Assembly (NCBI GenBank): GCA_023443625.1
Contig: JAEZTQ010000070.1
Location: 62,001 to 126,000 of the forward strand
Direction of reading: 5' to 3'
DNA: 64,000 nt
DNA from: Bacillota bacterium
Lineage (GTDB): Bacteria > Bacillota_A > Clostridia > Lachnospirales > Lachnospiraceae
The notes under the pieces were generated by a model. It saw only the letters and a list, made by a program, of their open reading frames with translations. It made no database searches and had not been told where the DNA came from. Shown one piece after another: positions 1 to 64,000 of this stretch. The translations under genes were made by a program, and so were the position numbers. Numbering within the stretch: the first letter of the stretch is position 1; every line of letters begins with the position of its first letter.

Positions 1-1416
1 GAGTACTACAACTAAATTCTTATCTATATCAGAAGCCAGCTCCACCAGTTCCTTGGTAATAAGATTATAAGAATATAGGGTATTAAAAATCTGTAAGTAA
101 AAGATGTCCTGTGAACTTAAATAGGTCAGTTCACCTATATTCTCTTTAAGACTCTCATAAGGTTCATCCACGGGAATATATATCAGCTCTTCAATCCTAT
201 CTTCTGCCCTTATATACTGATATAGGATTAAAGCAACTCTTCCCTCATATTGTCCACGGTTCATATAACCATATACAAGAAAATTAATATTACCCTCTGC
301 ATCCATATTTAGAATACGAATATCATGTTGATCATATAAATCTCTCAAATAATCCGTTGTTGCCTGACGGAAGGAAAACACTTTGGTAATCTTATTATTT
401 TCTAGATCATAAAACCACAATTCCCTGTTTCGTACAAAGGCAATCTTAGAATTATCTAAACCTGCTTTATTAGGAACATCATAATCCGAAGTAATTCCTA
501 ACTTTAGTTTATTATCTGACACATCTGCAAGACCAATATCAAAAATTGATTCCATATAGCGTTCATAGTTTAACAAATACATACGATCTGGTGAATAACG
601 GACACGATAGAACTCAGTGACACGATAAACTTCGGGTACTCCCGCCGCCTGAGCCTGTATATAATAATTTAACTCAACAAATGCCGTATCCTCATAGATT
701 TCTTTAACAGTAGGGATTATCTCAGTAATAATCTCTGGCTCCAAACCACCCCAACATATTAAATCAAAACTGGAATTTATATTTACATAAGCAAGGTTTG
801 AATTATCAGCACTGCTTGAAGGCTCTAGATATTTTATCACATTTTCAGCTGTATCTTTATTCATAATTGCATTATGAAAGTTCATGATAAAATCTAGCTT
901 TTCCCTTAAATATGCTCTCTCATATATTTTAACCCTTTGATAAAAATATATTTTTTCAGTTTTACGAGTGATTAATGTTATCTTAACCGCATACTCTTTC
1001 CCATATTCAAGCTCAGTACTTAGTTTTATTCTTGCAGTCTGTAAGTCACCCTCTTCTTCAAATACACTAACAGAATCGGATTCAATCAGACTATTGCCTA
1101 CAAATTCTCTAACCTCATAGTTTAATTTCTTTATCTCAAAGGTTTCTTTATTAAGCTGCACATCAAAGGTCTGATCCGGCCCAAGTAAAGTTACTGCCTC
1201 ACGAATCTTATTTGCATCCATATTGGTGCTATAGCCGTGTAGCAGATTAATGGTATTCTCACCAGATTTAATTGTAATTAAAGGAAATGTTGCATTTTCC
1301 ATTTTAGCTGTATTATCAAAATCAAAGACTACTTCCTTGATATCACGGCTGAAATAAAATAATGAAGCAACAAAAACAGCTATTAAAATTATTACTCGGT
1401 ATATTATTTTTAGCAT
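1..1416 (-). CDS. Membrane-anchored protein of unknown function, 3' end cut by window edge
   Basis: An open frame starts at the ATG at 1414-1416 and runs without a stop to the window edge, so at least 470 residues are present and the C-terminus is missing. The start MLKIIYRVIILIAVF is a single membrane anchor or uncleaved signal peptide, followed by a long soluble, probably external region rich in beta-type sequence and Tyr/Asn. An AGAAGAAGG ribosome site precedes the ATG. It lies 14 bp downstream of the methyltransferase gene on the same strand and is probably co-transcribed. I recognise no catalytic motif. The later part (FYDLENNKITKVFSF and LVYGYMNRGQYEGRVALIL) reads like a beta-propeller or repeat-sheet protein, but that is only an impression. 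Confidence 0.75.
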   Translation of the reverse strand, partial: MLKIIYRVIILIAVFVASLFYFSRDIKEVVFDFDNTAKMENATFPLITIKSGENTINLLHGYSTNMDANKIREAVTLLGPDQTFDVQLNKETFEIKKLNYEVREFVGNSLIESDSVSVFEEEGDLQTARIKLSTELEYGKEYAVKITLITRKTEKIYFYQRVKIYERAYLREKLDFIMNFHNAIMNKDTAENVIKYLEPSSSADNSNLAYVNINSSFDLICWGGLEPEIITEIIPTVKEIYEDTAFVELNYYIQAQAAGVPEVYRVTEFYRVRYSPDRMYLLNYERYMESIFDIGLADVSDNKLKLGITSDYDVPNKAGLDNSKIAFVRNRELWFYDLENNKITKVFSFRQATTDYLRDLYDQHDIRILNMDAEGNINFLVYGYMNRGQYEGRVALILYQYIRAEDRIEELIYIPVDEPYESLKENIGELTYLSSQDIFYLQIFNTLYSYNLITKELVELASDIDKNLVVVL

Positions 1417-1430
1417 CTATAATCCTTCTT

Positions 1431-2630
1431 CTACTTTTCATTACAAAATAATTTTTGCAGGCATGGAGAAAGATTTAGGAAATCCATACATCTTTGTAGA
1501 TCTTCAATCTTTGCATCTTTTCCAGAACCACTTCTTTTCACTGCCCGGATTAATATGTTCTTAGGCGTATGCTCCATATCGATAAATTCCAGAAGCTGTA
1601 CGCGGTAACCCTTTGTTTCTAACAGCTGCGCTCTTAAAGCATCAGTAATCAGAGCCGCCATACGTTCTTTTACTATTCCATATTTTAAAATCGGTTTTAA
1701 AGTATCGCACTTAATCTGCTTATTTAGCTCGTGCTGGCAACAAGGTACTGACAAAATAACCTTTGCTCCCCAAGTTACTGCTTTATCAAGGGCATAATCT
1801 GTAGCAGTATCACAGGCATGAAGTGTTACTACCATGTCTACACTACTACTACCTTGATATGACACTATATCGCCTACCAGAAACTTAAGTTTATCAAATC
1901 CATATCTTTTACTTAGCTGGTTGCAATTATTTATTACATCTTCCTTCAAATCCAGTCCAATTATATTGATCTCATATCCCTTTAAAATTCTAAGATAGTA
2001 ATACATTGCAAAGGTAAGATATGATTTTCCGCAACCAAAATCCAGAATGGTCAGTTCCTTATCCCTTGGTAAATATTGCAGAATATCTTCGATATACTCC
2101 AAAAATCGATTAATCTGTTTAAATTTATCTGACTTGGATTTAATGACGGCTCCTTCCTTTGTCATAACTCCAAGATCAATTAAAAAAGGAAGGGGTTTAT
2201 TTTCCTGAAGAATATAATTCTTAATCTTATTATGTGATAGAAGTTGTTCTTCTTCCTCAAGCTTTTTCTTTAAACCTGTCTTATCATCTCTTCCTTCCGA
2301 TTTCTGATTCATCTTCGTTATTACAGTTACTTTTCCTTTCTTACTGACAAGGAGGGTTGTCTTTCCCCTTTTGTCTATTATCTCTGCCTGACGAAAAAGT
2401 CCTTCAAACCAAAAGGGTAATTGATCCATAAGCTCCTCACAAAGATAATTCCAGTGAAATACTTTCGTCCCTCTATATTCTGTTACCTGATAATACAGCT
2501 CATCCTTAATTAAAACTTTGCGAATTTTAACCTTAGCTGCTTTATCCTTATCAGTGGAATTACTTATTACTGCACTTATTAAATCATTAACGATTGAAAC
2601 TTCAAAAGTCTTCTTAATTATATTATCCAT
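1431..2630 (-). CDS. SAM-dependent methyltransferase (METTL25/GSTCD-like, Methyltransf_32 type)
   Basis: The 399-residue protein has a class I SAM-binding motif, LDFGCGKSYLTFAMYYYL, near residue 200, followed by an acidic strand end (IIGLDLKEDV). It then carries the HACDTATDYALDKAV and SVPCCQHELN segments typical of the Methyltransf_32 family, related to animal METTL25 and GSTCD. The N-terminal 130 residues form a variable domain rich in Lys and Glu that could bind nucleic acid. The substrate is unknown; tRNA or rRNA would be a reasonable guess from the family, but nothing in the sequence fixes it. It precedes the membrane-anchored protein gene by 14 bp in the same direction. The start at 2630 is the only good ATG; its ribosome site is weak. 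Confidence 0.85.
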   Translation of the reverse strand: MDNIIKKTFEVSIVNDLISAVISNSTDKDKAAKVKIRKVLIKDELYYQVTEYRGTKVFHWNYLCEELMDQLPFWFEGLFRQAEIIDKRGKTTLLVSKKGKVTVITKMNQKSEGRDDKTGLKKKLEEEEQLLSHNKIKNYILQENKPLPFLIDLGVMTKEGAVIKSKSDKFKQINRFLEYIEDILQYLPRDKELTILDFGCGKSYLTFAMYYYLRILKGYEINIIGLDLKEDVINNCNQLSKRYGFDKLKFLVGDIVSYQGSSSVDMVVTLHACDTATDYALDKAVTWGAKVILSVPCCQHELNKQIKCDTLKPILKYGIVKERMAALITDALRAQLLETKGYRVQLLEFIDMEHTPKNILIRAVKRSGSGKDAKIEDLQRCMDFLNLSPCLQKLFCNEK

Positions 2631-2770
2631 TATCTCAAGTCCATTCTGCTTATTTTATCATAAATTACTATAGATTAATAGTTTGGAATAGTTTTATCTA
2701 TATTTTAATTTAATTAGTTTTATCTATATTTTAATTTCTTTTTTATAATAGCACAACAATATTATTATTA

Positions 2771-2866
2771 ATTTTCTCTTAAGCTTTCCTCTTAACTTTT
2801 CTCTTGGGCTTTTTCTTGGGCTTTTTCTTGGGCTTTTCTCTTAAGCTTTTCCTCTTAACTTTCTCA
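2771..2866. repeat. Tandem short repeats in the divergent intergenic region
   Basis: The 355-bp region between the divergent genes at 2630 and 2986 contains three tandem TCTTGGGCTTTT units, bracketed on both sides by CTCTTAAGCTTT and CCTCTTAACTTT copies. Just upstream, around 2660-2735, a TTAATTAGTTTTATCTATAT segment occurs twice. They look like replication-slippage products. Confidence 0.7.
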
Positions 2867-2892
2867 CTTATTTCTTTATTATTCTCTATCAC
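2779..2892 (-). CDS. Possible 37-residue lysine-rich small protein
   Basis: A short frame from a GTG at 2892 encodes an acidic/polar start (IENNKEISEK) followed by a highly basic tail of tandem KPKK units and KRKVKRKA. The DNA behind the tail is a run of near-identical 12-base units (three TCTTGGGCTTTT on the + strand) flanked by longer related copies. The ribosome site is poor and the frame may be a by-product of the DNA repeat. If translated, the product would be a nucleic-acid-binding or polyanion-binding peptide. Confidence 0.25.
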   Translation of the reverse strand: MIENNKEISEKVKRKSLREKPKKKPKKKPKRKVKRKA

Positions 2893-2928
2893 GCTTATCT
2901 ACCCATTTATAAATGATACCCCTGCAAT

Positions 2929-2959
2929 TTCACAATAAGCATCTGACGTGCATATATTA
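2929..2959 (+). promoter_or_regulatory. Sigma-K-like promoter of the PGxM-repeat coat-like gene
   Basis: TTCACA at 2929-2934 and CATATATTA at 2951-2959 are separated by exactly 16 bases. They match the mother-cell sigma-K consensus (about GMACA, 16 bases, CATANNNTA). The predicted start of transcription lies about 20 bases upstream of the ATG at 2986, with AGGAG between them. This points to late mother-cell expression of the following gene. The match is by eye. Confidence 0.6.
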
Positions 2960-2985
2960 ATAGCAAAAAGCTTAGGAGTATTTAT

Positions 2986-4431
2986 ATGTCATTTACAATC
3001 GGTAGAAGTTACGGCACAGGTAGAAATTACAAAGTGCCGAATTATAATGCTAATACTCAGAAAACAATGTCAATGGATGGCTCTTCAAATCCTACATCGC
3101 CATCAAGTCCTACACGTCAAACAGCTCCAAACCGTCCCAGCGGTACTACTCCTACTCGAACCGGCACCTCTACTACTCCTGCCACCCAGACACCTATGGT
3201 TCCCGGTTCTATGACTCCTGGCTCTATGGCTCCTGGCTCTACACCCGGTTCAATGCCTGGAACGATGCCCGGTATGATGCCTGGCACGACACCTGGTACT
3301 ACACCTACACCTGTTAGGCCATCTACTCCGACTACACCTGCTAGGCCGTCTACTCCTACTACACCTGCCAGACCGTCCACTCCTACTACACCTGCCAGAC
3401 CGTCTACTCCAACTACACCAATGGCTCCCGGTTCAATGCCTGGTTCCATGCCTGGTATGATGCCTGGTACAATGCCTGGTTCCATGCCTGGTACGATGCC
3501 TGGTACGATGCCTGGTTCCATGCCCGGTATGATGCCCGGTACAATGCCTGGTGCAATGCCTGGTAGGATGCCTGGTACTACTCCTGCTAGACCTTCTATT
3601 CCTACTACGCCTGCTAGACCATCCACTCCTACTACACCAATGACTCCTGGTTCTATGACTCCCGGCTCTATGACCCCTGGCTCCATGCCTGGTATGATGC
3701 CTGGTACAATGCCTGGTTCAATGCCTGGCGCTACACCTGCTAGACCGTCCACGCCTACTACACCAATGGCTCCTGGTTCTATGACCCCCGGTTCTATGCC
3801 TGGTACGATGCCTGGTTCCATGCCTGGTTCCATGCCTGGTAGGATGCCCGGTACTATGCCCGGTACTACTCCTGCTAGACCCGGTACCTCTACCACTCCT
3901 ACCAGACCTTCCACTCCTACTACACCAATGACTCCCGGGTCTATGGCCCCTGGCTCTATGGCTCCCGGTTCCATGACTCCTAGCTCACAACCTATGGGCT
4001 TTCCAGGTAATGAAGACAATACAAATATGTATCTTCCTAATCATAACAGGATGCCAATGGGTGTGCCAATGGCTCCCTATGGATATGATAACTGTGCTGA
4101 ATTAGACAAAGATGTTGAATACATGAAACAATTATATCCCAGTACAGCCAAAGCCATCCAAAGAGAGATCGATAACGAATGCAATATGATGGAATATGAT
4201 GGAAGCTTTATGTTTGATGAGTACCCTGATAAGGTATATCTTGAAAGAATTGTGGATCATATATATGACAAAATAAAAGACATTGATGAAGAGCCTCAGG
4301 TTGAAGCTAATAGCCTATCCTTTTTCCCTCCAAGACGCAGAAGAGATCATCTTAGAGATTTAACTACCATTTTATTATTAAATGAGTTTTTCCACCGTAG
4401 ACGCCATCGCCGTAGAAGACGTAGGTTCTAA
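2986..4431 (+). CDS. PGxM/TPxxP low-complexity repeat protein, probable spore coat protein
   Basis: This 481-residue protein has a short N-terminus ([21 protein letters not shown]). A region of about 300 residues follows, made almost wholly of the tetrapeptide PG(S/T/M)M alternating with blocks of ARPSTPTTP. Next is a folded-looking domain around residues 365-440 ([20 protein letters not shown] ... [20 protein letters not shown]) and an extremely basic tail of Arg and His ending in RRRRRRF. The C-terminal domain plus Arg-rich tail recalls small clostridial coat-associated proteins; I infer a coat or exosporium role. The sigma-K-like promoter supports this. The repeat DNA is close to identical between units and should vary in length between strains. 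A long antisense open frame over the repeats is a by-product of the periodicity. Confidence 0.7.
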
Positions 4432-4484
4432 CTAACAAGAGTATACCCTCAATATTGCGCATATCTTAGTAACTTCCCACTAAT

Positions 4485-4517
4485 AGTAGCTGCCTATTGA
4501 ATGAATAGGCAGCTACT
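4485..4517. terminator. Bidirectional hairpin between convergent genes
   Basis: A perfect 14-bp stem (AGTAGCTGCCTATT with AATAGGCAGCTACT) and a 5-base loop sit between the + gene ending at 4431 and the - gene ending at 4527. No strong T tract follows on either side, so termination efficiency is uncertain. Confidence 0.65.
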
Positions 4518-4526
4518 GTGCGTTAA

Positions 4527-5339
4527 TTACCAGCTATCATTTAAAATTGGTGTAGCCAGTGTAATCTTTGTTTTATTGTTAATTTCATTATATGTTATAG
4601 CGATCTGTACATTAATTTTATTTCCCATAGTAATAACAAACTCATTTATCATTCCAGTATAAGCATAAACCGTATAAATGTCTCCTTCATCGTACTCATA
4701 TGCTATGTCTCCTTGAAGTTCATTTACTAGCTCTTTGGCTATTTCCTGTCTCTTCAAAATCGAAAGATTACCTTCCTTATTTCCCTCATACTTTAAAGTA
4801 ATCTGTTTGTTACTAACCTCCATACTATCAAAAGCCTTCTCCAGTGATTTCTTATACTGATCAATACTTTTTATTCCATCCAATACATTCAGCCTTGCAA
4901 TAATATAGTGCTTGATTTTGACTGTTGTTCCATCTGCCTCTTCTATACTGATTAGCTTAAATTCCGTTGATGCATATTTAGCTTTTTTCAAAAATGAAAA
5001 CTCAATCCGTTTCTTTTCCTCATAGATTTCTATATCCTTATCAATAATCACTCCAATTGAATCAGCAAGATTATATATAATATCTCTCTTATCTTCCTCA
5101 CTTAGATAATCCTTATCTAATTCTGCAGCTATTTCTAAACTGCTCTGCATTTGTTCTGTATCAGATTTTACAAAGGCATCTGTTATTTGAAAATCTTCTT
5201 TAAATACCCGATTCATCACCATCTGCGTAGCTACTGCCACCCATAATACAGCTACAATATATAAAGTTACTCTTGTTCGCTTTAAGGAAAGTGTATGTTT
5301 CAACCTACTAGACAAGTCACCTAATATCTTATTATCCAT
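4527..5339 (-). CDS. YwmB-family protein (DUF1779)
   Basis: The 270-residue protein begins with a cytoplasmic stretch and one membrane segment (VTLYIVAVLWVAVATQM, about residues 24-40), followed by an external alpha/beta domain. The layout and the segment VYAYTGMINEFVITMGNKIN match the YwmB/TATA-box-binding-fold family found in spore-formers. In Bacillus, ywmB lies near murAA and spoIID and has no firmly known function; here those neighbours are absent. The family assignment is moderately sure. The gene is transcribed towards the PGxM-repeat gene and shares its terminator hairpin. Confidence 0.65.
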   Translation of the reverse strand: MDNKILGDLSSRLKHTLSLKRTRVTLYIVAVLWVAVATQMVMNRVFKEDFQITDAFVKSDTEQMQSSLEIAAELDKDYLSEEDKRDIIYNLADSIGVIIDKDIEIYEEKKRIEFSFLKKAKYASTEFKLISIEEADGTTVKIKHYIIARLNVLDGIKSIDQYKKSLEKAFDSMEVSNKQITLKYEGNKEGNLSILKRQEIAKELVNELQGDIAYEYDEGDIYTVYAYTGMINEFVITMGNKINVQIAITYNEINNKTKITLATPILNDSW

Positions 5340-5451
5340 TAAAAACCGCCTCCATAGTCAGAATTTCTATTAATTCACTTATTAGTTTTCCCTGAAAATG
5401 GTGGTTTATTCGAATTTTTCATGATATAATAGGATTAGAAGGAGGTATACA

Positions 5452-5952
5452 ATGAACACACCCCTACTTTATAGAAGACGATTTATCCCAAATGAACTTA
5501 TTCATCTTAAGGATGATGTTATTTTATTGAATGAAAAAGATTTGATTATAACACAATGGGTTACACTTCATCCACGTAAGGATATTGCCAGGGGCATATC
5601 TGCTTTTTATTTGGACAAAGGATATAAAGTAAGTAAAATTTATGATAAAAACAACCAAATTGTCTACTGGTATTGCGATATCATCCAAGTCAAAGCTCAA
5701 CCGGATAAAAATACCGTCATCATAGAAGACTTATTAGTAGATATCCTTCTTTATGAAGACGGTAAGATGCGTATTATGGATTTAGATGAGCTATGCGATG
5801 CCTTTGATCAACAGCTAATCACTGAGGCAGAATTCACAAAAGCCCTTCGTACACTGAATAATTTACTACAGATTATTTATAAAGGGGAATTTGATACTCT
5901 AAAAGAGCCTGTAAATAAGGCCGAAGAGATTATTCCTCCTCCAACATTTTAA
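5452..5952 (+). CDS. DUF402-family protein (nucleoside diphosphate phosphatase / FomD-like fold)
   Basis: The 166-residue protein carries the DUF402 core: KGYKVSKIYDKNNQIVYWYCDI, then a strand-rich VIIEDLLVDILLYEDGKMRIMDLDEL with clustered acidic residues that bind divalent metal in characterised relatives (Ntdp and FomD type phosphatases). It is preceded by a perfect AAGGAGG ribosome site. Its last 23 bases overlap tail to tail with the end of rpiB on the other strand. The likely activity is hydrolysis of a nucleoside diphosphate or related phosphate; the exact substrate cannot be read from sequence. Confidence 0.8.
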   Translation: MNTPLLYRRRFIPNELIHLKDDVILLNEKDLIITQWVTLHPRKDIARGISAFYLDKGYKVSKIYDKNNQIVYWYCDIIQVKAQPDKNTVIIEDLLVDILLYEDGKMRIMDLDELCDAFDQQLITEAEFTKALRTLNNLLQIIYKGEFDTLKEPVNKAEEIIPPPTF

Positions 5953-6361
5953 TTCTCTTTATATGTCTCTCATCCTCTGAAAAAGGTGTATTTAAATAGG
6001 TTTCAACAATTTTTAAAGCATGACCCATACCAATTACTCTGGCTCCCATACAAAGAACATTAGCATCATTATGGAATCTGGTAGCCTCTGCACTAAAACA
6101 GTCATGGCATAATGCAGCACGGATACCCTTCATCTTATTTGCTGCTATCGAAATTCCAATTCCTGTTCCACAGATAAGAATTCCTTTATCACATTCTCCT
6201 TTTTGAATTGCTCTTCCGACTGCTTTGGCATAATCGGGATAGTTGCTAGCTTGTACATCACCACAACCAAAATCCTTATATTCAATCCCTTGGGAATCTA
6301 AATATTCCATAATTGCTTTTTTTAGTGCATATCCAGTATGATCATTACCAAGTGCAATCAT
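5930..6361 (-). CDS. rpiB: Ribose-5-phosphate isomerase B
   Basis: RpiB interconverts ribose 5-phosphate and ribulose 5-phosphate in the pentose phosphate pathway. The 143-residue length is standard. The start MIALGNDHTGYALK holds the phosphate-binding Asp-His, and ILICGTGIGISIAANK is the RpiB signature with a Thr where some relatives have Ser. The cysteine in ALCHDCFSAE matches the catalytic Cys region (GIRAAL-C). It follows the arginine phosphatase gene by 15 bp, the same order as ywlE-ywlF in Bacillus subtilis, and overlaps the convergent DUF402 gene by 23 bp. Confidence 0.93.
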   Translation of the reverse strand: MIALGNDHTGYALKKAIMEYLDSQGIEYKDFGCGDVQASNYPDYAKAVGRAIQKGECDKGILICGTGIGISIAANKMKGIRAALCHDCFSAEATRFHNDANVLCMGARVIGMGHALKIVETYLNTPFSEDERHIKRIKMLEEE

Positions 6362-6376
6362 TAAAAAGCCTCCATC

Positions 6377-6826
6377 CTATTCTTCGTTGAGTTTATATAG
6401 TGTCTTTTTTACTAAGCGACCCAGTTCTATATAGCATTCCTCATAATCCATAAGAGTACCTCCGTAAGGATCTACCACATCGCCCATTTCTCCCGCAAAT
6501 TCCTTAATTGTATATACATCCTTTACCTCAGGATATAGCTCATTAACTTTCTTCTTATGCCCTGCTGTCATTGTAAGAATAATCGTATTCTTATCAATAT
6601 CCCCTTCTTTTAATCCCTTGGAAGAATGATTATTTATTTCTATTTCATGTTTTTCCAGAACAAGCAGTGCTTTCGGATTTATAGGCTCAGAAAAAAGGAC
6701 CACCAAACCTCTTGAAATCACTTTCATATCACTGACTTTTTCAAAATTCTTATAGATGGCTTCTGCCATTGGGCTCCTGCAGGTATTTCCGGTACATACA
6801 AATATAAGTTTTTGATATTTACCCAT
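6377..6826 (-). CDS. ywlE: Low-molecular-weight protein arginine phosphatase (YwlE-like)
   Basis: The phosphatase loop CTGNTCRS lies near residue 11 and the general-acid loop DVVDPYGG near residue 115, as in the low-molecular-weight phosphatase fold. The Thr in CTGNT-CRS is the residue that gives Bacillus YwlE its preference for phosphoarginine; tyrosine phosphatases have Ile or a bulkier residue there. I therefore favour removal of McsB-type arginine phosphorylation over tyrosine phosphatase. No mcsB gene is in the window. The start at 6826 (MGKYQKL) is chosen because ATGGAGGTTATA just before it supplies the ribosome site. It sits between sua5 and rpiB, the conserved Firmicute order. Confidence 0.85.
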   Translation of the reverse strand: MGKYQKLIFVCTGNTCRSPMAEAIYKNFEKVSDMKVISRGLVVLFSEPINPKALLVLEKHEIEINNHSSKGLKEGDIDKNTIILTMTAGHKKKVNELYPEVKDVYTIKEFAGEMGDVVDPYGGTLMDYEECYIELGRLVKKTLYKLNEE

Positions 6827-6860
6827 TATAACCTCCATACAAGTGCATTAATAAAGAACA

Positions 6861-6977
6861 TAGAATGTGCCTTTGGCACATTCTCCGTGCCCGAGTGCAT
6901 TGCGAAGCAATAATTACATTACCGCGAGGTGCACATCCAATTATTTTTTATGTTATAGGACGCAATTTCCTATAACT
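6861..6977 (+). repeat. Dispersed multi-hairpin intergenic repeat, copy A
   Basis: In order on the + strand: a hairpin GAATGTGCCTTTGGCACATTC; CCCGAG followed by the short hairpin ATTGCGAAGCAAT; GAGGTGCACATCC; a T tract; ATGTT; and a closing hairpin TATAGGACGCAATTTCCTATA. The same blocks recur in the same order near 15.1 kb and 36.9 kb. It lies between sua5 and the phosphatase gene, just upstream of the latter. Confidence 0.7.
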
Positions 6978-7034
6978 AAAAAAGTTTTTATATTATTGTA
7001 TCACGTTTTACTAAATTAAGTTCTGATTAGCCAG

Positions 7035-8090
7035 TTAAACTTTTTCAATACGATATCCGGCTGCCTTTAAAAGCCGGTTCATAATAGCCTGTCCTAAGCT
7101 GTTATCTGAAAAGCTTTCTGAGTAAATATACTGGGTATGCAATGAATCAAACTCTCTTAATATACCATAAAGTCCTGCAGCAATGGATGATTCATCCTTT
7201 CTAGAACCTATAGTTTTTACAATTCCATATTGATAATAGGATTTTGTTTCATCAGTAGCAATTACCCCCACACGAATACCCTTATCCAAGTGTTCTTTTA
7301 CTTTATCATTAATCCTTAGAATAACCTTATTAATATCACCTTCATAAATAATTAGAGTACCTTCTGGCGCATAATGTCGGTATTTCATTCCCGGTGCCTT
7401 GGGTACCAAATCAAGGTCTGGATTCATATTCAATATTGCCGGATCATAATCAATATCACCAATCACATTGGTAAGCATGGCCCTAGTGATACAACCTGGC
7501 CTTAATATCAAAGGCTGCTCACCAGATAAATCTACTATGGTTGATTCCAGACCAAGGGTCGCCTTTCCTCCATCAATAATCATATCGATCCTGCCCTTTA
7601 AGTCCTCACGCACATGATCTGCAGTAGTCGGACTAGGTTTCCCAGATAGATTTGCACTAGGTGCAGCCACAAAAACCCCTGCCTGGGCTATTAAGCTCTG
7701 GGCAATTTGATTAGCCGGAAGACGAATTGCGACTGTATCTAACCCTCCTGTGGTCTGATAAGGAATGCAATCCTTTTTCTTCAAGATGATGGTAAGTGGT
7801 CCCGGCCAGAAGACTTCAGCCAACTGATAGGCTTTATCTGGTATATCTTTGGCAAGGGTTTTTAAATCCTCTATTTTAGTTATGTGAACAATTAACGGAT
7901 TATCAGAAGGTCTGCCTTTTGCTTCATAAATCTTCTTTGAAGCATTTTCATCTAAAGCGTTGGCACCAAGACCATATACAGTCTCTGTGGGAAATGCTAC
8001 CAACCCGCCAGCTCTTAGTATCTTTGCAGCTTCTTCTATGTTCTCACTAAACATTTCTTCTGAGTCTAGTACAATAATTTTTGTATCCAT
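7035..8090 (-). CDS. sua5: Threonylcarbamoyl-AMP synthase (Sua5 type)
   Basis: The 351-residue protein makes threonylcarbamoyl-AMP from threonine, bicarbonate and ATP, the first step of the universal t6A37 tRNA modification. Residues about 15-210 form the YrdC domain: GLVAFPTETVYGLGANA, KGRPSDNPLIVHI, and VAAPSANLSGKPSPT. The remainder is the C-terminal Sua5 domain after the linker PKAPGMKYRHYAPEG, which distinguishes it from the shorter TsaC form. AGGAG precedes the ATG. It heads the cluster with ywlE and rpiB; a dispersed repeat separates it from them. Confidence 0.93.
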   Translation of the reverse strand: MDTKIIVLDSEEMFSENIEEAAKILRAGGLVAFPTETVYGLGANALDENASKKIYEAKGRPSDNPLIVHITKIEDLKTLAKDIPDKAYQLAEVFWPGPLTIILKKKDCIPYQTTGGLDTVAIRLPANQIAQSLIAQAGVFVAAPSANLSGKPSPTTADHVREDLKGRIDMIIDGGKATLGLESTIVDLSGEQPLILRPGCITRAMLTNVIGDIDYDPAILNMNPDLDLVPKAPGMKYRHYAPEGTLIIYEGDINKVILRINDKVKEHLDKGIRVGVIATDETKSYYQYGIVKTIGSRKDESSIAAGLYGILREFDSLHTQYIYSESFSDNSLGQAIMNRLLKAAGYRIEKV

Positions 8091-8180
8091 TAATACACTC
8101 CTTACAGCTAAGTTTAGCCATGAGTCATATTATAGCACTATCCTATTATAAAATCAAACCCTTACAATTTTCAGATTGAG

Positions 8181-8339
8181 TTAGTTATACTTGATATATG
8201 TAATTCCAGCCACATTAACCCCCAAAGTTTTTGGAGATATTGTTATTTGTGCATTGCTTGTGGACGACGTAGATGCCAAATAAACTTTAGAAGAATATGT
8301 AGAACTATTCCATGCAATTCCTATATAGTGAAGTACCAT
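8181..8339 (-). pseudogene. Possible 3' fragment of a secreted-protein gene
   Basis: A 53-codon frame ending at the TAA at 8181-8183 reads GMVLHYIGIAWNSSTYSSKVYLAS ... ITISPKTLGV and is closed by a stop just upstream at about 8352. Its Ser/Thr/Tyr-rich beta pattern resembles the C-terminus of an extracellular protein. It has no ribosome site and no full-length parent here. It may be a remnant, or chance open sequence. Confidence 0.3.
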
Positions 8340-8362
8340 ACCCAGCTCGTATTAAAGATTTC

Positions 8363-11107
8363 CTATTTCTTCTTTGCATTAATCTTAAAATTGATAACTT
8401 TAGCACCATTATAATTATTTTTACCTAAAACAATTATAGTAGCTACTCCAGTCTTTTTATTATTTAGGTAAGTCACGGTATAATCTTTTCCAGAAGTTAA
8501 TTTCTTTTTGCCATCATATATTGTAATGCCTGGTTTAATTGGTTTCCCAGTATATACCTGATCCTTCACTTTATTAAATGTTAACCCATCTACATCCTTT
8601 TGATTTGATACACCTAATAGATTTTTTATTTTATATGTGTAAATATTGTTATTCCTATAACCATTTCCGACAGCTGTTATTACATCTTTATCTACATGAA
8701 TGTCGAGTACTTGTTCAATATTGTAAAATGTCCCACTGGTTACTTTTTCAGTAATACAATCATAAATAACAATTGTTCCTGTATCTCCTCTGGTTCCTGT
8801 AATTACAATCTTATCTTCAGCTAAAAGGATAGCATCTGAAATATTATATATCTCTATCATTTCCTTGTTTATTACGTTAAACTTAGAATCTAAATGATAT
8901 AGTAGTGTAGAACTTTGGTCACTAGCATAAACATAATAGTCATTGTGATTACCTTTTAGTAACACAGGGTAATTTATTGCATTATCAAAATAGAGATGGC
9001 TCAGAGGTATGGTCTTGATGATCTCAGCATCTCCGTTTACATTAATCTGATACAAATAGAAGGCTCCCTTAGATTGATCAATATTACTCAATGCTAAGAA
9101 CGTATCATTGCCTTGGTAAGCAATCAAATTGGATACTCCAGATCCTTTTTCATCAAAGAGCATTGCTTTACCGTCCGTTATAATATTTCCAGTTCTGTCT
9201 GTTACCACGATTCTATCACCGCCAGCAAATACATCCTCCATAAACATGAGGTTTCCATTCGCCAACTCCTGAATTTTATCCATAAACTGACAGCTCTGGT
9301 TTGTTTCAAATAGCTTTTCCCATATAATTTTACCTGTATCTATGTCTAACTTACATAACCATCCTGCATTGACAATATTATACCTTGAGGTGGTTGCTCC
9401 GGTAACCCTTCCTCTGGCATAACCCCCTACTAAAATGTTTCCATCTTTCAAAACTATCATATCCACATAAAAGACTCCATAAAATGTTTCATATGAAATA
9501 TTACTATTACTATTTTCAGGCTGGCTCTTAATTGTATAAGTCCACTTAATTTTTTTATCTGTTCCGTAGCATTCGACACGAACCAGATCTATTTTATCGT
9601 CATACCTATCATAAATACGATCTGCCACCACAACATGTCCATTATCTAATATTAATAAATCTCTCGTATTCGTCTTCTTTGCAGTCACTTCAGTATTCTT
9701 CGTGAATACGTTTATCTGTAATACTTTAATTATCTGTGCCTTCCCCTTTTGCTCTCCTTTTAGCAGAATTACAGTTGTTCCCTGTGCCTTTGCCTGGTAA
9801 TAACCTTCATTTGTTACAGATACAATAGAAGGATTCAATGATTCAAATAAAAGATGACTGTATGACGAAGCTAAAGAAGTATTATATTGAAAATATCCTA
9901 CTGATCCGACTTCTAAATGATAATCTTCTCGGAGTTCCTCTTTACGTACCTGTGGGAGCGATGGTTTTGGCATAGATGCTGATGAATCAACCTTCTTAAA
10001 TGAGATATTATTACTTTTAGTATAATTATTTAGGAAACTGCTTTCCTGTCCATAAATTGCCTTGAGTTTTTCACACCCATAGAATACATTATCACCTATT
10101 TCCTTCACTGATGCAGGTAGATAGATCCTTTGAAGATTAGTACAATAAGCAAACGCTAAGTCACTTATTTTAATTGTATCCTTATTTAATATAACACTTG
10201 TTATGTTGTTGTTTTTATAGAAAGCATAACGATTGATTGTCTCTACTTCCTTTGGAATGCTCACCTTCCCGACACAGTTTGTACCATCAATCAGGACACC
10301 ATTTATAATTACTAGGGGATTCTTTTTCTTCTGATTGATCATCCATGGGGTTCCTGTAAAAGCATCTTCACCAATAAGTTTAGCATTCTTTCCTATGGAA
10401 ATATTAATGATTTTGCTGCATTCATAAAAAGCCCTTGCTTCAATCTTACTTATTACCGGAATTTGAATGTCTTTTAATAAAGCACAACCTTCAAAAGCTC
10501 GTTCACCAATTTCATCTATGTTGTTCAACTTTATACTACTCAAACTTGTACAATGGAAAAAAGCTTCGTTTTTAACACTCTTTACCGTATTAGGAAATAT
10601 TATAGTCTGCAACTTCTCACAATCTCGAAACATACCTTCAGGTATTTCGTAGATTATTGCATTAATTGTAACATGTTTCAGTTTTGAACAGTAAGCAAAT
10701 AATTCATCGCCTATCATTCGAACTGTATCTGGAATAACAATCTTTTCTAAGCTAGTACAATGGGCAAATGCTCTATCACCTATTGATTCTACTGATTTCG
10801 GTATTATAATCTCTGTCAGTGATTTTGCTGCTAAGAAGGCCTTCTTTTCTATATAACGTACGCTATTTGGTATGATTACCTTCTTAACACTATTTCGCCA
10901 TGAAAAAGCATTTTCACTAATATGTGTTACATGCTCTGGAATTTTTACTGTTGTATCCTTTCCATTATATTCAATCAATTTAAATTCATCACCATAATTT
11001 TCTATAACGAAGTCACTCTCAGCTGCCTTTACATGATTAAGATTGAGTAAAAATAAAACTGATAATACTATTAGAAAAAGCTTCATAACATTCATTAGTT
11101 TTTTCAT
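8363..11107 (-). CDS. Secreted BspA-type leucine-rich-repeat protein with propeller-like and Ig-like regions
   Basis: The 914-residue protein starts with a signal peptide (MKKLMNVMKLFLIVLSVLFL, cleavage likely after VKAAES). About residues 35-365 are BspA/TpLRR units of about 23 residues (IPNSVRYIEKKAFLAAKSL, IPKSVESIGDRAFAHCTSL and so on). Residues about 395-465 look like a bacterial Ig domain (SLNPSIVSVTNEGYYQAKAQG). A beta-propeller-like region with GxDRIVVTD and ITVGxGY-type blades follows. The end, YTGKPIKPGITIYDGKKKL, is a second Ig-like module common in clostridial surface proteins. I see no catalytic motif or sortase signal. It probably binds a surface or polymer. A GGAGGGAG ribosome site precedes the start. 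Confidence 0.8.
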   Translation of the reverse strand: MKKLMNVMKLFLIVLSVLFLLNLNHVKAAESDFVIENYGDEFKLIEYNGKDTTVKIPEHVTHISENAFSWRNSVKKVIIPNSVRYIEKKAFLAAKSLTEIIIPKSVESIGDRAFAHCTSLEKIVIPDTVRMIGDELFAYCSKLKHVTINAIIYEIPEGMFRDCEKLQTIIFPNTVKSVKNEAFFHCTSLSSIKLNNIDEIGERAFEGCALLKDIQIPVISKIEARAFYECSKIINISIGKNAKLIGEDAFTGTPWMINQKKKNPLVIINGVLIDGTNCVGKVSIPKEVETINRYAFYKNNNITSVILNKDTIKISDLAFAYCTNLQRIYLPASVKEIGDNVFYGCEKLKAIYGQESSFLNNYTKSNNISFKKVDSSASMPKPSLPQVRKEELREDYHLEVGSVGYFQYNTSLASSYSHLLFESLNPSIVSVTNEGYYQAKAQGTTVILLKGEQKGKAQIIKVLQINVFTKNTEVTAKKTNTRDLLILDNGHVVVADRIYDRYDDKIDLVRVECYGTDKKIKWTYTIKSQPENSNSNISYETFYGVFYVDMIVLKDGNILVGGYARGRVTGATTSRYNIVNAGWLCKLDIDTGKIIWEKLFETNQSCQFMDKIQELANGNLMFMEDVFAGGDRIVVTDRTGNIITDGKAMLFDEKGSGVSNLIAYQGNDTFLALSNIDQSKGAFYLYQINVNGDAEIIKTIPLSHLYFDNAINYPVLLKGNHNDYYVYASDQSSTLLYHLDSKFNVINKEMIEIYNISDAILLAEDKIVITGTRGDTGTIVIYDCITEKVTSGTFYNIEQVLDIHVDKDVITAVGNGYRNNNIYTYKIKNLLGVSNQKDVDGLTFNKVKDQVYTGKPIKPGITIYDGKKKLTSGKDYTVTYLNNKKTGVATIIVLGKNNYNGAKVINFKINAKKK

Positions 11108-11267
11108 ATACCTTCTCCCTCCACCAGTTAGGTAAATTTAGTCAACACAGATAATATCATCTATTATATCATATCAATATATTTTATACCAGTTACTGTC
11201 AACTCTAGAGTCAAGTATTTATTGGCAGTTTCCCATTCAGTTTTCATTTATAATTTATTTCAAAAAT

Positions 11268-11699
11268 TCAATTCTTCATATTATCTTGTATTCCATCCTC
11301 TTTCTTAACCATAATACTCTTCCTATACTCTCCAGGTGTTATTCCTTCACTCTTTTTAAATGCACGGCTTAAACTATTGGCACAATTATATCCTACTTTA
11401 ACCGCAATACATTCAATTGATTGGTAGGGATCTTCCAGATACTCTTTTGCCTTTGTTATTCTTAACTTTTCTAAATAACCAGTAAAATTATAACCAGAAT
11501 ATTTTTTAGAAAAATGACTAAAGTTAGAATAAGATGCCCCTCCGGTTAAGCCTTTAGTAGAATCAAATTTACGAAAAGCCAATTGCAGACCATACATTGG
11601 AACATAATTGAATAACAAAATAATTATTAATGCAGGTAAAATCATTAAATATAACTGGTAATTTTTTTTAATGTGCCGATAAACTTTATTTTCTTTCAC
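11268..11699 (-). pseudogene. Chimeric remnant: LplB-type sugar permease N-terminus fused to an AraC/YesN C-terminus
   Basis: The 143-codon frame is a join of two unrelated genes. Residues 1-50 (YLMILPALIIILLFNYVPMY then GLQLAFRKFDSTKGL) are the N-terminus of an LplB-type carbohydrate ABC permease, including the first membrane helix. From about residue 57 (SNFSHFSKKYSGYNFTGYLE) it is the second half of an AraC-type DNA-binding domain as found at the end of YesN response regulators (IAVKVGYNCANSLSRAFKKS, then GITPGEYRK). The junction is in frame, so an internal deletion removed the rest of both genes. It is unlikely to act as a transporter or complete regulator. It starts at GTG behind GGGAGG. 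Confidence 0.75.
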
Positions 11700-11903
11700 T
11701 TCGAAACCTCCCTTCGATTATAAATTTGCTTTACTTTCATACGAAACCAATTATCCAGTCCGTTGTAATTTCATTATACAATTTGCCTATAATTTTTAAC
11801 AGAATCAATATTTTAATATCAATATTTCACAGTTTCCATTCAAAAAGTGCACGCCAAAGGGATATTTTGAAAATTGTAGGTCTTCAAAAATAGATTCTTG
11901 CGT

Positions 11904-11944
11904 AAAAAATCGGCATCTGTTACTTCAACAGGTGCCGACTTTTT
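11904..11944. terminator. Strong bidirectional terminator downstream of the GH31 gene
   Basis: The stem AATCGGCATCTGTT / AACAGGTGCCGACTT has one mismatch and a short loop, with T runs following it on both strands. It ends transcription of the GH31 gene. The rest of the 11700-11999 gap shows nothing I can name. Confidence 0.8.
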
Positions 11945-11999
11945 ATTAATTTATAGCATTCTCATTTCATAATATAGGTTCTAACCGATATAATATTTG

Positions 12000-13997
12000 T
12001 TATATCTTACCAATGAATTCATTATGCTTATCCCCTTTTAAGAAAACAGGAATTACCTCTAGAGGTGCTTCCACCAGTACCCTTTGTCCTCCTTCATACC
12101 TGGTTCCGTCGTGTATGCTTGTCCATACTATTCCATGCGGAAGATATACTTCTCTTTCATACATATCTTCCTGGACAACTGGAGCTACTAAAATATCACT
12201 ACCAAACATGTATTGGTCTTTTAATTCCCAGCAGTTTTCATCTTGAGGGAACTCATAGAACATTGTTCGCATAATCGGACTGCTCTTTTCATGGGCTTCT
12301 TTCATAAGTTGTCTAGTATATGGACGCATGATTTCACGAAAATGTACGTACTTTTCTAGTATTTCATAGACCTCTTCACCAAAGCTCCAGATTTCGTTAG
12401 GTCCACCGCTACCCTGAATTTCTTCACCATTCTTTTTGATCACTTTTTCATATGAGATGCGGTCTCCATGAAGACGCATAACCGGGCAAAAGGTTCCGTA
12501 TTGGAACCATCGTACCAATAGCTTACGAAAGCCCTCATCCTCAGGGTCTCCTCCGGCAAAGCCACCGATATCAGTAGTCCACCAGGGAATTCCCGCGATG
12601 CCCATATTAAGCCCTGCACATATTTGGCGTCTAAAAACTTCATAGTTAGAATGTATATCGCCTGACCAAACCAAAGCACCATATCTCTGACTTCCAGCCC
12701 ACGCACAACGAACCAAATTTACTACTTGTTTTTCTCCTGCTTCTGTCATGCCATCATAAAAGGTTTTTGAAAATTGCTGTGGATAGATATTACCAATTTG
12801 CACATTAGGTCCCATATGATAGCGATAATTATCAAAATCATAGACATTATACTCCGGCTCTGCTTCATCAAGCCAAAATACTTTAATACCATAATCATAG
12901 TAATTCTTTTTACACTTTTTCCATACATAATCTCTGGCCCTTGGATTCGTTGCATCGTAGTAAACACTTTCTCCCTGAAATCTCATACTAATATTCACAC
13001 CTAGCTCCGATTTAACCAGAAGGTTATTATCCTGCATCTCTGCAAAGTTCTCACTTTTATAATCCACCTGTGGCCACACGGATACCATAAGTTCAATTCC
13101 CAGGGCTTTCAGCTCTTCCACCATGGCTTTGGGATCAGGGAAAAATTCTTCATCAAAGCGATAATCACCCATTCTGGGCCAGTGAAAGAAGTCACATACG
13201 ATTACATCAATAGGAAGGTTTCTTCTTTTATATTCTCTTGCGACCTCTAATAATTGTTCCTGATTATAGTAACGCAGTTTACATTGCCAAAATCCCAATC
13301 CATACTCAGGCATCATCGGTACTCGCCCCGTAGCTTGTCCATATGCCTCTTCTATCTCAGCCGGAGTGTCACCGGCAGTGATCCAATAGTCCATTTGTTT
13401 TGTACTCTCGGCATACCATTCCATAAAATTATTACATAAGCTAACACGACCTACTGCCGGATTATGCCATAAGAAGCCATAGCCTTTACTAGACAATATG
13501 AATGGTACACTAGCTTGAGAATTACGGTGGGCCAGTTCAAAAGTACAGTTTTTGATATTTAAGACTTCTTGCTGGTACTGACCCATACCATAGAGTTTTT
13601 CATCCTCTGTACCTTCAAAAGTGACTGTTAGTCGATGATCTCCTCCTAGGATTGGTTTATAATGTCTCGGTCTCCTATTTAATGCGCCTCCAGAATCAAC
13701 TTCACGTAATAGAATATCACCTTTCTGATTATAAAATGTAATGTTACACCCGCTGTTCCCCCAGAATTTCTTTAAAACCGCTTTTATTTTTCCATTTGTA
13801 ATACTTGCTGTCTCTTCTTCGATGTTTATGGTGGTTTTTAACATTTCACAGGGAAGCAGTGCATAGTCTGTATCCAAGACATCCTCCATCATGCGCCCTC
13901 TTACTCTGAAGCTGTTTTTGCCCCATGGCTCAATAACTAGAGTTTCTCCTCCGTGCGTCCATACTAAACGATTTTCTTCCTTCCAATAAATTCCCAT
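12000..13997 (-). CDS. Glycoside hydrolase family 31 (alpha-xylosidase/alpha-glucosidase type)
   Basis: The 665-residue protein has the GH31 layout: an N-terminal beta domain, then a (beta/alpha)8 barrel from about residue 220 (YGLGFWQCKLRYYNQEQLLEVA and PIDVIVCDFFHWPRMGDYRF). The nucleophile Asp lies in VFWLDEAEPEY near residue 375 and the general acid in LVWSGDIHSNYEVF near residue 440. A C-terminal beta domain carries IMRTMFYEFPQD. The FFHWPRMGDYRFD loop resembles alpha-xylosidases (YicI type), so xyloglucan side-chain cleavage is plausible, but specificity is not certain. There is no signal peptide, so it acts inside the cell. It is preceded by TAAGGAGG. The AraC-type gene upstream in the same direction is its likely activator. 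Confidence 0.9.
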   Translation of the reverse strand: MGIYWKEENRLVWTHGGETLVIEPWGKNSFRVRGRMMEDVLDTDYALLPCEMLKTTINIEEETASITNGKIKAVLKKFWGNSGCNITFYNQKGDILLREVDSGGALNRRPRHYKPILGGDHRLTVTFEGTEDEKLYGMGQYQQEVLNIKNCTFELAHRNSQASVPFILSSKGYGFLWHNPAVGRVSLCNNFMEWYAESTKQMDYWITAGDTPAEIEEAYGQATGRVPMMPEYGLGFWQCKLRYYNQEQLLEVAREYKRRNLPIDVIVCDFFHWPRMGDYRFDEEFFPDPKAMVEELKALGIELMVSVWPQVDYKSENFAEMQDNNLLVKSELGVNISMRFQGESVYYDATNPRARDYVWKKCKKNYYDYGIKVFWLDEAEPEYNVYDFDNYRYHMGPNVQIGNIYPQQFSKTFYDGMTEAGEKQVVNLVRCAWAGSQRYGALVWSGDIHSNYEVFRRQICAGLNMGIAGIPWWTTDIGGFAGGDPEDEGFRKLLVRWFQYGTFCPVMRLHGDRISYEKVIKKNGEEIQGSGGPNEIWSFGEEVYEILEKYVHFREIMRPYTRQLMKEAHEKSSPIMRTMFYEFPQDENCWELKDQYMFGSDILVAPVVQEDMYEREVYLPHGIVWTSIHDGTRYEGGQRVLVEAPLEVIPVFLKGDKHNEFIGKI

Positions 13998-14182
13998 AAG
14001 ACCTCCTTATAATGAATTTCGCCTTTATTTAGTAGAATTATCATAGGATTATCCTGCTATATGAGAAAAACGTAACACTATGTCCTACTATTAATTACAT
14101 TATATTGATATATAGGAGGGTTTTATTATAATATTCTGTCGATTTATATAATAATTTTGATGTAACAATCAAATTCTAACAG

Positions 14183-15079
14183 CTATTCCAATCTTCTTTT
14201 ACGGTATTGGGTAGGAGTACACTTCATATATATCTTAAATACCTTAACAAAATAACTCTCACTATTAAAACCGGATAGTATGGCAATATCAATAAGCTTT
14301 TTATCTGTTGTTCTTAACAACTTTGCTGCTTCAGATATTCTTAAACCATTCAGGTATTCCATTGGAGGCATGGATAAATGCTTCTTAAAATATTTACATA
14401 GATGACCTTCACTTATAGGAATCAAATCAGCCAAATCTTTTAGTTCGATTTTTTTTGTATAATTCTCTTTCATATAAATTAGAACATGTTTTATCCGTTG
14501 TTCCATGGTACTTAATTCCTTGATCTCTAATTCATCTCTCCCTGAAAAATGGTACAAACGGTATAGGATTTCATAGATTCGTGCTTTTACTAAGATCTCA
14601 TATCCTAAATTTCTTTCGAAATATACTTCAACAATATCTCTCATTAAAGGTAGTATCTGAAGCTGATGTTCATCCTCTTCTGAGAAGTATGCCGGTAATA
14701 CACTATTTCCCTCATAGATGGGATAAATATATTTTTGCTGAATGATATCATTAAAAAAGCTGGATAAAAAATCTCTATGAATAACGACTGCAAAGAATTC
14801 TACCTGTCCAGCTTCTAAGGGATATGCTCCATGGACCTCATTAGGTTGAATAAATACATACTCACCCTCTTTTAATCTATAATACTTGCTACCTATTTGA
14901 ACTTTGGCGCAACCTTTGGTTATCACCAAAACTTCAGCCTCCTCATGCCAATGAAAATATAGTATCACCTTATGGTCTTGATCAATCCTACTTTTATGAA
15001 CACTCATACGAAAAAGATGATCGCCATGAGCAACATGTTCTTTTAGCTGTTGTTTTTTATCTACACTTATGTGCTTCAT
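14183..15079 (-). CDS. AraC-family regulator with cupin sensor domain
   Basis: The N-terminal cupin sugar-sensing domain (about residues 25-110: ILYFHWHEEAEVLVITKG, YRLKEGEYVFIQPNEVHGAY) is followed by a C-terminal two-helix-turn-helix AraC domain (IELKDLADLIPISEGHLCKY, LIDIAILSGFNSESYFVKVF, CTPTQYRKRR). I place the start at 15079 (MKHISVDKK), because a GGAG site lies 9 bases upstream; a longer reading would run back into dispersed repeat copy B. It lies 185 bp upstream of the GH31 gene in the same orientation and probably activates it in response to an oligosaccharide. Confidence 0.87.
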   Translation of the reverse strand: MKHISVDKKQQLKEHVAHGDHLFRMSVHKSRIDQDHKVILYFHWHEEAEVLVITKGCAKVQIGSKYYRLKEGEYVFIQPNEVHGAYPLEAGQVEFFAVVIHRDFLSSFFNDIIQQKYIYPIYEGNSVLPAYFSEEDEHQLQILPLMRDIVEVYFERNLGYEILVKARIYEILYRLYHFSGRDELEIKELSTMEQRIKHVLIYMKENYTKKIELKDLADLIPISEGHLCKYFKKHLSMPPMEYLNGLRISEAAKLLRTTDKKLIDIAILSGFNSESYFVKVFKIYMKCTPTQYRKRRLE

Positions 15080-15095
15080 AGATATTATCTCCATA

Positions 15096-15226
15096 AGAAA
15101 GTGTCGGCTTTCTGACACTTCGCGCCCGAGGGGATTGCAAAGCAATATACTTCATACGCAAATTCATTTGCGTTATACACTGAGGTGCGTATCCGAGTAT
15201 TTTTTTATGTTACGCAATTTCCTAAA
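15096..15226 (+). repeat. Dispersed multi-hairpin intergenic repeat, copy B
   Basis: The block order matches copy A: AAAGTGTCGGCTTTCTGACACTT hairpin region, CCCGAGGGGATTGCAAAGCAAT, an extra hairpin ACGCAAATTCATTTGCGT specific to this copy, GAGGTGCGTATCC, a run of seven T, and TTACGCAATTTCCTA. It separates the 3' half of cwlD from the AraC gene and ends close to the AraC start codon. Confidence 0.7.
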
Positions 15227-15234
15227 ATATCTTT

Positions 15235-15804
15235 TCATTGACCTCCGGACTCTAAACCACCTTTATTAATAAATTCCAATATGGCCAGATGAATGCCCCA
15301 GGCAAGTTTTTCTTGATATTCATTATCTTGAAGCAGTTTTGATTCTTTTACATTAGTGAGAAAACCACACTCAACAATAACCAAAGGACACTCTGATTTC
15401 CGTAACATATAGTAGGTATCATTGGACTTTGCTTGGCGGTGGTTTCCATCACCAATCGTCTCCTTTAATTGGGTTTGAATCATTTCTGCCAGCTGCTTTC
15501 CCTGAGAAGATTTCGCATGGTAAAAGACCTGGGCTCCCTTAATAGACTCTTGGGTAAAGCTGTTTTGATGGATACTGATTGCCAAATCTGTATTATTCGA
15601 TTGAATAACATTAACTCTGTGATCCATATCCGCTCTTTTTTTATTGGCTGCTGTTGTAGAATCTAGTCCTACATCCTCCTCACGGGTCATGATCACCTTA
15701 ATATCATTTAATTCCAGCAGACTCTTTAGTTTTAATGAAATACTCAGGTTAATATCCTTCTCCAATACGTTATCTATGCCGACTTTTCCCGGATCTCTCC
15801 CACC
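15235..15804 (-). CDS. cwlD: cwlD, 3' part (residues 54-242), separated from its 5' part
   Basis: This is the catalytic body of the sporulation N-acetylmuramoyl-L-alanine amidase CwlD, which helps make muramic-delta-lactam in spore cortex. Reading from the att core it encodes GGRDPGKVGIDNVLEKDINL; then SIHQNS (metal-binding His133 in the rebuilt numbering), and VIVECGFLTN with the catalytic Glu199. Glu68 in LEKDIN is the second metal ligand. It has no start codon, membrane anchor or ribosome site of its own: upstream the frame runs through the core repeat into the end of the GH2 gene and hits a TAA at about 15849. The only internal start (TTG at 15765) would omit the metal-binding His. No frameshift or stop is present in these 189 codons. 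The missing first 53 codons lie at 20845-21003. Confidence 0.9.
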   Translation of the reverse strand, partial: GGRDPGKVGIDNVLEKDINLSISLKLKSLLELNDIKVIMTREEDVGLDSTTAANKKRADMDHRVNVIQSNNTDLAISIHQNSFTQESIKGAQVFYHAKSSQGKQLAEMIQTQLKETIGDGNHRQAKSNDTYYMLRKSECPLVIVECGFLTNVKESKLLQDNEYQEKLAWGIHLAILEFINKGGLESGGQ

Positions 15805-15812
15805 ATGACCTG
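15805..15812. repeat. Left junction core of the cwlD intervening element
   Basis: ATGACCTG (CAGGTCAT in cwlD sense) occurs here and again at 20845-20852. In both halves of cwlD the reading frame through it is (C/T)CA-GGT-CAT, so the two align exactly in frame. Confidence 0.85.
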
Positions 15813-15818
15813 ATACTT

Positions 15819-18614
15819 CTATAGGAAAGGAAGATGATCCATCTCCTTCTCCGGATTAAAATCCTTGGATCCCATATACTTAAGGATGCTATATTCCAGC
15901 CATCTAGCAGGATAACTATCTTTAAGCTTTCGTAAATCACTAGTACATACTAAGAGCTTACCCTCACCCACCTTAAGCTCAAACACATTACCTAATCGAT
16001 GATTACGTTCAAAATTATCGATTGTCCATACAAGAGGCTCAAGATCAGTGCCATCTAATATGATTGCACGGGAGGCAGAAACTATATCATACCATTGGGC
16101 TGTTGAATACCTTTCTGTTGGAAATTCATCAAATAATACATGATCTTTGTCAATGAATAGGCCATGAGTTCCAATGGGTATTGCTCTACCCATACTTTCA
16201 GAAATCGTTCTAAACATTGGATAACACCAAAAATCCGTACAGTAGGTTCCTTCAATGGAGTTTGAATTATCAAGGTTTGCGGGATATAGTAAAACCTTTC
16301 TGCCCTCCTTAAGATTAAGGAGCGCTTCCTCTGTGCAGTCTGTTATTACTATGTCTCTATCTGCTATCTCTGCCACACCTTCCGGATATAGCCATATATC
16401 ATAACTATTCTTTATCTGAGTTTGGGCAAGGCCTACCTCAAGTTTTAGCTGTTGTGGTGAATCTACATAGGGCATATCAACCACTAAGTCACATAGCTTT
16501 TCAACTCCATTTTGGAATTCACCCATAACTTTATTTTCTTTTGAAAAAATAATTTTATCTTGTTTTAAGATAGTTAACTCCACTATCGGATTTATAATTA
16601 CTTCTGGTTTAAAGGAGGTTAGCTTAATACCCACATTTACACTTTCACCAGCTTTAAATACTAACCTTTCAAGCTCTGCAAGTACAACTGTGTCCCAGCA
16701 GAATTGCTTCCATTCAGAGGAAGATATTACTCCTTTCTCTTCCATGAAGGAATTTAAGACACCCACAAGCGCTGTTCCCTGACCTGAGAAATCCTGCAAG
16801 TCTAAAAGCTGGAAGCCTGCCAGTTCATTGCTTCGCATAGCAGCTTCAATCTCAGCCTTATAGCATTCTGCCGCAAATCTACCAGATGCTTTAAAAAACA
16901 AATCTGCCTTATGAAGCAGACCCTTAGCCTCTAAGCGTTTTTGAAATACCTCTAAATTTCTTGCCTTTAATACTCCCCTATACTTACTTATTTCCGTAAA
17001 ATCCGGATACATGGCATACTGGCCTACCTCATGGGATACAACAGGTACTTCTGGAATAATCTCCTGGGAAGCATCCATTTGAACTGTCTTTGTCCCCGTT
17101 TCATATTGGATGGTAATATCCCCTCCTGCTGCCTTATCTAAGGATGAATCCCCGGATAAATCCCTGGGACGTATGATCTCGTCATAATTATGTATTGTAT
17201 CCGGTGGTAGGGTTTGAATATGTCCCTGGGGGGCATCACACATGGCATAAGAACCACGGAAAAGCCTCTCCCTAGAGAAGCGTACCCCGCAGAAGAAATC
17301 TTCATTCTCTAATATGCAGGGCATAAATTGAAAATTATTTGAACCCTGAGTATATAAAGGCCTATTATCGTAAGCTCTATATCCACCCAAAATTTCATTC
17401 ACTCGGGATTTATTACCCCATAATTCATTTCCCATGGACATCATAACAAAAGAGGGGTGATTTCCAAACTCATCCAGGATCTTGAATCCTTCCTGAATTA
17501 AATATTGCTGCGCTTGTTCATCATGATTTTCCTCACCCTGAGCAGTTACTGTTCCCCAAAAGGGTAGCTCTGGCTCCATATAGATACCCAATATATCTGC
17601 GGCCCTAAAAGCTGCTTCTGGTGGACAACAGGTATGAAAACGGTAATGGTTAATACCAAATTCTTTGGCTTTTTCCATAACCTTCAACCAGCTATCCAAA
17701 TCTGTAGGAGCATGTCCCGTCATAGGGAAAATCAACCCATCATGCTTACCTCTTAGGAAGGTCCTCTGGCCATTGATTACAAAATATTTTCCCTCTGCCT
17801 TAAAATCTCTAAGCCCAAAGGAATAATTATATGTATCAATTTGGTCATCTATCCCAGTAGTGTCCCCAGCTTGAAGCTGGAGCTTTAGGGTATAAAGCTT
17901 GGGATTATGCTCACTCCATGGGATAACCCCTTCATTCAAAGTGTAGGTAAAGGTGTTTTCCCCTTCTTTAAGGGCATACTCTTCTACCCTATAAGCTTTA
18001 TCTTCATCAAATACAGTTGCTCTGACAACCAGGCTGTCTGCTCCCTTTAAGCTTGCAACTACTTTTATTTGTTTATCTACTGCACTGGGATATATTTTAA
18101 CTCCCTGTAGATACGCCTTGCTGCTGATTTCTATTTTAATCTCTCCAGTGATTCCATTCCAGTTGGTCTGAGTATCCGGCGAAGTCATATGCCCACCTTT
18201 CACCAGATAGGAAGTGTTATCGATCATTATTGTCAGCCTATGCCGTGATTTATTGATAAAAGGTGTAAGTTGATACCTATGGGAGGTACAAAGGCTATTA
18301 TTACTACCAACGTAATTATCATCTATCCATATCTTCGAAATCCTTGTTCTTTCCAGCACTAGAAAAAACTCTTTCCCCTTTGTATCTTCAAATTCTACAT
18401 CTTTTGAGTACCAGGTAAAGCCCTCAAATAAATAAGGATCTGTTAAAAAGCCCTCAAAGATTTCCTGTGAGGGAGTTCCTTTCTTTGCTGTGGATACAGT
18501 ACCAGGTAAAATAATAGTATCAGAAAATGTTTTATTATAAAATTTCTGATCCACACCTAATTTTTCTTTATCAAGGCAAAAACTCCAATTACCACTTAAA
18601 TCAATCATCTTCAT
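15819..18614 (-). CDS. Glycoside hydrolase family 2 (beta-galactosidase/glucuronidase-like), cargo of the cwlD element
   Basis: The 931-residue protein has the GH2 order: N-terminal sugar-binding jelly roll (MIDLSGNWSFCLDKEK ... WYSKDVEF, GGHMTSPDTQTNWNGITGEI), Ig-like domain, and a TIM barrel with FLRGKHDGLIFPMTGHAPTD. The acid/base Glu is in FVMMSMGNELWG and the nucleophile Glu in VVSHEVGQYAMYPDF. C-terminal beta domains follow. There is no signal peptide. I chose the start MKMIDLSG at 18614 because GGGGGTATATCT precedes it. The substrate is unknown; rhamnogalacturonan or other plant glycans fit the window. It has its own sigma-A-like promoter and ends 7 bp from the element boundary. Carriage of a large metabolic gene in such an element is unusual. 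Confidence 0.85.
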   Translation of the reverse strand: MKMIDLSGNWSFCLDKEKLGVDQKFYNKTFSDTIILPGTVSTAKKGTPSQEIFEGFLTDPYLFEGFTWYSKDVEFEDTKGKEFFLVLERTRISKIWIDDNYVGSNNSLCTSHRYQLTPFINKSRHRLTIMIDNTSYLVKGGHMTSPDTQTNWNGITGEIKIEISSKAYLQGVKIYPSAVDKQIKVVASLKGADSLVVRATVFDEDKAYRVEEYALKEGENTFTYTLNEGVIPWSEHNPKLYTLKLQLQAGDTTGIDDQIDTYNYSFGLRDFKAEGKYFVINGQRTFLRGKHDGLIFPMTGHAPTDLDSWLKVMEKAKEFGINHYRFHTCCPPEAAFRAADILGIYMEPELPFWGTVTAQGEENHDEQAQQYLIQEGFKILDEFGNHPSFVMMSMGNELWGNKSRVNEILGGYRAYDNRPLYTQGSNNFQFMPCILENEDFFCGVRFSRERLFRGSYAMCDAPQGHIQTLPPDTIHNYDEIIRPRDLSGDSSLDKAAGGDITIQYETGTKTVQMDASQEIIPEVPVVSHEVGQYAMYPDFTEISKYRGVLKARNLEVFQKRLEAKGLLHKADLFFKASGRFAAECYKAEIEAAMRSNELAGFQLLDLQDFSGQGTALVGVLNSFMEEKGVISSSEWKQFCWDTVVLAELERLVFKAGESVNVGIKLTSFKPEVIINPIVELTILKQDKIIFSKENKVMGEFQNGVEKLCDLVVDMPYVDSPQQLKLEVGLAQTQIKNSYDIWLYPEGVAEIADRDIVITDCTEEALLNLKEGRKVLLYPANLDNSNSIEGTYCTDFWCYPMFRTISESMGRAIPIGTHGLFIDKDHVLFDEFPTERYSTAQWYDIVSASRAIILDGTDLEPLVWTIDNFERNHRLGNVFELKVGEGKLLVCTSDLRKLKDSYPARWLEYSILKYMGSKDFNPEKEMDHLPFL

Positions 18615-18664
18615 AGATATACCCCCAAATATAATTATTGTCATTCAATATGTACTCACCATTG

Positions 18665-18693
18665 ATTATATAATTCTATAAATAGTAAATCAA
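18665..18693 (-). promoter_or_regulatory. Sigma-A-like promoter of the GH2 gene
   Basis: On the minus strand TTGATT (18688-18693) and TATAAT (18665-18670) are separated by exactly 17 bases, about 50 bases upstream of the GH2 start. This suggests the cargo gene is expressed in vegetative cells, independently of the recombinase. Confidence 0.65.
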
Positions 18694-18707
18694 TGTGATA
18701 TATTGTA

Positions 18708-20399
18708 CTATTGATTGTTATTCTCTAAAATCGATGTTAGTTCCTTGGAGAACTTATAATTAATTTGGACTTTGTTATCATGATAAATATAGATGCAATC
18801 TACGGCTTCATAAACCATTTCCCTTGTTAACTTATCCACAGGTCTGCTTTTTACCAAGGCTTTTATCCACTTATTCGAGAAGATATCCCTATCCTTCTTT
18901 AGCTTAGCCTCCAACCTATGAATTTCACTATTGAGATTTTCACACTCTGATTCATATCGGTATTTCAGTTCCTCATATTTTCCATCCCTTAGCTTACCAA
19001 GTAACCACTTGTCTTCCACTCCACTCAAAAGTGCCTGCTGCATCTTTAATTTTTCTCTTTTTTGCTTAATATTAGCTCTAAGAAATTTCTTATTGCTATT
19101 ATTAAGATCAGATAATTTATATTTCTCTACAACCTTCTCTATGTCAGAAGCCGTAGCTAGAATTGTATTTAAGTCCTTTAGGATAATATCTGAGAGGGTA
19201 TTATAATAAATTCGGTTTGTATAGCATTTAGAGACATCCTTTTTATGAAGGCGACAATGGTAGCTAAGGTATACCTTGTCTTTATATTTTTCTCTATGCT
19301 TAATTAATGCATGTAAACAATCTCCGCATTTTAATATACCAGTAAAAACATTTAAATCATCCTTCATATTATCTTTTTTATTATCAACTATGTTTTCACT
19401 TTTATTTCTATTCCTTACAACACTGTTTCGCAATTGCTGTACTGCGTCAAATTCCTCTTTGCTAATGATTGCCTCATGCATGTCAGGTACTCTAATCCAT
19501 TGTTCCCTAGCTATCCTTTCAATTTCCTTTGCTTTAAAATCTTTGGTAGCAGTTTTATGTTGTACCATAGTACCAGTATACTTTTCGTCTTGAAGAATTC
19601 GATTAATAGTATCCCCAGTCCAGCAGGAATTCCCATGGATATAATTTGAACATTTGTAGTTATAGCCCTTTTTATTTTTATATACATAAGGCGGGTCAAT
19701 TCCTTTGTTATTCATCCGTCTAGCAATCTCTGCTGTGCCTAACCCTTCCTTTAAACTCAGTCGAAAGATTTCTTTTACATGATCAGAGACTTCAAGATCA
19801 ATAAGGAGATGATGCTTGTCTTTGGGATCTTTCCTATATCCATAGGGAGCAAAGGCTCCTATAAATTTCCCTGCTCTCATCATACTTTCCATTCCTGTTG
19901 TCACTTTATGACTCTGACTCCTTGAATACTCCTCGTTTAAAAACAGTAGTATTCGTACCCCGATATCTGGTTTATCTGTTAAACTATCATAATGATCTGC
20001 ATAGGCAACAAACCTAATTTGCTTACCTTTTATCTCAAAATCCTTCTCTAAATATTCAATTATTCTAATATAGTCTCTTCCAAAACGAGAGAAATCCTTT
20101 ACGATAATGCAGTCGATGTTTCCCGCCTCCACTTCCTTCATCATCTCTTGAAAATTTGGTCTATCAAAGGTAATGCCCGTATAATCATCGTCATAATACT
20201 CACCAAAGATTTTCACAGGTATGGCATGCTCCTCTTTATTTAACTGACTTACAGTATAATGGAGATAATCCCGCTGGTTCTTAATGGATTCACTATCCAT
20301 GTATTTATTTACCTTACCTCGGTCTTCATCCGAAAGTCTTCCGTATAATCCTGCCATAAAGGAATCCTTACTAACCTTATTTGTTGGTTTAAATCTCAT
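18708..20399 (-). CDS. Large serine recombinase of the cwlD element
   Basis: The 563-residue protein has the large serine integrase layout. A resolvase catalytic domain spans residues about 13-160 (AGLYGRLSDEDRG with the nucleophile Ser, FSRFGRDYIRIIEYLE, RFVAYADHYDS). A recombinase domain covers about 185-300 (APYGYRKDP, GTAEIARRMNNKGIDPP, TGDTINRILQDEKYTGTM). A zinc ribbon lies around 355-400 (LKCGDCLHALIKH ... YHCRLHKKDVSKCYTNRI, four Cys) and a coiled-coil near 435-510. Such enzymes integrate DNA at short unlike att sites and need a directionality factor to excise. It lies 446 bp from the right att core, typical of these elements. GAGGTAGCAGG precedes the ATG, 15 bp after the small ORF. 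Confidence 0.93.
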   Translation of the reverse strand: MRFKPTNKVSKDSFMAGLYGRLSDEDRGKVNKYMDSESIKNQRDYLHYTVSQLNKEEHAIPVKIFGEYYDDDYTGITFDRPNFQEMMKEVEAGNIDCIIVKDFSRFGRDYIRIIEYLEKDFEIKGKQIRFVAYADHYDSLTDKPDIGVRILLFLNEEYSRSQSHKVTTGMESMMRAGKFIGAFAPYGYRKDPKDKHHLLIDLEVSDHVKEIFRLSLKEGLGTAEIARRMNNKGIDPPYVYKNKKGYNYKCSNYIHGNSCWTGDTINRILQDEKYTGTMVQHKTATKDFKAKEIERIAREQWIRVPDMHEAIISKEEFDAVQQLRNSVVRNRNKSENIVDNKKDNMKDDLNVFTGILKCGDCLHALIKHREKYKDKVYLSYHCRLHKKDVSKCYTNRIYYNTLSDIILKDLNTILATASDIEKVVEKYKLSDLNNSNKKFLRANIKQKREKLKMQQALLSGVEDKWLLGKLRDGKYEELKYRYESECENLNSEIHRLEAKLKKDRDIFSNKWIKALVKSRPVDKLTREMVYEAVDCIYIYHDNKVQINYKFSKELTSILENNNQ

Positions 20400-20414
20400 C
20401 CTGCTACCTCATGC

Positions 20415-20552
20415 CTAATTACTTTCCTTATCCAGATATGCCTTGATTACTTTTGCTACAAATTCATCAACAGTGAGATCTCCCTTACAATTACGTATCA
20501 CCACAAACTGCTTTCCCTTTTTCCTTCCATACTTTTCCCCTTTTTGATTCAT
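20415..20552 (-). CDS. 45-residue basic protein upstream of the recombinase
   Basis: An ATG at 20552, seven bases after AGGGG, opens a 45-codon frame: MNQKGEKYGRKKGKQFVVIR then NCKGDLTVDEFVAKVIKAYL and a short tail. It begins strongly basic and ends in a predicted amphipathic helix. It stops 15 bp before the recombinase start, so translation may be coupled. I do not recognise a family. Small basic proteins next to serine recombinases can act as recombination directionality factors, so it is a candidate for that role; this is inference from position and charge only. Confidence 0.55.
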   Translation of the reverse strand: MNQKGEKYGRKKGKQFVVIRNCKGDLTVDEFVAKVIKAYLDKESN

Positions 20553-20579
20553 GACCCAACCCCTGGAATGCCTTCTATA

Positions 20580-20760
20580 CCTTCTTAATTCATATTACGA
20601 AAATTCCTATTGACATATGCCTTTCTTTTAACGATTGCTCTATTTTCCCTTCTTAATTTTTTTATTAATATTCCTTTCATTAACTTTATAAAATTTCCTT
20701 TTATTTAATTTTCCTTTTATTAAATTTTCTATGATAAGGATTAGATAACTATATAATAAA
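20580..20760. other. A-rich leader with short direct repeats inside the element
   Basis: On the minus strand this region repeats TAAAAGGAAAATT-like units at least three times (AATAAAAGGAAAATT, AATAAAAGGAAATTT, AATGAAAGGAATATT). It contains the promoter of the small ORF and recombinase, which I could not assign to a sigma factor. A CATAGAAA at about 20730 matches the sigma-E -10 in 7 of 8 positions, but no convincing -35 accompanies it. Confidence 0.4.
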
Positions 20761-20824
20761 GGAAGAGGCTATTGCAAAAGGGTACACTACTTAATAGTAA
20801 GCGTATTTTGCAATAGCCTCTTCC
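20761..20824 (-). terminator. Strong terminator just inside the right end of the cwlD element
   Basis: A perfect 19-bp stem (GGAAGAGGCTATTGCAAAA and its complement) is followed on the minus strand by TTTATTATAT. The stop codon of the truncated cwlD frame falls in the loop. It would end transcription entering from the cwlD promoter while the element is in place, and be removed on excision. Confidence 0.75.
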
Positions 20825-21003
20825 TGTCTTAACCAGGTACGAGGATGACCTGGATCAATTACAATTACAATTGGTTTTTTATTTGTATCTACTTCATTGG
20901 TAAAGAACATACTCTTCATTACATTAACAGCTTTCTGTGAGGTTAATGTAACAGCTAAAAAAACAAATACTATAAATACGAGACTGAAATATTTTTTCTT
21001 CAT
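20791..21003 (-). CDS. cwlD: cwlD, 5' part (codons 1-53) plus 17 element-derived codons
   Basis: The frame opens with MKKKYFSLVFIVFVFLAVTL, the membrane-anchoring or signal segment typical of CwlD, and continues to KKPIVIVIDPGH, which is the start of the amidase-3 catalytic domain with metal-binding His53. Directly after the att core the frame enters the element and reads 17 foreign residues (PRTWLRQEEAIAKYAYY) before a stop. As it stands the product is inactive. Joined at the core to 15235-15804 it gives a complete CwlD. The upstream neighbour is a GH18 protein of the cortex-lytic type, so the context is sporulation or germination. Confidence 0.88.
   Translation of the reverse strand: MKKKYFSLVFIVFVFLAVTLTSQKAVNVMKSMFFTNEVDTNKKPIVIVIDPGHPRTWLRQEEAIAKYAYY
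20845..20852. repeat. Right junction core of the cwlD intervening element
   Basis: A second copy of ATGACCTG (CAGGTCAT in cwlD sense), spanning Pro51-His53 of the 5' cwlD half. On the element side the sequence continues CCTCGTACCTGGTTAAG in cwlD sense, the right arm of the inferred attP. Confidence 0.85.
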
Positions 21004-21033
21004 TCTATCCGTCCAAAATTCATATTCCCTAAA

Positions 21034-21061
21034 TATTATGAAGAAATCTTATGTCCTATAC
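21034..21061 (-). promoter_or_regulatory. Sigma-G/F-like promoter of cwlD
   Basis: On the minus strand GTATA (21057-21061) and CATAATA (21034-21040) are 16 bases apart, 30 bases before the cwlD start codon. They resemble the sigma-G -35 and -10 (about GHATR and CATNHTA). Bacillus cwlD is sporulation-controlled, so the match is plausible. AT-rich DNA makes chance matches common. Confidence 0.4.
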
Positions 21062-21097
21062 TTATCTTTGACAATTGCCCCAATCCATCTTATCTAC

Positions 21098-22804
21098 TTA
21101 ATTAAGATAACGTACTATTACATTCCAGATACTATCTGTCTCTAATCCCAACTTCCAAGCAGCGGAACCAGCTACATCTGCATTATAGATTACTTTCATT
21201 TTCTCTTCTATGGATTTATCTTCCTCTTGCCATAACCGGTAAGTAGCTCCATCTTGCTCATATTCTATATAATAAGAGCCAACGGTATCATCCCAGACAG
21301 GTTCTTCATTACTATTTTTAACTAGCTCCTTGCCTTTGGTCATTCCAAAACTTTCTTGTGAAATTTCTCCCTCTTTGGTTTCTTTCCATAGTCTATTATA
21401 GAATGGTATTGCAATAATTGTTTTTTCCTTAGGAACCATAGTCAAGGTATTAGCTACTGCATCCTTAACAAAGCCTATGGAGGCTACAGGACCTGCCACT
21501 TCAGAGCCGGCATAATGCTCATCATATGCCATTACAATCATATAATCTATAATTTCCCCTTGCTCTTGCCTGTTATAGTAGGCTGTATATTCTGAGGGAA
21601 CATAATTATCTACTGAAAGAACAATCCCATTATTACGGCATTTCACTGATAACTCACGCAAGAATTCAATATAATCTTCACCTGCATCGGAGGGAATCTT
21701 TTCAAAATCAATATTGATGCCATTTAATTTATAGGAGAGAGCTGCCTCAATTAAGGCGTTTGATAAAGTATCTCTTCTTGAGGTATAGGATAATAGTTCC
21801 TTCATGTTGATTCCATTGGTAAAATCATCCACTAGCGCCCATACTTCAAGGCCTAAATCTCCAGCCTTTTTAACATATTCCTCTGTAGCTATAGAAGATA
21901 TGGTACCGGAGACATCGTTAACAGCAAACCAGGTTGGTGAAATTACATTGACGCCTTTTGTTGTGCTAATCAAACCCTCCAGATTATCCACCGCATCCTG
22001 ATTAAATACCTGATGGAATACCAGGTTAATCTTTTCTGATCTTTGCTGAGAAGTATATTCGGGAGCCTGGTAGTTACTTTCCATTGTCTCATAATAAGCT
22101 TTCTTTAAATTCTTCTTCTTTATGTAGCCCTTAATTCCATCCTCTGTCATAACTTTGACAAATCCCTTTTGAGTAGCTTCATCAGAATCTACATACATGA
22201 GTTTTGCACCAACGGGTAATTCCATAAGAATTGGACTTTTTATATTAGCTTCATAACGAAGTTGTGTGGCTTTACTCACTTCAGAAAATAGATATTCACC
22301 CCAGATATAATTCACCACGATACGACTTGGATTCTTGTAGTACTGATAAGTCAGATCCGAATATTCCTTAACAAAATCCAAGGCGACATACACCTTATCT
22401 GCAAAGACCTTTACAATGGGATAATCTGAAGCTGTCTTTGTCTCTATCATGCTTTTCGTTACGCTATATTCACTTTTGTCTGCCTCTGCTCTGAAAATCT
22501 CTGTTGGTGTAGTGTAGGTCAGTATATTTTCATTACTATCCCAATAAATACGCTTATTGAATTTCTGTAGAATGGTGTCATAATCCACGTAAACCCTATC
22601 ATTAATGAGCAGGCCCTTCTTCTCATATATCTCATTTTGGAGAATTACCAGAACCTCAGATTCCTCTACTTTATAATATTCTGTTAGCTCCATAACCTCA
22701 GTGCCTGGAGTCATTTTATCAATAACCATTGATATCAAAGCGATAGCTATAATAATAACTGCTGTTGTACAACCGATAATTGTCATCTTAGTTTTTCTTT
22801 CCAT
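21098..22804 (-). CDS. GH18-family protein with SH3 domain (spore cortex-lytic enzyme-like)
   Basis: The 568-residue protein has an N-terminal membrane anchor (MTIIGCTTAVIIIAIALISM). A stalk-like domain of the copper-amine-oxidase N-terminal type follows (NDRVYVDYDTILQKFNKRIYW). An SH3-type domain lies at about 195-250 (LRYEANIKSPILMELPVGAK) and a GH18 barrel from about 265. The GH18 motif reads LNGINIDFEKI, keeping the terminal Glu acid in a DxE-like context. Downstream VMAYDEHYAG and the terminal W-K-LG match YaaH/SleL-type enzymes that cut cortex peptidoglycan. The start at 22804 is preferred since GGAG lies six bases before it. It is 94 bp upstream of cwlD, also a cortex gene. Confidence 0.82.
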   Translation of the reverse strand: MERKTKMTIIGCTTAVIIIAIALISMVIDKMTPGTEVMELTEYYKVEESEVLVILQNEIYEKKGLLINDRVYVDYDTILQKFNKRIYWDSNENILTYTTPTEIFRAEADKSEYSVTKSMIETKTASDYPIVKVFADKVYVALDFVKEYSDLTYQYYKNPSRIVVNYIWGEYLFSEVSKATQLRYEANIKSPILMELPVGAKLMYVDSDEATQKGFVKVMTEDGIKGYIKKKNLKKAYYETMESNYQAPEYTSQQRSEKINLVFHQVFNQDAVDNLEGLISTTKGVNVISPTWFAVNDVSGTISSIATEEYVKKAGDLGLEVWALVDDFTNGINMKELLSYTSRRDTLSNALIEAALSYKLNGINIDFEKIPSDAGEDYIEFLRELSVKCRNNGIVLSVDNYVPSEYTAYYNRQEQGEIIDYMIVMAYDEHYAGSEVAGPVASIGFVKDAVANTLTMVPKEKTIIAIPFYNRLWKETKEGEISQESFGMTKGKELVKNSNEEPVWDDTVGSYYIEYEQDGATYRLWQEEDKSIEEKMKVIYNADVAGSAAWKLGLETDSIWNVIVRYLN

Positions 22805-23011
22805 ATAAATCTCCATTCTACTAAAGCATATACTAATATAATATTCCTGCTCTTTGAATTAATAATCATTAGCACTACTCGTTACTTATTATAGCATTAA
22901 TATAAAGCATTCGTCATTACTAAATTCGACTTTTTACAAATAAATATTTTATTGTTATTAAAATGTATTCTATCTACTACCAAGATAGGATAGAAAGAAC
23001 AAGAATAATAA

Positions 23012-23093
23012 GGCTGTCCATAAACCATAGGGAAGAATAATACAAGAAAATCTCCTTTCCTGCAATATCCTTACCTCTTGTTTATGGACAGCC
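23012..23093. terminator. Long-loop inverted repeat
   Basis: GGCTGTCCATAAAC at 23012-23025 is exactly complementary to GTTTATGGACAGCC at 23080-23093, enclosing a 54-base loop. It may be a terminator or the ends of a small repeat element. It lies in the 590-bp gap between the GH18 gene and the P-loop gene. Confidence 0.45.
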
Positions 23094-23154
23094 ACTGTCA
23101 TTTCAGCCCCATAACCTTAATCTTAAATAAGTGGATATTAAATAGTGTGTTCTA

Positions 23155-23315
23155 TTGACATAAATTTGATTAAAAAATATAGAGGGATTTTAAGTGTCTG
23201 TTAATTGATAAGACTACTTATCCACTTATTTTATTTATAGTTTAACCCACCGATTTCTTGTCATGTTTATTAAAAATCCATATGTAAACTTAAAGCATAA
23301 TTTTTCGATGCTTCT
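23155..23315 (+). ncRNA. Possible short RNA from an orphan sigma-A promoter
   Basis: TTGACA (23155-23160), 17 bases, then TATAGA (23178-23183) form a good promoter on the + strand with no + gene downstream. A small hairpin AAGCATAATTTTTCGATGCTT followed by CTTTAATTT ends near 23315, which would give an RNA of about 130 bases. An ATAAGTGGAT / ATCCACTTAT inverted repeat spans the promoter. Nothing resembles a known RNA family. Confidence 0.3.
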
Positions 23316-23405
23316 TTAATTTAACCTCGGATAAGAAGGCCATTTGTGATATGTTATACTTATCCTTAAGATCCAGTTTTATGCTCCGGTTTATCCATAA
23401 TGAAT

Positions 23406-24026
23406 TTAAAATATCCTGTTAAAAAATCGATTCGTTTCACGGGAAGCTATGGCAGGTTCCTCCTTACTTGGTACTGCAAATACCTTTCGCCCTATTATAT
23501 TTTGTACTCTTTTTATTTTGTTAAAGGTCGCTTGGGGAATAAAATATAACCAGGAATCACTTCCATCAATAGCCTTGGCTGCCTCTGCAAAAGATAAGAG
23601 CTTAAGCAAATGCCATTCTGATTTATTGCCTAAAATTATTTTTTTACTGCAGCGAAGAAATTCCTCTTTGTTTTCAATAAAGTCAATGCCAAAATCAAGG
23701 ATGATACATTGGTAATCCTCACCAAATATTTGTGATATTCTTTCCCTCCTAACCTCCTTATAACAGGTAATCTGATGAAAAGAAAAAACATCTCCATCCT
23801 CCTCATTCCACTCATAAGCCTTTTGCAGGAGTGCCATATCATGATGATTATTGCATTCTAGAAAGGCTGTTTTCTTACCCAGTTCCTCTCCCATATAAAA
23901 GGCAATCATTAATCCAGTATGGGTTACACCAGCACCATGGTGAGTTCCGATCAGCCCGATCACCTCTCTTCCCAAACCCTTGTGTGATAACTCCATTTTA
24001 CTAAAAAGCATAGGCTTTCGCTTCAT
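23406..24026 (-). CDS. P-loop-like (MinD/CpsD fold) protein with degenerate Walker A
   Basis: The protein of about 206 residues starts with a nucleotide-binding-fold strand and loop, VIGLIGTHHGAGVTHTGLMI, in which the Walker lysine is replaced (GAGVTH instead of GKT). Then come KTAFLECNNHHDM, IILDFGIDFIEN and IILGNKSEWHLLKLL, the order seen in ParA/MinD folds. The whole length matches the C-terminal half of the kinase encoded upstream, segment for segment, so the two arose by duplication. Loss of the lysine argues against ordinary ATP hydrolysis. It follows the kinase gene after about 100 bp that contain the shared 5' leader element. I chose the start at 24026 because it sits at the end of that leader. 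Confidence 0.7.
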   Translation of the reverse strand: MKRKPMLFSKMELSHKGLGREVIGLIGTHHGAGVTHTGLMIAFYMGEELGKKTAFLECNNHHDMALLQKAYEWNEEDGDVFSFHQITCYKEVRRERISQIFGEDYQCIILDFGIDFIENKEEFLRCSKKIILGNKSEWHLLKLLSFAEAAKAIDGSDSWLYFIPQATFNKIKRVQNIIGRKVFAVPSKEEPAIASRETNRFFNRIF

Positions 24027-24106
24027 ATAAATAACCATGCCTTTCCGCAATCTGCAAATTAGGTATGAAAATCATAGGTTTTCATACTATGCAGAGCACA
24101 ACATTT
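24027..24106 (-). repeat. Shared 5' leader element, copy 1
   Basis: In gene sense: TTGTGCTCTGC, a long stem GTATGAAAA / TTTTCATAC, then TTTGCAGATTGCGGAAAGG followed by CATGGTTATTTAT and the start codon. The CTGC...GCAG pairing and the CGGAAAGGCAWGGTTATT segment recur before two unrelated genes (35555 and 55435). Confidence 0.65.
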
Positions 24107-24130
24107 GCAAACCCAATTAGCTTTTACAAT

Positions 24131-25489
24131 TCACCTTGTGGAAACTGAAATTAAATCTTCATAGAATTCCCCTTCACTTTTGTATTTCATCTTAGCAAAG
24201 GGATTTGGCTCATAAGGAATTCTAAAACATTTTCTACCTTCCATACTCATCATTACTTCTTGGAATTGTCTGCCGTCGATATAATTAAATAAATAAGCGA
24301 TATCTTCATATTCCGCTGTTAAGTTAATTATCTGCTCCGATTTTTTAAGTTCCCATTCCTTTGCACCTAGAATTAGTAACTTGATATCTGCAGACAAGAA
24401 TTCCTCTAGGTTATCCTTCGTAAGACATCCCATATCCTGTAGAATAAACTGATAATCCTCCAAGGATTGTCTGACATAATGTTTTTGTGAAAGCATAGGA
24501 ATTCCATCGATGAGAAAGACTTCATCCTTGAGGTTCACTTCCTCGTAACAGCATTTAATAAGCCCTACACATCCACTATTATTATTCTCCATATAGAGAT
24601 ACTTCTGTCTTTGGCTGGATAGGTATTTGCATAACCTAAGAGATAAATGTGTTACTCCTATTCTCGTCTGTGATCCTGCAATTGCTATTTTTACAGGTTG
24701 ACTGGTTTTAGGTCGATATTGATTTTTTCTCTCAATTGTTAATAATTGTTTTTTGAGTCTGGATATAGAAGCAAATCTCTGGGAAGGATTATACTTAAGG
24801 CAGTTGTTAATGACCTTCTTTAGCTCCTTAGAACAATTACCGGCATTATCGATATGAATGAACCTTCTAGTGTTTTCACTGATATTTATTCCCGTAGCCA
24901 TATAATACATCAACATACCAACTCCATAGACATCACAGCGTTGGTCTATAATCTTATTGCCATATAACTCCGGTGCTGCATATCCCTTTGTACCCATATA
25001 GCTCTGCCCTTTAGTTAACTCATCCTGGTAAAGGGCACTACCAAAATCGATTAACTTCAGTGTTATACCAGACAAAATTATATTATCCGGTTTCAGATCC
25101 ACATACAGAATAGGTCTTTTTGTCGAATGCAGATATTCGATTAAATCACATAGCTGAATTCCAAAACGTATAATAGTATCATCAGAGCAAGATCCCTTGG
25201 CTAAAACATAACTTTTTAAAGTATCACCTTCAAGATACTGTTCCACAATATAGGATCCATCTGCATCTTCCTCTATATCATAAATGATAGGAATACAAGA
25301 ATGTTTCAGATTTTTCAAGATTAATGCTTCTTTACATTGTAAATCATATAAGGGATGGGTTTTTGAAATGAATTTGATTGCACGATAAGAATTTAATTTG
25401 ATGTGTTCTGCAAGATAAACCTCGGAATTACCTCCGACGCCTAGTAGACCTAAAATGCGATATTTTTGAAACCATATTTCCTGTTGCAT
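24131..25489 (-). CDS. Serine/threonine protein kinase fused to a P-loop-like domain
   Basis: The protein of about 452 residues has an N-terminal PknB-type kinase domain (residues about 8-265): glycine loop LGVGGNSEVYLA, AIKFIS lysine, catalytic loop LYVDLKPDNIIL, LIDFGSA metal loop, and YAAPELYG. The usual His-Arg-Asp is Tyr-Val-Asp, so it is a non-RD kinase that may not need activation-loop phosphorylation. From about residue 282 a degenerate P-loop domain begins (IAIAGSQTRIGVTHLSLRL), homologous to the neighbouring 206-residue protein. The ATG at 25489 follows GGAAAGGAG. The pair may form a signalling module; target proteins are unknown. Confidence 0.82.
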   Translation of the reverse strand: MQQEIWFQKYRILGLLGVGGNSEVYLAEHIKLNSYRAIKFISKTHPLYDLQCKEALILKNLKHSCIPIIYDIEEDADGSYIVEQYLEGDTLKSYVLAKGSCSDDTIIRFGIQLCDLIEYLHSTKRPILYVDLKPDNIILSGITLKLIDFGSALYQDELTKGQSYMGTKGYAAPELYGNKIIDQRCDVYGVGMLMYYMATGINISENTRRFIHIDNAGNCSKELKKVINNCLKYNPSQRFASISRLKKQLLTIERKNQYRPKTSQPVKIAIAGSQTRIGVTHLSLRLCKYLSSQRQKYLYMENNNSGCVGLIKCCYEEVNLKDEVFLIDGIPMLSQKHYVRQSLEDYQFILQDMGCLTKDNLEEFLSADIKLLILGAKEWELKKSEQIINLTAEYEDIAYLFNYIDGRQFQEVMMSMEGRKCFRIPYEPNPFAKMKYKSEGEFYEDLISVSTR

Positions 25490-25693
25490 TCTCTCCTTTC
25501 CTACCAACTTATAAAACCAAGTCACTTATATTATATACAAATTATGTCAAACCATCAATCTTTTTCTCTTTGCCTAATTATACAAACTTTTTTATTTTTT
25601 TTGTGGGTTTTACCCAGGTCACAATATGTATTAATATGTAGTTATCAGACGCCTATTAATACAGCATTAATACAAATTTCACATCTGGGTGTA

Positions 25694-25722
25694 TTGACTT
25701 TACATGTTTTTTAAATTATACT
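25694..25722 (+). promoter_or_regulatory. Sigma-A-like promoter of mecA
   Basis: TTGACT (25694-25699), 17 bases, TATACT (25717-25722), about 75 bases upstream of the mecA ATG. The rest of the 25526-25790 gap is AT-rich with nothing else recognised. Confidence 0.7.
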
Positions 25723-25798
25723 TTTTTTACACCGATGGATGGGTTTTCGTTTTTTAACGTAAAACAGTTCCTTTTTAGTACAGAAAGGGGTGTACTTT

Positions 25799-26569
25799 AT
25801 GAAGATTGAGAAAATCAGTGACAATCAGATCAGATGTACCTTGAATAAAAGTGATTTAATAGACCGTGAACTTAAAATAAGCGAACTTGCTTATGGTACT
25901 GAGAAAGCTAAAGCATTATTTCGTGACATGATACAGCAAGCTTTCTATGAATTCGGTTTTGAAGTAGATGATATCCCTTTGATGATTGAAGCAATTCCAG
26001 TTTCTACGGAATGCCTTATCTTAGTAATAACTAAGGTCGAGGATCCTGATGAACTGGATACTCGTTTTTCTAAATTTTCATCCTTTAATATCCATGATAA
26101 TAAGGATAAGGATGAGACAGATGAAGCTTCCTATGCTGATGAAATTATTAATTGTTTCGATCAGTCAGATGATGAAATTAGCGATGACTCCTTTGATAAT
26201 AAGGAGGACTCTATAGAAGAAGCTGAGGTCACAGGAAGCACACTTCCTGAGAAGACGGGAATTCATGCAACATCAAAATTAATGAAGATATATTCCTTCC
26301 GTAACTTAAAAGAAGTAATAGAATTATCTAATATTATGCTTGGAACCTACAATGGTATAAATACACTTTATAAAAACCCAGTTAATTTCACTTATTATCT
26401 GGTAATAACTATTTCTGATCACACACCTGAAGAATTTAATAAGATTTGTAATATCATATCCGAGTATGGTAAGGCAGAGCGTTTCACCTATGCCAGTCCT
26501 ACTTATTACGAAGAGCATTATGAGGTTATCGTTAAAGATCACGCTTTACAAATATTGTCTGTTATGTAG
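25799..26569 (+). CDS. mecA: Adaptor protein MecA
   Basis: MecA delivers substrates to the ClpC-ClpP protease. The N-terminal domain is typical (MKIEKISDNQIRCTLNKSDL, then ELKISELAYGTEKAKALFRD). A long acidic linker of Asp, Glu and Ser spans about residues 100-150. The C-terminal ClpC-binding domain follows (KIYSFRNLKEVIELSNIML ... YYLVITISDHTPEEFNKI, then EYGKAERFTYASPTYYEEHY). At about 256 residues the length fits the family. The start at 25799 is chosen because GAAAGGGG lies 8 bases upstream. Confidence 0.9.
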   Translation: MKIEKISDNQIRCTLNKSDLIDRELKISELAYGTEKAKALFRDMIQQAFYEFGFEVDDIPLMIEAIPVSTECLILVITKVEDPDELDTRFSKFSSFNIHDNKDKDETDEASYADEIINCFDQSDDEISDDSFDNKEDSIEEAEVTGSTLPEKTGIHATSKLMKIYSFRNLKEVIELSNIMLGTYNGINTLYKNPVNFTYYLVITISDHTPEEFNKICNIISEYGKAERFTYASPTYYEEHYEVIVKDHALQILSVM

Positions 26570-26653
26570 GATAAACCTTAATTTATGTTCATGGCTTAAG
26601 TAAGTTATATTAACACAATGAAAACAATACAATCTTATATATTTAATTCCGAA

Positions 26654-26705
26654 AAAGAGGCTCATGCAAAATCCGATACCTATATCGAATAAGCATAGCC
26701 TCTTT
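26654..26705. terminator. Bidirectional terminator between mecA and the MerR gene
   Basis: AAAGAGGCTCATGC pairs with GCATAGCCTCTTT, with an AT-rich loop; A runs on the left and T runs on the right give a usable terminator for both convergent genes. Confidence 0.75.
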
Positions 26706-26728
26706 GTCGTAAGTTTATGTTCTCAAAA

Positions 26729-27118
26729 TTACATGGATAGATTACATTGCTCCTTCTTTGCTAAGGCTTCTATGTAATAATTTTCTTTATGATGAAGGAT
26801 TTCTAGTCTTTTTTGCATTTCCTTCAAATCTGCTTTTGCCTTTTTCTTTTGATTTAAAATGATATTATACCGCTCAGTTATTGTTGTATCCCCTTTTTTA
26901 CTTAATTCAATATAATGCTTTACATCCATCACTGACATTCCTGTATTTCTCAGACACAAGACCAAATTTATCCATTCTAAATTCTCTTCCGAAAACAAAC
27001 GTGTCCCATGCTTATCTCTTCTAACATCGGGAAATAGCCCCTGATCATCATAATAACGTATGGTATGGGTGGATATATTAAGCTTTTCTGAAAGTTGCTT
27101 CACTGTATACACTATCAT
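26729..27118 (-). CDS. MerR-family transcriptional regulator
   Basis: The 129-residue protein has the MerR winged-helix start (VKQLSEKLNISTHTIRYYDD, QGLFPDVRRDKHGTRLFSEE) and a dimerising coiled coil (ITERYNIILNQKKKAKADLK). It lacks the metal-binding cysteines of MerR or CueR, so it is a small-molecule or redox type resembling AdhR. It is divergent from the aldo/keto reductase gene and almost certainly controls it through the dyad at 27176-27190. Confidence 0.88.
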   Translation of the reverse strand: MIVYTVKQLSEKLNISTHTIRYYDDQGLFPDVRRDKHGTRLFSEENLEWINLVLCLRNTGMSVMDVKHYIELSKKGDTTITERYNIILNQKKKAKADLKEMQKRLEILHHKENYYIEALAKKEQCNLSM

Positions 27119-27170
27119 AAGAATTCTCCTATATAATAAATAATAAAAAAAATAAATAATAAAATATGTA

Positions 27171-27201
27171 TTGACTTCGAGTAACTCGAAAGGATTAAAA
27201 T
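27171..27201 (+). promoter_or_regulatory. MerR-type promoter and operator
   Basis: TTGACT and TAAAAT are separated by 19 bases, the over-long spacer typical of MerR-activated promoters. A perfect 15-base dyad TTCGAGTAACTCGAA (27176-27190) lies in the spacer. Confidence 0.75.
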
Positions 27202-27291
27202 TAGTATAGCACTTAATATACCAGAAGACAATATGCTAGGATTTTGTATAACAAATTGGATGTTACACTTAAATGATTGGAGGTAAGATGA

Positions 27292-28413
27292 ATGATAAAA
27301 GATTACTTAGGTAATAATATTCCCAAATTAGGCTTTGGGTTAATGCGGCTTCCCATGTTAGAAGAAGATGTTGATATAGAACAGCTTAAAACTATGGTGG
27401 ATCGATTTATCAAGTCAGGTTTTACATATTTTGATACAGCTTATGTTTATACCAATGGTAAATCTGAAGAAATTGCAAAGGAAGTTCTAGTTAATAGATA
27501 TCCACGAGAAACCTTTCAGCTAGCAACCAAAATGCCCGTTTGGTTAACAAAAACCAGAAAAGATTTTGAAGATATCTTTAATACACAATTAGAACGTACT
27601 GGTGCAGGATATTTTGATTATTACCTATTACATGCTCTTGATAAAGGACGATTAGTTGAAACCGAAGAAAATGGCGCTTGGGATTTCGTAAAAGAAATGA
27701 AGGAAAAAGGATTGATCAAACACCTTGGATTTTCATTTCATGACAGTGCTGAGTGTCTGGAGGAAATTCTTCGCAAACATCCTGAAGCAGAATTTGTCCA
27801 ACTTCAGATTAACTATGTAGACTGGGAAAGCGATGATGTTCAATCCCGTAGGTGCTATGAGGTTGCTCGCAAATATAAGAAACCTATCATTATTATGGAA
27901 CCTATCAAAGGTGGCTCTTTAGCAGTAATGAGGCCCGAAATCCAAGAGATGTTCAAGAAATCTGCTCCTGACCTATCCATAGCCTCTTGGGCCATTCGCT
28001 ATGCTGCTTCCTTAGAGGGTATTATTACTGTACTAAGTGGTATGTCTGATACCCAGCAGGTGGACGATAACTTAAGTTATATGACAGATTTTAAGCCCTT
28101 GGATCATAAAGAGTATGCTATTCTTGATAAGGTTGTGGAGGAATTAGTCAAAATCCCTACAATCCCCTGCACATCCTGCAAGTACTGTGTGGATGATTGC
28201 CCTCAAAGGATTGATATTCCTGCTATTTTTAATTGCTTTAACAACTATAAGATATACCAAAATATTACTAGTGCCAAAGGAGATTACTCTTGGAGTACGC
28301 GAAATGGCGGAAAAGCATCGGACTGCATTGCCTGTGGCGCCTGTGAAGGTCATTGTCCTCAACATATACAAATTATCCATACTTTACAAGAAGCAGCCAG
28401 TATCTTAGAGTAG
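27292..28413 (+). CDS. Aldo/keto reductase with two C-terminal [4Fe-4S] motifs
   Basis: The 373-residue protein has an aldo/keto reductase barrel (residues 1-270: GFGLMRLP, TYFDTAYVYTNGKSEEIAKE, KHLGFSFHDSAECLEE, PIIIMEPIKGGSLA). The catalytic Tyr is in DTAYVY. A ferredoxin-like tail follows with CTSCKYCVDDCPQ and CIACGACEGHCPQ, eight cysteines for two 4Fe-4S clusters. Such fusions are common in anaerobes and are thought to use ferredoxin-type electrons. Of two overlapping ATGs, the second (27292) gives the long frame and lies 8 bases after GGAGG. Confidence 0.9.
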   Translation: MIKDYLGNNIPKLGFGLMRLPMLEEDVDIEQLKTMVDRFIKSGFTYFDTAYVYTNGKSEEIAKEVLVNRYPRETFQLATKMPVWLTKTRKDFEDIFNTQLERTGAGYFDYYLLHALDKGRLVETEENGAWDFVKEMKEKGLIKHLGFSFHDSAECLEEILRKHPEAEFVQLQINYVDWESDDVQSRRCYEVARKYKKPIIIMEPIKGGSLAVMRPEIQEMFKKSAPDLSIASWAIRYAASLEGIITVLSGMSDTQQVDDNLSYMTDFKPLDHKEYAILDKVVEELVKIPTIPCTSCKYCVDDCPQRIDIPAIFNCFNNYKIYQNITSAKGDYSWSTRNGGKASDCIACGACEGHCPQHIQIIHTLQEAASILE

Positions 28414-28481
28414 CTCTCCTGCTAATCCATTTTTCTTCTGGTTATAACCTTGGGTAATATTAAGCAAGGATACAATTTCCT

Positions 28482-28510
28482 AGTGTGGTCCAGCTTCGCT
28501 GGACCACACT
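28482..28510. terminator. Perfect hairpin, first of two after the reductase gene
   Basis: AGTGTGGTCCAGC and GCTGGACCACACT form a 13-bp stem with a 3-base loop, followed by GCAAAAAAG. A second perfect hairpin lies 12 bases further on. Confidence 0.6.
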
Positions 28511-28521
28511 GCAAAAAAGAA

Positions 28522-28567
28522 GGTGGCTTATCTGTTTTAACTTGTAGGTTAAAACAGATAAGCCACC
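28522..28567. terminator. Second perfect hairpin, bidirectional terminator
   Basis: GGTGGCTTATCTGTTTTAAC pairs with its exact 20-base complement across a 6-base loop, between the reductase gene (+) and the DUF1858 gene (-). Confidence 0.8.
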
Positions 28568-28587
28568 CTTTATTATGTGTTCTTTAC

Positions 28588-28788
28588 TTACTCACCAGTT
28601 ACTTCCTGAATTCTATTCATCAAATCATCTGGATCAAGTCCATGAACCATAGCTGCTTCTTCTAGTGTTTCTGCCTGAGCGGATGGACATCCAAGGCAAT
28701 GCATACCAATATCAAGTAATACCGGTATAATATTTTGATTAGCTGAAAGTGCTTGAGCTATTGTCATATCCTTAGTTATAGCTGCCAT
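28588..28788 (-). CDS. DUF1858-domain protein (redox-disulfide type)
   Basis: The 66-residue protein from [14 protein letters not shown] contains the family core: [20 protein letters not shown], with a CxxC pair, and an [12 protein letters not shown] helix. The family is linked to hybrid-cluster proteins and other redox systems in anaerobes; its role is unproven. The start at 28788 has GGAGG nine bases upstream, which excludes longer readings. It faces the ferredoxin gene divergently. Confidence 0.85.
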
Positions 28789-29075
28789 TTTGCATTCCTC
28801 CATTTTATTAAGATTTATATTGCTTATTAGGAGAACTTCTCCCAATAAAAGTATTTAACCAATTTATTGAAGAATAATCTTTCTTCATTTAATTTAGTAT
28901 AGACTATTATATTCTATCAAGGAATTATCGTCAAGCACATCCGACGGTGTTTATATAATTTTAATTATATTATATGATAACAGTCCTCCTTCTATAAAAT
29001 ATACAAAATTAACTTGCATAATGATGCCTCATATATTAAAATATAATCAATTGTATGGAAAAGGAGGTATTTGCA

Positions 29076-29246
29076 ATGGCTTATGTAATTAGTGATGAGT
29101 GCATTAGCTGCGGCGCTTGTGCTGGAGATTGCCCTACAGATTCTATCTCTGAAGGTGCTAACCACTATGAAATTAATCCAGATACATGTATCGATTGTGC
29201 TGCATGTGTAGACACATGTCCTACTGGCGCAATTTCAGCTCAATAA
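29076..29246 (+). CDS. 2[4Fe-4S] ferredoxin
   Basis: The 56-residue electron carrier has two classical clusters, CISCGACAGDCP and CIDCAACVDTCP, and the clostridial length and start (MAYVISDECI). AAAGGAGG lies eight bases upstream of the ATG. It is monocistronic, followed by its own terminator, and probably highly expressed. Confidence 0.95.
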   Translation: MAYVISDECISCGACAGDCPTDSISEGANHYEINPDTCIDCAACVDTCPTGAISAQ

Positions 29247-29316
29247 TAAGAAAAATATACATATAAAGCGAGTATAAGTAAGCTACTCTAGTAGCCGGTT
29301 TTCTTATAATATCAAT

Positions 29317-29345
29317 GGAGTGTAGCAATGCACTCCTTTTTATTT
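29317..29345 (+). terminator. Terminator of the ferredoxin gene
   Basis: GGAGTG / CACTCC stem with an 8-base loop, followed by TTTTTATTT. Confidence 0.8.
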
Positions 29346-29371
29346 GAGCTAATTTTAGGGCGCCACCTTTG

Positions 29372-29415
29372 AAGAGTGTTTTAATTCAATAGGACGTAAT
29401 TTCTTATTGAATTAA
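29372..29415 (+). repeat. Dispersed intergenic repeat, partial copy D
   Basis: TTTTAATTCAATAGGACGTAA and TTTCTTATTGAATTAAA repeat the closing hairpin of the dispersed element, with a longer, compensated stem (TTAATTCAATA / TATTGAATTAA). Confidence 0.5.
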
Positions 29416-29417
29416 AG

Positions 29418-29442
29418 AGAACTGCCCACTAAGAGCAGTTCT
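29418..29442 (-). terminator. Terminator of the MerR-like gene
   Basis: GAACTGC / GCAGTTC stem with a 9-base loop, immediately after the gene ending at 29448; minus-strand T residues follow. Confidence 0.6.
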
Positions 29443-29447
29443 TTTAT

Positions 29448-30116
29448 TTATATATATACTTTATTTTTTTTGAAAAACTTAGATTTCTTTTTATTTTTAT
29501 CTATAGTAGCAGCCACCATGGATTTACTCCTTTGATAGTCTCTTAAGGTAGCATCAAATTTCTTAAATCGCTCTTCTTCCTTCTCTTCTTTAATTTTCAT
29601 TAGGTAATTCATTTCCCTTATCACGCTGCCTGTTACATTTGCACTGACTTCTTCTGAAAGTACACCATTATTATCCTTAAGCGCATCCGAAATAATATGA
29701 TTCATAATTGCTTTAAATTGACCCATCTTCGAGTTGATTTCATCCTTAATCTCATGTCCTTCTTCATCAGCTACAAGGCTTGTCCCCTCTTCTTTCTCTG
29801 ACAACTTGTCCTTTTGAATTATCTCCATTACTCCATCCTCCTGGCCATCCTTAAGTTGTATTTCAATTTCCGTATTAGGTGAATCCGACATGTTTAGGTT
29901 TGAAAGAAGCATCTTAATGGCCTTTAGTTGAAATCCTTGTTCCTTCAGATTCTTTACCTTCTTCAGTAGTTCAATATCCGATTCCTTATAATAACGTTGA
30001 TCCATCTCATTACGGGAAATCGGTAGAGCAAGCTCTTTCTGCCAATATCTAAGAACATGGGATTCCACATCAACACGCTTAGCAGCATCAGAAATCATAT
30101 ACCTAACTTCTTCCAC
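29448..30116 (-). CDS. MerR-type helix-turn-helix protein with long C-terminal region
   Basis: Residues about 7-75 form a MerR-like winged helix (MISDAAKRVDVESHVLRYWQ, QRYYKESDIELLKKVKNL). The rest is a charged, Glu/Lys-rich region with probable coiled coil and a basic tail (KKKSKFFKKNK). At 222 residues it is longer than normal MerR proteins and resembles the RacA/DUF3967-type proteins, which can bind DNA structurally. The start is a GTG nine bases after GGGAGGG. It follows dnaB in the same direction after a terminator. Confidence 0.7.
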   Translation of the reverse strand: MEEVRYMISDAAKRVDVESHVLRYWQKELALPISRNEMDQRYYKESDIELLKKVKNLKEQGFQLKAIKMLLSNLNMSDSPNTEIEIQLKDGQEDGVMEIIQKDKLSEKEEGTSLVADEEGHEIKDEINSKMGQFKAIMNHIISDALKDNNGVLSEEVSANVTGSVIREMNYLMKIKEEKEEERFKKFDATLRDYQRSKSMVAATIDKNKKKSKFFKKNKVYI

Positions 30117-30230
30117 TAATTTTTGCCCTCCCTTATAATGTAATTATTTTCCACTTTTTACATTATAACATAGCAATCTTCAATTGCAATAGAATTACCA
30201 CATATTCCCATATAACTTATCGACATAAAA

Positions 30231-30260
30231 AAAGGAAACCTCAATGAAGGTTCCTCTTTT
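30231..30260 (-). terminator. Terminator of the gdpP-rplI-dnaB operon
   Basis: On the minus strand AGGAACCT ... AGGTTTCCT forms a hairpin followed by a run of seven T, about 40 bp past the dnaB stop. Confidence 0.85.
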
Positions 30261-30298
30261 CAACAATCCACCTTAATATTCTAGCAAAACCTCATGTA

Positions 30299-31627
30299 TC
30301 ATCTTTCAAGATTCGCAAACTTGGTATATTGTGCCTGCCAAGCAAGTTTAACTGTACCTGTTGGACCATTTCTCTGTTTTCCGATGATAATCTCTGATAC
30401 TCCTGGTTCTTCTGTATCCCGATTATAATAATCATCTCGATAAATAAACATTACCACGTCCGCATCCTGCTCAATGGCTCCGGATTCTCTTAAATCTGAA
30501 AGCATTGGTCTTTTATCCGGACGCTGCTCAACAGCACGGCTCAACTGTGACAGGGCAACAACAGGTACATTAATCTCTCTTGCCAGAGATTTTAATGATC
30601 TTGATATCTCCGAGATTTCCTGTTGTCTAGATTCTGATTTTTTACTTCCCGACATAAGCTGAAGGTAATCTATAACAACTAATCCCAAATTCTTCTCTAG
30701 CTTGAGCTTTCTACATTTTGATCTTAACTCACTCACAGAGATAGCCGATGTATCATCAATAACAAGATTGGAATTACCTATGATTCGTGCGCTTTCCATC
30801 AAACTAGCCCAGTCCTCGCCAGATAAGGAACCGGTACGTATCGCCTGAGAGTCCACTCTAGAGTTCATCGCTAGAATACGCTTTACTAATTGGTCCTGGG
30901 ACATTTCCAAACTAAATATTACTGTTGTAATATTAGATTTTAGTGCTACATACTCAGCAATATTAAGGACGAAGGCTGTCTTACCCATAGATGGTCTAGC
31001 AGCAATCAGAACTAGATCAGAAGGCTGTAAGCCTGCTGTCTTATAATCCAAATCATAAAAGCCTGTTGCAACACCTGTAACACTACCTTGATTTTTTGCT
31101 GCTGCTTCAATACTATCTATGGATCGAAGTACTACATCCTTGATATCTGTAAATTCCTTGGTACCTCTATTTTGTACTATATTAAAAATCTGTTTCTCAG
31201 TTTTCTCTAGAATCTCATCTAGCCTTTCCTTGTCCAGATAGCATTCATTGGCAGTCTCCTCAGCCACTTTAATCAGTCTTCGCAGAACTGCTTTTTCATG
31301 TACAATTTGTGCATAGTATTTAACATTGGCAGAGGTGGGTACAGAAGTCACCAAATCTCTGATAAACTCCAGGCTGCAGACCTGGGGAGGCACATCCTTC
31401 TCCTTTAGCCTGTCCTGTAGAGTAACCAAATCCACTGGTTTTCCTTCGTTATATAGCTCTACCATGGTTTCAAACAAAATACTGTATTGTTTCTCATAAA
31501 AGTCTATTCCTGTGATTACTTCAGAGGCTGCAACGATGGCATCCCGGTCCATTATCATTGATCCGATAACAGATTGCTCTGCTTCTGCACTATGGGGAAG
31601 TACTCTTTTTATAAATGACTCATCCAT
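30299..31627 (-). CDS. dnaB: Replicative DNA helicase DnaB
   Basis: The 442-residue protein has the N-terminal scaffold (PHSAEAEQSVIGSMIMDRDA) and a RecA-type helicase domain: Walker A ARPSMGKTAF, Walker B LVVIDYLQLM, ALSQLSRAVEQRPDKRP, and EQDADVVMFIYRD. It unwinds DNA ahead of the replisome as a hexamer. It follows rplI by 140 bp, the conserved Firmicute order. Confidence 0.97.
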   Translation of the reverse strand: MDESFIKRVLPHSAEAEQSVIGSMIMDRDAIVAASEVITGIDFYEKQYSILFETMVELYNEGKPVDLVTLQDRLKEKDVPPQVCSLEFIRDLVTSVPTSANVKYYAQIVHEKAVLRRLIKVAEETANECYLDKERLDEILEKTEKQIFNIVQNRGTKEFTDIKDVVLRSIDSIEAAAKNQGSVTGVATGFYDLDYKTAGLQPSDLVLIAARPSMGKTAFVLNIAEYVALKSNITTVIFSLEMSQDQLVKRILAMNSRVDSQAIRTGSLSGEDWASLMESARIIGNSNLVIDDTSAISVSELRSKCRKLKLEKNLGLVVIDYLQLMSGSKKSESRQQEISEISRSLKSLAREINVPVVALSQLSRAVEQRPDKRPMLSDLRESGAIEQDADVVMFIYRDDYYNRDTEEPGVSEIIIGKQRNGPTGTVKLAWQAQYTKFANLER

Positions 31628-31766
31628 TGTTAATCCTCCATGTATATCTAATCTGCCGTATAGTTACTCAAACTTTGCCTTTAATATATTGAAATATACC
31701 TGATAATATGAGGCATATGCTAAGCACAAATTATGATTTTATCCTTCCAGCAGATCAACTTGTCCT

Positions 31767-32213
31767 CTATACTGCTTCTACTTTAACCTTTAAATCTGCA
31801 GTTACCTGTGGATGTAGTTTCGCCTGTACGGTATAGGAGCCAGCATTTTTAATCGGTTCATTCAGTTGGAGTTTCTTTTTATCTAAGTCCAAACCAGCCT
31901 GTTCCTTTACTGCTGCGGCAATTTCCTTAGTAGATACAGAACCGAAGGTTTTACCCCCTTCTCCTGCCTTTATACTAACTTTTATGTTTAATTCCTCTAG
32001 CTTCTTAGCCAGGGTTTTTGCTTCTTCAAGAATTTCCAACTGCTTCTTAGCTTCTGCTGCCTTCTGCATATTTAAATCATATAAATTCTGCTTTGTAGCT
32101 TCTAAACCAAGCTTTTTCGGAAGAATAAAGTTTCTTGCGTACCCATCACTAACTTTAACTATTTCACCCTTCTTACCAAGAGCTTTTACATCCTGTGTCA
32201 ATATAATATCCAT
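31767..32213 (-). CDS. rplI: Ribosomal protein bL9
   Basis: The 148-residue protein starts MDIILTQDVKALGKKGEIVK, then VSDGYARNFILPKKLGLEAT, which is the bL9 signature, a long helix, and a C-terminal domain with GKTFGSVSTKEIA. The start at 32213 has GGAGG five bases upstream. It sits between gdpP and dnaB. Confidence 0.97.
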   Translation of the reverse strand: MDIILTQDVKALGKKGEIVKVSDGYARNFILPKKLGLEATKQNLYDLNMQKAAEAKKQLEILEEAKTLAKKLEELNIKVSIKAGEGGKTFGSVSTKEIAAAVKEQAGLDLDKKKLQLNEPIKNAGSYTVQAKLHPQVTADLKVKVEAV

Positions 32214-32280
32214 CTTTACCTCCATCTTACCTTTTTCGGTAATTCATATTGCGACTCACAATAACTTGTGAGACTGTTGT

Positions 32281-34341
32281 TTACAGTTCACCCTCTTCAT
32301 TCATCTTATCCAGGGTGGCTTTTAGTTTTACGACCGCTTCTTCAATTGATGTATTCTCCAACTGGGTTCCAGCTACACTAAGATGTCCTCCTCCACCAAG
32401 CTTCTCCATAATTACTTGTACGTTGACTTCATCTATGGATCTCGCACTGATATAGATTATATTATTGTACTCTGTTAATACAAAGGTAGCCTTCATATCT
32501 TTAATATTCAGAAGCTCATTGGCTACCTGAGCACCTAAAATCATAGGACCATCAACATCAGAGCTTGCACATACGGATATGGCATAATGCTTCAGGTAGA
32601 TTTCTGAACGGCCGATTGCATCCGCTTTAATTTTGTAATCATTTATTTCACTTCTAAAGTATTTTCTGACTCTTGTAACATCAGCTCCACTTCTTCTTAG
32701 ATATGCTGCAGCTTCAAAGGTTCTTACACCTGCTTTAGCAAGAAAATTATTAGTATCAATCATAATTCCTGCATAGAGAGCATCCGCTTCCACAGGTCGT
32801 AACTTTAAATTCCCTCCAATATACTGCATAATTTCAGCAATCATTTCACTTGTTGAGGATGCGTAGGGCTCCACATAGGAAAGAACTGCCGTATCAATTG
32901 CTTCATTGGTCTGCCTGTGGTGATCAAAAATAACTATTGTTTTGGTATAATCCAGTAATTCAGCACATTCTAAATAGCTTGGCCGATTAACATCCACAAT
33001 AACTAGAAGGGTATTGGCATCCATAACTTCCTTTGCCTGCTCATTTCTTAAGAACAAATCTTCTTCATATTCCGGATTACCGGCAAATCTACTCATCATA
33101 GGGCGAAGAGCAAAGGTCACTTCATTGATAACAATATGAACCTTTTTATTAAAGGATTTGGCTATACGGTATACACCAATGGCAGCTCCAAAGGAATCTA
33201 CATCACCAATTTTATGTCCCATAATAACGATCTTGTCTTTCGCTTCAATAAACTCTCGAAAAGCATGCGCTTTAACTCTTGCTTTTACACGAGTATTTTT
33301 CTCAACAGATACACTCTTTCCTCCATAATAGAAGATCTTTTCCTTATCCTTTACAACAGCTTGGTCTCCGCCTCTACCTAAAGCCAAATCGATGGAAGCT
33401 CTGGCATACTCATAGCTGCTGATATAGGTATCTGCATTAACACCTAGACCAATACTGATGGTTACAGCCATTTCATTACCAATATTAACACTTCTAACTT
33501 CTTCTAAAACAGAAAACTTATTTGCTTGGAGAACAGGAAGATATTTTTGTTGGAATACAAAGATGTACTTATCCTTCTCCAGTTTTTTTGTAATGGCATC
33601 AATTCCCTGCATGTATTTCGTAATCTTTCGGTCTACTAAAGCAGCCAGCAGAGAACGTCTAACTTCATCTATACTATCAAGGGCTTCTTCGTAGTTATCA
33701 ATATATAATAAACCTGTGATTAATTTTTGCTCTTTATTATCTTTTATTAAGGTAACAATCTCTGTTTCATCGTACAAATACATTGCAATTAATGCGTTAC
33801 GATCATCCCAAATCTCCTCTGCATCATTATAATTTGGTTCCATATCATCATCAAAATCCGGTGCAACGACCTTGCGGAGAATAACTTTATAATTACGACC
33901 ATTTAACATCAGATGTAGAACTTCATCCTTCTCCTGTTTTGGTAGAATCTCTTCTGTTATTTCAGGAAATATATTAGAAATAGAACGTCTGGCTGCTGAT
34001 TTTTCAAGGATAATATCCATAAATTCATCATTGCCCCACTGCATCTTACCTTCTAAATCTAAAATTGCATAAGGAAGATGAAGCTCCTTTAAAAGCTTCT
34101 TCTGTACTTGTCCATAATCCATGGCATACTTGATTAGCTCCGATGCTATTTTATTACGCTTGGAATAATATATAATCATTCCAATTGCAAAATACACAAC
34201 TGTAAAAATCAATGTAATACCTGCAGCTCTTTTATTTATAGCGTATACGCTTAAAGACATGCACAGCAAAAGAACTGTCATAAGGACAGGCCACAATAAA
34301 TATACTCTTAATGCACCCTTTAGTTTAAGTTTTCTGCTCAC
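32281..34341 (-). CDS. gdpP: Cyclic-di-AMP phosphodiesterase GdpP
   Basis: The 686-residue membrane protein hydrolyses cyclic di-AMP. Two membrane segments near residues 12-55 are followed by a PAS domain (about 85-160), a degenerate GGDEF domain (GLGVNADTYISSYEYARASI, then ALGRGGDQAVV, lacking the GGDEF residues) and DHH/DHHA1 domains. The latter hold IMGHKIGDVDSFGAAIG, VIVDVNRPSY, IVIFDHHRQ and the terminal GGGGHLSVAG. A GTG start nine bases after GGAG is used. It heads the gdpP-rplI-dnaB operon. Confidence 0.95.
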   Translation of the reverse strand: MSRKLKLKGALRVYLLWPVLMTVLLLCMSLSVYAINKRAAGITLIFTVVYFAIGMIIYYSKRNKIASELIKYAMDYGQVQKKLLKELHLPYAILDLEGKMQWGNDEFMDIILEKSAARRSISNIFPEITEEILPKQEKDEVLHLMLNGRNYKVILRKVVAPDFDDDMEPNYNDAEEIWDDRNALIAMYLYDETEIVTLIKDNKEQKLITGLLYIDNYEEALDSIDEVRRSLLAALVDRKITKYMQGIDAITKKLEKDKYIFVFQQKYLPVLQANKFSVLEEVRSVNIGNEMAVTISIGLGVNADTYISSYEYARASIDLALGRGGDQAVVKDKEKIFYYGGKSVSVEKNTRVKARVKAHAFREFIEAKDKIVIMGHKIGDVDSFGAAIGVYRIAKSFNKKVHIVINEVTFALRPMMSRFAGNPEYEEDLFLRNEQAKEVMDANTLLVIVDVNRPSYLECAELLDYTKTIVIFDHHRQTNEAIDTAVLSYVEPYASSTSEMIAEIMQYIGGNLKLRPVEADALYAGIMIDTNNFLAKAGVRTFEAAAYLRRSGADVTRVRKYFRSEINDYKIKADAIGRSEIYLKHYAISVCASSDVDGPMILGAQVANELLNIKDMKATFVLTEYNNIIYISARSIDEVNVQVIMEKLGGGGHLSVAGTQLENTSIEEAVVKLKATLDKMNEEGEL

Positions 34342-34475
34342 GTCAAAAGACTCCTTTTATATTGGTTACAAGGATAAGTAGTTATATTGTAACATTATTT
34401 AGGCACATTTTAAAGATACTTTTTCAAGGAGGGTCATTATTTTGCCATTAAGCCCTTCTTCTGAGTTTGTTTTAT

Positions 34476-35555
34476 CTAATTCTGCCTCTGTTTGGTTTCA
34501 GATTTTTTCACAACCTTACACCATAAGGCCTGTGCCATTAAGACTTCATATACTTTCTTTAGTAAGGAATTAGCGAGGATAAAGGTTAGAAGAATACTTC
34601 CTGCGAATACAAGAAAGCCGTAATACCGTGGACCTGCTTTAATCATAGCAAAAAAACCAGAATAAACAAGCCCATTACGTACCCATATATGGGTCATATA
34701 TATCTGCATTGTACGTTCTCCCAGCACAGAGAAGAATAATTTACATCTTGGTACTAAGAGCATCAGGGCTATAGATAAGAGAATTGCTGTCAGATACCAA
34801 ATTCCTCTAATTAAAGCACCATAGGTGATATATCCCTTAAGGCTTTTACTATAAGACGAAGCACCATATATAATATTTAAGAATGGTTTGATTTTGTCCC
34901 GTCCCAGAACCAATACACCAAAGGTAATAAGATTAAATATTAAAGCAAGGAATCTTATTCTTAAATTAAGAATTTTATCTAAACTTTCCTTGGGTAAACA
35001 AAAGCCAATAACAAAGAAAGGTAAGAAAACAAAGATTCTTGATAATGAAAATGTATTTCCTATATGACTTAGATAGCCAACAGCCAGTCCTAGCAGGAAG
35101 GATCCAGGGATCAAATAATAGGGTTTAATCTGTTCCAACAGGGGAACGAGGAGATACCATATAGATAGTGCCAGCAGATACCAGGGTGCCGCACTATCCT
35201 TGAAAAGACTAAGATCAACCTTGCGGTCAAATATCATTGACAGTATCACATTTCCTATCTTAAAGACTAAGTACATCCAAAAAACTGACATGATTTTCTC
35301 TACTCGTAGCCTTCCCCCTGCATTCATCCTCTTAGCAAAGTAACCACTGACAAACACAAAGCAGGGCATATGAAAGATATAAATAAAATACATTATATAT
35401 TTTATCTCTTTGATATAGGTCAGCTTCATGGAAAAATGTCCAACTACAACTAAAATCATAAGGATAAATTTCAAATTATCAAAATAATATTCTCGTCTTT
35501 TCATGGTTTGTTCTGTATAAACCTCTGGGTAATACCACTTCCTTATTAAATTCAT
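34476..35555 (-). CDS. Membrane acyltransferase (OafA/Acyl_transf_3 type)
   Basis: The protein of about 359 residues has roughly ten hydrophobic segments and the acyltransferase-3 start RREYYFDNLKFILMILVVVG, followed by HFSMKL with the conserved His, then FHMPCFVFVSGYFAKR. Related proteins move acyl groups, often acetyl, onto cell-wall or exported sugars. The exact acceptor is unknown. The ATG at 35555 lies at the end of the shared 5' leader element. The gene is alone between gdpP and a LacI-type regulator. Confidence 0.82.
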   Translation of the reverse strand: MNLIRKWYYPEVYTEQTMKRREYYFDNLKFILMILVVVGHFSMKLTYIKEIKYIMYFIYIFHMPCFVFVSGYFAKRMNAGGRLRVEKIMSVFWMYLVFKIGNVILSMIFDRKVDLSLFKDSAAPWYLLALSIWYLLVPLLEQIKPYYLIPGSFLLGLAVGYLSHIGNTFSLSRIFVFLPFFVIGFCLPKESLDKILNLRIRFLALIFNLITFGVLVLGRDKIKPFLNIIYGASSYSKSLKGYITYGALIRGIWYLTAILLSIALMLLVPRCKLFFSVLGERTMQIYMTHIWVRNGLVYSGFFAMIKAGPRYYGFLVFAGSILLTFILANSLLKKVYEVLMAQALWCKVVKKSETKQRQN

Positions 35556-35612
35556 ATAATTAACCATACCCTTCCATAAAACTGCAACTTAAAGACGCAG
35601 GCATGAATACAC
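35556..35612 (-). repeat. Shared 5' leader element, copy 3
   Basis: In gene sense: ATGCCTGC, a 10-base loop, TTGCAG, then TTTTATGGAAGGGTATGGTT and AATTAT before the start codon. It aligns with copies at 24027 and 55436 over the whole length. Confidence 0.6.
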
Positions 35613-35716
35613 CACCTACTATTAAAAATAAAAGCCATATAGATCAAAGAAAATAATAGTATCTCACCACATCACTGCAAACTATAAGCTTATGTTATAT
35701 GGTATTACTACTTTGA

Positions 35717-36733
35717 TTAATCTAGCTTTTTAACGGAGGCTCCCTTTTCAAGTTCTCCAGGTATTACAAAACGGTCAATAATTGTAGTTTTCTGTTTTTC
35801 AATTAATTCAATTAATTTTTCGGCAGCTATGCGCCCCATTTTACTTGTGTCTTGATTAATGGTAACTAAAGGCGGATTAATGTACTTTGCCAGCTTAATT
35901 CCATCATAACCTGTAACAGAGATATCCTCGGGTATCTTATACCCTTTGGCTTTAATTATATTAATACCTCCTATACTGGCAAAATCATCTGAAAACATAA
36001 TACAAGTAGGGGGATCCTCTAAATCAAGTAACTCACTGGTTACTATTGAAGTCGCCTCTGTATTGCGATAGGGTACTTCCCGTATATATTCCTCCGGTAT
36101 TGTAATTCCCAGTTCCTCTGTTGTCTTATAAAAGCTTGCCAAACGTGCTCTGCTTATGGAGAGATAACCTTCCCCATGTATGAAGGCTATTTTTGTGTGA
36201 CCACATTCATAGATATATTTGACCAGTTCTTCTACACCTCTTACATTATCAGAGAGTACTGCCATTCGGTCATTGAATATATAATCTACAGTTACAATGG
36301 GAATTTCACTCTTTGCTAATTCCACTACCTCTGGATCGTCAAATTTTACGCAGGCTATTACCACACCATCCACTTGCATGGATCTGCAACAATCCAAATA
36401 TGACATCCTGTCTTTCCTATGCTTTCTCCCATTGATAAAGGTCATATCATATCCGTATTTCTCCACAGTGGTTTTAAAGGAGTCCAAAATAGATGCAAAA
36501 TAATCATGGGTTAATCCACTATTAGCAGCATCCACAAATAATACACCTATATTATAACTTTTATTCATCTTTAAAGCCCTGGCCGAAGAGTTAGGGAAAT
36601 ATCCCATCTCATTGGCTGTTTGCTGTATAAGCTTTTTTGTTTTCTCTGATATATCTTTATGTCCATTCAATGCTTTACTAACCGTTGCAACTGAAAATCC
36701 ACATTTACTTGAGATATCCTTTAAAGAAACCAT
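35717..36733 (-). CDS. LacI-family transcriptional repressor
   Basis: The 338-residue protein has the LacI DNA-binding start (SLKDISSKCGFSVATVSKAL, NGHKDISEKTKKLIQQTANE) and a periplasmic-binding-like sensor domain with VDGVVIACVKFDD and DISVTGYDGIKLAKYINPPL. It would bind a sugar or nucleoside and an operator dyad. No sugar gene is adjacent, so the target is elsewhere. The start at 36733 follows GGAGGGAG. Confidence 0.9.
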   Translation of the reverse strand: MVSLKDISSKCGFSVATVSKALNGHKDISEKTKKLIQQTANEMGYFPNSSARALKMNKSYNIGVLFVDAANSGLTHDYFASILDSFKTTVEKYGYDMTFINGRKHRKDRMSYLDCCRSMQVDGVVIACVKFDDPEVVELAKSEIPIVTVDYIFNDRMAVLSDNVRGVEELVKYIYECGHTKIAFIHGEGYLSISRARLASFYKTTEELGITIPEEYIREVPYRNTEATSIVTSELLDLEDPPTCIMFSDDFASIGGINIIKAKGYKIPEDISVTGYDGIKLAKYINPPLVTINQDTSKMGRIAAEKLIELIEKQKTTIIDRFVIPGELEKGASVKKLD

Positions 36734-36858
36734 ATAGCTCCCTCCTAATAACATGTGAAATAATCTGACTATCGAGCATAATCCTATGTATTTCTTTCAT
36801 ATATTTCATAAGTAAATATACGCTACAAATCTTCACAATGCAAGAAAGAATTACAAGA

Positions 36859-36964
36859 AGAAAGTGTCAGCTTGCTAATACTTAGCCCCCAAGGGGATTG
36901 CGAAGGGAGTGCGCATCCTTAGGGAAGCTTTTTTAGCCAATAGGAAGTAATATCTCCTATTGAC
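36859..36964 (+). repeat. Dispersed multi-hairpin intergenic repeat, copy C
   Basis: Blocks in the same order as copies A and B: AGAAAGTGTCAGCTTGCTAA, CCCCCAAGGGGATTGCGAAG, GTGCGCATCC, a T run, and the closing hairpin CCAATAGGAAGTAATATCTC with CTATTG. It lies upstream of the LacI gene and downstream of ahpF. Confidence 0.65.
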
Positions 36965-36972
36965 TAAAAAAT

Positions 36973-37015
36973 CGACCTCCAATCGTTAGATTTTTAGTCT
37001 AACTTTTGGGGGTCG
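36973..37015 (-). terminator. Terminator of the ahpC-ahpF operon
   Basis: CGACCTCCAA / TTGGGGGTCG outer stem and GTTAGA / TCTAAC inner stem, with minus-strand GATTTTTTAG after it. Confidence 0.8.
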
Positions 37016-37052
37016 GTTCATCCGGTGTATGAGATGTGACATTTTTTATGAA

Positions 37053-38579
37053 CTAATTTCTAATTAGATAATCAAAGGCTCCTAGAGCTGCACTTGCTCC
37101 TGATCCCATTGAAATGATAATTTGCTTATAAGCACTGTTAGTACAATCTCCCGCTGCAAATACTCCTGGTACATTGGTTGCATTATGGTTGTCAACAATG
37201 ATTTCACCTAGAGGATTGCGTTCTACCGCCCCCTCTAACCAATCAGTATTAGGGACAAGTCCAATCTGTACAAATACGCCCTGAAGCTCTATATGTTTTT
37301 CTTCTTGCGTATCTCTATCCACATAGGTAATGCCGTTAACCTTATCTGCACCGGTAATTTCCTTTGTTGCAACATTCTTTAAGACAGTTACATTAGGTAA
37401 GCTGTACAGACGTTGTTGTAGCAAAGCATCTGCTTTTAGCTCTGGTAAAAACTCTAGAACTGTTACATGACCAACAATTCCTGCCAAGTCAATGGCTGCC
37501 TCAATACCAGAATTACCACCTCCGATAACCGCAACGTATTTTCCTTTAAATAAAGGACCATCACAGTGAGGACAATAAGCAACACCTTTATTTTTAAATT
37601 CTGCTTCTCCAGGCACTCCAATATTACGCCAGCGAGCACCGGTAGCTAGAATCACAGTTTTGCTCTTAAGAACTGCACCACTTTCCAACTCAACTTCAAT
37701 AAATTCCTTCTTCTCTATACGTTTGGCACGCTGTAAGCTAATTACATCCACATCATAGCTTTTTACATGTTCTTCTAAGCTTGCTGATAATTTAGGGCCT
37801 TCTGTATACTTAACCGTTATAAAGTTCTCAATACCCATGGTATCCATTACCTGACCACCAAAGCGTTCAACTAAAATACCTGTACGAATACCCTTACGTG
37901 CTGAGTAAATAGCTGCACTTGCACCAGCCGGGCCACCTCCGATTACTAAGGTATCAAAAGGCTCCTTATCCCCTAGTTCTGATGCCTCAGGAGCACTACC
38001 GATTTTAGCAAGAATTTCTTCCAAAGTCATCCGTCCACTATTAAAGAATTCTCCATTCAGGTAAACAGATGGTACAGCCATAATATCCTTACTCTCAACT
38101 TCTTCCTTGTAAGCTGCCCCGTCCACCATAGTATGGGTAATACCAGGATTTAGAATACTCATTAGGTTCAGCGCCTGAACTACTTCAGGACAATTATGAC
38201 AGCTTAAGCTTATATAGGTCAAGAAATGATATTCACCTGTAAGCTGCTTTACCTGACTAATTAGCTTCTCTTCCACCTTAGGAGCTCTTCCGCTGACTTG
38301 CAAAAGAGCTAATACAAGGGAAGTAAACTCATGTCCAAGGGGCACTCCTGCAAAGGTTACTCCTGTATCTTCACCCATACGATTTATGCTAAAGCTAGGT
38401 GTCCTTTCTAGTAGGGTATTCTCAACTTTAATCTTAGATGACATGGTAGCTATCTCTTCCACCAAGGCAGACATTTCCTGAGAAACACTGTCAGATCCAG
38501 CACTGAGTTTAATCAGCACATCATTCTCCATCAGTTTGAGATACTCTGCCAATTGATCTCTGATTTCCTTATCCAGCAT
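37053..38579 (-). CDS. ahpF: AhpF-type NADH peroxiredoxin reductase
   Basis: The 508-residue flavoprotein reduces AhpC. Residues 1-195 are two thioredoxin-like folds with the CHNC dithiol in YISLSCHNCPEVVQALNLM. The rest is a thioredoxin-reductase domain: FAD motif VIGGGPAGASAAIYSARKG, redox pair CPHC in GVAYCPHCDGPLFKGK, NAD motif VIGGGNSGIEAAIDLAG, and GVFAAGDCTN. It follows ahpC by 12 bp. Confidence 0.93.
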   Translation of the reverse strand: MLDKEIRDQLAEYLKLMENDVLIKLSAGSDSVSQEMSALVEEIATMSSKIKVENTLLERTPSFSINRMGEDTGVTFAGVPLGHEFTSLVLALLQVSGRAPKVEEKLISQVKQLTGEYHFLTYISLSCHNCPEVVQALNLMSILNPGITHTMVDGAAYKEEVESKDIMAVPSVYLNGEFFNSGRMTLEEILAKIGSAPEASELGDKEPFDTLVIGGGPAGASAAIYSARKGIRTGILVERFGGQVMDTMGIENFITVKYTEGPKLSASLEEHVKSYDVDVISLQRAKRIEKKEFIEVELESGAVLKSKTVILATGARWRNIGVPGEAEFKNKGVAYCPHCDGPLFKGKYVAVIGGGNSGIEAAIDLAGIVGHVTVLEFLPELKADALLQQRLYSLPNVTVLKNVATKEITGADKVNGITYVDRDTQEEKHIELQGVFVQIGLVPNTDWLEGAVERNPLGEIIVDNHNATNVPGVFAAGDCTNSAYKQIIISMGSGASAALGAFDYLIRN

Positions 38580-38591
38580 CTTCTACACTCC

Positions 38592-39155
38592 TTAAATCTT
38601 GCCTACAAGGTCAAGGCTTGGCTTTAATGTTGCAGCACCATCTTTCCATTTAGCAGGGCAAACTTCACCAGGATTATTTCTTACGTACTGAGCAGCTTTA
38701 ATCTTGTTCACAAGAATGCTTGCATCACGTCCAATATTACCTGCATTAATTTCTACAGACTGGATAACACCGTCTGGATCGATGATAAAGGTACCACGAT
38801 CTGCTAATCCAGACTCTTCAATTAGAACATCAAAGTTTCTAGAGATAACGTGAGATGGATCTCCAATCATGATATATTTTAATTTACGAATAGTGTCTGA
38901 ACTATCATGCCATGCTTTATGAGTAAAATGAGTATCCGTAGATACAGAATATACTTCCACGCCAAGACTCTTTAATGTCTCATAATTGTTCTGAAGATCT
39001 TCTAACTCAGTGGGGCAAACAAAGGTAAAGTCTGCTGGATAAAAGCATACTACACTCCATTTTCCTTTAAAGTTTGCCTCTGTAACCTCTAAAAACTTTC
39101 CATCCTGAAATGCCTGTGCTTTAAATGGCTGTACTTCTTTTCCTACTAATGACAT
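38592..39155 (-). CDS. ahpC: Peroxiredoxin AhpC
   Basis: The 187-residue 2-Cys peroxiredoxin has the peroxidatic Cys in [18 protein letters not shown] and the resolving Cys in [13 protein letters not shown]. It detoxifies peroxides and is recycled by AhpF encoded next to it. A PerR-like box in its promoter suggests peroxide induction. AGGAGG precedes the start. Confidence 0.97.
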
Positions 39156-39189
39156 AATTTGTTTCCTCCTATAATATATTAATTTTTAT

Positions 39190-39204
39190 TAATAATGATA
39201 ATAG
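39190..39204 (-). promoter_or_regulatory. PerR-like box upstream of ahpC
   Basis: TAATAATGATAATAG matches the Per box TTATAATNATTATAA at 12 of 15 positions, and a second, weaker AATTATTA half follows. Given the ahpC context a PerR operator is likely. Confidence 0.5.
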
Positions 39205-39424
39205 TAATTATTACTGATTAAATATTACATGAATAAAACTCTTCTGTCAATAGCTTTTTAATAAAATTTTAAAATTTAATATCCATTTATATGTACCTAT
39301 TATTAACTTACAACCTAGCTTCTTTTATAGTTATGAAACATAAACTTTGATTGAAGTCTCTTATAGATAGAAATTTTTAAAATATATTTCCATTTTAATG
39401 AAACTAATTCAGGGGGGAAATCGT

Positions 39425-39500
39425 CTATCTTTTATGGAAAATGTGTTCTTTAACATAAAAATTGGATACGCATCTTGCGCAAGGATGTATATGATTTCCC
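39425..39500 (-). repeat. Dispersed intergenic repeat, partial copy E (inverted)
   Basis: Read on the minus strand it gives GATGCGTATCCAATTTTTAT followed by GTTAAAGAACACATTTTCC, aligning with the last half of copy A (GTGCACATCC to the closing hairpin) despite decay of the stem. Confidence 0.5.
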
Positions 39501-39537
39501 AATCCCTGGGGTTTATTCTACAAATTAAACAAATAAC

Positions 39538-39620
39538 CATACAAATTATGTTATCAGTTCTTGATATAAATTATGTTATCAGTACATTTGATACAAATTA
39601 TGTATTCAGTTCTTATATTG
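39538..39620 (+). repeat. Three imperfect tandem repeats of about 26 bp
   Basis: ACAAATTATGTTATCAGTTC, TAAATTATGTTATCAGTACA and ACAAATTATGTATTCAGTTC follow one another, ending about 65 bp before the GtrA gene. The 39156-39686 gap otherwise contains the Per box and repeat copy E. Confidence 0.7.
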
Positions 39621-39686
39621 TTTTCCTAAAACTTGTATGGTAATATATGTAATTATGTATATTTTAGAAAGTGAAATGAGGTTACC

Positions 39687-40106
39687 ATGATAGAAAAATT
39701 AATTAAAAAGCACAAAAAAATAATCATATATGTGTTCTTTGGTGTATGCACTACGGGAGTAAATGCTGCTACTTATCTGATATGCTCAAGATGGATCCAT
39801 ATGAACACTCTGGGCAGTACTGTAACCGCTTGGCTAACTGCCGTATTATTTGCTTATCTTACCAATAGAAAATATGTATTCGAAAGCAAGAACACTTCCT
39901 TTAAGGCAATTGCAATTGAAATCATATCCTTTATGGGATGCAGACTTGCTACGGGAGTAATTGATGTGGGTATCATGTATATTTTTGTAGATTTATTAAA
40001 ATACAATGATTTTATGATAAAACTCTTATCCAATGTACTAGTAACTATAATTAATTATATAGCCAGCCGATTGATCATTTTTAGAACACATAAGCTATCT
40101 AAATAA
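39687..40106 (+). CDS. GtrA/GtcA-family polyprenyl-sugar flippase
   Basis: The 139-residue protein has four membrane segments (IIYVFFGVCTTGVNAATYLI, VTAWLTAVLFAYLTNRKYVF). The NRKYVF and ASRLIIFR motifs are family signatures. GtrA-type proteins are thought to flip undecaprenyl-phosphate sugars. It is followed by a YfhO-type transferase and a GtrB/CsbB-type synthase, the trio described for teichoic acid glycosylation in Listeria and Bacillus. GAGG precedes the ATG. Confidence 0.88.
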   Translation: MIEKLIKKHKKIIIYVFFGVCTTGVNAATYLICSRWIHMNTLGSTVTAWLTAVLFAYLTNRKYVFESKNTSFKAIAIEIISFMGCRLATGVIDVGIMYIFVDLLKYNDFMIKLLSNVLVTIINYIASRLIIFRTHKLSK

Positions 40107-40150
40107 AATTGCTAAGAGCTTATATCTATTTGGAGGCATTGACAAGAACA

Positions 40151-42838
40151 ATGAAAAAATTCACGCTTAAAAACACTTATTTAATATACACCTGCCTATT
40201 TGTTATATTACTACCTTTTGTTTTCTATCCATTTATATTAAAAGAGAAGTCCTTCGTCTGGTACGTGGATGGATTAGGTCAACACGTTCAAGTCCTTGGA
40301 TATTATGGAGAATTATTAAAGGGGATTCTATCAGGAAAAGGATTTCCCATGGTAGATTTAAAATTAGGCCTTGGTTTTGATACTATTTCAACCATACATT
40401 ATTACGCATTGGGAGATCCCCTTACCTTACTCTCTGTCTTTATTCATGAAGATAGTTTAGTCTTTGTTTATAATCTACTTGTTTTAATTCGTTTCTACTT
40501 AATAGGTATTAGCTTCATCTGCTTTGCAAGGTATTGGAAGAAAGACGGGCATGGTGTTATTCTTGGTGCCCTTATCTATGTGTTCTGTGGGTTTTCCTTC
40601 CTAATAGGTATTCGGCATCCCTATTTTTTAAATCCAATGATTTATCTTCCTTTATTGATTATGGGGGCAGAAGAAATACTCCGACGTAGGAAGCCTTATC
40701 TGATGGTTATTATGGTATTTATCAGTGCTATTAGTAATTTTTACTTTTTCTTTGATTTAACAATTATTCTTATTGCCTATATAATTTATCGCTATTTTTA
40801 CCAATATCGCAAGTCTTATGAGAATGTAATGCTGGGATTATTAAATACAGGTTTACGTACCGGCGGTTACTATTTACTAGGCCTTTTTATGTCTGCCTTT
40901 ATATTATTGCCTGTTATCTATGCCTTTTCTCAAAATGGCAGACTTGATATAGGGCCAAAATTACTATCAGGTCTATTCACCTACAATCGGAGGTACTATA
41001 TATCCTTCTTCTTAGGACTGTTAGCACCAGGTGTAAGTGTTGGTTCCTGGACTTATCTATCCTACTCCTCCGTTATCGTAGTTAATCTGGTTATATTGAT
41101 ATGTGATAAAAAATACCGCCAGCTTCGTTATGCCTTTCTATTCACACTTGCTGGTTTATTCATTCCAGCCTTTGGATATTTTATGAATGGCTTTGCCTAC
41201 GGTGCTAATCGTTGGTGCTTCTTTATGAGTTTCATGATAGCCTTTATCTTTACAATGACCTATGATAAGTTCTTTGACCTTGATAAAAAGGAAAAAACTT
41301 TATTATTTGTTTGGGTAATTCTATACGGTGTAATCGCTTACGCCTTTAGCACAAGACGTGTTAATAAAGCCGTGGCCATAGTTCTATGCCTCCTCTTTAT
41401 CCTGATTATCACCCTAGATCTTCCCTATGTTAGGAATTTAAAGTGGATTATGAGGTGGAAGGGGCTAAAGACCGCCCTACTCTATGGACTAGTGTTAGCA
41501 AGCTTAATATGCAATGGCAACATATATTATTCTCCTGATGTATACAATTATGTCAGCCGCTTTCTAACTTCTGATGCTGTGAATAAGTTAACCAGCCAGG
41601 GTGTTCTCACTCTCATACCTGAGATAGAAGATGATTCCATTTATCGTATTGATAGCTATGGAGATAAATCCTATAACGAAGCTCTGACCGTAGGATATAA
41701 CGATGTATCCGCCTATTATAGTCTAATGGATGCAAATGTCACTTCCTCATTGAATAAATTACAAGTCTTAAGCCAGAGGGCCGCCTATTGTTTTAATGAT
41801 TTTGATCATAGAACAATTCTAAACACTTTAGCAAGTGTAAAATACTTTGCTACAACGGATAAAACTGCAGCGCCCTATGGCTATAACCTTATTAAGGAAA
41901 CAGTTAAGGATGAAAAAGCCAATTACTTATTTGAAAATGAGAATGCTCTACCCCTGGGGTATGTATATGACAGATATCTCCTTAAAGAGGAGTATGATAA
42001 GCTAAGCGCATTAAAAAAACAGAATGCCATGCTGGATGCCATAATATTAGATGAGGCTACAGAGTATGGACAGTTGTCAACCACAGATTATGGGCTGAGT
42101 ATAGATAAGTTAAAGGTTAAGATCCTGCCTGATGAAAATATAGTTCTGAGCAAAAATAGAATTTATGTTAAAAAAGCGGGTGCAAAATTATTCCTTGAGT
42201 TTTCGTCAAAACCAAATAGTGAAACCTACGTAAAATTTGATAATTTGATCTATATGAAAAAGGCCAATGCCTCTTCTAACATCTACGTGATGGGGGATGC
42301 AGGGCCCAAGAAAAGCTTTGTCGTTAAAACAAAGTATTATAATTCTTATTATGGTAAAAAAGATTATTTAGCCAATATAGGATATAGCTCTACTGGTAAA
42401 ACTCAAGCCGTGATTACTTTTACAAGTAAAGCCAAATATAGCTATAAAGGTATCTATGTATATAGTGTTGATATGAATAATTACGCTGAACAAGTAAAGA
42501 ATTTAAAATCTAGTTCCCTGGAAAATATTATACAGAAAAATAATAAGATTGAGGGCGATATTACTTTAAGCAAGGAGGGAATTATGGCCCTTAGCATCCC
42601 CTACAGTAAGGGATGGTGCGCCTATGTGGATGGTAAGGAGGCTAAGCTTCTTAAGGGTAATCTTATGTACATGGCCCTTCCCTTAGATAGGGGCAGTCAT
42701 CATATACTGCTAAAATATGAAACACCTTACCTTCGAATTGGGTGCCTGGTGTCTCTAACCGCTCTAATCACTTTCATTGGAATTGCTATTAAGCGTGAAA
42801 GGAACAGAGAAACCCTTCCTTCCATGATCTGTAATTAG
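40151..42838 (+). CDS. YfhO-family membrane glycosyltransferase (GT-C type)
   Basis: The protein of about 895 residues has around a dozen membrane segments in its first 470 residues, then a large external domain, and a final membrane helix. The N-terminal loop VWYVDGLGQHVQVLGYYGEL carries the Asp/Gln-His cluster expected of GT-C enzymes. YfhO proteins transfer a sugar from polyprenyl phosphate to an extracellular polymer such as lipoteichoic acid. The ATG at 40151 is preferred because the first membrane helix begins just after it, although the GGAGG at 40132 is 14 bases away; a TTG at 40109 is an alternative. Confidence 0.87.
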   Translation: MKKFTLKNTYLIYTCLFVILLPFVFYPFILKEKSFVWYVDGLGQHVQVLGYYGELLKGILSGKGFPMVDLKLGLGFDTISTIHYYALGDPLTLLSVFIHEDSLVFVYNLLVLIRFYLIGISFICFARYWKKDGHGVILGALIYVFCGFSFLIGIRHPYFLNPMIYLPLLIMGAEEILRRRKPYLMVIMVFISAISNFYFFFDLTIILIAYIIYRYFYQYRKSYENVMLGLLNTGLRTGGYYLLGLFMSAFILLPVIYAFSQNGRLDIGPKLLSGLFTYNRRYYISFFLGLLAPGVSVGSWTYLSYSSVIVVNLVILICDKKYRQLRYAFLFTLAGLFIPAFGYFMNGFAYGANRWCFFMSFMIAFIFTMTYDKFFDLDKKEKTLLFVWVILYGVIAYAFSTRRVNKAVAIVLCLLFILIITLDLPYVRNLKWIMRWKGLKTALLYGLVLASLICNGNIYYSPDVYNYVSRFLTSDAVNKLTSQGVLTLIPEIEDDSIYRIDSYGDKSYNEALTVGYNDVSAYYSLMDANVTSSLNKLQVLSQRAAYCFNDFDHRTILNTLASVKYFATTDKTAAPYGYNLIKETVKDEKANYLFENENALPLGYVYDRYLLKEEYDKLSALKKQNAMLDAIILDEATEYGQLSTTDYGLSIDKLKVKILPDENIVLSKNRIYVKKAGAKLFLEFSSKPNSETYVKFDNLIYMKKANASSNIYVMGDAGPKKSFVVKTKYYNSYYGKKDYLANIGYSSTGKTQAVITFTSKAKYSYKGIYVYSVDMNNYAEQVKNLKSSSLENIIQKNNKIEGDITLSKEGIMALSIPYSKGWCAYVDGKEAKLLKGNLMYMALPLDRGSHHILLKYETPYLRIGCLVSLTALITFIGIAIKRERNRETLPSMICN

Positions 42839-42877
42839 GTTAATCAGTTGAGGATACAATATAAGAGGAGTGAGCGT

Positions 42878-43804
42878 ATGGAATTATTATCTATTGTAGT
42901 ACCCTGTTATAATGAAGAAGAAGTTTTGCCTATTTTATATGAGGAAATTGTTAAAGTTACTTCCAAAATGAAAAACATAAAATTTGAATATATCTTTGTT
43001 AATGACGGTTCCAGCGATAACACCCTAGCGGGTATTAGAAGTCTAAAACAGAGAGATGAGGCTGTTCATTATATATCCTTCTCCAGAAATTTTGGTAAAG
43101 AAGCAGCCATCTTTGCTGGTCTTAAAAAGGCAAAGGGGGATTATGTGGTTCTAATGGATGCTGACCTTCAAGATCCACCGGAGTTAATCGAGAAAATGCT
43201 TACCATGGTACAAGAAGAAGGCTATGATTGTGTAGCAACTAGAAGATATACAAGAAATGGGGAACCACCAATTAGGTCCTTCTTTGCCAGAATGTTCTAT
43301 CGTCTAATAAATAAGCTATCTAAAACAGAAATTGTGGATGGAGCCAGGGATTTTCGCCTCATGAAAAGACAGATGGTGGATGCTATATTATCCATATCCG
43401 AAAACAACCGCTTTACCAAAGGAATCTTTGGCTGGGTTGGCTTTGATGTGAAATGGATTGAATATGAGAATGTTCAGCGTGCGGCAGGAACGACTAAATG
43501 GTCTTTTTGGAAACTATTTGTCTATTCCATTGATGGTATTGTGGCCTTTTCAACAACTCCATTGGCCTTTGCCTCCCTGTTTGGAATTTTATTTTGCCTT
43601 ATTTCCATATTAATTATCTTTATAATTATACTAAAGACAGTAATATTCGGGGACCCCACTTCTGGATGGCCTTCCCTTGTTTGCATTATATTCCTCATAG
43701 CCGGCGTCCAGATGTTTAGTATCGGTATCCTGGGACAATACATAGCAAAAGCGTACTTAGAAACTAAAAAGCGCCCTATTTTTATTGTAAAGGACGAAGA
43801 ATAA
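42878..43804 (+). CDS. Polyprenyl-phosphate glycosyltransferase (CsbB/GtrB type, GT2)
   Basis: The 308-residue enzyme has a GT2 domain (LSIVVPCYNEEEVLPILYEE, VNDGSSDNT, VLMDADLQDPPELIEKM with the metal-binding DAD) and two C-terminal membrane helices (IVAFSTTPLAFASLFGILFC, IIFLIAGVQMFSIGILGQY). It loads a sugar, GlcNAc or glucose in relatives, onto undecaprenyl phosphate. It completes the GtrA-YfhO-CsbB set. The start at 42878 has AGAGGAG seven bases upstream. Confidence 0.92.
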   Translation: MELLSIVVPCYNEEEVLPILYEEIVKVTSKMKNIKFEYIFVNDGSSDNTLAGIRSLKQRDEAVHYISFSRNFGKEAAIFAGLKKAKGDYVVLMDADLQDPPELIEKMLTMVQEEGYDCVATRRYTRNGEPPIRSFFARMFYRLINKLSKTEIVDGARDFRLMKRQMVDAILSISENNRFTKGIFGWVGFDVKWIEYENVQRAAGTTKWSFWKLFVYSIDGIVAFSTTPLAFASLFGILFCLISILIIFIIILKTVIFGDPTSGWPSLVCIIFLIAGVQMFSIGILGQYIAKAYLETKKRPIFIVKDEE

Positions 43805-43808
43805 TGAC

Positions 43809-43838
43809 AAACCGGGCAAAACGAATTTTGCCCGGTTT
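43809..43838 (+). terminator. Terminator of the glycosylation operon
   Basis: AAACCGGGCAAAA / TTTTGCCCGGTTT with a 4-base loop, followed by ATTATTATC. Confidence 0.85.
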
Positions 43839-43888
43839 ATTATTATCTTTTCATATTTGATCTCTTCCGAGCTGGGTATCATAGGATA

Positions 43889-44168
43889 TTACGTACCTAT
43901 CAACATCCAAGGATAAAATATAATAAAGAAGGGGAATATTACTCCCCCAGCGAGTATTAAGAAACCATTAGCAATCCAATAAGATACTTTTATATAGGTC
44001 TGGGTAATTCTCTTTTTCTTATATATCATGCAGTTTATCGCCCCAATGATTCCTATTGAGATTAGTATAGATACGACTACTAATAAATTGTGAATATCAT
44101 TGTCCTCAATATAATTATCAAAGATAACAATAAAATAGAAGGAAAAATCAAAAAGAAAAGCATAGTTC
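43889..44168 (-). pseudogene. Small membrane protein frame without a start codon
   Basis: Downstream of the phosphofructokinase gene a frame of about 92 codons reads NYAFLFDFSFYFIVIF ... LLVVVSILISIGIIGAINCM and WIANGFLILAGGVIFPFFII, three convincing membrane helices, ending at TAA 43889-43891. No ATG, GTG or TTG occurs in its first 55 codons, so it is probably a 5'-truncated gene. A nonstandard start or readthrough cannot be excluded. Confidence 0.4.
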
Positions 44169-45416
44169 CTATGCTATATCCTCTTGAACCTTCTGCTCAA
44201 GTATAAAATGAATGGGTATTCCATTCTCATATTTAATTTTCATTTCGCCCTGAATCAAAGGCTTGAGATAGGCTATCATTTCTTCTGTCACATCATTCCC
44301 CCCTTCATTGATATAGCTTAGGGGTACTTTCTTTTCCATGTTTGCCACTTTTTCTATAGGTACTGATAGCAATTCAATCTCATATTCTACATCCTTCTTT
44401 CTAATAAGGGATACCATCTGGCCAGAGATCTCATTAATGGCACATTCTAGGGCTTTCTCTCCTAACCTTCTGGACTCATTAATATCTGTGGCACTGGCAA
44501 TATGAGAGGCCGAGCGCTGCATTACATTTAATTCAACGGATCTTACTTTACAACCGATTCTATCACGCACCAGTTTCTCCAGCACCACACCGGCTCCTGC
44601 AATGTACTTGTGTCCAAAGGCATCTACTGAGCCTGATTGCACCTGCTCTGAGATATAGTTGCCAGATTCATCCTTGATCCCTTCACTAACTGCAACGATA
44701 ACCGGGGTCTTTTCCTTCAATCGGTCTTTTACATCTCTAAGAAATTGTTCTGCGTCAAAGGCTCTCTCACAAAGGTAGATGAAATCGGGTCCCTGGGCAC
44801 CGTTTAATCTGGATAAGGCGGAAGCTGCGGTTAACCACCCTGCATTTCTTCCCATGATCTCAATGATAAGAACAGAATCTTTGGTATATACCTTTGCATC
44901 TCTTTCCAACTCTGTACAGGTAGTTGCTATATATTTAGCTGCTGAGCCAAAGCCTGGGCAATGGTCAATTTCCACCAGATCATTATCAATTGTCTTAGGC
45001 GCTCCAATAAAGTGGATATCCTTGATATTTTTTTGTTTGCAATAGTCAGTTAGCTTTGCTACGGTATCCATGGAGTCATTCCCACCTATATAAATGAAAT
45101 ATCGGATCTGATATTTCCGTAAAATCTTAATCAAACGAAGGTAGTGCTCCTCCTTATCTTGGTGATGATCCAATTTCAACCGACAAGATCCAAGGGCTGC
45201 AGCCGGTGTCTGGCATAATAATTCCAAATCCTTATCTTCTTTGATGACTTCCTCCAGGTTAATGAGATTTTCCTCCAATACCCCCTGAATTCCGTTTCTG
45301 GCTCCATAAATTCTATCAACCTTCATACTTTTACTAGCAGCTTGAAAAATCCCTACCAGGGTTGCGTTAATGGCTACGGTAGGCCCACCGGATTGTGCAA
45401 TTAAAAGATTATTCAT
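44169..45416 (-). CDS. 6-phosphofructokinase family, probably pyrophosphate-dependent
   Basis: The protein of about 415 residues phosphorylates fructose 6-phosphate in glycolysis. Motifs: LLIAQSGGPTVAINATLVG, IRYFIYIGGNDSMDTVAKL and IGAPKTIDNDLVEIDHCPGF, followed by GSAAKYIA, and IEIMGRNAGWLTAAS. The GGNDS and PKTIDND combination, with Lys in PKT, is typical of pyrophosphate-using long forms common in clostridia; ATP enzymes have GGDGS. Donor choice should be tested. The start at 45416 follows GGAGGATATT. It lies about 110 bp beyond rpsR on the same strand, separated by a terminator. Confidence 0.85.
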   Translation of the reverse strand: MNNLLIAQSGGPTVAINATLVGIFQAASKSMKVDRIYGARNGIQGVLEENLINLEEVIKEDKDLELLCQTPAAALGSCRLKLDHHQDKEEHYLRLIKILRKYQIRYFIYIGGNDSMDTVAKLTDYCKQKNIKDIHFIGAPKTIDNDLVEIDHCPGFGSAAKYIATTCTELERDAKVYTKDSVLIIEIMGRNAGWLTAASALSRLNGAQGPDFIYLCERAFDAEQFLRDVKDRLKEKTPVIVAVSEGIKDESGNYISEQVQSGSVDAFGHKYIAGAGVVLEKLVRDRIGCKVRSVELNVMQRSASHIASATDINESRRLGEKALECAINEISGQMVSLIRKKDVEYEIELLSVPIEKVANMEKKVPLSYINEGGNDVTEEMIAYLKPLIQGEMKIKYENGIPIHFILEQKVQEDIA

Positions 45417-45474
45417 AATATCCTCCATAAATAAGTTTTATTATTCTTTCACCATAAATGTCCTATAACATAAA

Positions 45475-45511
45475 AATGCCGCTACACAACTTTCGTTATG
45501 TAACAGCATTT
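45475..45511 (-). terminator. Terminator of the rpsF-ssb-rpsR operon
   Basis: AATGCTGTTACATAAC ... GTTGTGTAGCGGCATT on the minus strand forms a long stem followed by TTTT. The sequence just after it, ATGTTATAGGAC, matches the closing part of the dispersed repeat. Confidence 0.8.
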
Positions 45512-45526
45512 TATTCATTCATTGAA

Positions 45527-45799
45527 TTAATCCATTGTATAAGGCATTAAAGCAATATGTCTTGAACGTTTCACAGATACTGTTAAAGCTCTCTGATGCT
45601 TTGCACAGTTACCAGTAATTCTTCTAGGAAGAATTTTACCTCTTTCAGATACATATCTTTTTAACTTGTTAATATCTTTATAGTCAATTCCAGTGTGATT
45701 TTTATCAGCACAGAACACGCATACTTTCTTTCTTCTACGTCCGAAGGTTTTTCTCTTCATTGGAGAATCGCCTTTATCATCTCTTCTGTTAAATGCCAT
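45527..45799 (-). CDS. rpsR: Ribosomal protein bS18
   Basis: The 90-residue protein has the bS18 core [31 protein letters not shown] loop ([20 protein letters not shown]) and [18 protein letters not shown]. The CxxC ... C pattern marks the zinc-binding paralogue. TAAGGAGG precedes the start. Confidence 0.97.
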
Positions 45800-45908
45800 A
45801 TCATGACCTCCTTATCCGATTTTTATTCTTGCAAGCGTATAGTCATGCAACTACGCTGTCCTATTCATTCGGTCTCAGCTTCGCTTGTATATTTTAAAAA
45901 ACATCATT

Positions 45909-46361
45909 CTAGTTAAATGGTAATTCTTCGTCAATACCGTCTGGGATGTTCATAAAGCCATCCCCCATTGCTGTGCTGGGCTCGGGTTTAAACTCTCTGT
46001 TAAATCCACCTTGGGATCCTGAGTCTGAACTACTAGCACCTTTGCTTTCAGCAAATTCAATATCTTCTGCTATTACATCAGTCGTGTAAACTTTAACTCC
46101 GTCTTTGTTGGTATAGCTGCCTGTCTGAATTCTTCCTGACAGAACCATCTTCATACCCTGTTTAAAATATCTTTCCACGAATTCTGCCTGTTTACCAAAG
46201 GCTACACAGCCAATAAAATCCGCTTCCTGAGATTCTCCAGCTCTCTTAAATCTACGATCTACTGCTAAAGTAAATCTAGCAACTGCTGTTGAATTCTCTC
46301 CTTGTGAATATCTTACTTCCGGATCTCTTGTTAGACGTCCAATTAATATAGCTTTATTCAT
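45909..46361 (-). CDS. ssb: Single-stranded DNA-binding protein
   Basis: The 150-residue protein has the OB-fold (MNKAILIGRLTRDPEVRYSQ, FTLAVDRRFKRAG, ADFIGCVAFGKQAEFVERYF, GMKMVLSGRIQTGSYTNKDG). A Gly/Ser linker and the acidic partner-binding tail IDEELPFN follow. It sits between rpsF and rpsR as in most Firmicutes. Confidence 0.97.
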   Translation of the reverse strand: MNKAILIGRLTRDPEVRYSQGENSTAVARFTLAVDRRFKRAGESQEADFIGCVAFGKQAEFVERYFKQGMKMVLSGRIQTGSYTNKDGVKVYTTDVIAEDIEFAESKGASSSDSGSQGGFNREFKPEPSTAMGDGFMNIPDGIDEELPFN

Positions 46362-46439
46362 AAGTTAATACCTCCCTTTCGTTTTCGCCCTAGGGTAGTA
46401 TACAACAAGACGATTTTTAAACAATCTCCTTGTCAGCCA

Positions 46440-46727
46440 TTAAGCATCTTTTCTGATGCATAAATATCTGATTACATTCTCCATAATACGAATTCTCTGC
46501 TCGATTTCGTTGGGAACTGTAGAATCAGATTCGAATTGGATGAAATAGTAGTAGCCTTCTTTCATTTTCTGAATTTCATAAGCTAATCTCTTCTTACCCC
46601 AGTCATCAACATTAGTAACTGTGCCTCCGAATCTTGTAACAAGACTCTTTGCTGACTCTAATGTAGCTAATCTGGTTTCATCCTCGATTTTTGCATTTAC
46701 AACTAAGGCTAATTCATATTGATTCAT
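46440..46727 (-). CDS. rpsF: Ribosomal protein bS6
   Basis: The 95-residue protein starts MNQYELALVVNAKIEDETRL and contains VDDWGKKRLAYEIQKMKEGY, then YYFIQFES, the bS6 signature. The start at 46727 is behind AGGAGGTGC. First gene of rpsF-ssb-rpsR. Confidence 0.97.
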   Translation of the reverse strand: MNQYELALVVNAKIEDETRLATLESAKSLVTRFGGTVTNVDDWGKKRLAYEIQKMKEGYYYFIQFESDSTVPNEIEQRIRIMENVIRYLCIRKDA

Positions 46728-46956
46728 AGTTGTTTTGCACCTCCTTCTGGTCTCTGGCCCTTTTCTAATGCTATCTGATTGACGAAGAATCAAAACACAT
46801 TTAAAGAGCAAGGAATTTATAAGTATAACATATCACAATAAGTAATGATATCATAGGTATGTTAATAATACAACCAATTTTTTTCTAAAGCTATTAAATT
46901 AGTCATATTTTACAAAATTCTAGTTCATTTATGATTTTATCATAGAAGAATTATAA

Positions 46957-47478
46957 TTAGTCACTTAAACTACTATAGTCCGCCAGTCTTTTCTTTAGCA
47001 AGGAGAGAATATCCTCTGGGTCCATATCCTTAGCCAAATTGACAGGAATAATTATGGGCGGTAGATTGGAATTAATATTTCTTTTTGCTACACTTCGTTT
47101 CACTACATTAAGCTTCATGAGAAAACAATCTAAATTCTTTGGAATGACTGCTATACATTCCTTGTAATTCACAGTAATAATAACAAAGTCTTTGATTTCA
47201 TCAAAGGATATAAAGCCTCTGCCGGTCGTATAAGAATTATCTATGAATCCCTCTCTCGTTATCGTAATCAATTTCTTTATCTGCCTTGCATTAACTACTG
47301 CCACAAGGAATGAAAAGAAAAATACTGTAACTAAAAATAATCCTGGCAACCAGAATCTTGCTTTGTGTTCTTCAAACCCATATAATATTACGGCAATAGC
47401 AGCAATCAACAGAAGCAGATTCACTAACACTATGATGTAATCTTTAAAATTCATCTTCTCTATTACTATCTCTCCCAT
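46957..47478 (-). CDS. Two-helix membrane protein (STM3941-like)
   Basis: The 173-residue protein has two membrane helices at about 13-33 (IIVLVNLLLLIAAIAVILYG) and 42-62. A cytoplasmic PH-like beta domain follows (ITITREGFIDNSYTTGRGFI, then SFDEIKDFVIITVNYKECIA, VIPKNLDCFL). This arrangement matches small STM3941-type proteins of unknown role. The start at 47478 is eight bases from AGGGGG. It stands alone. Confidence 0.6.
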   Translation of the reverse strand: MGEIVIEKMNFKDYIIVLVNLLLLIAAIAVILYGFEEHKARFWLPGLFLVTVFFFSFLVAVVNARQIKKLITITREGFIDNSYTTGRGFISFDEIKDFVIITVNYKECIAVIPKNLDCFLMKLNVVKRSVAKRNINSNLPPIIIPVNLAKDMDPEDILSLLKKRLADYSSLSD

Positions 47479-47587
47479 AGAGTGTTCCCCCTCAGCACGT
47501 CTATAATTATCCTAATTGTAGCTGTAACTGATTTGTTTTGCAAGACAGAATGTGAATATTTATTAATCACTTTCTGTCACCTGCCTT

Positions 47588-48127
47588 TCAAGCTTTATCT
47601 GGAAATTTATTATGATAATTATTAATACAGTATTCAATGATATCTGATGCTTCCTGTGGTCCGCCAAATTCATTCACATCCGTCTGTTTATTTTCCAGTT
47701 CCTTATAAACACTGAAAAAGTGTCTCATTTCATTGAAAATATGTGCTGGAAGCTCATTGATATTGGCATATTTATTATAGGTGGGATCATTGAATGGTAT
47801 CGCTATGATTTTCTCGTCTCCCATGCCATTATCTATCATTTTCATTACCCCAATAGGGTAACATCTAACCAGGGTAAGGGGTTCTATGGGTTCAGAACAC
47901 AGAACCAACACATCCAGTGGGTCCTTATCATCTCCATAAGTTCTTGGAATAAAACCATAGTTGGCGGGATAGTGGGTTGAGGTATACAGAATGCGGTCCA
48001 GCATGATATACCCCGTTTCCTTATCCAGCTCATACTTTTTCTTACTTCCCTTTGAAATCTCAACCACTGCTACGAAATCTTGCGGCTGTATTCTACTGGG
48101 ACTGATGTCATGCCAAATATTGCCCAT
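47588..48127 (-). CDS. ppa: Inorganic pyrophosphatase (family I)
   Basis: The 179-residue soluble enzyme splits pyrophosphate. Active-site strings: [20 protein letters not shown], then [20 protein letters not shown] with three metal-binding Asp, and [13 protein letters not shown] precedes the start. With a possibly pyrophosphate-using phosphofructokinase nearby, the two could compete for pyrophosphate. Confidence 0.94.
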
Positions 48128-48255
48128 GTTATTTTACTCCTATTCTTTAATAAAATTAGTTTATATAGCAAAGCATTCCCAAATTGCTATACATTGATTT
48201 TAATTATATCATTTTTAGAGATTATAATACAATGGTGTTTCTATCTTCTAAAAAA

Positions 48256-48296
48256 TAGCTGGAGTTAGTCAATAATTAATAGACTTACTCCAGCTA
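48256..48296 (-). terminator. Terminator of the chemoreceptor gene
   Basis: TAGCTGGAGTTAGTC / GACTTACTCCAGCTA with one mismatch and an 11-base loop, 17 bp beyond the stop codon. Confidence 0.75.
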
Positions 48297-48312
48297 TAAT
48301 TAATAATCCCAT

Positions 48313-50742
48313 CTAAATTGTAAATTTAGCAATGGCTTCTTCCAGATCTTTCGCTTTTTCCCTCATTTCTTCAGCTTGGAGGTTTAGTGTCTCTACAGAA
48401 GTTATTTGATTGTAAACATTCATACTTACTACTTCTGAAGAAGCCAAGGTCTCTTCGGTAACTGCTGCAATATTCTTAATAGAATCTAGGACATCATCCT
48501 TTGATACAGTAATAGTTTCCATGTTGGAGGTTATGCTGTTAATCTTCTCTAGTAGTTCAAGCATATGATTATCTACATCCTGGAATACCTTAACTGTATT
48601 ATTCAGCGCTTCTGTTTGATGTCCCAGCATTTCTTCAGCACGCTTTGCAGAAGATGCTGTTACTAGTGTCTTTGCCTGGATGTTTTTAATTATAACTTCA
48701 ATTCTTTTTACTGAATCTACTGACTGTTCAGCCAGATTTCTAATCTGATCTGCAACCACGGCAAAGCCTCTTCCGGCGTCCCCAGCTCTGGCTGCTTCTA
48801 TGGAAGCATTTAATGAAAGTAAGTTTGTTGTTGACGCAATCTCATTGATTGTCTCAACGACTGAACCAATATGCTTAGACTGTAGCTGCAATTCCTCAAT
48901 ATCTTTGATAATTACATTCGTTACCTCAGAGGTTGAGGTTACCTGCTGCATTAATTCACCAACAATATCTTTTCCTCCGTTTATTGTCAGTTGTGTCTTA
49001 TTTGCAACCTGGCCTACTCTTTGTGTTTCTTCAAAAGCTACCCCAATCTGTCCTGCAAAATCTGTCATCTGAATAAAGCTCTTCTCCGTATCTTGTGCTT
49101 GTTCGCTAACACCTTGTCCCATAACATTAACTGTAGTAGATACTTCATTAATGGAGTTTAAAATCACCTCAGATGCTCCGGAAACATTGATTGCCCCATG
49201 GGATACATTATGTCCAAAATTGGCCATATCAGCAACCAAATCTCTGATTTTAGATATCATATCATCCATATCTCTGGCAAGTACACCGAATTCATCCTGA
49301 CGATTTGTATTTACTCTAACGGTAAAATCACCTGCTGCCACATGATTAAAGATAGATGAAAATTTATTTATAGCCTTTGCTATATCAGTAGCTAGAATCA
49401 AACCAATAAAGATTGCAATTAAGCTTGCTAAAGCCACAAGTACTGTGGTTACATTACGAACCTTATTCATCTGTCCTAATATATCACTCTTTGGTATTAA
49501 GGTACAAATAACTGCACCAGATTCTCCTATTTTAGAAAAAGAAAACAAGTGTGACTTTCCATTAAAATCAACATATTTCATACCACTTGTTTTGTCTCCC
49601 TCAACAGCTTTCTGATAAAAATCCTGTCCAACAAATACATTTCCTGCTTCTTTTAATCTGGCTGCATCCTTTTTACTTCCTGTTACCAGGGTCTCCCTGC
49701 CGTCTATGGTAATAAATGATGCCATGCTGCCATCACTAACCAATACTTTGTTAAGAATATTATTAACCTGATCCAGCAATAGATCGCATACAATATAGCC
49801 TTCTCCTCTTGTAAAGGTTCGTACAAAGGAAGCAGCATAAAAATCCGGACTAGACTTGGTGTCTGTATCTATGGTTGGATGAAGACCTATCCATGTGGAA
49901 TTGATTCCTCCTTTTTTTCTAGATAAATCCATCCACTTTACTTCCTCAGATGCTTTAAATTTATCATATATATCATCCGATAAAGTTGCGGTTATGGTTG
50001 TAATTGGTTTGCCAAATGAGCCCAAGGTATATATATTATAAATACCTACGGAACTGCCTTTTAAGGTAATCATTATTTCTCTTATTTCCTTGCTCAGCTC
50101 CAAGATATTCACGGATTCTAGACTGTCATAAGAGGTAAAGTAATAAGTAAAATCATATTCCCCTGACAACTGAGATGCTTTTTTCTCAATATCATTCATC
50201 AGAAGGTTGACATACAAGGCTCCGTTATCAATACTGACCTGAGCCGACCTTTCATAACTTGAAGAAATCTTACTGCTTGTGCTAAGATAGCAGTATAAAC
50301 CTAAGGCAATTATGAACACAACAGGAACTATAAATGCTATTACTAGCTTAAAACGTATTTGTCTCCTGGTAGGTAAAGTTTTCTCTCCTACATAGGTAAT
50401 CATGTCTTTAATTCTTGCCAGAAAATTACTGGAAGTCTTTTTATTAACCTTTTTGACTTTATCAATCTTATTTAATTTTGTCTTTTTATCCTTATTCTTT
50501 ATATTCTTTATAACACTTTCTTTATTTTGCTTTTCTTTCTTTTGCTTAGTTTTATCAGCGGTAGTTACTACATTAGTGGATGAGTCTTGCTCTGCTTTGT
50601 TGTCAATAATCTTTTCTTTTGTATCTTCTATCGCTGTACTTTGAGCAGCTGTCTCACTATGCAGATTATCTGTTAATAAACCTTCCTGTTTATCATCTGT
50701 AGTTCTTTGACCTTCATTCATATCTTTTGTAGTAATTCTCAT
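48313..50742 (-). CDS. Methyl-accepting chemotaxis protein with long charged N-terminal extension
   Basis: The protein of about 809 residues first has roughly 120 cytoplasmic residues rich in Lys, Asp, Glu and Gln ([20 protein letters not shown]). Then come the first membrane helix ([20 protein letters not shown]), a dCache-like external sensor domain, a second helix ([20 protein letters not shown]), HAMP and a signalling hairpin whose tip reads [20 protein letters not shown]. The start at 50742 lies five bases after AGGGGG. Receptors normally have only a few residues before the first helix, so the extension is unusual. No chemotaxis genes are adjacent. Confidence 0.9.
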
Positions 50743-50955
50743 ATGGCACCCCCTGATATAATAGAATACACAATCTCCCATAAATAAATATAGCAAGCAG
50801 AAAATTTTAAAACAATGTACTTTTTATTGTCATATAACAGGCATTATTAGAGAATTTAAGGTAAATATGTATAAACGTAACAGAATTTTAAATTATATTA
50901 TAAAACAAAAAAAATCTCAGACTGTTTTGTTTTATTTTTCAACAAATAATCCCCT

Positions 50956-50983
50956 TTGATAAATAGTTTGAATAGAGTATAAT
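50956..50983 (+). promoter_or_regulatory. Sigma-A-like promoter with long leader of the nucleotidase-like gene
   Basis: TTGATA, 16 bases, TATAAT. The leader of about 95 bases contains the hairpin AGGGTAATGAATTAGTGACCCT near 51027-51048; it matches no riboswitch I recognise. Confidence 0.6.
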
Positions 50984-51083
50984 TATTATAAATATGCAAC
51001 AATGTGCATGGACAACTGCCTGAGGAGGGTAATGAATTAGTGACCCTTTCCAGATTAGTAATTGCAAAAGACAAGGAGAAATT

Positions 51084-53915
51084 ATGCTTAAAAAGAGACT
51101 ATTTATCACACTATTCGTTCTTCTTACATTTTCGTATATTGCACTGACAAGCTCAGATAGAGCAAGCGCTGAAAATGATGTTTCTGCAGTATTACGTATT
51201 CTAGCTACTGCTGATTTACATGGTCAGGTTACCGCCTACAACTATGAAACCAATTCTCCTATTGCCACCAGAGGCTTGAGTAAACTCTCTACATTAATCA
51301 AACAAAAGAAAAAGAAAGTGGGAGAAAATAATTCCTTATTAGTAGATGTTGGCGATTTTTTATATGATTACACTTCCAACTATTTTTATGATAATCATCA
51401 AGATTTGCTCCAGCCTGTCATGAAGGCCATGTCTTATATGAATTATGATTATATTACCTTGGGAAATCACGAATTTGACTATCCCTGGGAGTATTTAAGC
51501 CAACAGCTTAATCTTGCTAACTTATCCGATAAGGTTGTTTTGTCAAATACTATTTGGCATGACCATGGTGAAAACGTTTATGCTCCCTCCGCGATAGTAA
51601 CAAAACAACTAGCTACAATTAATAATACTACAATTTCTGTTAATGTCGGTATCATCGGTTCAACAACCAACAGTATTCCTTCACGCAGGGGCGACTATGT
51701 CAATACTATAGATGCTACGAATAATTATGATAGCATTATAGCAGAAGCCAATCGCTTGAAGGCCTCTGGTGAGGTAGATTTAATCCTTGTCCTATTGCAT
51801 GGTGGGGTTGGTTCACAAACCTTAAATAAATCCAGTGAAAATATAGGTTATGCCCTCACCTTGGTAGACTCTATAGATGCTATTGTTACCAGCCATACCC
51901 ATGAAGCTTTTCCAGATGAGAACCACCCAGCTGCTTCTTATAAAAATGTTAATCTTAAGAACGGTACCATCAATGGCAAACCAGTGGTTGCAGCTGCAAG
52001 CCATGGAAGAGCACTGGGAATCATAGATTTAAACCTTAGTATGGATGCAGATGGTAAAATACAACTGGATAGTGGTAAGTCAAGCCTAAGCTATGTGACT
52101 GCAGCTGTCAAAGAGGATCCTGTAATTACTGCTTCCTTTAAAAGCTACTTAACTACAATGAAAGCGAGTGCAGATAAGAGCACCTATAAGATTGCGTCAG
52201 GTACAACTTATCACAACTACGATACGGTAGTTCAGGACAGTAACTTGTATCAGCTATATAATAATGCAAAAATAGCCTATGGTTTATCCTATGTATCCAC
52301 TTATCTCCCAAAATACGAAAACACACCAGTGATTGCAGCTACCAAGAATCTACTTGATAATACCTACCCTCATGTTTTAATAGAAAATTCCTTCTCCGAA
52401 GCTAAAATAGCCCAAGTTTTAGCTGAATCCTCATCTGCAAGACCTGCTGGTTATGTTAACCTCTATGAGATCAGCGGTAAGGCCTTAAGAGAATGGTTAG
52501 AATACAATGCCAGTAACTATGCCACCGAAGGTACTCCATTTAAGAATATGCTGAGCAGTTACACCAGCAAAAATAAAAATACCAATACCTTATTACAAGA
52601 AAATTATGTTTATAACTGGAGTTCTCAATACATATTTGATGGAATTTCATACGAAATTGACTTAACAAAGAAAGCAAGATACCATGCAAGTGGTAAAGTA
52701 ATTAGCACCAAGAATAAGCGAATTACCAATTTAACTTATAATGGTACAGCCATATCCGATACACAGAAATTTATCCTGGTTGCGGATTCTGGAATACCTG
52801 CCCTATCCTTCTTACCGGATGATATCTATGACTCAATAAAAGAAGTAACTGATAACAAGACGGGTAAAGCATTAACTTTAGACTATGTTAAAAATCTTAG
52901 TGCCTTTGGAGATATAAACATTACTGCTGACTACAACTGGTCCTTAAAGGGAAGTGAAAATTATTCCTTCCTCTTAGGTATCCCAACGAAAAATATAAAG
53001 ACAGCTTCCAAATTCAACTGGAACAAAGGAGCTGCTACCACCACAACCTCTTATACTTTTTTAGAGGGCGTTATTCCCACCAATACGCAGAAAGTTAATG
53101 TCATTGCAGCGCAAGGCCGATTAGAAAAGAACAACAAAGCTGTCCCCATCCTTATCTCTGCTACTTCTAAGAATAGTATCAAAGAGGTACGCTACTTAAG
53201 TGGACAAATTAAGAATACTACGGATAGTAAGTGGAAGAAAGCAACTCTAGTGAATAAGAATACCTTCTCGGTAACTAATAATGGTACTTATACCATACTA
53301 GCCATAGATAAGAAGGGAAATCGTGGTTTATCTTATATCACTGTGGATCTTTATAATCAGGATACTCTAGAAAGTCCCGTGCTTAATAGATTAACCAACC
53401 GCAATACCCAACTTACAGGAACAGCTGTTCCAAATACCACACTCCATGTAACAATTGGGGAGGATAAGTACACTACAACTGTATCAGACAAGGGCAACTT
53501 CACTTTAAATGTAAAAGCACCTAAGGCCTTCTTAGAAATTAGTGCTTATGTAGAAGGGTCTGGAAAGAAAAGTGCTACAATCAAAGCAGCCGTGCGAAAA
53601 ACCGGTCCCAATGCTGTTACCCTAAACCCTATATACCAAGGTAATAATAGGGTTACAGGCACAACCGATACCCATACCTTTGTCTATGCCCTCATCTGGA
53701 AAAGTATCTATGTGGGAAGAGGACAAAGTCAACTATATAAGGACTCTGAATACTATAACCCTAGTTATACCATCGTCGAGACTGATATTGTCTTGGAGGA
53801 GACAGGCAATTTTACCATTGCGCTACCAACCCTAAAATCAAATATGAATGTGTTTGTATTTGCCGTGGATCGTTATGGGATTACCAGCAAATCAAGCGTA
53901 GAAGTCCCTCGCTAG
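51084..53915 (+). CDS. Secreted 5'-nucleotidase / 2',3'-cyclic phosphodiesterase-like protein
   Basis: The 943-residue protein has a signal peptide (MLKKRLFITLFVLLTFSYIA, cleavage near ASA-E). A metallophosphatase domain follows with RILATADLHGQV, LVDVGDFLYDY, YITLGNHEFDYPWEYL, LVLLHGGVGS and IVTSHTHEAFPD, all metal ligands present. A 5'-nucleotidase C-terminal domain (about 370-640) has YVNLYEISGKALREWLEYNA and FDGISYEIDLTK. The last 280 residues are Ig-like or adhesive modules. It would release phosphate and nucleosides from extracellular nucleotides. No sortase motif was seen. CAAGGAG precedes the ATG. Confidence 0.9.
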   Translation: MLKKRLFITLFVLLTFSYIALTSSDRASAENDVSAVLRILATADLHGQVTAYNYETNSPIATRGLSKLSTLIKQKKKKVGENNSLLVDVGDFLYDYTSNYFYDNHQDLLQPVMKAMSYMNYDYITLGNHEFDYPWEYLSQQLNLANLSDKVVLSNTIWHDHGENVYAPSAIVTKQLATINNTTISVNVGIIGSTTNSIPSRRGDYVNTIDATNNYDSIIAEANRLKASGEVDLILVLLHGGVGSQTLNKSSENIGYALTLVDSIDAIVTSHTHEAFPDENHPAASYKNVNLKNGTINGKPVVAAASHGRALGIIDLNLSMDADGKIQLDSGKSSLSYVTAAVKEDPVITASFKSYLTTMKASADKSTYKIASGTTYHNYDTVVQDSNLYQLYNNAKIAYGLSYVSTYLPKYENTPVIAATKNLLDNTYPHVLIENSFSEAKIAQVLAESSSARPAGYVNLYEISGKALREWLEYNASNYATEGTPFKNMLSSYTSKNKNTNTLLQENYVYNWSSQYIFDGISYEIDLTKKARYHASGKVISTKNKRITNLTYNGTAISDTQKFILVADSGIPALSFLPDDIYDSIKEVTDNKTGKALTLDYVKNLSAFGDINITADYNWSLKGSENYSFLLGIPTKNIKTASKFNWNKGAATTTTSYTFLEGVIPTNTQKVNVIAAQGRLEKNNKAVPILISATSKNSIKEVRYLSGQIKNTTDSKWKKATLVNKNTFSVTNNGTYTILAIDKKGNRGLSYITVDLYNQDTLESPVLNRLTNRNTQLTGTAVPNTTLHVTIGEDKYTTTVSDKGNFTLNVKAPKAFLEISAYVEGSGKKSATIKAAVRKTGPNAVTLNPIYQGNNRVTGTTDTHTFVYALIWKSIYVGRGQSQLYKDSEYYNPSYTIVETDIVLEETGNFTIALPTLKSNMNVFVFAVDRYGITSKSSVEVPR

Positions 53916-54052
53916 TAAAATATCACAGCATAATATACAAATATAGAATTAGTAATAGGGATAAACAAAGTTAAGATTAGAAGAAAAAGGTACCTGCCAT
54001 GTTGCTATGATAAGCATCAAGGATCACGTTCTGGGAACCCTCTTATGTTAAT

Positions 54053-54107
54053 AAAGGATATGACTAAAGTGATAGCATGAATGTATATCCCTTAGTCATA
54101 TCCCTTT
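54053..54107. terminator. Bidirectional terminator between convergent genes
   Basis: GGATATGACTAAAG pairs with CTTAGTCATATCC across an 18-23 base loop, with A runs to the left and T to the right. Confidence 0.7.
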
Positions 54108-54175
54108 CATTTCATGAGACTATAGAAGCGCCATATTTATCTATTTCATTGCTCTAGGCAGTAGTTTACTTAGGA

Positions 54176-55435
54176 TTATCGCCAGTGCTTCTCTATCTCT
54201 TCTTTGATAATATCAATATATCTCTTTGCTTTACTGACATTATTGTTAATGGTATATACATCTCTTTGCGTAATCTCTAGCTTACATCCCTTTGCCGCCT
54301 GTAAGGTTTTCCGAATGTGTGCTCTTACTGCCTCTTCCTCCAGATTTGTACCTACCCCCAGGAAATTAGGACTGGGCTTTCGGTGATAGATAACACGACT
54401 TCCTTGTAAGCACTCTCCCATATATTCCTCCTTACACCAAGGAGAGATGGATATTTTTCTAAGATTACCTAATTTGCTAATGCAGTTTTCCCAAATAGGA
54501 TCCACAGGCTCACAGCATCCATAAGACAGGAGTCCAAAATTTTCAGAAATTCTCTTATAGGTGGGGAAAATAAATTCCTCAAACATCTGGGGAGATATAC
54601 CGATGGTTTCCTGGGAGTCCATAAAGCCCCAGAGGTCTTTCGATACAAAACCTCCATTTTCTTTTACCTTAGGCAAGGTATTGTTGTAGCACCAGCTACC
54701 CTGTCCCAAGCTTTCATTTCCAACTGTTGGTAAAAGTACATTCTGTTTCTCCAAATATCTATAAAATGCAATAGTATCATCTGCAATGCGTCCCATCATA
54801 TCTTTAAATAATTCAGGATAATCATACATATTATACATCATATTCTCCATGCTCATAATATGTACTAACATCTGGGTAGGTACAGAATAGAGGCCGCTGG
54901 TTTGTAATTTAACCGGAAGAATGTCCCCAATAGCTTCCTCAATAGCTGCCTTCTTCTTCATAGTTGCTTCCTTTTTTACTGCAAAATGGGTTATCCCTAA
55001 TTTGGGATAATCCTCTTCTAAATCATTAAGCAGAGAAACAAAATGATGTCCTAAGCTCTCCTTCCCCGTTCCATCGAAGGTATGTTCTACCTGTTCTTTC
55101 ACCCCAAAGAGTTCAAACTCCGTAATATACTCCATCTCATAATGATCCGGTGTCACTCTGTCATCATCAAAGAGTTCTTGGTTTGACAACATACTGTACA
55201 TCATAGTTTCAACTTCTTTGGCAAAGGTCCCGCTACATTTTAGCCTGGGTAAGATAATTTCCTCTTTAAATGTCCATGCCTCCAGATGTATCATAGGTCT
55301 TTCTCCCATAAGTTCGTTATGGGCTGTCCATTCTTTTTTCTTAATCTCGTTACGTTCCTGCTTAGCAAGTTCTAATTGTCTCTTTGCTACTTCTCTTAAT
55401 ATCTCTTTGTCCTTCTGGCTTATATCATAATTCAT
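54176..55435 (-). CDS. Uroporphyrinogen-decarboxylase-like protein (URO-D superfamily)
   Basis: The 419-residue protein has the URO-D barrel pattern: MIHLEAWTFKEEIILPRLKC, an ILPVKLQTSGLYSVPTQM segment, DTIAFYRYLEKQNV, GYGCCEPVDPIWEN-like SYGCCEPVDPIWENCISKLG, and KISISPWCKEEYMG. The N-terminal RPMIHLE strand replaces the catalytic Arg motif of true HemE, so porphyrin decarboxylation is unlikely. Members of this branch, including cobamide-dependent methyltransferase components, occur beside glycoside hydrolases in gut and soil anaerobes. The Cys-Cys in GCCEP could bind a metal. The start at 55435 lies at the end of the shared 5' leader. The divergent AraC gene probably controls it. Confidence 0.75.
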   Translation of the reverse strand: MNYDISQKDKEILREVAKRQLELAKQERNEIKKKEWTAHNELMGERPMIHLEAWTFKEEIILPRLKCSGTFAKEVETMMYSMLSNQELFDDDRVTPDHYEMEYITEFELFGVKEQVEHTFDGTGKESLGHHFVSLLNDLEEDYPKLGITHFAVKKEATMKKKAAIEEAIGDILPVKLQTSGLYSVPTQMLVHIMSMENMMYNMYDYPELFKDMMGRIADDTIAFYRYLEKQNVLLPTVGNESLGQGSWCYNNTLPKVKENGGFVSKDLWGFMDSQETIGISPQMFEEFIFPTYKRISENFGLLSYGCCEPVDPIWENCISKLGNLRKISISPWCKEEYMGECLQGSRVIYHRKPSPNFLGVGTNLEEEAVRAHIRKTLQAAKGCKLEITQRDVYTINNNVSKAKRYIDIIKEEIEKHWR

Positions 55436-55493
55436 AACAATAACCTTGCCTTTCCGTAGCCTGCAAACTTTGGGCCGCAGGCACAAATTGTAC
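55436..55493 (-). repeat. Shared 5' leader element, copy 2
   Basis: In gene sense: ACAATTTGTGCCTGC, a 12-base loop, GCAGGC closing a 6-bp stem, then TACGGAAAGGCAAGGTTATT and GTT before the start codon. It is closely alike to copies at 24027 and 35556 although the downstream genes are unrelated. Confidence 0.65.
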
Positions 55494-55582
55494 CTAAATC
55501 CAAATCTATATTTTTTTATTGAAAATTTTCATTACTTAACATATTATATTAATAACAATTGATACTTATTGAGGTGAATATT

Positions 55583-56431
55583 TTGAAGTCATGTGAAGAA
55601 TTAGTGTCCAGTGAATCTTACTATTATATATATGCGCCTAGTAAAAACGCCCTGGATATGTTTTTATATCCGCTACAATGCGGGTGGTTTATATATAAAG
55701 CTGGATACTCTTTAAGAAGGGAATCCTTTGACAACTTTCTCTTGATGTATATAGTAAAAGGAGAGATGACCTTGGAATATGGAGGTAAAACCCGCCAGGT
55801 AGGAAGGGGTACTTTTGTTTTGCTGGATTGTCGTAAGCTACACGCCTATTCTTCCCCCTCTGGTTGGGAATGCTTGTGGTGCCATTTTGATGGAAAAACT
55901 GCTAGGGCCTATTACAATAATATTATCTCTCATTTGGGAAATGTTTTCTCCATGGCAGATTCTAATCCACCTCAATACAAGCTCTCCGCTATTCTTGATA
56001 TTTTTCATAGCGGGAGCCTAGTACGGGAACCCCTTATGAATAAATATCTGACGGATATCCTAACCGCCTTTTTACTTTATACCCCTACAAAGACCAATAC
56101 ATATAATTATACCTATATCGCAGAAGAAGCTATCACTTATATTAATGAGCATTTTGCAGAAGATATATCTGTTGGTAAACTGGCAAAGCAAGTGGGCCTA
56201 AGCCAATACCATTTCATCCGCACCTTTAAAAGGGAGACCGGCTTTACCCCTCATGAATATATTATAAATACCCGCATTGCCTCCGCAAAATACCTTCTTA
56301 AAAATACAAAACTACCCATCAAATCTATATGTATTGATACCGGATTTTCATGCGAAAGTGTATTCTCTAGCGCCTTTAAGAAACACCTGGGGCTACCTCC
56401 GGCTCAATATAGGTCACTAGAAAGCCAATAA
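55583..56431 (+). CDS. AraC-family transcriptional regulator
   Basis: The 282-residue protein has a cupin-type sensor domain (LLMYIVKGEMTLEYGGKTRQ, CRKLHAYSSPSGWECLWCHF) and an AraC DNA-binding domain (ISVGKLAKQVGLSQYHFIRT, FKRETGFTPHEYIINTRI, CIDTGFSCESVFSSAFKKHL). The TTG at 55583 is chosen because GAGGTG lies six bases before it. It is divergent from the URO-D-like gene by about 150 bp and next to the GH35 gene, so it likely governs the local sugar genes. Confidence 0.88.
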   Translation: MKSCEELVSSESYYYIYAPSKNALDMFLYPLQCGWFIYKAGYSLRRESFDNFLLMYIVKGEMTLEYGGKTRQVGRGTFVLLDCRKLHAYSSPSGWECLWCHFDGKTARAYYNNIISHLGNVFSMADSNPPQYKLSAILDIFHSGSLVREPLMNKYLTDILTAFLLYTPTKTNTYNYTYIAEEAITYINEHFAEDISVGKLAKQVGLSQYHFIRTFKRETGFTPHEYIINTRIASAKYLLKNTKLPIKSICIDTGFSCESVFSSAFKKHLGLPPAQYRSLESQ

Positions 56432-56510
56432 AATAAATTAGAAGTTGTTTCTTTCATCTTTGCTCTATACAAAGAAACAATTTCTTATTCTTTTTTAATA
56501 CCCTATGACT

Positions 56511-58574
56511 TTAAAATTCTCTATAAAAATCATTTTTCATCTCAGAGAGTGCCAGATAGCAGATTTTTCTATAGAGTAGCTTTGCAGGAACACGCCAAGC
56601 TTCCCCATAATAATACTGATCTGCAATTAAAACACCATCTGCATAAATCTGAGCCGCATCACATGGAAATGGAATCTCAATCATTCCTTGCCCGGAGGAG
56701 ACTTCTACTTGCATCCATTTGATCTGACGCTCCCCACCAATATGAAGTTCCTCAGAATGGGTTGGTATAATTGGTACTTTTTCCATATCTGTGAACGTTA
56801 CTACTGCTGGTTCAAACTCTTTTACAAAAGAAATCTGTTCGAAATTTGCACCATTCCATTTGTAATAAGCAAAACTATTATCTCCTGCTGAAGCAATCTC
56901 ACCCTCTATTTCATAAAGATCACAATCTTCTCCTATGTATAACCCACTATCTAGCTTTCTAAAGAATCTCCCTTGATTCCAAGTGAGTGTAACAAACTTA
57001 ATTCCGTTTATCTCAAATACTGAATCAATTCCTGCTTTAGGATTAAAAACACTTCCATCCATAAATTTATATTCCGCCTCGATACCTTCAATGGCAACAA
57101 AGAAATAGGTGTCATTCTCCTTACATAAAAGCTGTGCTGTTGCATATTCAAGAATATTGTTATTCTCCATTGCAAGATGAAATGGCATAATAAAACTAAT
57201 ATCACCACGAATATCTATCATGGGAAAAACCACACTTCCCGTATCAATAACAACCCCTGTTAAATCCTTCAACCTCGCAAGACGCTGATAATGGTTAACA
57301 AATACAAAACCACCCTTTCCATCTGTACGCATTGCATAACGCAATGAGGACAAATCTGTTCTCTTTACCTCAGCCTCAGACGGAACAGTTTCCATTGGCG
57401 CTAAAATATTACCAAAGTCTTTAACAAACATATGTAACAAGTTAAGCAAACGGTACTGCTCGCGGACCTCTCCATATTCTGAAAGAGGTGCTTGGAAATC
57501 ATATGATAAAATCGGATAATCATTAGGATATCCAGATGCCTTTGTTTCATTTAATGTTGATAATTGTCCGATTTTATGCGTACCACCGTGATACATATAG
57601 TATCCCACTAAATTATTACCACATCCAAGTTTAACCAAAGATAATGCATAGGCATCCATTCCATTTATAATCGGTCTGCGGTGATGTGTCACCTGTATAC
57701 CAGCACCAAGCTCGCAGGTTGCAAAGGGGTATTTCTCATAAGGCAATCTCCAACCGTCTTCATCGGTTATAGCGATTAAATCCAACCCAACAGCAGTATC
57801 ATTTCTCATGGTATCAAATACATAATGAGGTGAAAGAGGAAGAACATCTATGGTATCGGCCCAAGGTGCCTCCGGATAAGCTGCAAACACAGGTAATACA
57901 TCATCTACAGGAATTTTTGCACCAGAAGTTCTATTCCAGCCAGTAACAGTAAAAATTGGCGCATCATAGCCAACATCCAAGGCTAGTTTTTTGAGTGCTA
58001 ATAGATGTTCTGCTTTATCCGTCAATTCATTTTCTAACTGCACAAAAATAATATTACCGCCATCCTTATAGAACAATCCTTGAACCTGTTCAAATATCTT
58101 TTCATACCATATCCGTGCCTTTGACATATATTCCTCATTATTATCACGAAGCTCATAGGGCTTGTTCATTAACCAATCTGGGAAACCACCATTTCTACAC
58201 TCTCCATGCGCCCATGGTCCTATTCTTAAGACCAAGTCAAGTCCTGCCTCCTTGCTATCTTCAACGAATTTTCGAATATCAAGATTCCCGGTAAAATCAA
58301 ATTTTCCTTCAAATTCTTCGTGATAATTCCAAAATAAATAGGTTGCTACAACGTTTATACCGCCTGCCTTCATTTTACATAATTCTTTATACCAATCCTT
58401 GCTATCATAACGTGAAAAGTGAAATTCACCCATGACACCAATCCAAGGTTCTTCCCCTTTTTCAATATATAAATTTGTAACATCGATACGCTCGCCATAG
58501 GGATTAGCACCACCCAAATTTAAATGATTGCGCATAAGTTCAGTTTTTTTGTATCCTTTAAATTTATAGCTCAT
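56511..58574 (-). CDS. Glycoside hydrolase family 35 (beta-galactosidase type)
   Basis: The 687-residue protein has a GH35 barrel: GEFHFSRYDSKDWYKELCKM, GGINVVATYLFWNYHEEFEG, LVLRIGPWAHGECRNGGFPD, and NIIFVQLENELTDKAEHL holding the acid/base Glu. The nucleophile Glu is in CELGAGIQVTHHRRP. There is no signal peptide. It probably removes terminal galactose from plant oligosaccharides inside the cell. AGAGGAAAG precedes the start. Confidence 0.88.
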   Translation of the reverse strand: MSYKFKGYKKTELMRNHLNLGGANPYGERIDVTNLYIEKGEEPWIGVMGEFHFSRYDSKDWYKELCKMKAGGINVVATYLFWNYHEEFEGKFDFTGNLDIRKFVEDSKEAGLDLVLRIGPWAHGECRNGGFPDWLMNKPYELRDNNEEYMSKARIWYEKIFEQVQGLFYKDGGNIIFVQLENELTDKAEHLLALKKLALDVGYDAPIFTVTGWNRTSGAKIPVDDVLPVFAAYPEAPWADTIDVLPLSPHYVFDTMRNDTAVGLDLIAITDEDGWRLPYEKYPFATCELGAGIQVTHHRRPIINGMDAYALSLVKLGCGNNLVGYYMYHGGTHKIGQLSTLNETKASGYPNDYPILSYDFQAPLSEYGEVREQYRLLNLLHMFVKDFGNILAPMETVPSEAEVKRTDLSSLRYAMRTDGKGGFVFVNHYQRLARLKDLTGVVIDTGSVVFPMIDIRGDISFIMPFHLAMENNNILEYATAQLLCKENDTYFFVAIEGIEAEYKFMDGSVFNPKAGIDSVFEINGIKFVTLTWNQGRFFRKLDSGLYIGEDCDLYEIEGEIASAGDNSFAYYKWNGANFEQISFVKEFEPAVVTFTDMEKVPIIPTHSEELHIGGERQIKWMQVEVSSGQGMIEIPFPCDAAQIYADGVLIADQYYYGEAWRVPAKLLYRKICYLALSEMKNDFYREF

Positions 58575-58767
58575 AATATCTTTCCTCTCTTGAATTATTT
58601 ATTTCTTAGGGATTAATATCCTTTAGAATATGCTTTTTTGCTTATACTCAATAAGATTGTAGTTCAGATAATTATTACCATCAATTTCATAAATTGCTTT
58701 TTTTATTATATAAATTGCTCCTTTGTTATTTAGCCGGTGGTTTATTAAAAGATTGCTTTACAAAAAT

Positions 58768-58810
58768 AGAGATATGACCCAGGCTAGCTGTACCCTTGGA
58801 TCATATCTCT
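58768..58810. terminator. Hairpin between GH35 and rhaM
   Basis: AGAGATATGA / TCATATCTCT with CCAGG / CCTTGG extension, about 150 bp from the rhaM stop on the minus strand. It lies in the 388-bp gap, which also holds a short duplication at 58909-58968. Confidence 0.6.
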
Positions 58811-58908
58811 TATCATATACTAATACTATTCCGACACACAGGCCCCCAGTGATTGTTGGAAACCCATATGCATACTTTATTGTTTTGCTATATTTTGCAA
58901 TAGACTCT

Positions 58909-58968
58909 TTTTATTTTGTCTATGCCTTAGTTTTAATCTTTATTTTGTCTATGCTTTATGTTTTAATC
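58909..58968 (+). repeat. Tandem duplication of about 30 bp
   Basis: TTTATTTTGTCTATGCCTTA and TTTATTTTGTCTATGCTTTA, each followed by a TTTTAATCT, abut one another at the 3' end of rhaM. Confidence 0.65.
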
Positions 58969-59277
58969 TAAGTGAAATACTGGTGATAAATCTGTGCTGA
59001 CTGGACTATTGTCTGGATTAGTGTCCATAATATCTGCCATATAGTCCCACCACTTTCTACAAATCTGAGTATTTGCACTCTCGCTCCAACGAGCTTCATC
59101 CTCTACCTCAAGATAACCAAAGAGAATGTTGGTCTCTTTATCTAGAAAAATACTGTAGTTCTTGCCACCAAATTCGTGAATCATATCCACCATCTCTGGC
59201 CATAATGCATTGTGACGCTTCTCATATTCTTCTGCGCAACCTTCATACAATTTCATCTTAAAACCTTTTCTTACCAT
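58963..59277 (-). CDS. rhaM: L-rhamnose mutarotase
   Basis: The 104-residue protein interconverts alpha and beta L-rhamnose. The start MVRKGFKMKLYEGCAEEYEK, then RHNALWPEM, catalytic His in HNALWP, NYSIFLDKETNILFGYLEVE and CRKWWDYMADIM are the family signature over full length. Its presence beside galactosidases suggests use of rhamnose-containing pectin (rhamnogalacturonan). It follows the GH42 gene by about 50 bp and is probably in its operon. Confidence 0.95.
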   Translation of the reverse strand: MVRKGFKMKLYEGCAEEYEKRHNALWPEMVDMIHEFGGKNYSIFLDKETNILFGYLEVEDEARWSESANTQICRKWWDYMADIMDTNPDNSPVSTDLSPVFHLD

Positions 59278-59329
59278 AGTCTTCTTGCTCCTCCTAAGTG
59301 CTGTTCTTATCGTCGTTAAAAATTAAATG

Positions 59330-61375
59330 TTATATTTTTAGCACCATAACTCCATAAGCTTCTAATGAAAGAATACCCTTTTGCTTCTTATTGGTCAATA
59401 GATCATAACATTCTTTTTTAAAATTAACATCCATGGCATAAGGCATATAATTAAGCAAGAAAATATAATCCTGATCATCCTTCCTACGAAGGGTTACTTC
59501 TATCTCCTTTGGTAAGTCCATCAGATCCTCTATGACAGAGGTTAGGCCTATCTTATCAAGGAACAGTTCTGCACTATCCTCACCAAAACCTCCACCAAAA
59601 TAATACACCTTTCCTTTACCATAGTCCTTACGAAGAAGCGCTGGTGCACCCCCATAGTAGTTCTGGTCATAGGTTCCTTCTACCACAGCCTGATCTGCAA
59701 CTAAGACATCATTAAAGAACTTAATGGATGCTTGACGGTCTCCCCAAGTAAAGGTTTCCTCCTCATCATTAGGCCCCAAACATGTATAGTCTTCCACATA
59801 ACCTCCACAAAGAGGTGCTGCCAAACCTGGGAGCATGCTGGTAACACAACGACCTGTTTTATCCTTTAAACCAGTCCGAGCACCAAAAATAAGAGTTCCA
59901 CCCGCTTCTACATATGCAGTCAAAAGTTCTAGCCGCTCTTGTGTCAAAATTGCAGGATGAGGATATACAAGCAATTCATAATTTTTAAGTTCCTCTAGCT
60001 TACTGTCATCCTTCATACAATAAAAATCAAAAGGAATATGTCTATGCTGGAATGCTCTAAACCATCCGTCGGTACTCATATCAACAAGAGGCTTTAAGAA
60101 TATATCATTCTCCGCATCAAATTCATTATCGTAATCTTTTAAGATAGCAGCCTTACAGATACATCTTGCGCCGGCCACTTCACGTATCTTCTTAAAGTCC
60201 CCAGCGATGCCTTTTATTTCTTCTATTCTTCTGTTTGGCTGGTTAGAGTAATCATTAATACCAATCCAATAAATCTCTGTCCCTACATTAGAGGTACGCC
60301 AACGAAAATAGCTAACAAAGTCCGCACCATGAGCTACAGATTGCATGGTCCAGAGTCTTATTTGTCCCGGTTTTGGTGCAGGCTGCATCATCTTGGTATT
60401 CCAACCGCCACCACCGGCCTGCTGCTCCATAATGCCAAAGATAGGAGAAATACTTCTGGTTCTAGCCAAATTGAAGGAGGTATTTCTATCGTTTAAGGCT
60501 CCTGGCTTCTTAGGGTTTGCATCCTTAGAGAAAGCAAAGTTTGGATAGCTGTCATAGGTTATAAAATCTAAGCTTTCATCTTCTACCAATTCATGATAAT
60601 CTACATGGCCAAAGATACCATTTGTAGTAACAAACTGCTCTTTTAATCTATACTTTTTAAGAATTTCTGCCTGCATTCTTATATAGCGATTGGCAGTATG
60701 TGCAATAAAATGATTTTCCTCCAGCATTAGATGAGGATTTGGACTATCACTAGGTGTCGGTCTGGAAAGATGAACCTGTTCCCAGTCACTATAAGTCTGG
60801 TTCCAGAAATCAGCACCAATATGTTCATTAAGATTTTCTAAGGTTTTATATTTTTCTTTTAAATATCTTCTGAAGGCTATGTGATCACTCTTAGAATAAT
60901 ATCGGTTAATGGAGCAATTCACTTCGTTATCTATTTGCCAACCAATAATTGCAGGGAAGGAGCTATAATGCTTTGCAAGCCTTTCTACAATATTCTGACA
61001 ATACTTAAGATATATCTCTGAGGTCATATTATGATGCTGACGCATTCCGTGACGGAATAATACCCCTTCTTGGTTTGCATTTAAAATCTCTGGGTATTTC
61101 TCAGATAACCAGGCCGGGGGTGTAGCTGTAGGCGTACAGAAGATAACACCAATACCATGCTTCTCTGCCAGTTTAAGAACTGGTTCAAAATAGTCAAGGG
61201 TATATCTACCTTCCTCTGGCTCAAGGAAATTCCAAGCAAATTCAGCTATTCTTATTACCTCAATCCCTAACTCCTTCATTCTAGTTAAATCAGCTTCCCA
61301 ATACTTAGGTCCCCAATGCTCAGGGTAATAACAAACTCCCATGGTAATGTGATTCATATTTAATGATTTTTTCAT
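59330..61375 (-). CDS. Glycoside hydrolase family 42 beta-galactosidase
   Basis: The 681-residue enzyme has a GH42 barrel: ITMGVCYYPEHWGPKYWEAD, EVIRIAEFAWNFLEPEEGRY, CTPTATPPAWLSEKYPEILN, and acid/base Glu in IIGWQIDNEVNC. The nucleophile is in SPIFGIMEQQAGG. The trimerisation domain (LVYPHPAILTQERLELLTAY) and C-terminal beta domain follow. GAGGAGG precedes the ATG. It is intracellular and may degrade galactan-derived oligosaccharides with the GH35. Confidence 0.93.
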   Translation of the reverse strand: MKKSLNMNHITMGVCYYPEHWGPKYWEADLTRMKELGIEVIRIAEFAWNFLEPEEGRYTLDYFEPVLKLAEKHGIGVIFCTPTATPPAWLSEKYPEILNANQEGVLFRHGMRQHHNMTSEIYLKYCQNIVERLAKHYSSFPAIIGWQIDNEVNCSINRYYSKSDHIAFRRYLKEKYKTLENLNEHIGADFWNQTYSDWEQVHLSRPTPSDSPNPHLMLEENHFIAHTANRYIRMQAEILKKYRLKEQFVTTNGIFGHVDYHELVEDESLDFITYDSYPNFAFSKDANPKKPGALNDRNTSFNLARTRSISPIFGIMEQQAGGGGWNTKMMQPAPKPGQIRLWTMQSVAHGADFVSYFRWRTSNVGTEIYWIGINDYSNQPNRRIEEIKGIAGDFKKIREVAGARCICKAAILKDYDNEFDAENDIFLKPLVDMSTDGWFRAFQHRHIPFDFYCMKDDSKLEELKNYELLVYPHPAILTQERLELLTAYVEAGGTLIFGARTGLKDKTGRCVTSMLPGLAAPLCGGYVEDYTCLGPNDEEETFTWGDRQASIKFFNDVLVADQAVVEGTYDQNYYGGAPALLRKDYGKGKVYYFGGGFGEDSAELFLDKIGLTSVIEDLMDLPKEIEVTLRRKDDQDYIFLLNYMPYAMDVNFKKECYDLLTNKKQKGILSLEAYGVMVLKI

Positions 61376-61413
61376 CTTTTACCTCCTCATATCTACAATA
61401 ATTCAAAGTTATC

Positions 61414-62598
61414 CTAGTCCATTGCCCCATATATGGCATTTCTTAGTTCTCTAATGAAGGACCAATTGCTGTAACCACTAATCTGTGTCAGGTAAAGGAA
61501 AGTCAAGTTATCCTTCAAATCAACTGTAAAATAAGGACCTGTCCAGCCATCCCAGCCAAACTCTCCTTCTACTCCCCTATCTTTATGGTCACTCTTTGCC
61601 TCTCTGGTACGCATCAGGTAACCATAACCATACCCCTCTAGCTGAGGAAAATTAACCATAGCCTTTTGTTTCATATTTAATTCATTGTGAGTAAAGTGTT
61701 CTACGGTACTTCTCTCAAGAATTTTTACTCCAGTATAGCTGCCCCCGCCTGCCAACATCCGGGCAAACCGGGAATAATCCCTTAGGGTAGAGCAAATTCC
61801 TGCTCCACCGGACTCAAACCCTGGCGGCTTAAGGCAATAAGATAGGCCTAAGTGTCTGTTCGTATCTATCTCAAGGGTATAGATACTTTTTTCCTCATTA
61901 TAATGACTTTTATATAGCTGGGCAAAACCTTCTTGTTTCTCTATGGGGACATAAAAGCCTGTATCCTGCATATCTAACGGCTCAAAAATCTCCTTCTTAT
62001 AGAGTTCGCTAATTTTACAATCAGCTATCACCTCTAATACTGCTGCCAAGACATCAGCAGAGAGACCATAACGCCATCCCTCTCCTGGATGAAAAGCTAA
62101 AGGACAGGAGGCAATGGCCTTCATTACCTCCCTTGTGGTATAGGCTCTTTTTTCATTCATAGCGAAATGAATTTCATCAAAAATCGATGTCATCTTCATT
62201 CCTGCCGGGTCAGGGTCGGGATATACAATTCCAGAGGTCATATGAAGTAAATCCTTAATTGTGATCGCTCTGTCAGCTGATACAATTTTACCCTTCTCTA
62301 ATACCTTCATTTGGGTAAATTCAGGAAGATACTTACTCACCTTATCCTCCAGCCTTAACAATCCTCTTTCCATAAATATCATGGCTGCCACTGCTGTAAC
62401 GGGCTTTGACATGGAATACATTCTAAAAATAGTATTCTCCCCCATATCAATCCCTTTTTCAATATCTGCTAATCCTCTGCAAGTTTGAAAAATCTCCTTG
62501 CCCATATGGTAGACTGTTACAATTCCGCCAGGAATATGGTGTTCATCAATTTCAATTTGAAGTAACCTAGATATCTCGTCAAATTGTCTTAAGTTCAT
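61414..62598 (-). CDS. Serine hydrolase of the beta-lactamase/esterase family
   Basis: The 394-residue protein has the class C-like fold with nucleophile Ser in FRMYSMSKPVTAVAAMIFME (SxxK) and the Tyr in WRYGLSADVLAAV (YxxxS-like YGLSADV). The last motif region is near FGWDGWTGPYF. There is no signal peptide. In sugar loci such proteins often act as acetyl esterases, so removal of acetyl groups from plant oligosaccharides is a fair guess; beta-lactam hydrolysis is unlikely. It is 38 bp upstream of the GH42 gene on the same strand. Confidence 0.85.
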   Translation of the reverse strand: MNLRQFDEISRLLQIEIDEHHIPGGIVTVYHMGKEIFQTCRGLADIEKGIDMGENTIFRMYSMSKPVTAVAAMIFMERGLLRLEDKVSKYLPEFTQMKVLEKGKIVSADRAITIKDLLHMTSGIVYPDPDPAGMKMTSIFDEIHFAMNEKRAYTTREVMKAIASCPLAFHPGEGWRYGLSADVLAAVLEVIADCKISELYKKEIFEPLDMQDTGFYVPIEKQEGFAQLYKSHYNEEKSIYTLEIDTNRHLGLSYCLKPPGFESGGAGICSTLRDYSRFARMLAGGGSYTGVKILERSTVEHFTHNELNMKQKAMVNFPQLEGYGYGYLMRTREAKSDHKDRGVEGEFGWDGWTGPYFTVDLKDNLTFLYLTQISGYSNWSFIRELRNAIYGAMD

Positions 62599-62640
62599 AA
62601 CCTCACCTTTTCTTATAGTGGCATTGATCTTGCTTCAAAG

Positions 62641-62684
62641 GTCACCAAGGTTACTATGATACCTTTCGTATTAATCTTAGTGAC
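62641..62684. terminator. Imperfect hairpin between the aldo/keto reductase and hydrolase genes
   Basis: GTCACCAAGGTTA / TAATCTTAGTGAC pairs at 11 of 13 positions, with ATTTCAT on the right. It may only partly separate the two genes. Confidence 0.45.
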
Positions 62685-62713
62685 TAATTTCATCTCATCA
62701 TGATTATTAATAA

Positions 62714-63718
62714 CTAGTTTATCATACTAATGGAATCAATCAGTTCTAATTCTTCCTTTGTAAAGCTTGTATGATTTACAATTTTTACATTCTCTTCTAT
62801 CTGTTCCGGTTTTGATGCGCCAATAAGAACGCTGCACACATCTGAATCCTTTAATACCCAGGAGAGAGCCATCTCAGCCAGAGTCTGTCCTCTTTGTCCT
62901 GCGATCTCGTTAAGCTTTCCTATTTGCTCCAAGCGTTCCCCGGTAAGTGAGCTTTCCTTTAAGAAGCGGTCATCTCTTGCAATTCGGCTGTCAGAAGGAA
63001 TTCCTTTTAAATATTTATCCGTTAATAACCCCTGGGCAAGAGGACTAAAGGCAATAATACCCATGCCCGCCTTTGCTGCATAGTTCTTAACTCCATCTTC
63101 TTCAATTCCTCTATCAAAGATAGAATATCTTCGTTGATTTATAATAAGGGGACACTTCAAATCTGCCATTATTTCTATAGCTTTCTTGCTATTCTCCTTA
63201 TCATAGTTAGAAATACCTGCATAAAGAGCTTTCCCACTTCTCACGGCCTGAGCAAGGGCTTCCATGGTTTCTTCAACTGGAGTCTCAGGGTCCATTCTAT
63301 GATGATAAAAGATATCCACATAATCTAATTGAAGTCTTTTTAAACTTTGATCAAGACTTGCTGTGAGATATTTTTTGCTTCCTCCGTTACCATAAGGGCC
63401 GGGCCACATATCATAGCCAGCCTTTGTACTAATTACCAGCTCATCTCGGTAAGGTTTCATACTTCCTACCAGGATACGTCCCAAATTCTCCTCAGCACTT
63501 CCGTAATTTGGGCCATAATTATTAGCTAGATCAAAATGGGTAACACCCAAATCAAATGCCTTATGACACATAGCTACCATATTATCATAGATATCCTTAC
63601 TTCCAAAATTATGCCAAAACCCCAGGGAAACTATGGGAAGTTTTAACCCACTATGTCCTATACGACGATAGCTCATATTCTCATATCTCTTGTCCCTTGC
63701 TAAATATACATTACTCAT
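62714..63718 (-). CDS. Aldo/keto reductase (YghZ / L-glyceraldehyde-3-phosphate reductase type)
   Basis: The 334-residue NADPH enzyme has MSYRRIGHSGLKLPIVSLGF, FDLANNYGPNYGSAEENLGR with the catalytic Tyr, DYVDIFYHHRMDPETPVEET, and LIGASKPEQIEENVKI. AANNYG and the AYGSAEE-like loop place it in the AKR14 group, which reduces small aldehydes. The start at 63718 follows AGGAGGAG. Its first codons overlap the end of the sensor kinase gene by 8 bp, so the two are translationally coupled. Confidence 0.9.
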   Translation of the reverse strand: MSNVYLARDKRYENMSYRRIGHSGLKLPIVSLGFWHNFGSKDIYDNMVAMCHKAFDLGVTHFDLANNYGPNYGSAEENLGRILVGSMKPYRDELVISTKAGYDMWPGPYGNGGSKKYLTASLDQSLKRLQLDYVDIFYHHRMDPETPVEETMEALAQAVRSGKALYAGISNYDKENSKKAIEIMADLKCPLIINQRRYSIFDRGIEEDGVKNYAAKAGMGIIAFSPLAQGLLTDKYLKGIPSDSRIARDDRFLKESSLTGERLEQIGKLNEIAGQRGQTLAEMALSWVLKDSDVCSVLIGASKPEQIEENVKIVNHTSFTKEELELIDSISMIN

Positions 63719-64000
63719 TCTCTTCTCCTCCTGATAATTCATATTTTTGATAAGCGATACGTAGGGTGACTTTTGTCCCTTGTCCTTCTTGGCTCCAAAT
63801 CTCCATGCCATATTTTTCACCGAAAATATGTTTTATCCTTTGTCGCACATTCCCTAAGCCTATGGTTCTCATCTGTCCGGTGATAGATACCCTATCCTCC
63901 ATCAGCCGCCTCATATTCTCTTTGGTCATTCCTACCCCATTATCCTCAATACCTACAATTAAGTCTGTACCTTCCCTCTCTACCAAAATCTTCAAATGCC
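63711..64000 (-). CDS. Sensor histidine kinase, C-terminal end (cut by window edge)
   Basis: The visible 96 codons read HLKILVEREGTDLIVGIEDN, GVGMTKENMRRLM and TIGLGNVRQRIKHIFGEKYG: the ATP-binding end of a YesM/LytS-type kinase, with the N-box downstream Asp-Asn-Gly and GLGNVRQR boxes. YesM kinases pair with AraC-type response regulators that control carbohydrate uptake, fitting this sugar region. The partner gene should lie beyond the window. Confidence 0.9.
   Translation of the reverse strand, partial: HLKILVEREGTDLIVGIEDNGVGMTKENMRRLMEDRVSITGQMRTIGLGNVRQRIKHIFGEKYGMEIWSQEGQGTKVTLRIAYQKYELSGGEENE

What the first reader, a model, noticed from the sequence alone, without database searches (positions are those of the whole stretch)
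15235..21003. Sporulation gene cwlD is split by a 5-kb serine-recombinase element whose excision would rebuild it exactly
The first 53 codons of cwlD (21003 to 20845) and the last 189 (15804 to 15235) are separated by 5,040 bp containing a large serine recombinase. Both junctions carry the same 8 bp (CAGGTCAT in cwlD sense) in the same codon phase. Fusing them restores a 242-residue amidase with the unbroken Asp-Pro-Gly-His-Gly-Gly motif, metal ligands His53, Glu68, His133 and catalytic Glu199. Neither half has a stop or frameshift. Established precedent: skin elements in sigK and other intervening elements in sporulation genes are excised by serine recombinases during sporulation. Inference: this is a developmental switch for spore cortex maturation. 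I know of no described element in cwlD.
Basis: partly seen in the sequence, partly recalled or inferred. Interest (0 to 1): 0.96.

Follow-up and report, generated by a model that had tools for sequence, protein, structure and literature searches.

The report
Excisable element splitting a spore gene
A 5-kb DNA element carrying its own serine recombinase splits the spore-cortex gene cwlD exactly at its active-site codons, and would likely be cut out during spore formation to rebuild the gene, as is also predicted for related recombinases found in other split spore genes of related bacteria.

Summary
cwlD lies in two clean in-frame pieces separated by 5,040 bp, with CAGGTCAT in the same codon phase at both junctions. 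Joined, they give a 242-aa CwlD without signs of decay: 4 of 87 invariant columns deviate, against 0-7 for 14 intact homologues. The insert holds a 45-aa ORF, an intact large serine recombinase and a family-2 glycosidase.

It is not a one-off. Among 397 Lachnospiraceae genomes, 9 of about 250 with a listed CwlD match have a cwlD 3' half cut at the same GHGG codons; both halves were read in 4 of the 9. A census by recombinase gave 26; 22 lie in or beside cut spore genes: pdaB 11, a CwlC-like amidase 6, cwlD 4, spoVAD 1.

Best reading: a skin-like element excised in the sporulating mother cell. Target choice and intact halves support this; excision itself is untested. Against it: one probable forespore target, recombinase-less inserts in one genus, weak promoter evidence, no excised form seen, host genome not held. 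New variant of a known kind.

The parts
20845..21003 (-). 5' half of cwlD (53 codons, from the start to DPGH)
   Evidence: open frame runs on to 20791; aligned with intact homologues
20845..20852 (-). core repeat CAGGTCAT at the 5' junction
20761..20824 (.). 19-nt perfect inverted repeat with a T-rich tail just inside the element, terminator-like
   Evidence: coordinates; not scored with a terminator tool
20415..20552 (-). 45-aa ORF directly upstream of the recombinase, candidate recombination directionality factor
   Evidence: no Pfam hit and only an insignificant PHROG hit; similar small ORFs in the same place in related elements
18708..20399 (-). large serine recombinase, 563 aa
   Evidence: PF00239, PF07508, PF13408; nearest solved chains TnpX and SPbeta YokA; N-terminal serine motif invariant in 12 aligned sequences
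15819..18644 (-). cargo: family-2 glycoside hydrolase, 941 aa
   Evidence: NCBIfam matches all below cut-off; best an exo-beta-1,4-galactosidase model
15805..15812 (-). core repeat CAGGTCAT at the 3' junction
15235..15804 (-). 3' half of cwlD (189 codons, Amidase_3 domain from Gly54 on)
   Evidence: PF01520 4.9e-43, TIGR02883 3e-56
21033..21061 (-). sigma-E-like promoter upstream of cwlD (GTATAGG-N14-CATAATAT)
   Evidence: p about 0.07 against resampled sequence; weak; consensus recalled
20592..20620 (-). sigma-E-like promoter upstream of the 45-aa ORF (GCATATG-N14-CGTAATAT)
   Evidence: p about 0.15; weak on its own

Best explanation
[quoted passage not shown] Shown: the two in-frame halves, the identical core at both junctions, a full-length recombinase inside, and the same arrangement in other genomes. 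Inferred: the recombinase, helped by the 45-aa ORF as directionality factor, recombines the two cores; this happens during sporulation under sigma-E-type control; the forespore chromosome keeps the element, so the next generation is split again. CwlD then removes stem peptides from muramic acid so that PdaA can make muramic-delta-lactam, which germination enzymes need. The element thereby keeps the amidase off in vegetative cells, and it persists because it sits in a gene used only in a cell that dies.
For: Junctions and frame. No decay: 4 of 87 columns invariant in the other 14 sequences deviate, against 0-7 for each intact homologue left out in turn. Canonical locus, with kinase, p214 and GH18 genes upstream as in G258 and others. 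Recurrence: 9 cut cwlD among about 250 genomes with a listed match (149 by my count, 79, 22; read), plus G562 and G566 from genus searches. Target bias in a census by recombinase: 22 of 26 in or beside cut spore genes; window lineage 2 of 2 in the same 397 genomes, both in cwlD. In the 14 loci where both halves were read (cwlD 6, pdaB 5, CwlC-like 3) they lie in order, on one strand and in the same codon phase. In one genus all 3 held genomes are cut (read); between two of them the 3' half has dN 0.15 with saturated dS near 2.35. PdaA-like protein over the full profile in 8 of 9 cut genomes, one over the curated cut-off. Mother-cell expression of these genes elsewhere: PMC6021603 (passages), PMC517825 (passages).
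Against: No excision product seen: the best full-length homologue of the fused protein is 71%, and the only 100% match is a 151-aa protein of the window's own 3' half. The host genome is not held, and some relatives have two cwlD genes. One census recombinase sits against spoVAD, a forespore gene in B. subtilis (recalled), which does not fit mother-cell-only excision. Three cwlD inserts in one genus showed no recombinase. G476 has lost the GHGG frame at its junction. Promoter matches in the window are weak. In 5 of the 9 cut cwlD only the 3' half was seen, and G180 shows only a recombinase fragment there. G031 and G156 carry conjugation-type genes upstream (by eye), as an ordinary mobile element would. 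4 of 26 census recombinases do not lie by a recognised spore gene. The yardstick for one search is imperfect: a neighbouring YitT gene is more constrained (0.022) than the cwlD 3' half (0.064), and the cargo somewhat less (0.103).
Confidence: 0.78

Rival explanations
1. Safe-harbour insertion: ordinary integrative elements whose recombinases favour conserved motifs in genes not needed for growth; they excise rarely and without developmental control, leaving hosts impaired in cortex formation.
For: Two split loci carry conjugation-type genes (by eye). Diverse serine integrases are known to share one conserved coding-sequence target (PMC10083194, passages). Four census recombinases are not by a recognised spore gene. 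In the tree the cwlD label changes at least 5 times, as with repeated arrivals.
Against: It does not explain by itself why targets of unrelated sequence (GHGG codons of amidases, AAWG codons of pdaB) are nearly all spore peptidoglycan genes, though avoidance of harm could contribute. Nor does it explain a whole held genus cut (3 of 3) with both halves still open and constrained, or the lack of decay in the window.
Confidence: 0.16
2. A dead cwlD: the insertion inactivated this copy and another intact cwlD or amidase does the work.
For: G349, G551, G557, G558, G559 and G561 carry two cwlD-level genes; in G349 the second lies next to a pdaA-like gene (coordinates). The window's whole genome is not held.
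Against: The split copy is the syntenic one and shows no decay. At E <= 1e-33 six cut genomes (G031, G036, G109, G146, G156, G400) show a single CwlD match, the cut one; G115 likewise at 1e-30.
Confidence: 0.05
3. Assembly artefact: two unrelated contigs joined at an 8-bp repeat.
For: No whole genome is held for the window; it may be a metagenome-derived record.
Against: The identical recombinase occurs on 3 contigs. Both halves belong to one gene at a conserved locus and fit in phase, and the same architecture recurs in other genomes.
Confidence: 0.01

Closest known systems
skin elements in sigK (B. subtilis, C. difficile)
   Same: serine recombinase inside an insert that splits a mother-cell sporulation gene; precise excision rebuilds the frame; small directionality factor (CD1234, 72 aa, sigma-E and SpoIIID controlled; PMC5025042, abstract and passages)
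   Different: target is a cortex amidase, not a sigma factor; insert is 5 kb with no recognised phage genes and a glycosidase cargo; excision not shown here
gin element in gerE (B. cereus ATCC10987)
   Same: non-phage element with serine recombinase and separate directionality factor, 9-bp shared core, in-frame rebuilding (PMC5595907, abstract, introduction and discussion)
   Different: 28.6 kb with three recombinases, other target gene, other bacterial class
yin element in yabG (C. botulinum), vfbin in spoVFB, SPbeta in spsM
   Same: other sporulation genes split by excisable elements (PMC10747680, passages; PMC4191935, search listings)
   Different: each described as one element in one gene in the passages I saw; here related recombinases hit several spore peptidoglycan genes across a family
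TnpX/TndX-type recombinases of clostridial transposons
   Same: nearest solved chain is TnpX; the small upstream ORF resembles TnpW (recalled)
   Different: no conjugation or mobilisation genes recognised in the window element; the recombinases are tied to a few target genes

Membership tests
skin-like sporulation gene-intervening element | splits a sporulation gene with a short repeat at both junctions | tested here: met
skin-like sporulation gene-intervening element | joining at the repeat restores an uninterrupted, conserved reading frame | tested here: met
   in silico:
skin-like sporulation gene-intervening element | encodes an intact large serine recombinase | tested here: met
   full length with all domains by sequence; activity untested
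skin-like sporulation gene-intervening element | encodes a directionality factor | tested here: inconclusive
   45-aa ORF; a small-ORF motif was found upstream of 16 of 25 related recombinases, window not among the 25; function untested
skin-like sporulation gene-intervening element | sporulation-specific expression of recombinase or directionality factor | tested here: inconclusive
   sigma-E-like sites: window cwlD p 0.07, 45-aa ORF p 0.15; G115 small ORF p 0.003, G115 cwlD 0 of 300
skin-like sporulation gene-intervening element | excision observed in the sporulating mother cell | not testable with these tools
   no reads or cultures; no excised-form protein listed
integrative conjugative or mobilisable element | conjugation or mobilisation genes | tested here: not met
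   only three ORFs of note in the window insert, none conjugative
prophage | phage structural or replication genes | tested here: not met
   on all three ORFs, on two of them: recombinase and glycosidase matches only
CwlD amidase (TIGR02883) | zinc ligands and catalytic Glu conserved in the joined product | tested here: met
   His53, Glu68, His132, Glu198 in invariant columns of 15 sequences; their roles recalled

The most novel reading that the evidence does not exclude
Lachnospiraceae carry a whole lineage of serine-recombinase elements specialised in splitting spore peptidoglycan genes (cwlD, pdaB, CwlC-like amidases), so that cortex making and mother-cell lysis are switched on by cutting DNA in the doomed mother cell. 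In one genus a recombinase housed in one split gene would serve a second, recombinase-less split gene in trans.
Probability: 0.55. Interest if true: 0.93.

Novelty: new variant of a known kind. Interest (0 to 1): 0.86.

Why it matters
In the papers I saw, only a handful of sporulation genes are named as rebuilt by DNA excision (sigK, spsM, spoVFB, gerE, yabG), each with its own element. Here related recombinases appear to have settled again and again in spore peptidoglycan genes of a major anaerobe family. If true, DNA excision is a common control layer of spore cortex formation there. Genome annotation would be miscalling working spore genes as broken, and predictions of who can sporulate would be wrong. 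The junctions, compact recombinases and candidate directionality factors also form a testable toolkit.

Tried and rejected
One crossover dinucleotide for all elements: I first took CA as common to all; the lineages differ (window and G115 share GGTCAT; clade II junctions read in three genes share TGG), so I dropped it. The genome-contig scan with the recombinase gave only 7 distant relatives, 29-32%. Viral contigs: the 80 loci kept of 119 with related recombinases showed no cwlD half; 5 loci with CwlD relatives were not pursued. Phage records: 305 with matches, all under 60% identity; 8 rows seen. dN/dS for the window was not attempted, as the nearest intact cwlD is too far; the one pair tested has saturated dS. 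Sigma-K-type promoters: no better than chance in the window. G041 (short frame) is intact; G099 is cut by a contig end. G373, G392 and G394 (short or truncated matches) were not examined, so 9 is a minimum. G465 (216 aa) is intact. G017: an intact Amidase_3 gene lies by one of its three recombinases; the other two copies were not examined. L051 (G061) was left out at first and then resolved as pdaB.

Full report
What is there. On the minus strand cwlD begins at 21003 and runs 53 codons to ...Ile-Asp-Pro-Gly-His (20845). The rest, 189 codons, lies at 15804-15235. The 8 bp CAGGTCAT stand at both junctions in the same codon phase, 5,040 bp apart, and occur nowhere else in the window. The 3' half is CwlD (TIGR02883, 3e-56) and PF01520. 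The join gives 242 aa with His53, Glu68, His132 and Glu198 in invariant columns and matches the C. difficile CwlD chain 7rag_B. Of 87 columns invariant in 14 intact homologues, 4 deviate; each intact homologue left out in turn deviates at 0-7. So neither half shows decay.

The insert. From the 5' junction it holds a 19-nt inverted repeat with a T-rich tail, a 45-aa ORF, a 563-aa large serine recombinase with all three domains, and a 941-aa GH2 glycosidase that ends a few bases before the 3' junction. No phage or conjugation gene was recognised. The upstream genes (kinase, p214, GH18) are those found upstream of cwlD in relatives, so this is the canonical cwlD.

Recurrence in cwlD. In 397 genomes drawn from the family of a Blautia-titled genome, CwlD matches down to E 1e-33 were listed for about 250 genomes (149 by my count, 79, 22; the centre genome itself, frame 266, is not in that count). 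Open frames are mostly 230-290 aa; short ones flagged candidates. Nine have a 3' half that begins at the GHGG codons: G115, G036, G109 and G400, with both halves read, and G278, G180, G031, G146 and G156, with the 3' half only, beside a recombinase (in G180 a fragment at the contig end). G562 (both halves) and G566 (3' half; an element like that of G115, same genus) came from genus searches. None of the 15 genomes at the head (G349, G549, G028, G550-G561) shows a short frame. Insert lengths, His codon to His codon: window 5,040, G115 3,092, G036 1,904 (little more than a recombinase), G109 6,584, G400 3,059, G562 1,960. G031 and G156 carry conjugation-type genes upstream, by eye. G476 has a 28% recombinase beside a 3' half whose GHGG frame is lost.

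Two recombinase lineages. A tree of 47 recombinases puts the window with G115, G566, G278 and 21 proteins of unknown context (P0002-P0022) in one clade (100/100); all four placed members are in cwlD, though G115 and G566 are congeners with the same kind of element. A second clade (100/99) holds G036, G146, G156, G031 and five others first labelled 'other'. Those five turned out to lie in pdaB (G030, G033, G020) and in a gene with Amidase_3 and SPOR domains (G145, G127), an architecture I recall from B. subtilis CwlC. The cwlD label needs 6 changes on the tree, at least 5 forced by starred branches, and 9 of 500 shuffles are as low: targeting was repeated, not one ancestral event.

Census by recombinase. 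Searching the same 397 genomes with the G031 recombinase at 1e-120 gave 26 matches, one per genome (at most 3 candidates per genome were scored, so misses are possible). Flanks show pdaB fragments at 11 (G033, G020, G030, G389, G371, G174, G061, G268, G111, G349, G086), the CwlC-like gene at 6 (G145, G127, G109, G229, G400, G202), cwlD at 4 (G031, G156, G146, G036) and spoVAD at 1 (G288; 2e-57; other half not found in the 12 kb fetched). Most lie directly against the recombinase or within about 1.5 kb of it; in G127 the 3' half is about 2.9 kb away and in G086 both halves are 4-5 kb away. Both halves were read for pdaB in G030, G033, G020, G111, G086 and for the CwlC-like gene in G127, G109, G202. 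In G389 and G174 only a 5' half was seen, and in G389 the usual Trp codon at the junction is changed. Four are elsewhere or unresolved: G180 (C14), G286, G099, G236. The query came from a cwlD insert, so the census samples that subfamily; but pdaB shares no motif with cwlD at the junction beyond TGG. The window recombinase at 1e-88 found 2 of 397, both in cwlD. An earlier search with it (295 genomes, 19 recombinases) had 10 in these genes (cwlD 4, pdaB 4, CwlC-like 2). The other 9 fall outside the two clades where placed on the tree; for seven of them the stretch downstream was read and no spore-gene fragment was recognised by eye.

Conservation of the split state. In the genus of G400 all 3 held genomes are cut, and G109, G400 and G562 share a secreted-esterase-like cargo. 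Between G109 and G400 the 3' half has dN 0.15 with dS saturated near 2.35 (ratio 0.064); the 5' half is 70% identical with dS not estimable; for comparison the neighbouring YitT gene gives 0.022 and the cargo 0.103. I recognised no recombinase in these three inserts. The same genomes carry one elsewhere, in G109 and G400 at the CwlC-like gene. The left end of the G562 cwlD insert resembles that of the G109 CwlC-like insert (by eye). Excision in trans is my inference.

Mechanism. Shown: anatomy, recurrence, target bias. Inferred: excision by the recombinase with a small directionality factor. A motif for such a small ORF was found upstream of 16 of 25 related recombinases; the window's 45-aa ORF resembles them by eye but has no significant family hit. 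Sigma-E-like promoters are weak in the window (p 0.07 and 0.15) and better in G115 (0.003 and 0 of 300, scores from a recalled consensus). C. difficile cwlD is controlled by mother-cell sigma-E, and spores lacking CwlD are germination-defective for want of muramic-delta-lactam (PMC6021603, passages). PMC517825 (passages) lists cwlD as sigma-E controlled and repressed by SpoIIID, SpoIIID binding upstream of ybaN (pdaB), and GerE control of cwlC in the terminal phase. In B. subtilis cwlD is also transcribed in the forespore (PMC6021603, same passages). A PdaA-like protein spans the full profile in 8 of 9 cut genomes, all but G278, with one over the curated cut-off. A gene needed only in a cell that dies is where excision costs nothing; spoVAD, a forespore gene in B. 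subtilis (recalled), is the exception.

Known kin. Published elements lie in sigK, spsM, spoVFB, gerE and yabG (PMC10747680, passages; PMC5595907, abstract, introduction and discussion). In C. difficile skin the directionality factor CD1234 is sigma-E and SpoIIID controlled (PMC5025042, abstract and passages). Searches for cwlD or pdaB with recombinase or element terms listed no paper that I recognised as describing an element in these genes; only open-licence papers are held, and most were seen as listings. Verdict: a new variant of the skin-like kind, well supported as anatomy, untested as a switch.

Noticed in passing
L224:9800-10219 (G288): A recombinase of the same lineage ends a few bases before the C-terminal part of spoVAD; SpoVA genes are forespore genes in B. 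subtilis (recalled), so excision there would not fit the mother-cell rule.
   Followed up: partly
L160 (G400), insert in cwlD: The recombinase-less insert encodes a protein with a Spo0A C-terminal DNA-binding domain (PF08769, 1.7e-20) and an HTH-like protein (by eye), possible regulators tied to sporulation.
   Followed up: no
L065 (G349:C1:1901963): A second cwlD copy lies next to a pdaA-like gene; G551, G557, G558, G559 and G561 also have two cwlD-level genes.
   Followed up: partly
L073 (G146): Genes upstream of the recombinase look like a signal peptidase, sortase and surface-protein set, so this element may carry a pilus-like cargo (by eye).
   Followed up: no
L061 (G115) and L166 (G566): The inserts carry a PIN-domain-like protein with a small partner, an addiction-like pair beside the split gene (by eye).
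   Followed up: no
window 11268-11699: A 143-aa ORF resembles only the start of a sugar ABC permease and may be a truncated gene (by eye).
   Followed up: no
L068 (G170): A GH31 gene 53% identical to the window's GH31 (12000-13997) lies between GH18 and cwlD, so glycosidase genes come and go around this locus.
   Followed up: no
L167 (G476:C31): A more distant recombinase (28%) lies against a cwlD 3' half whose GHGG codons no longer fit in frame, perhaps a decayed split.
   Followed up: partly
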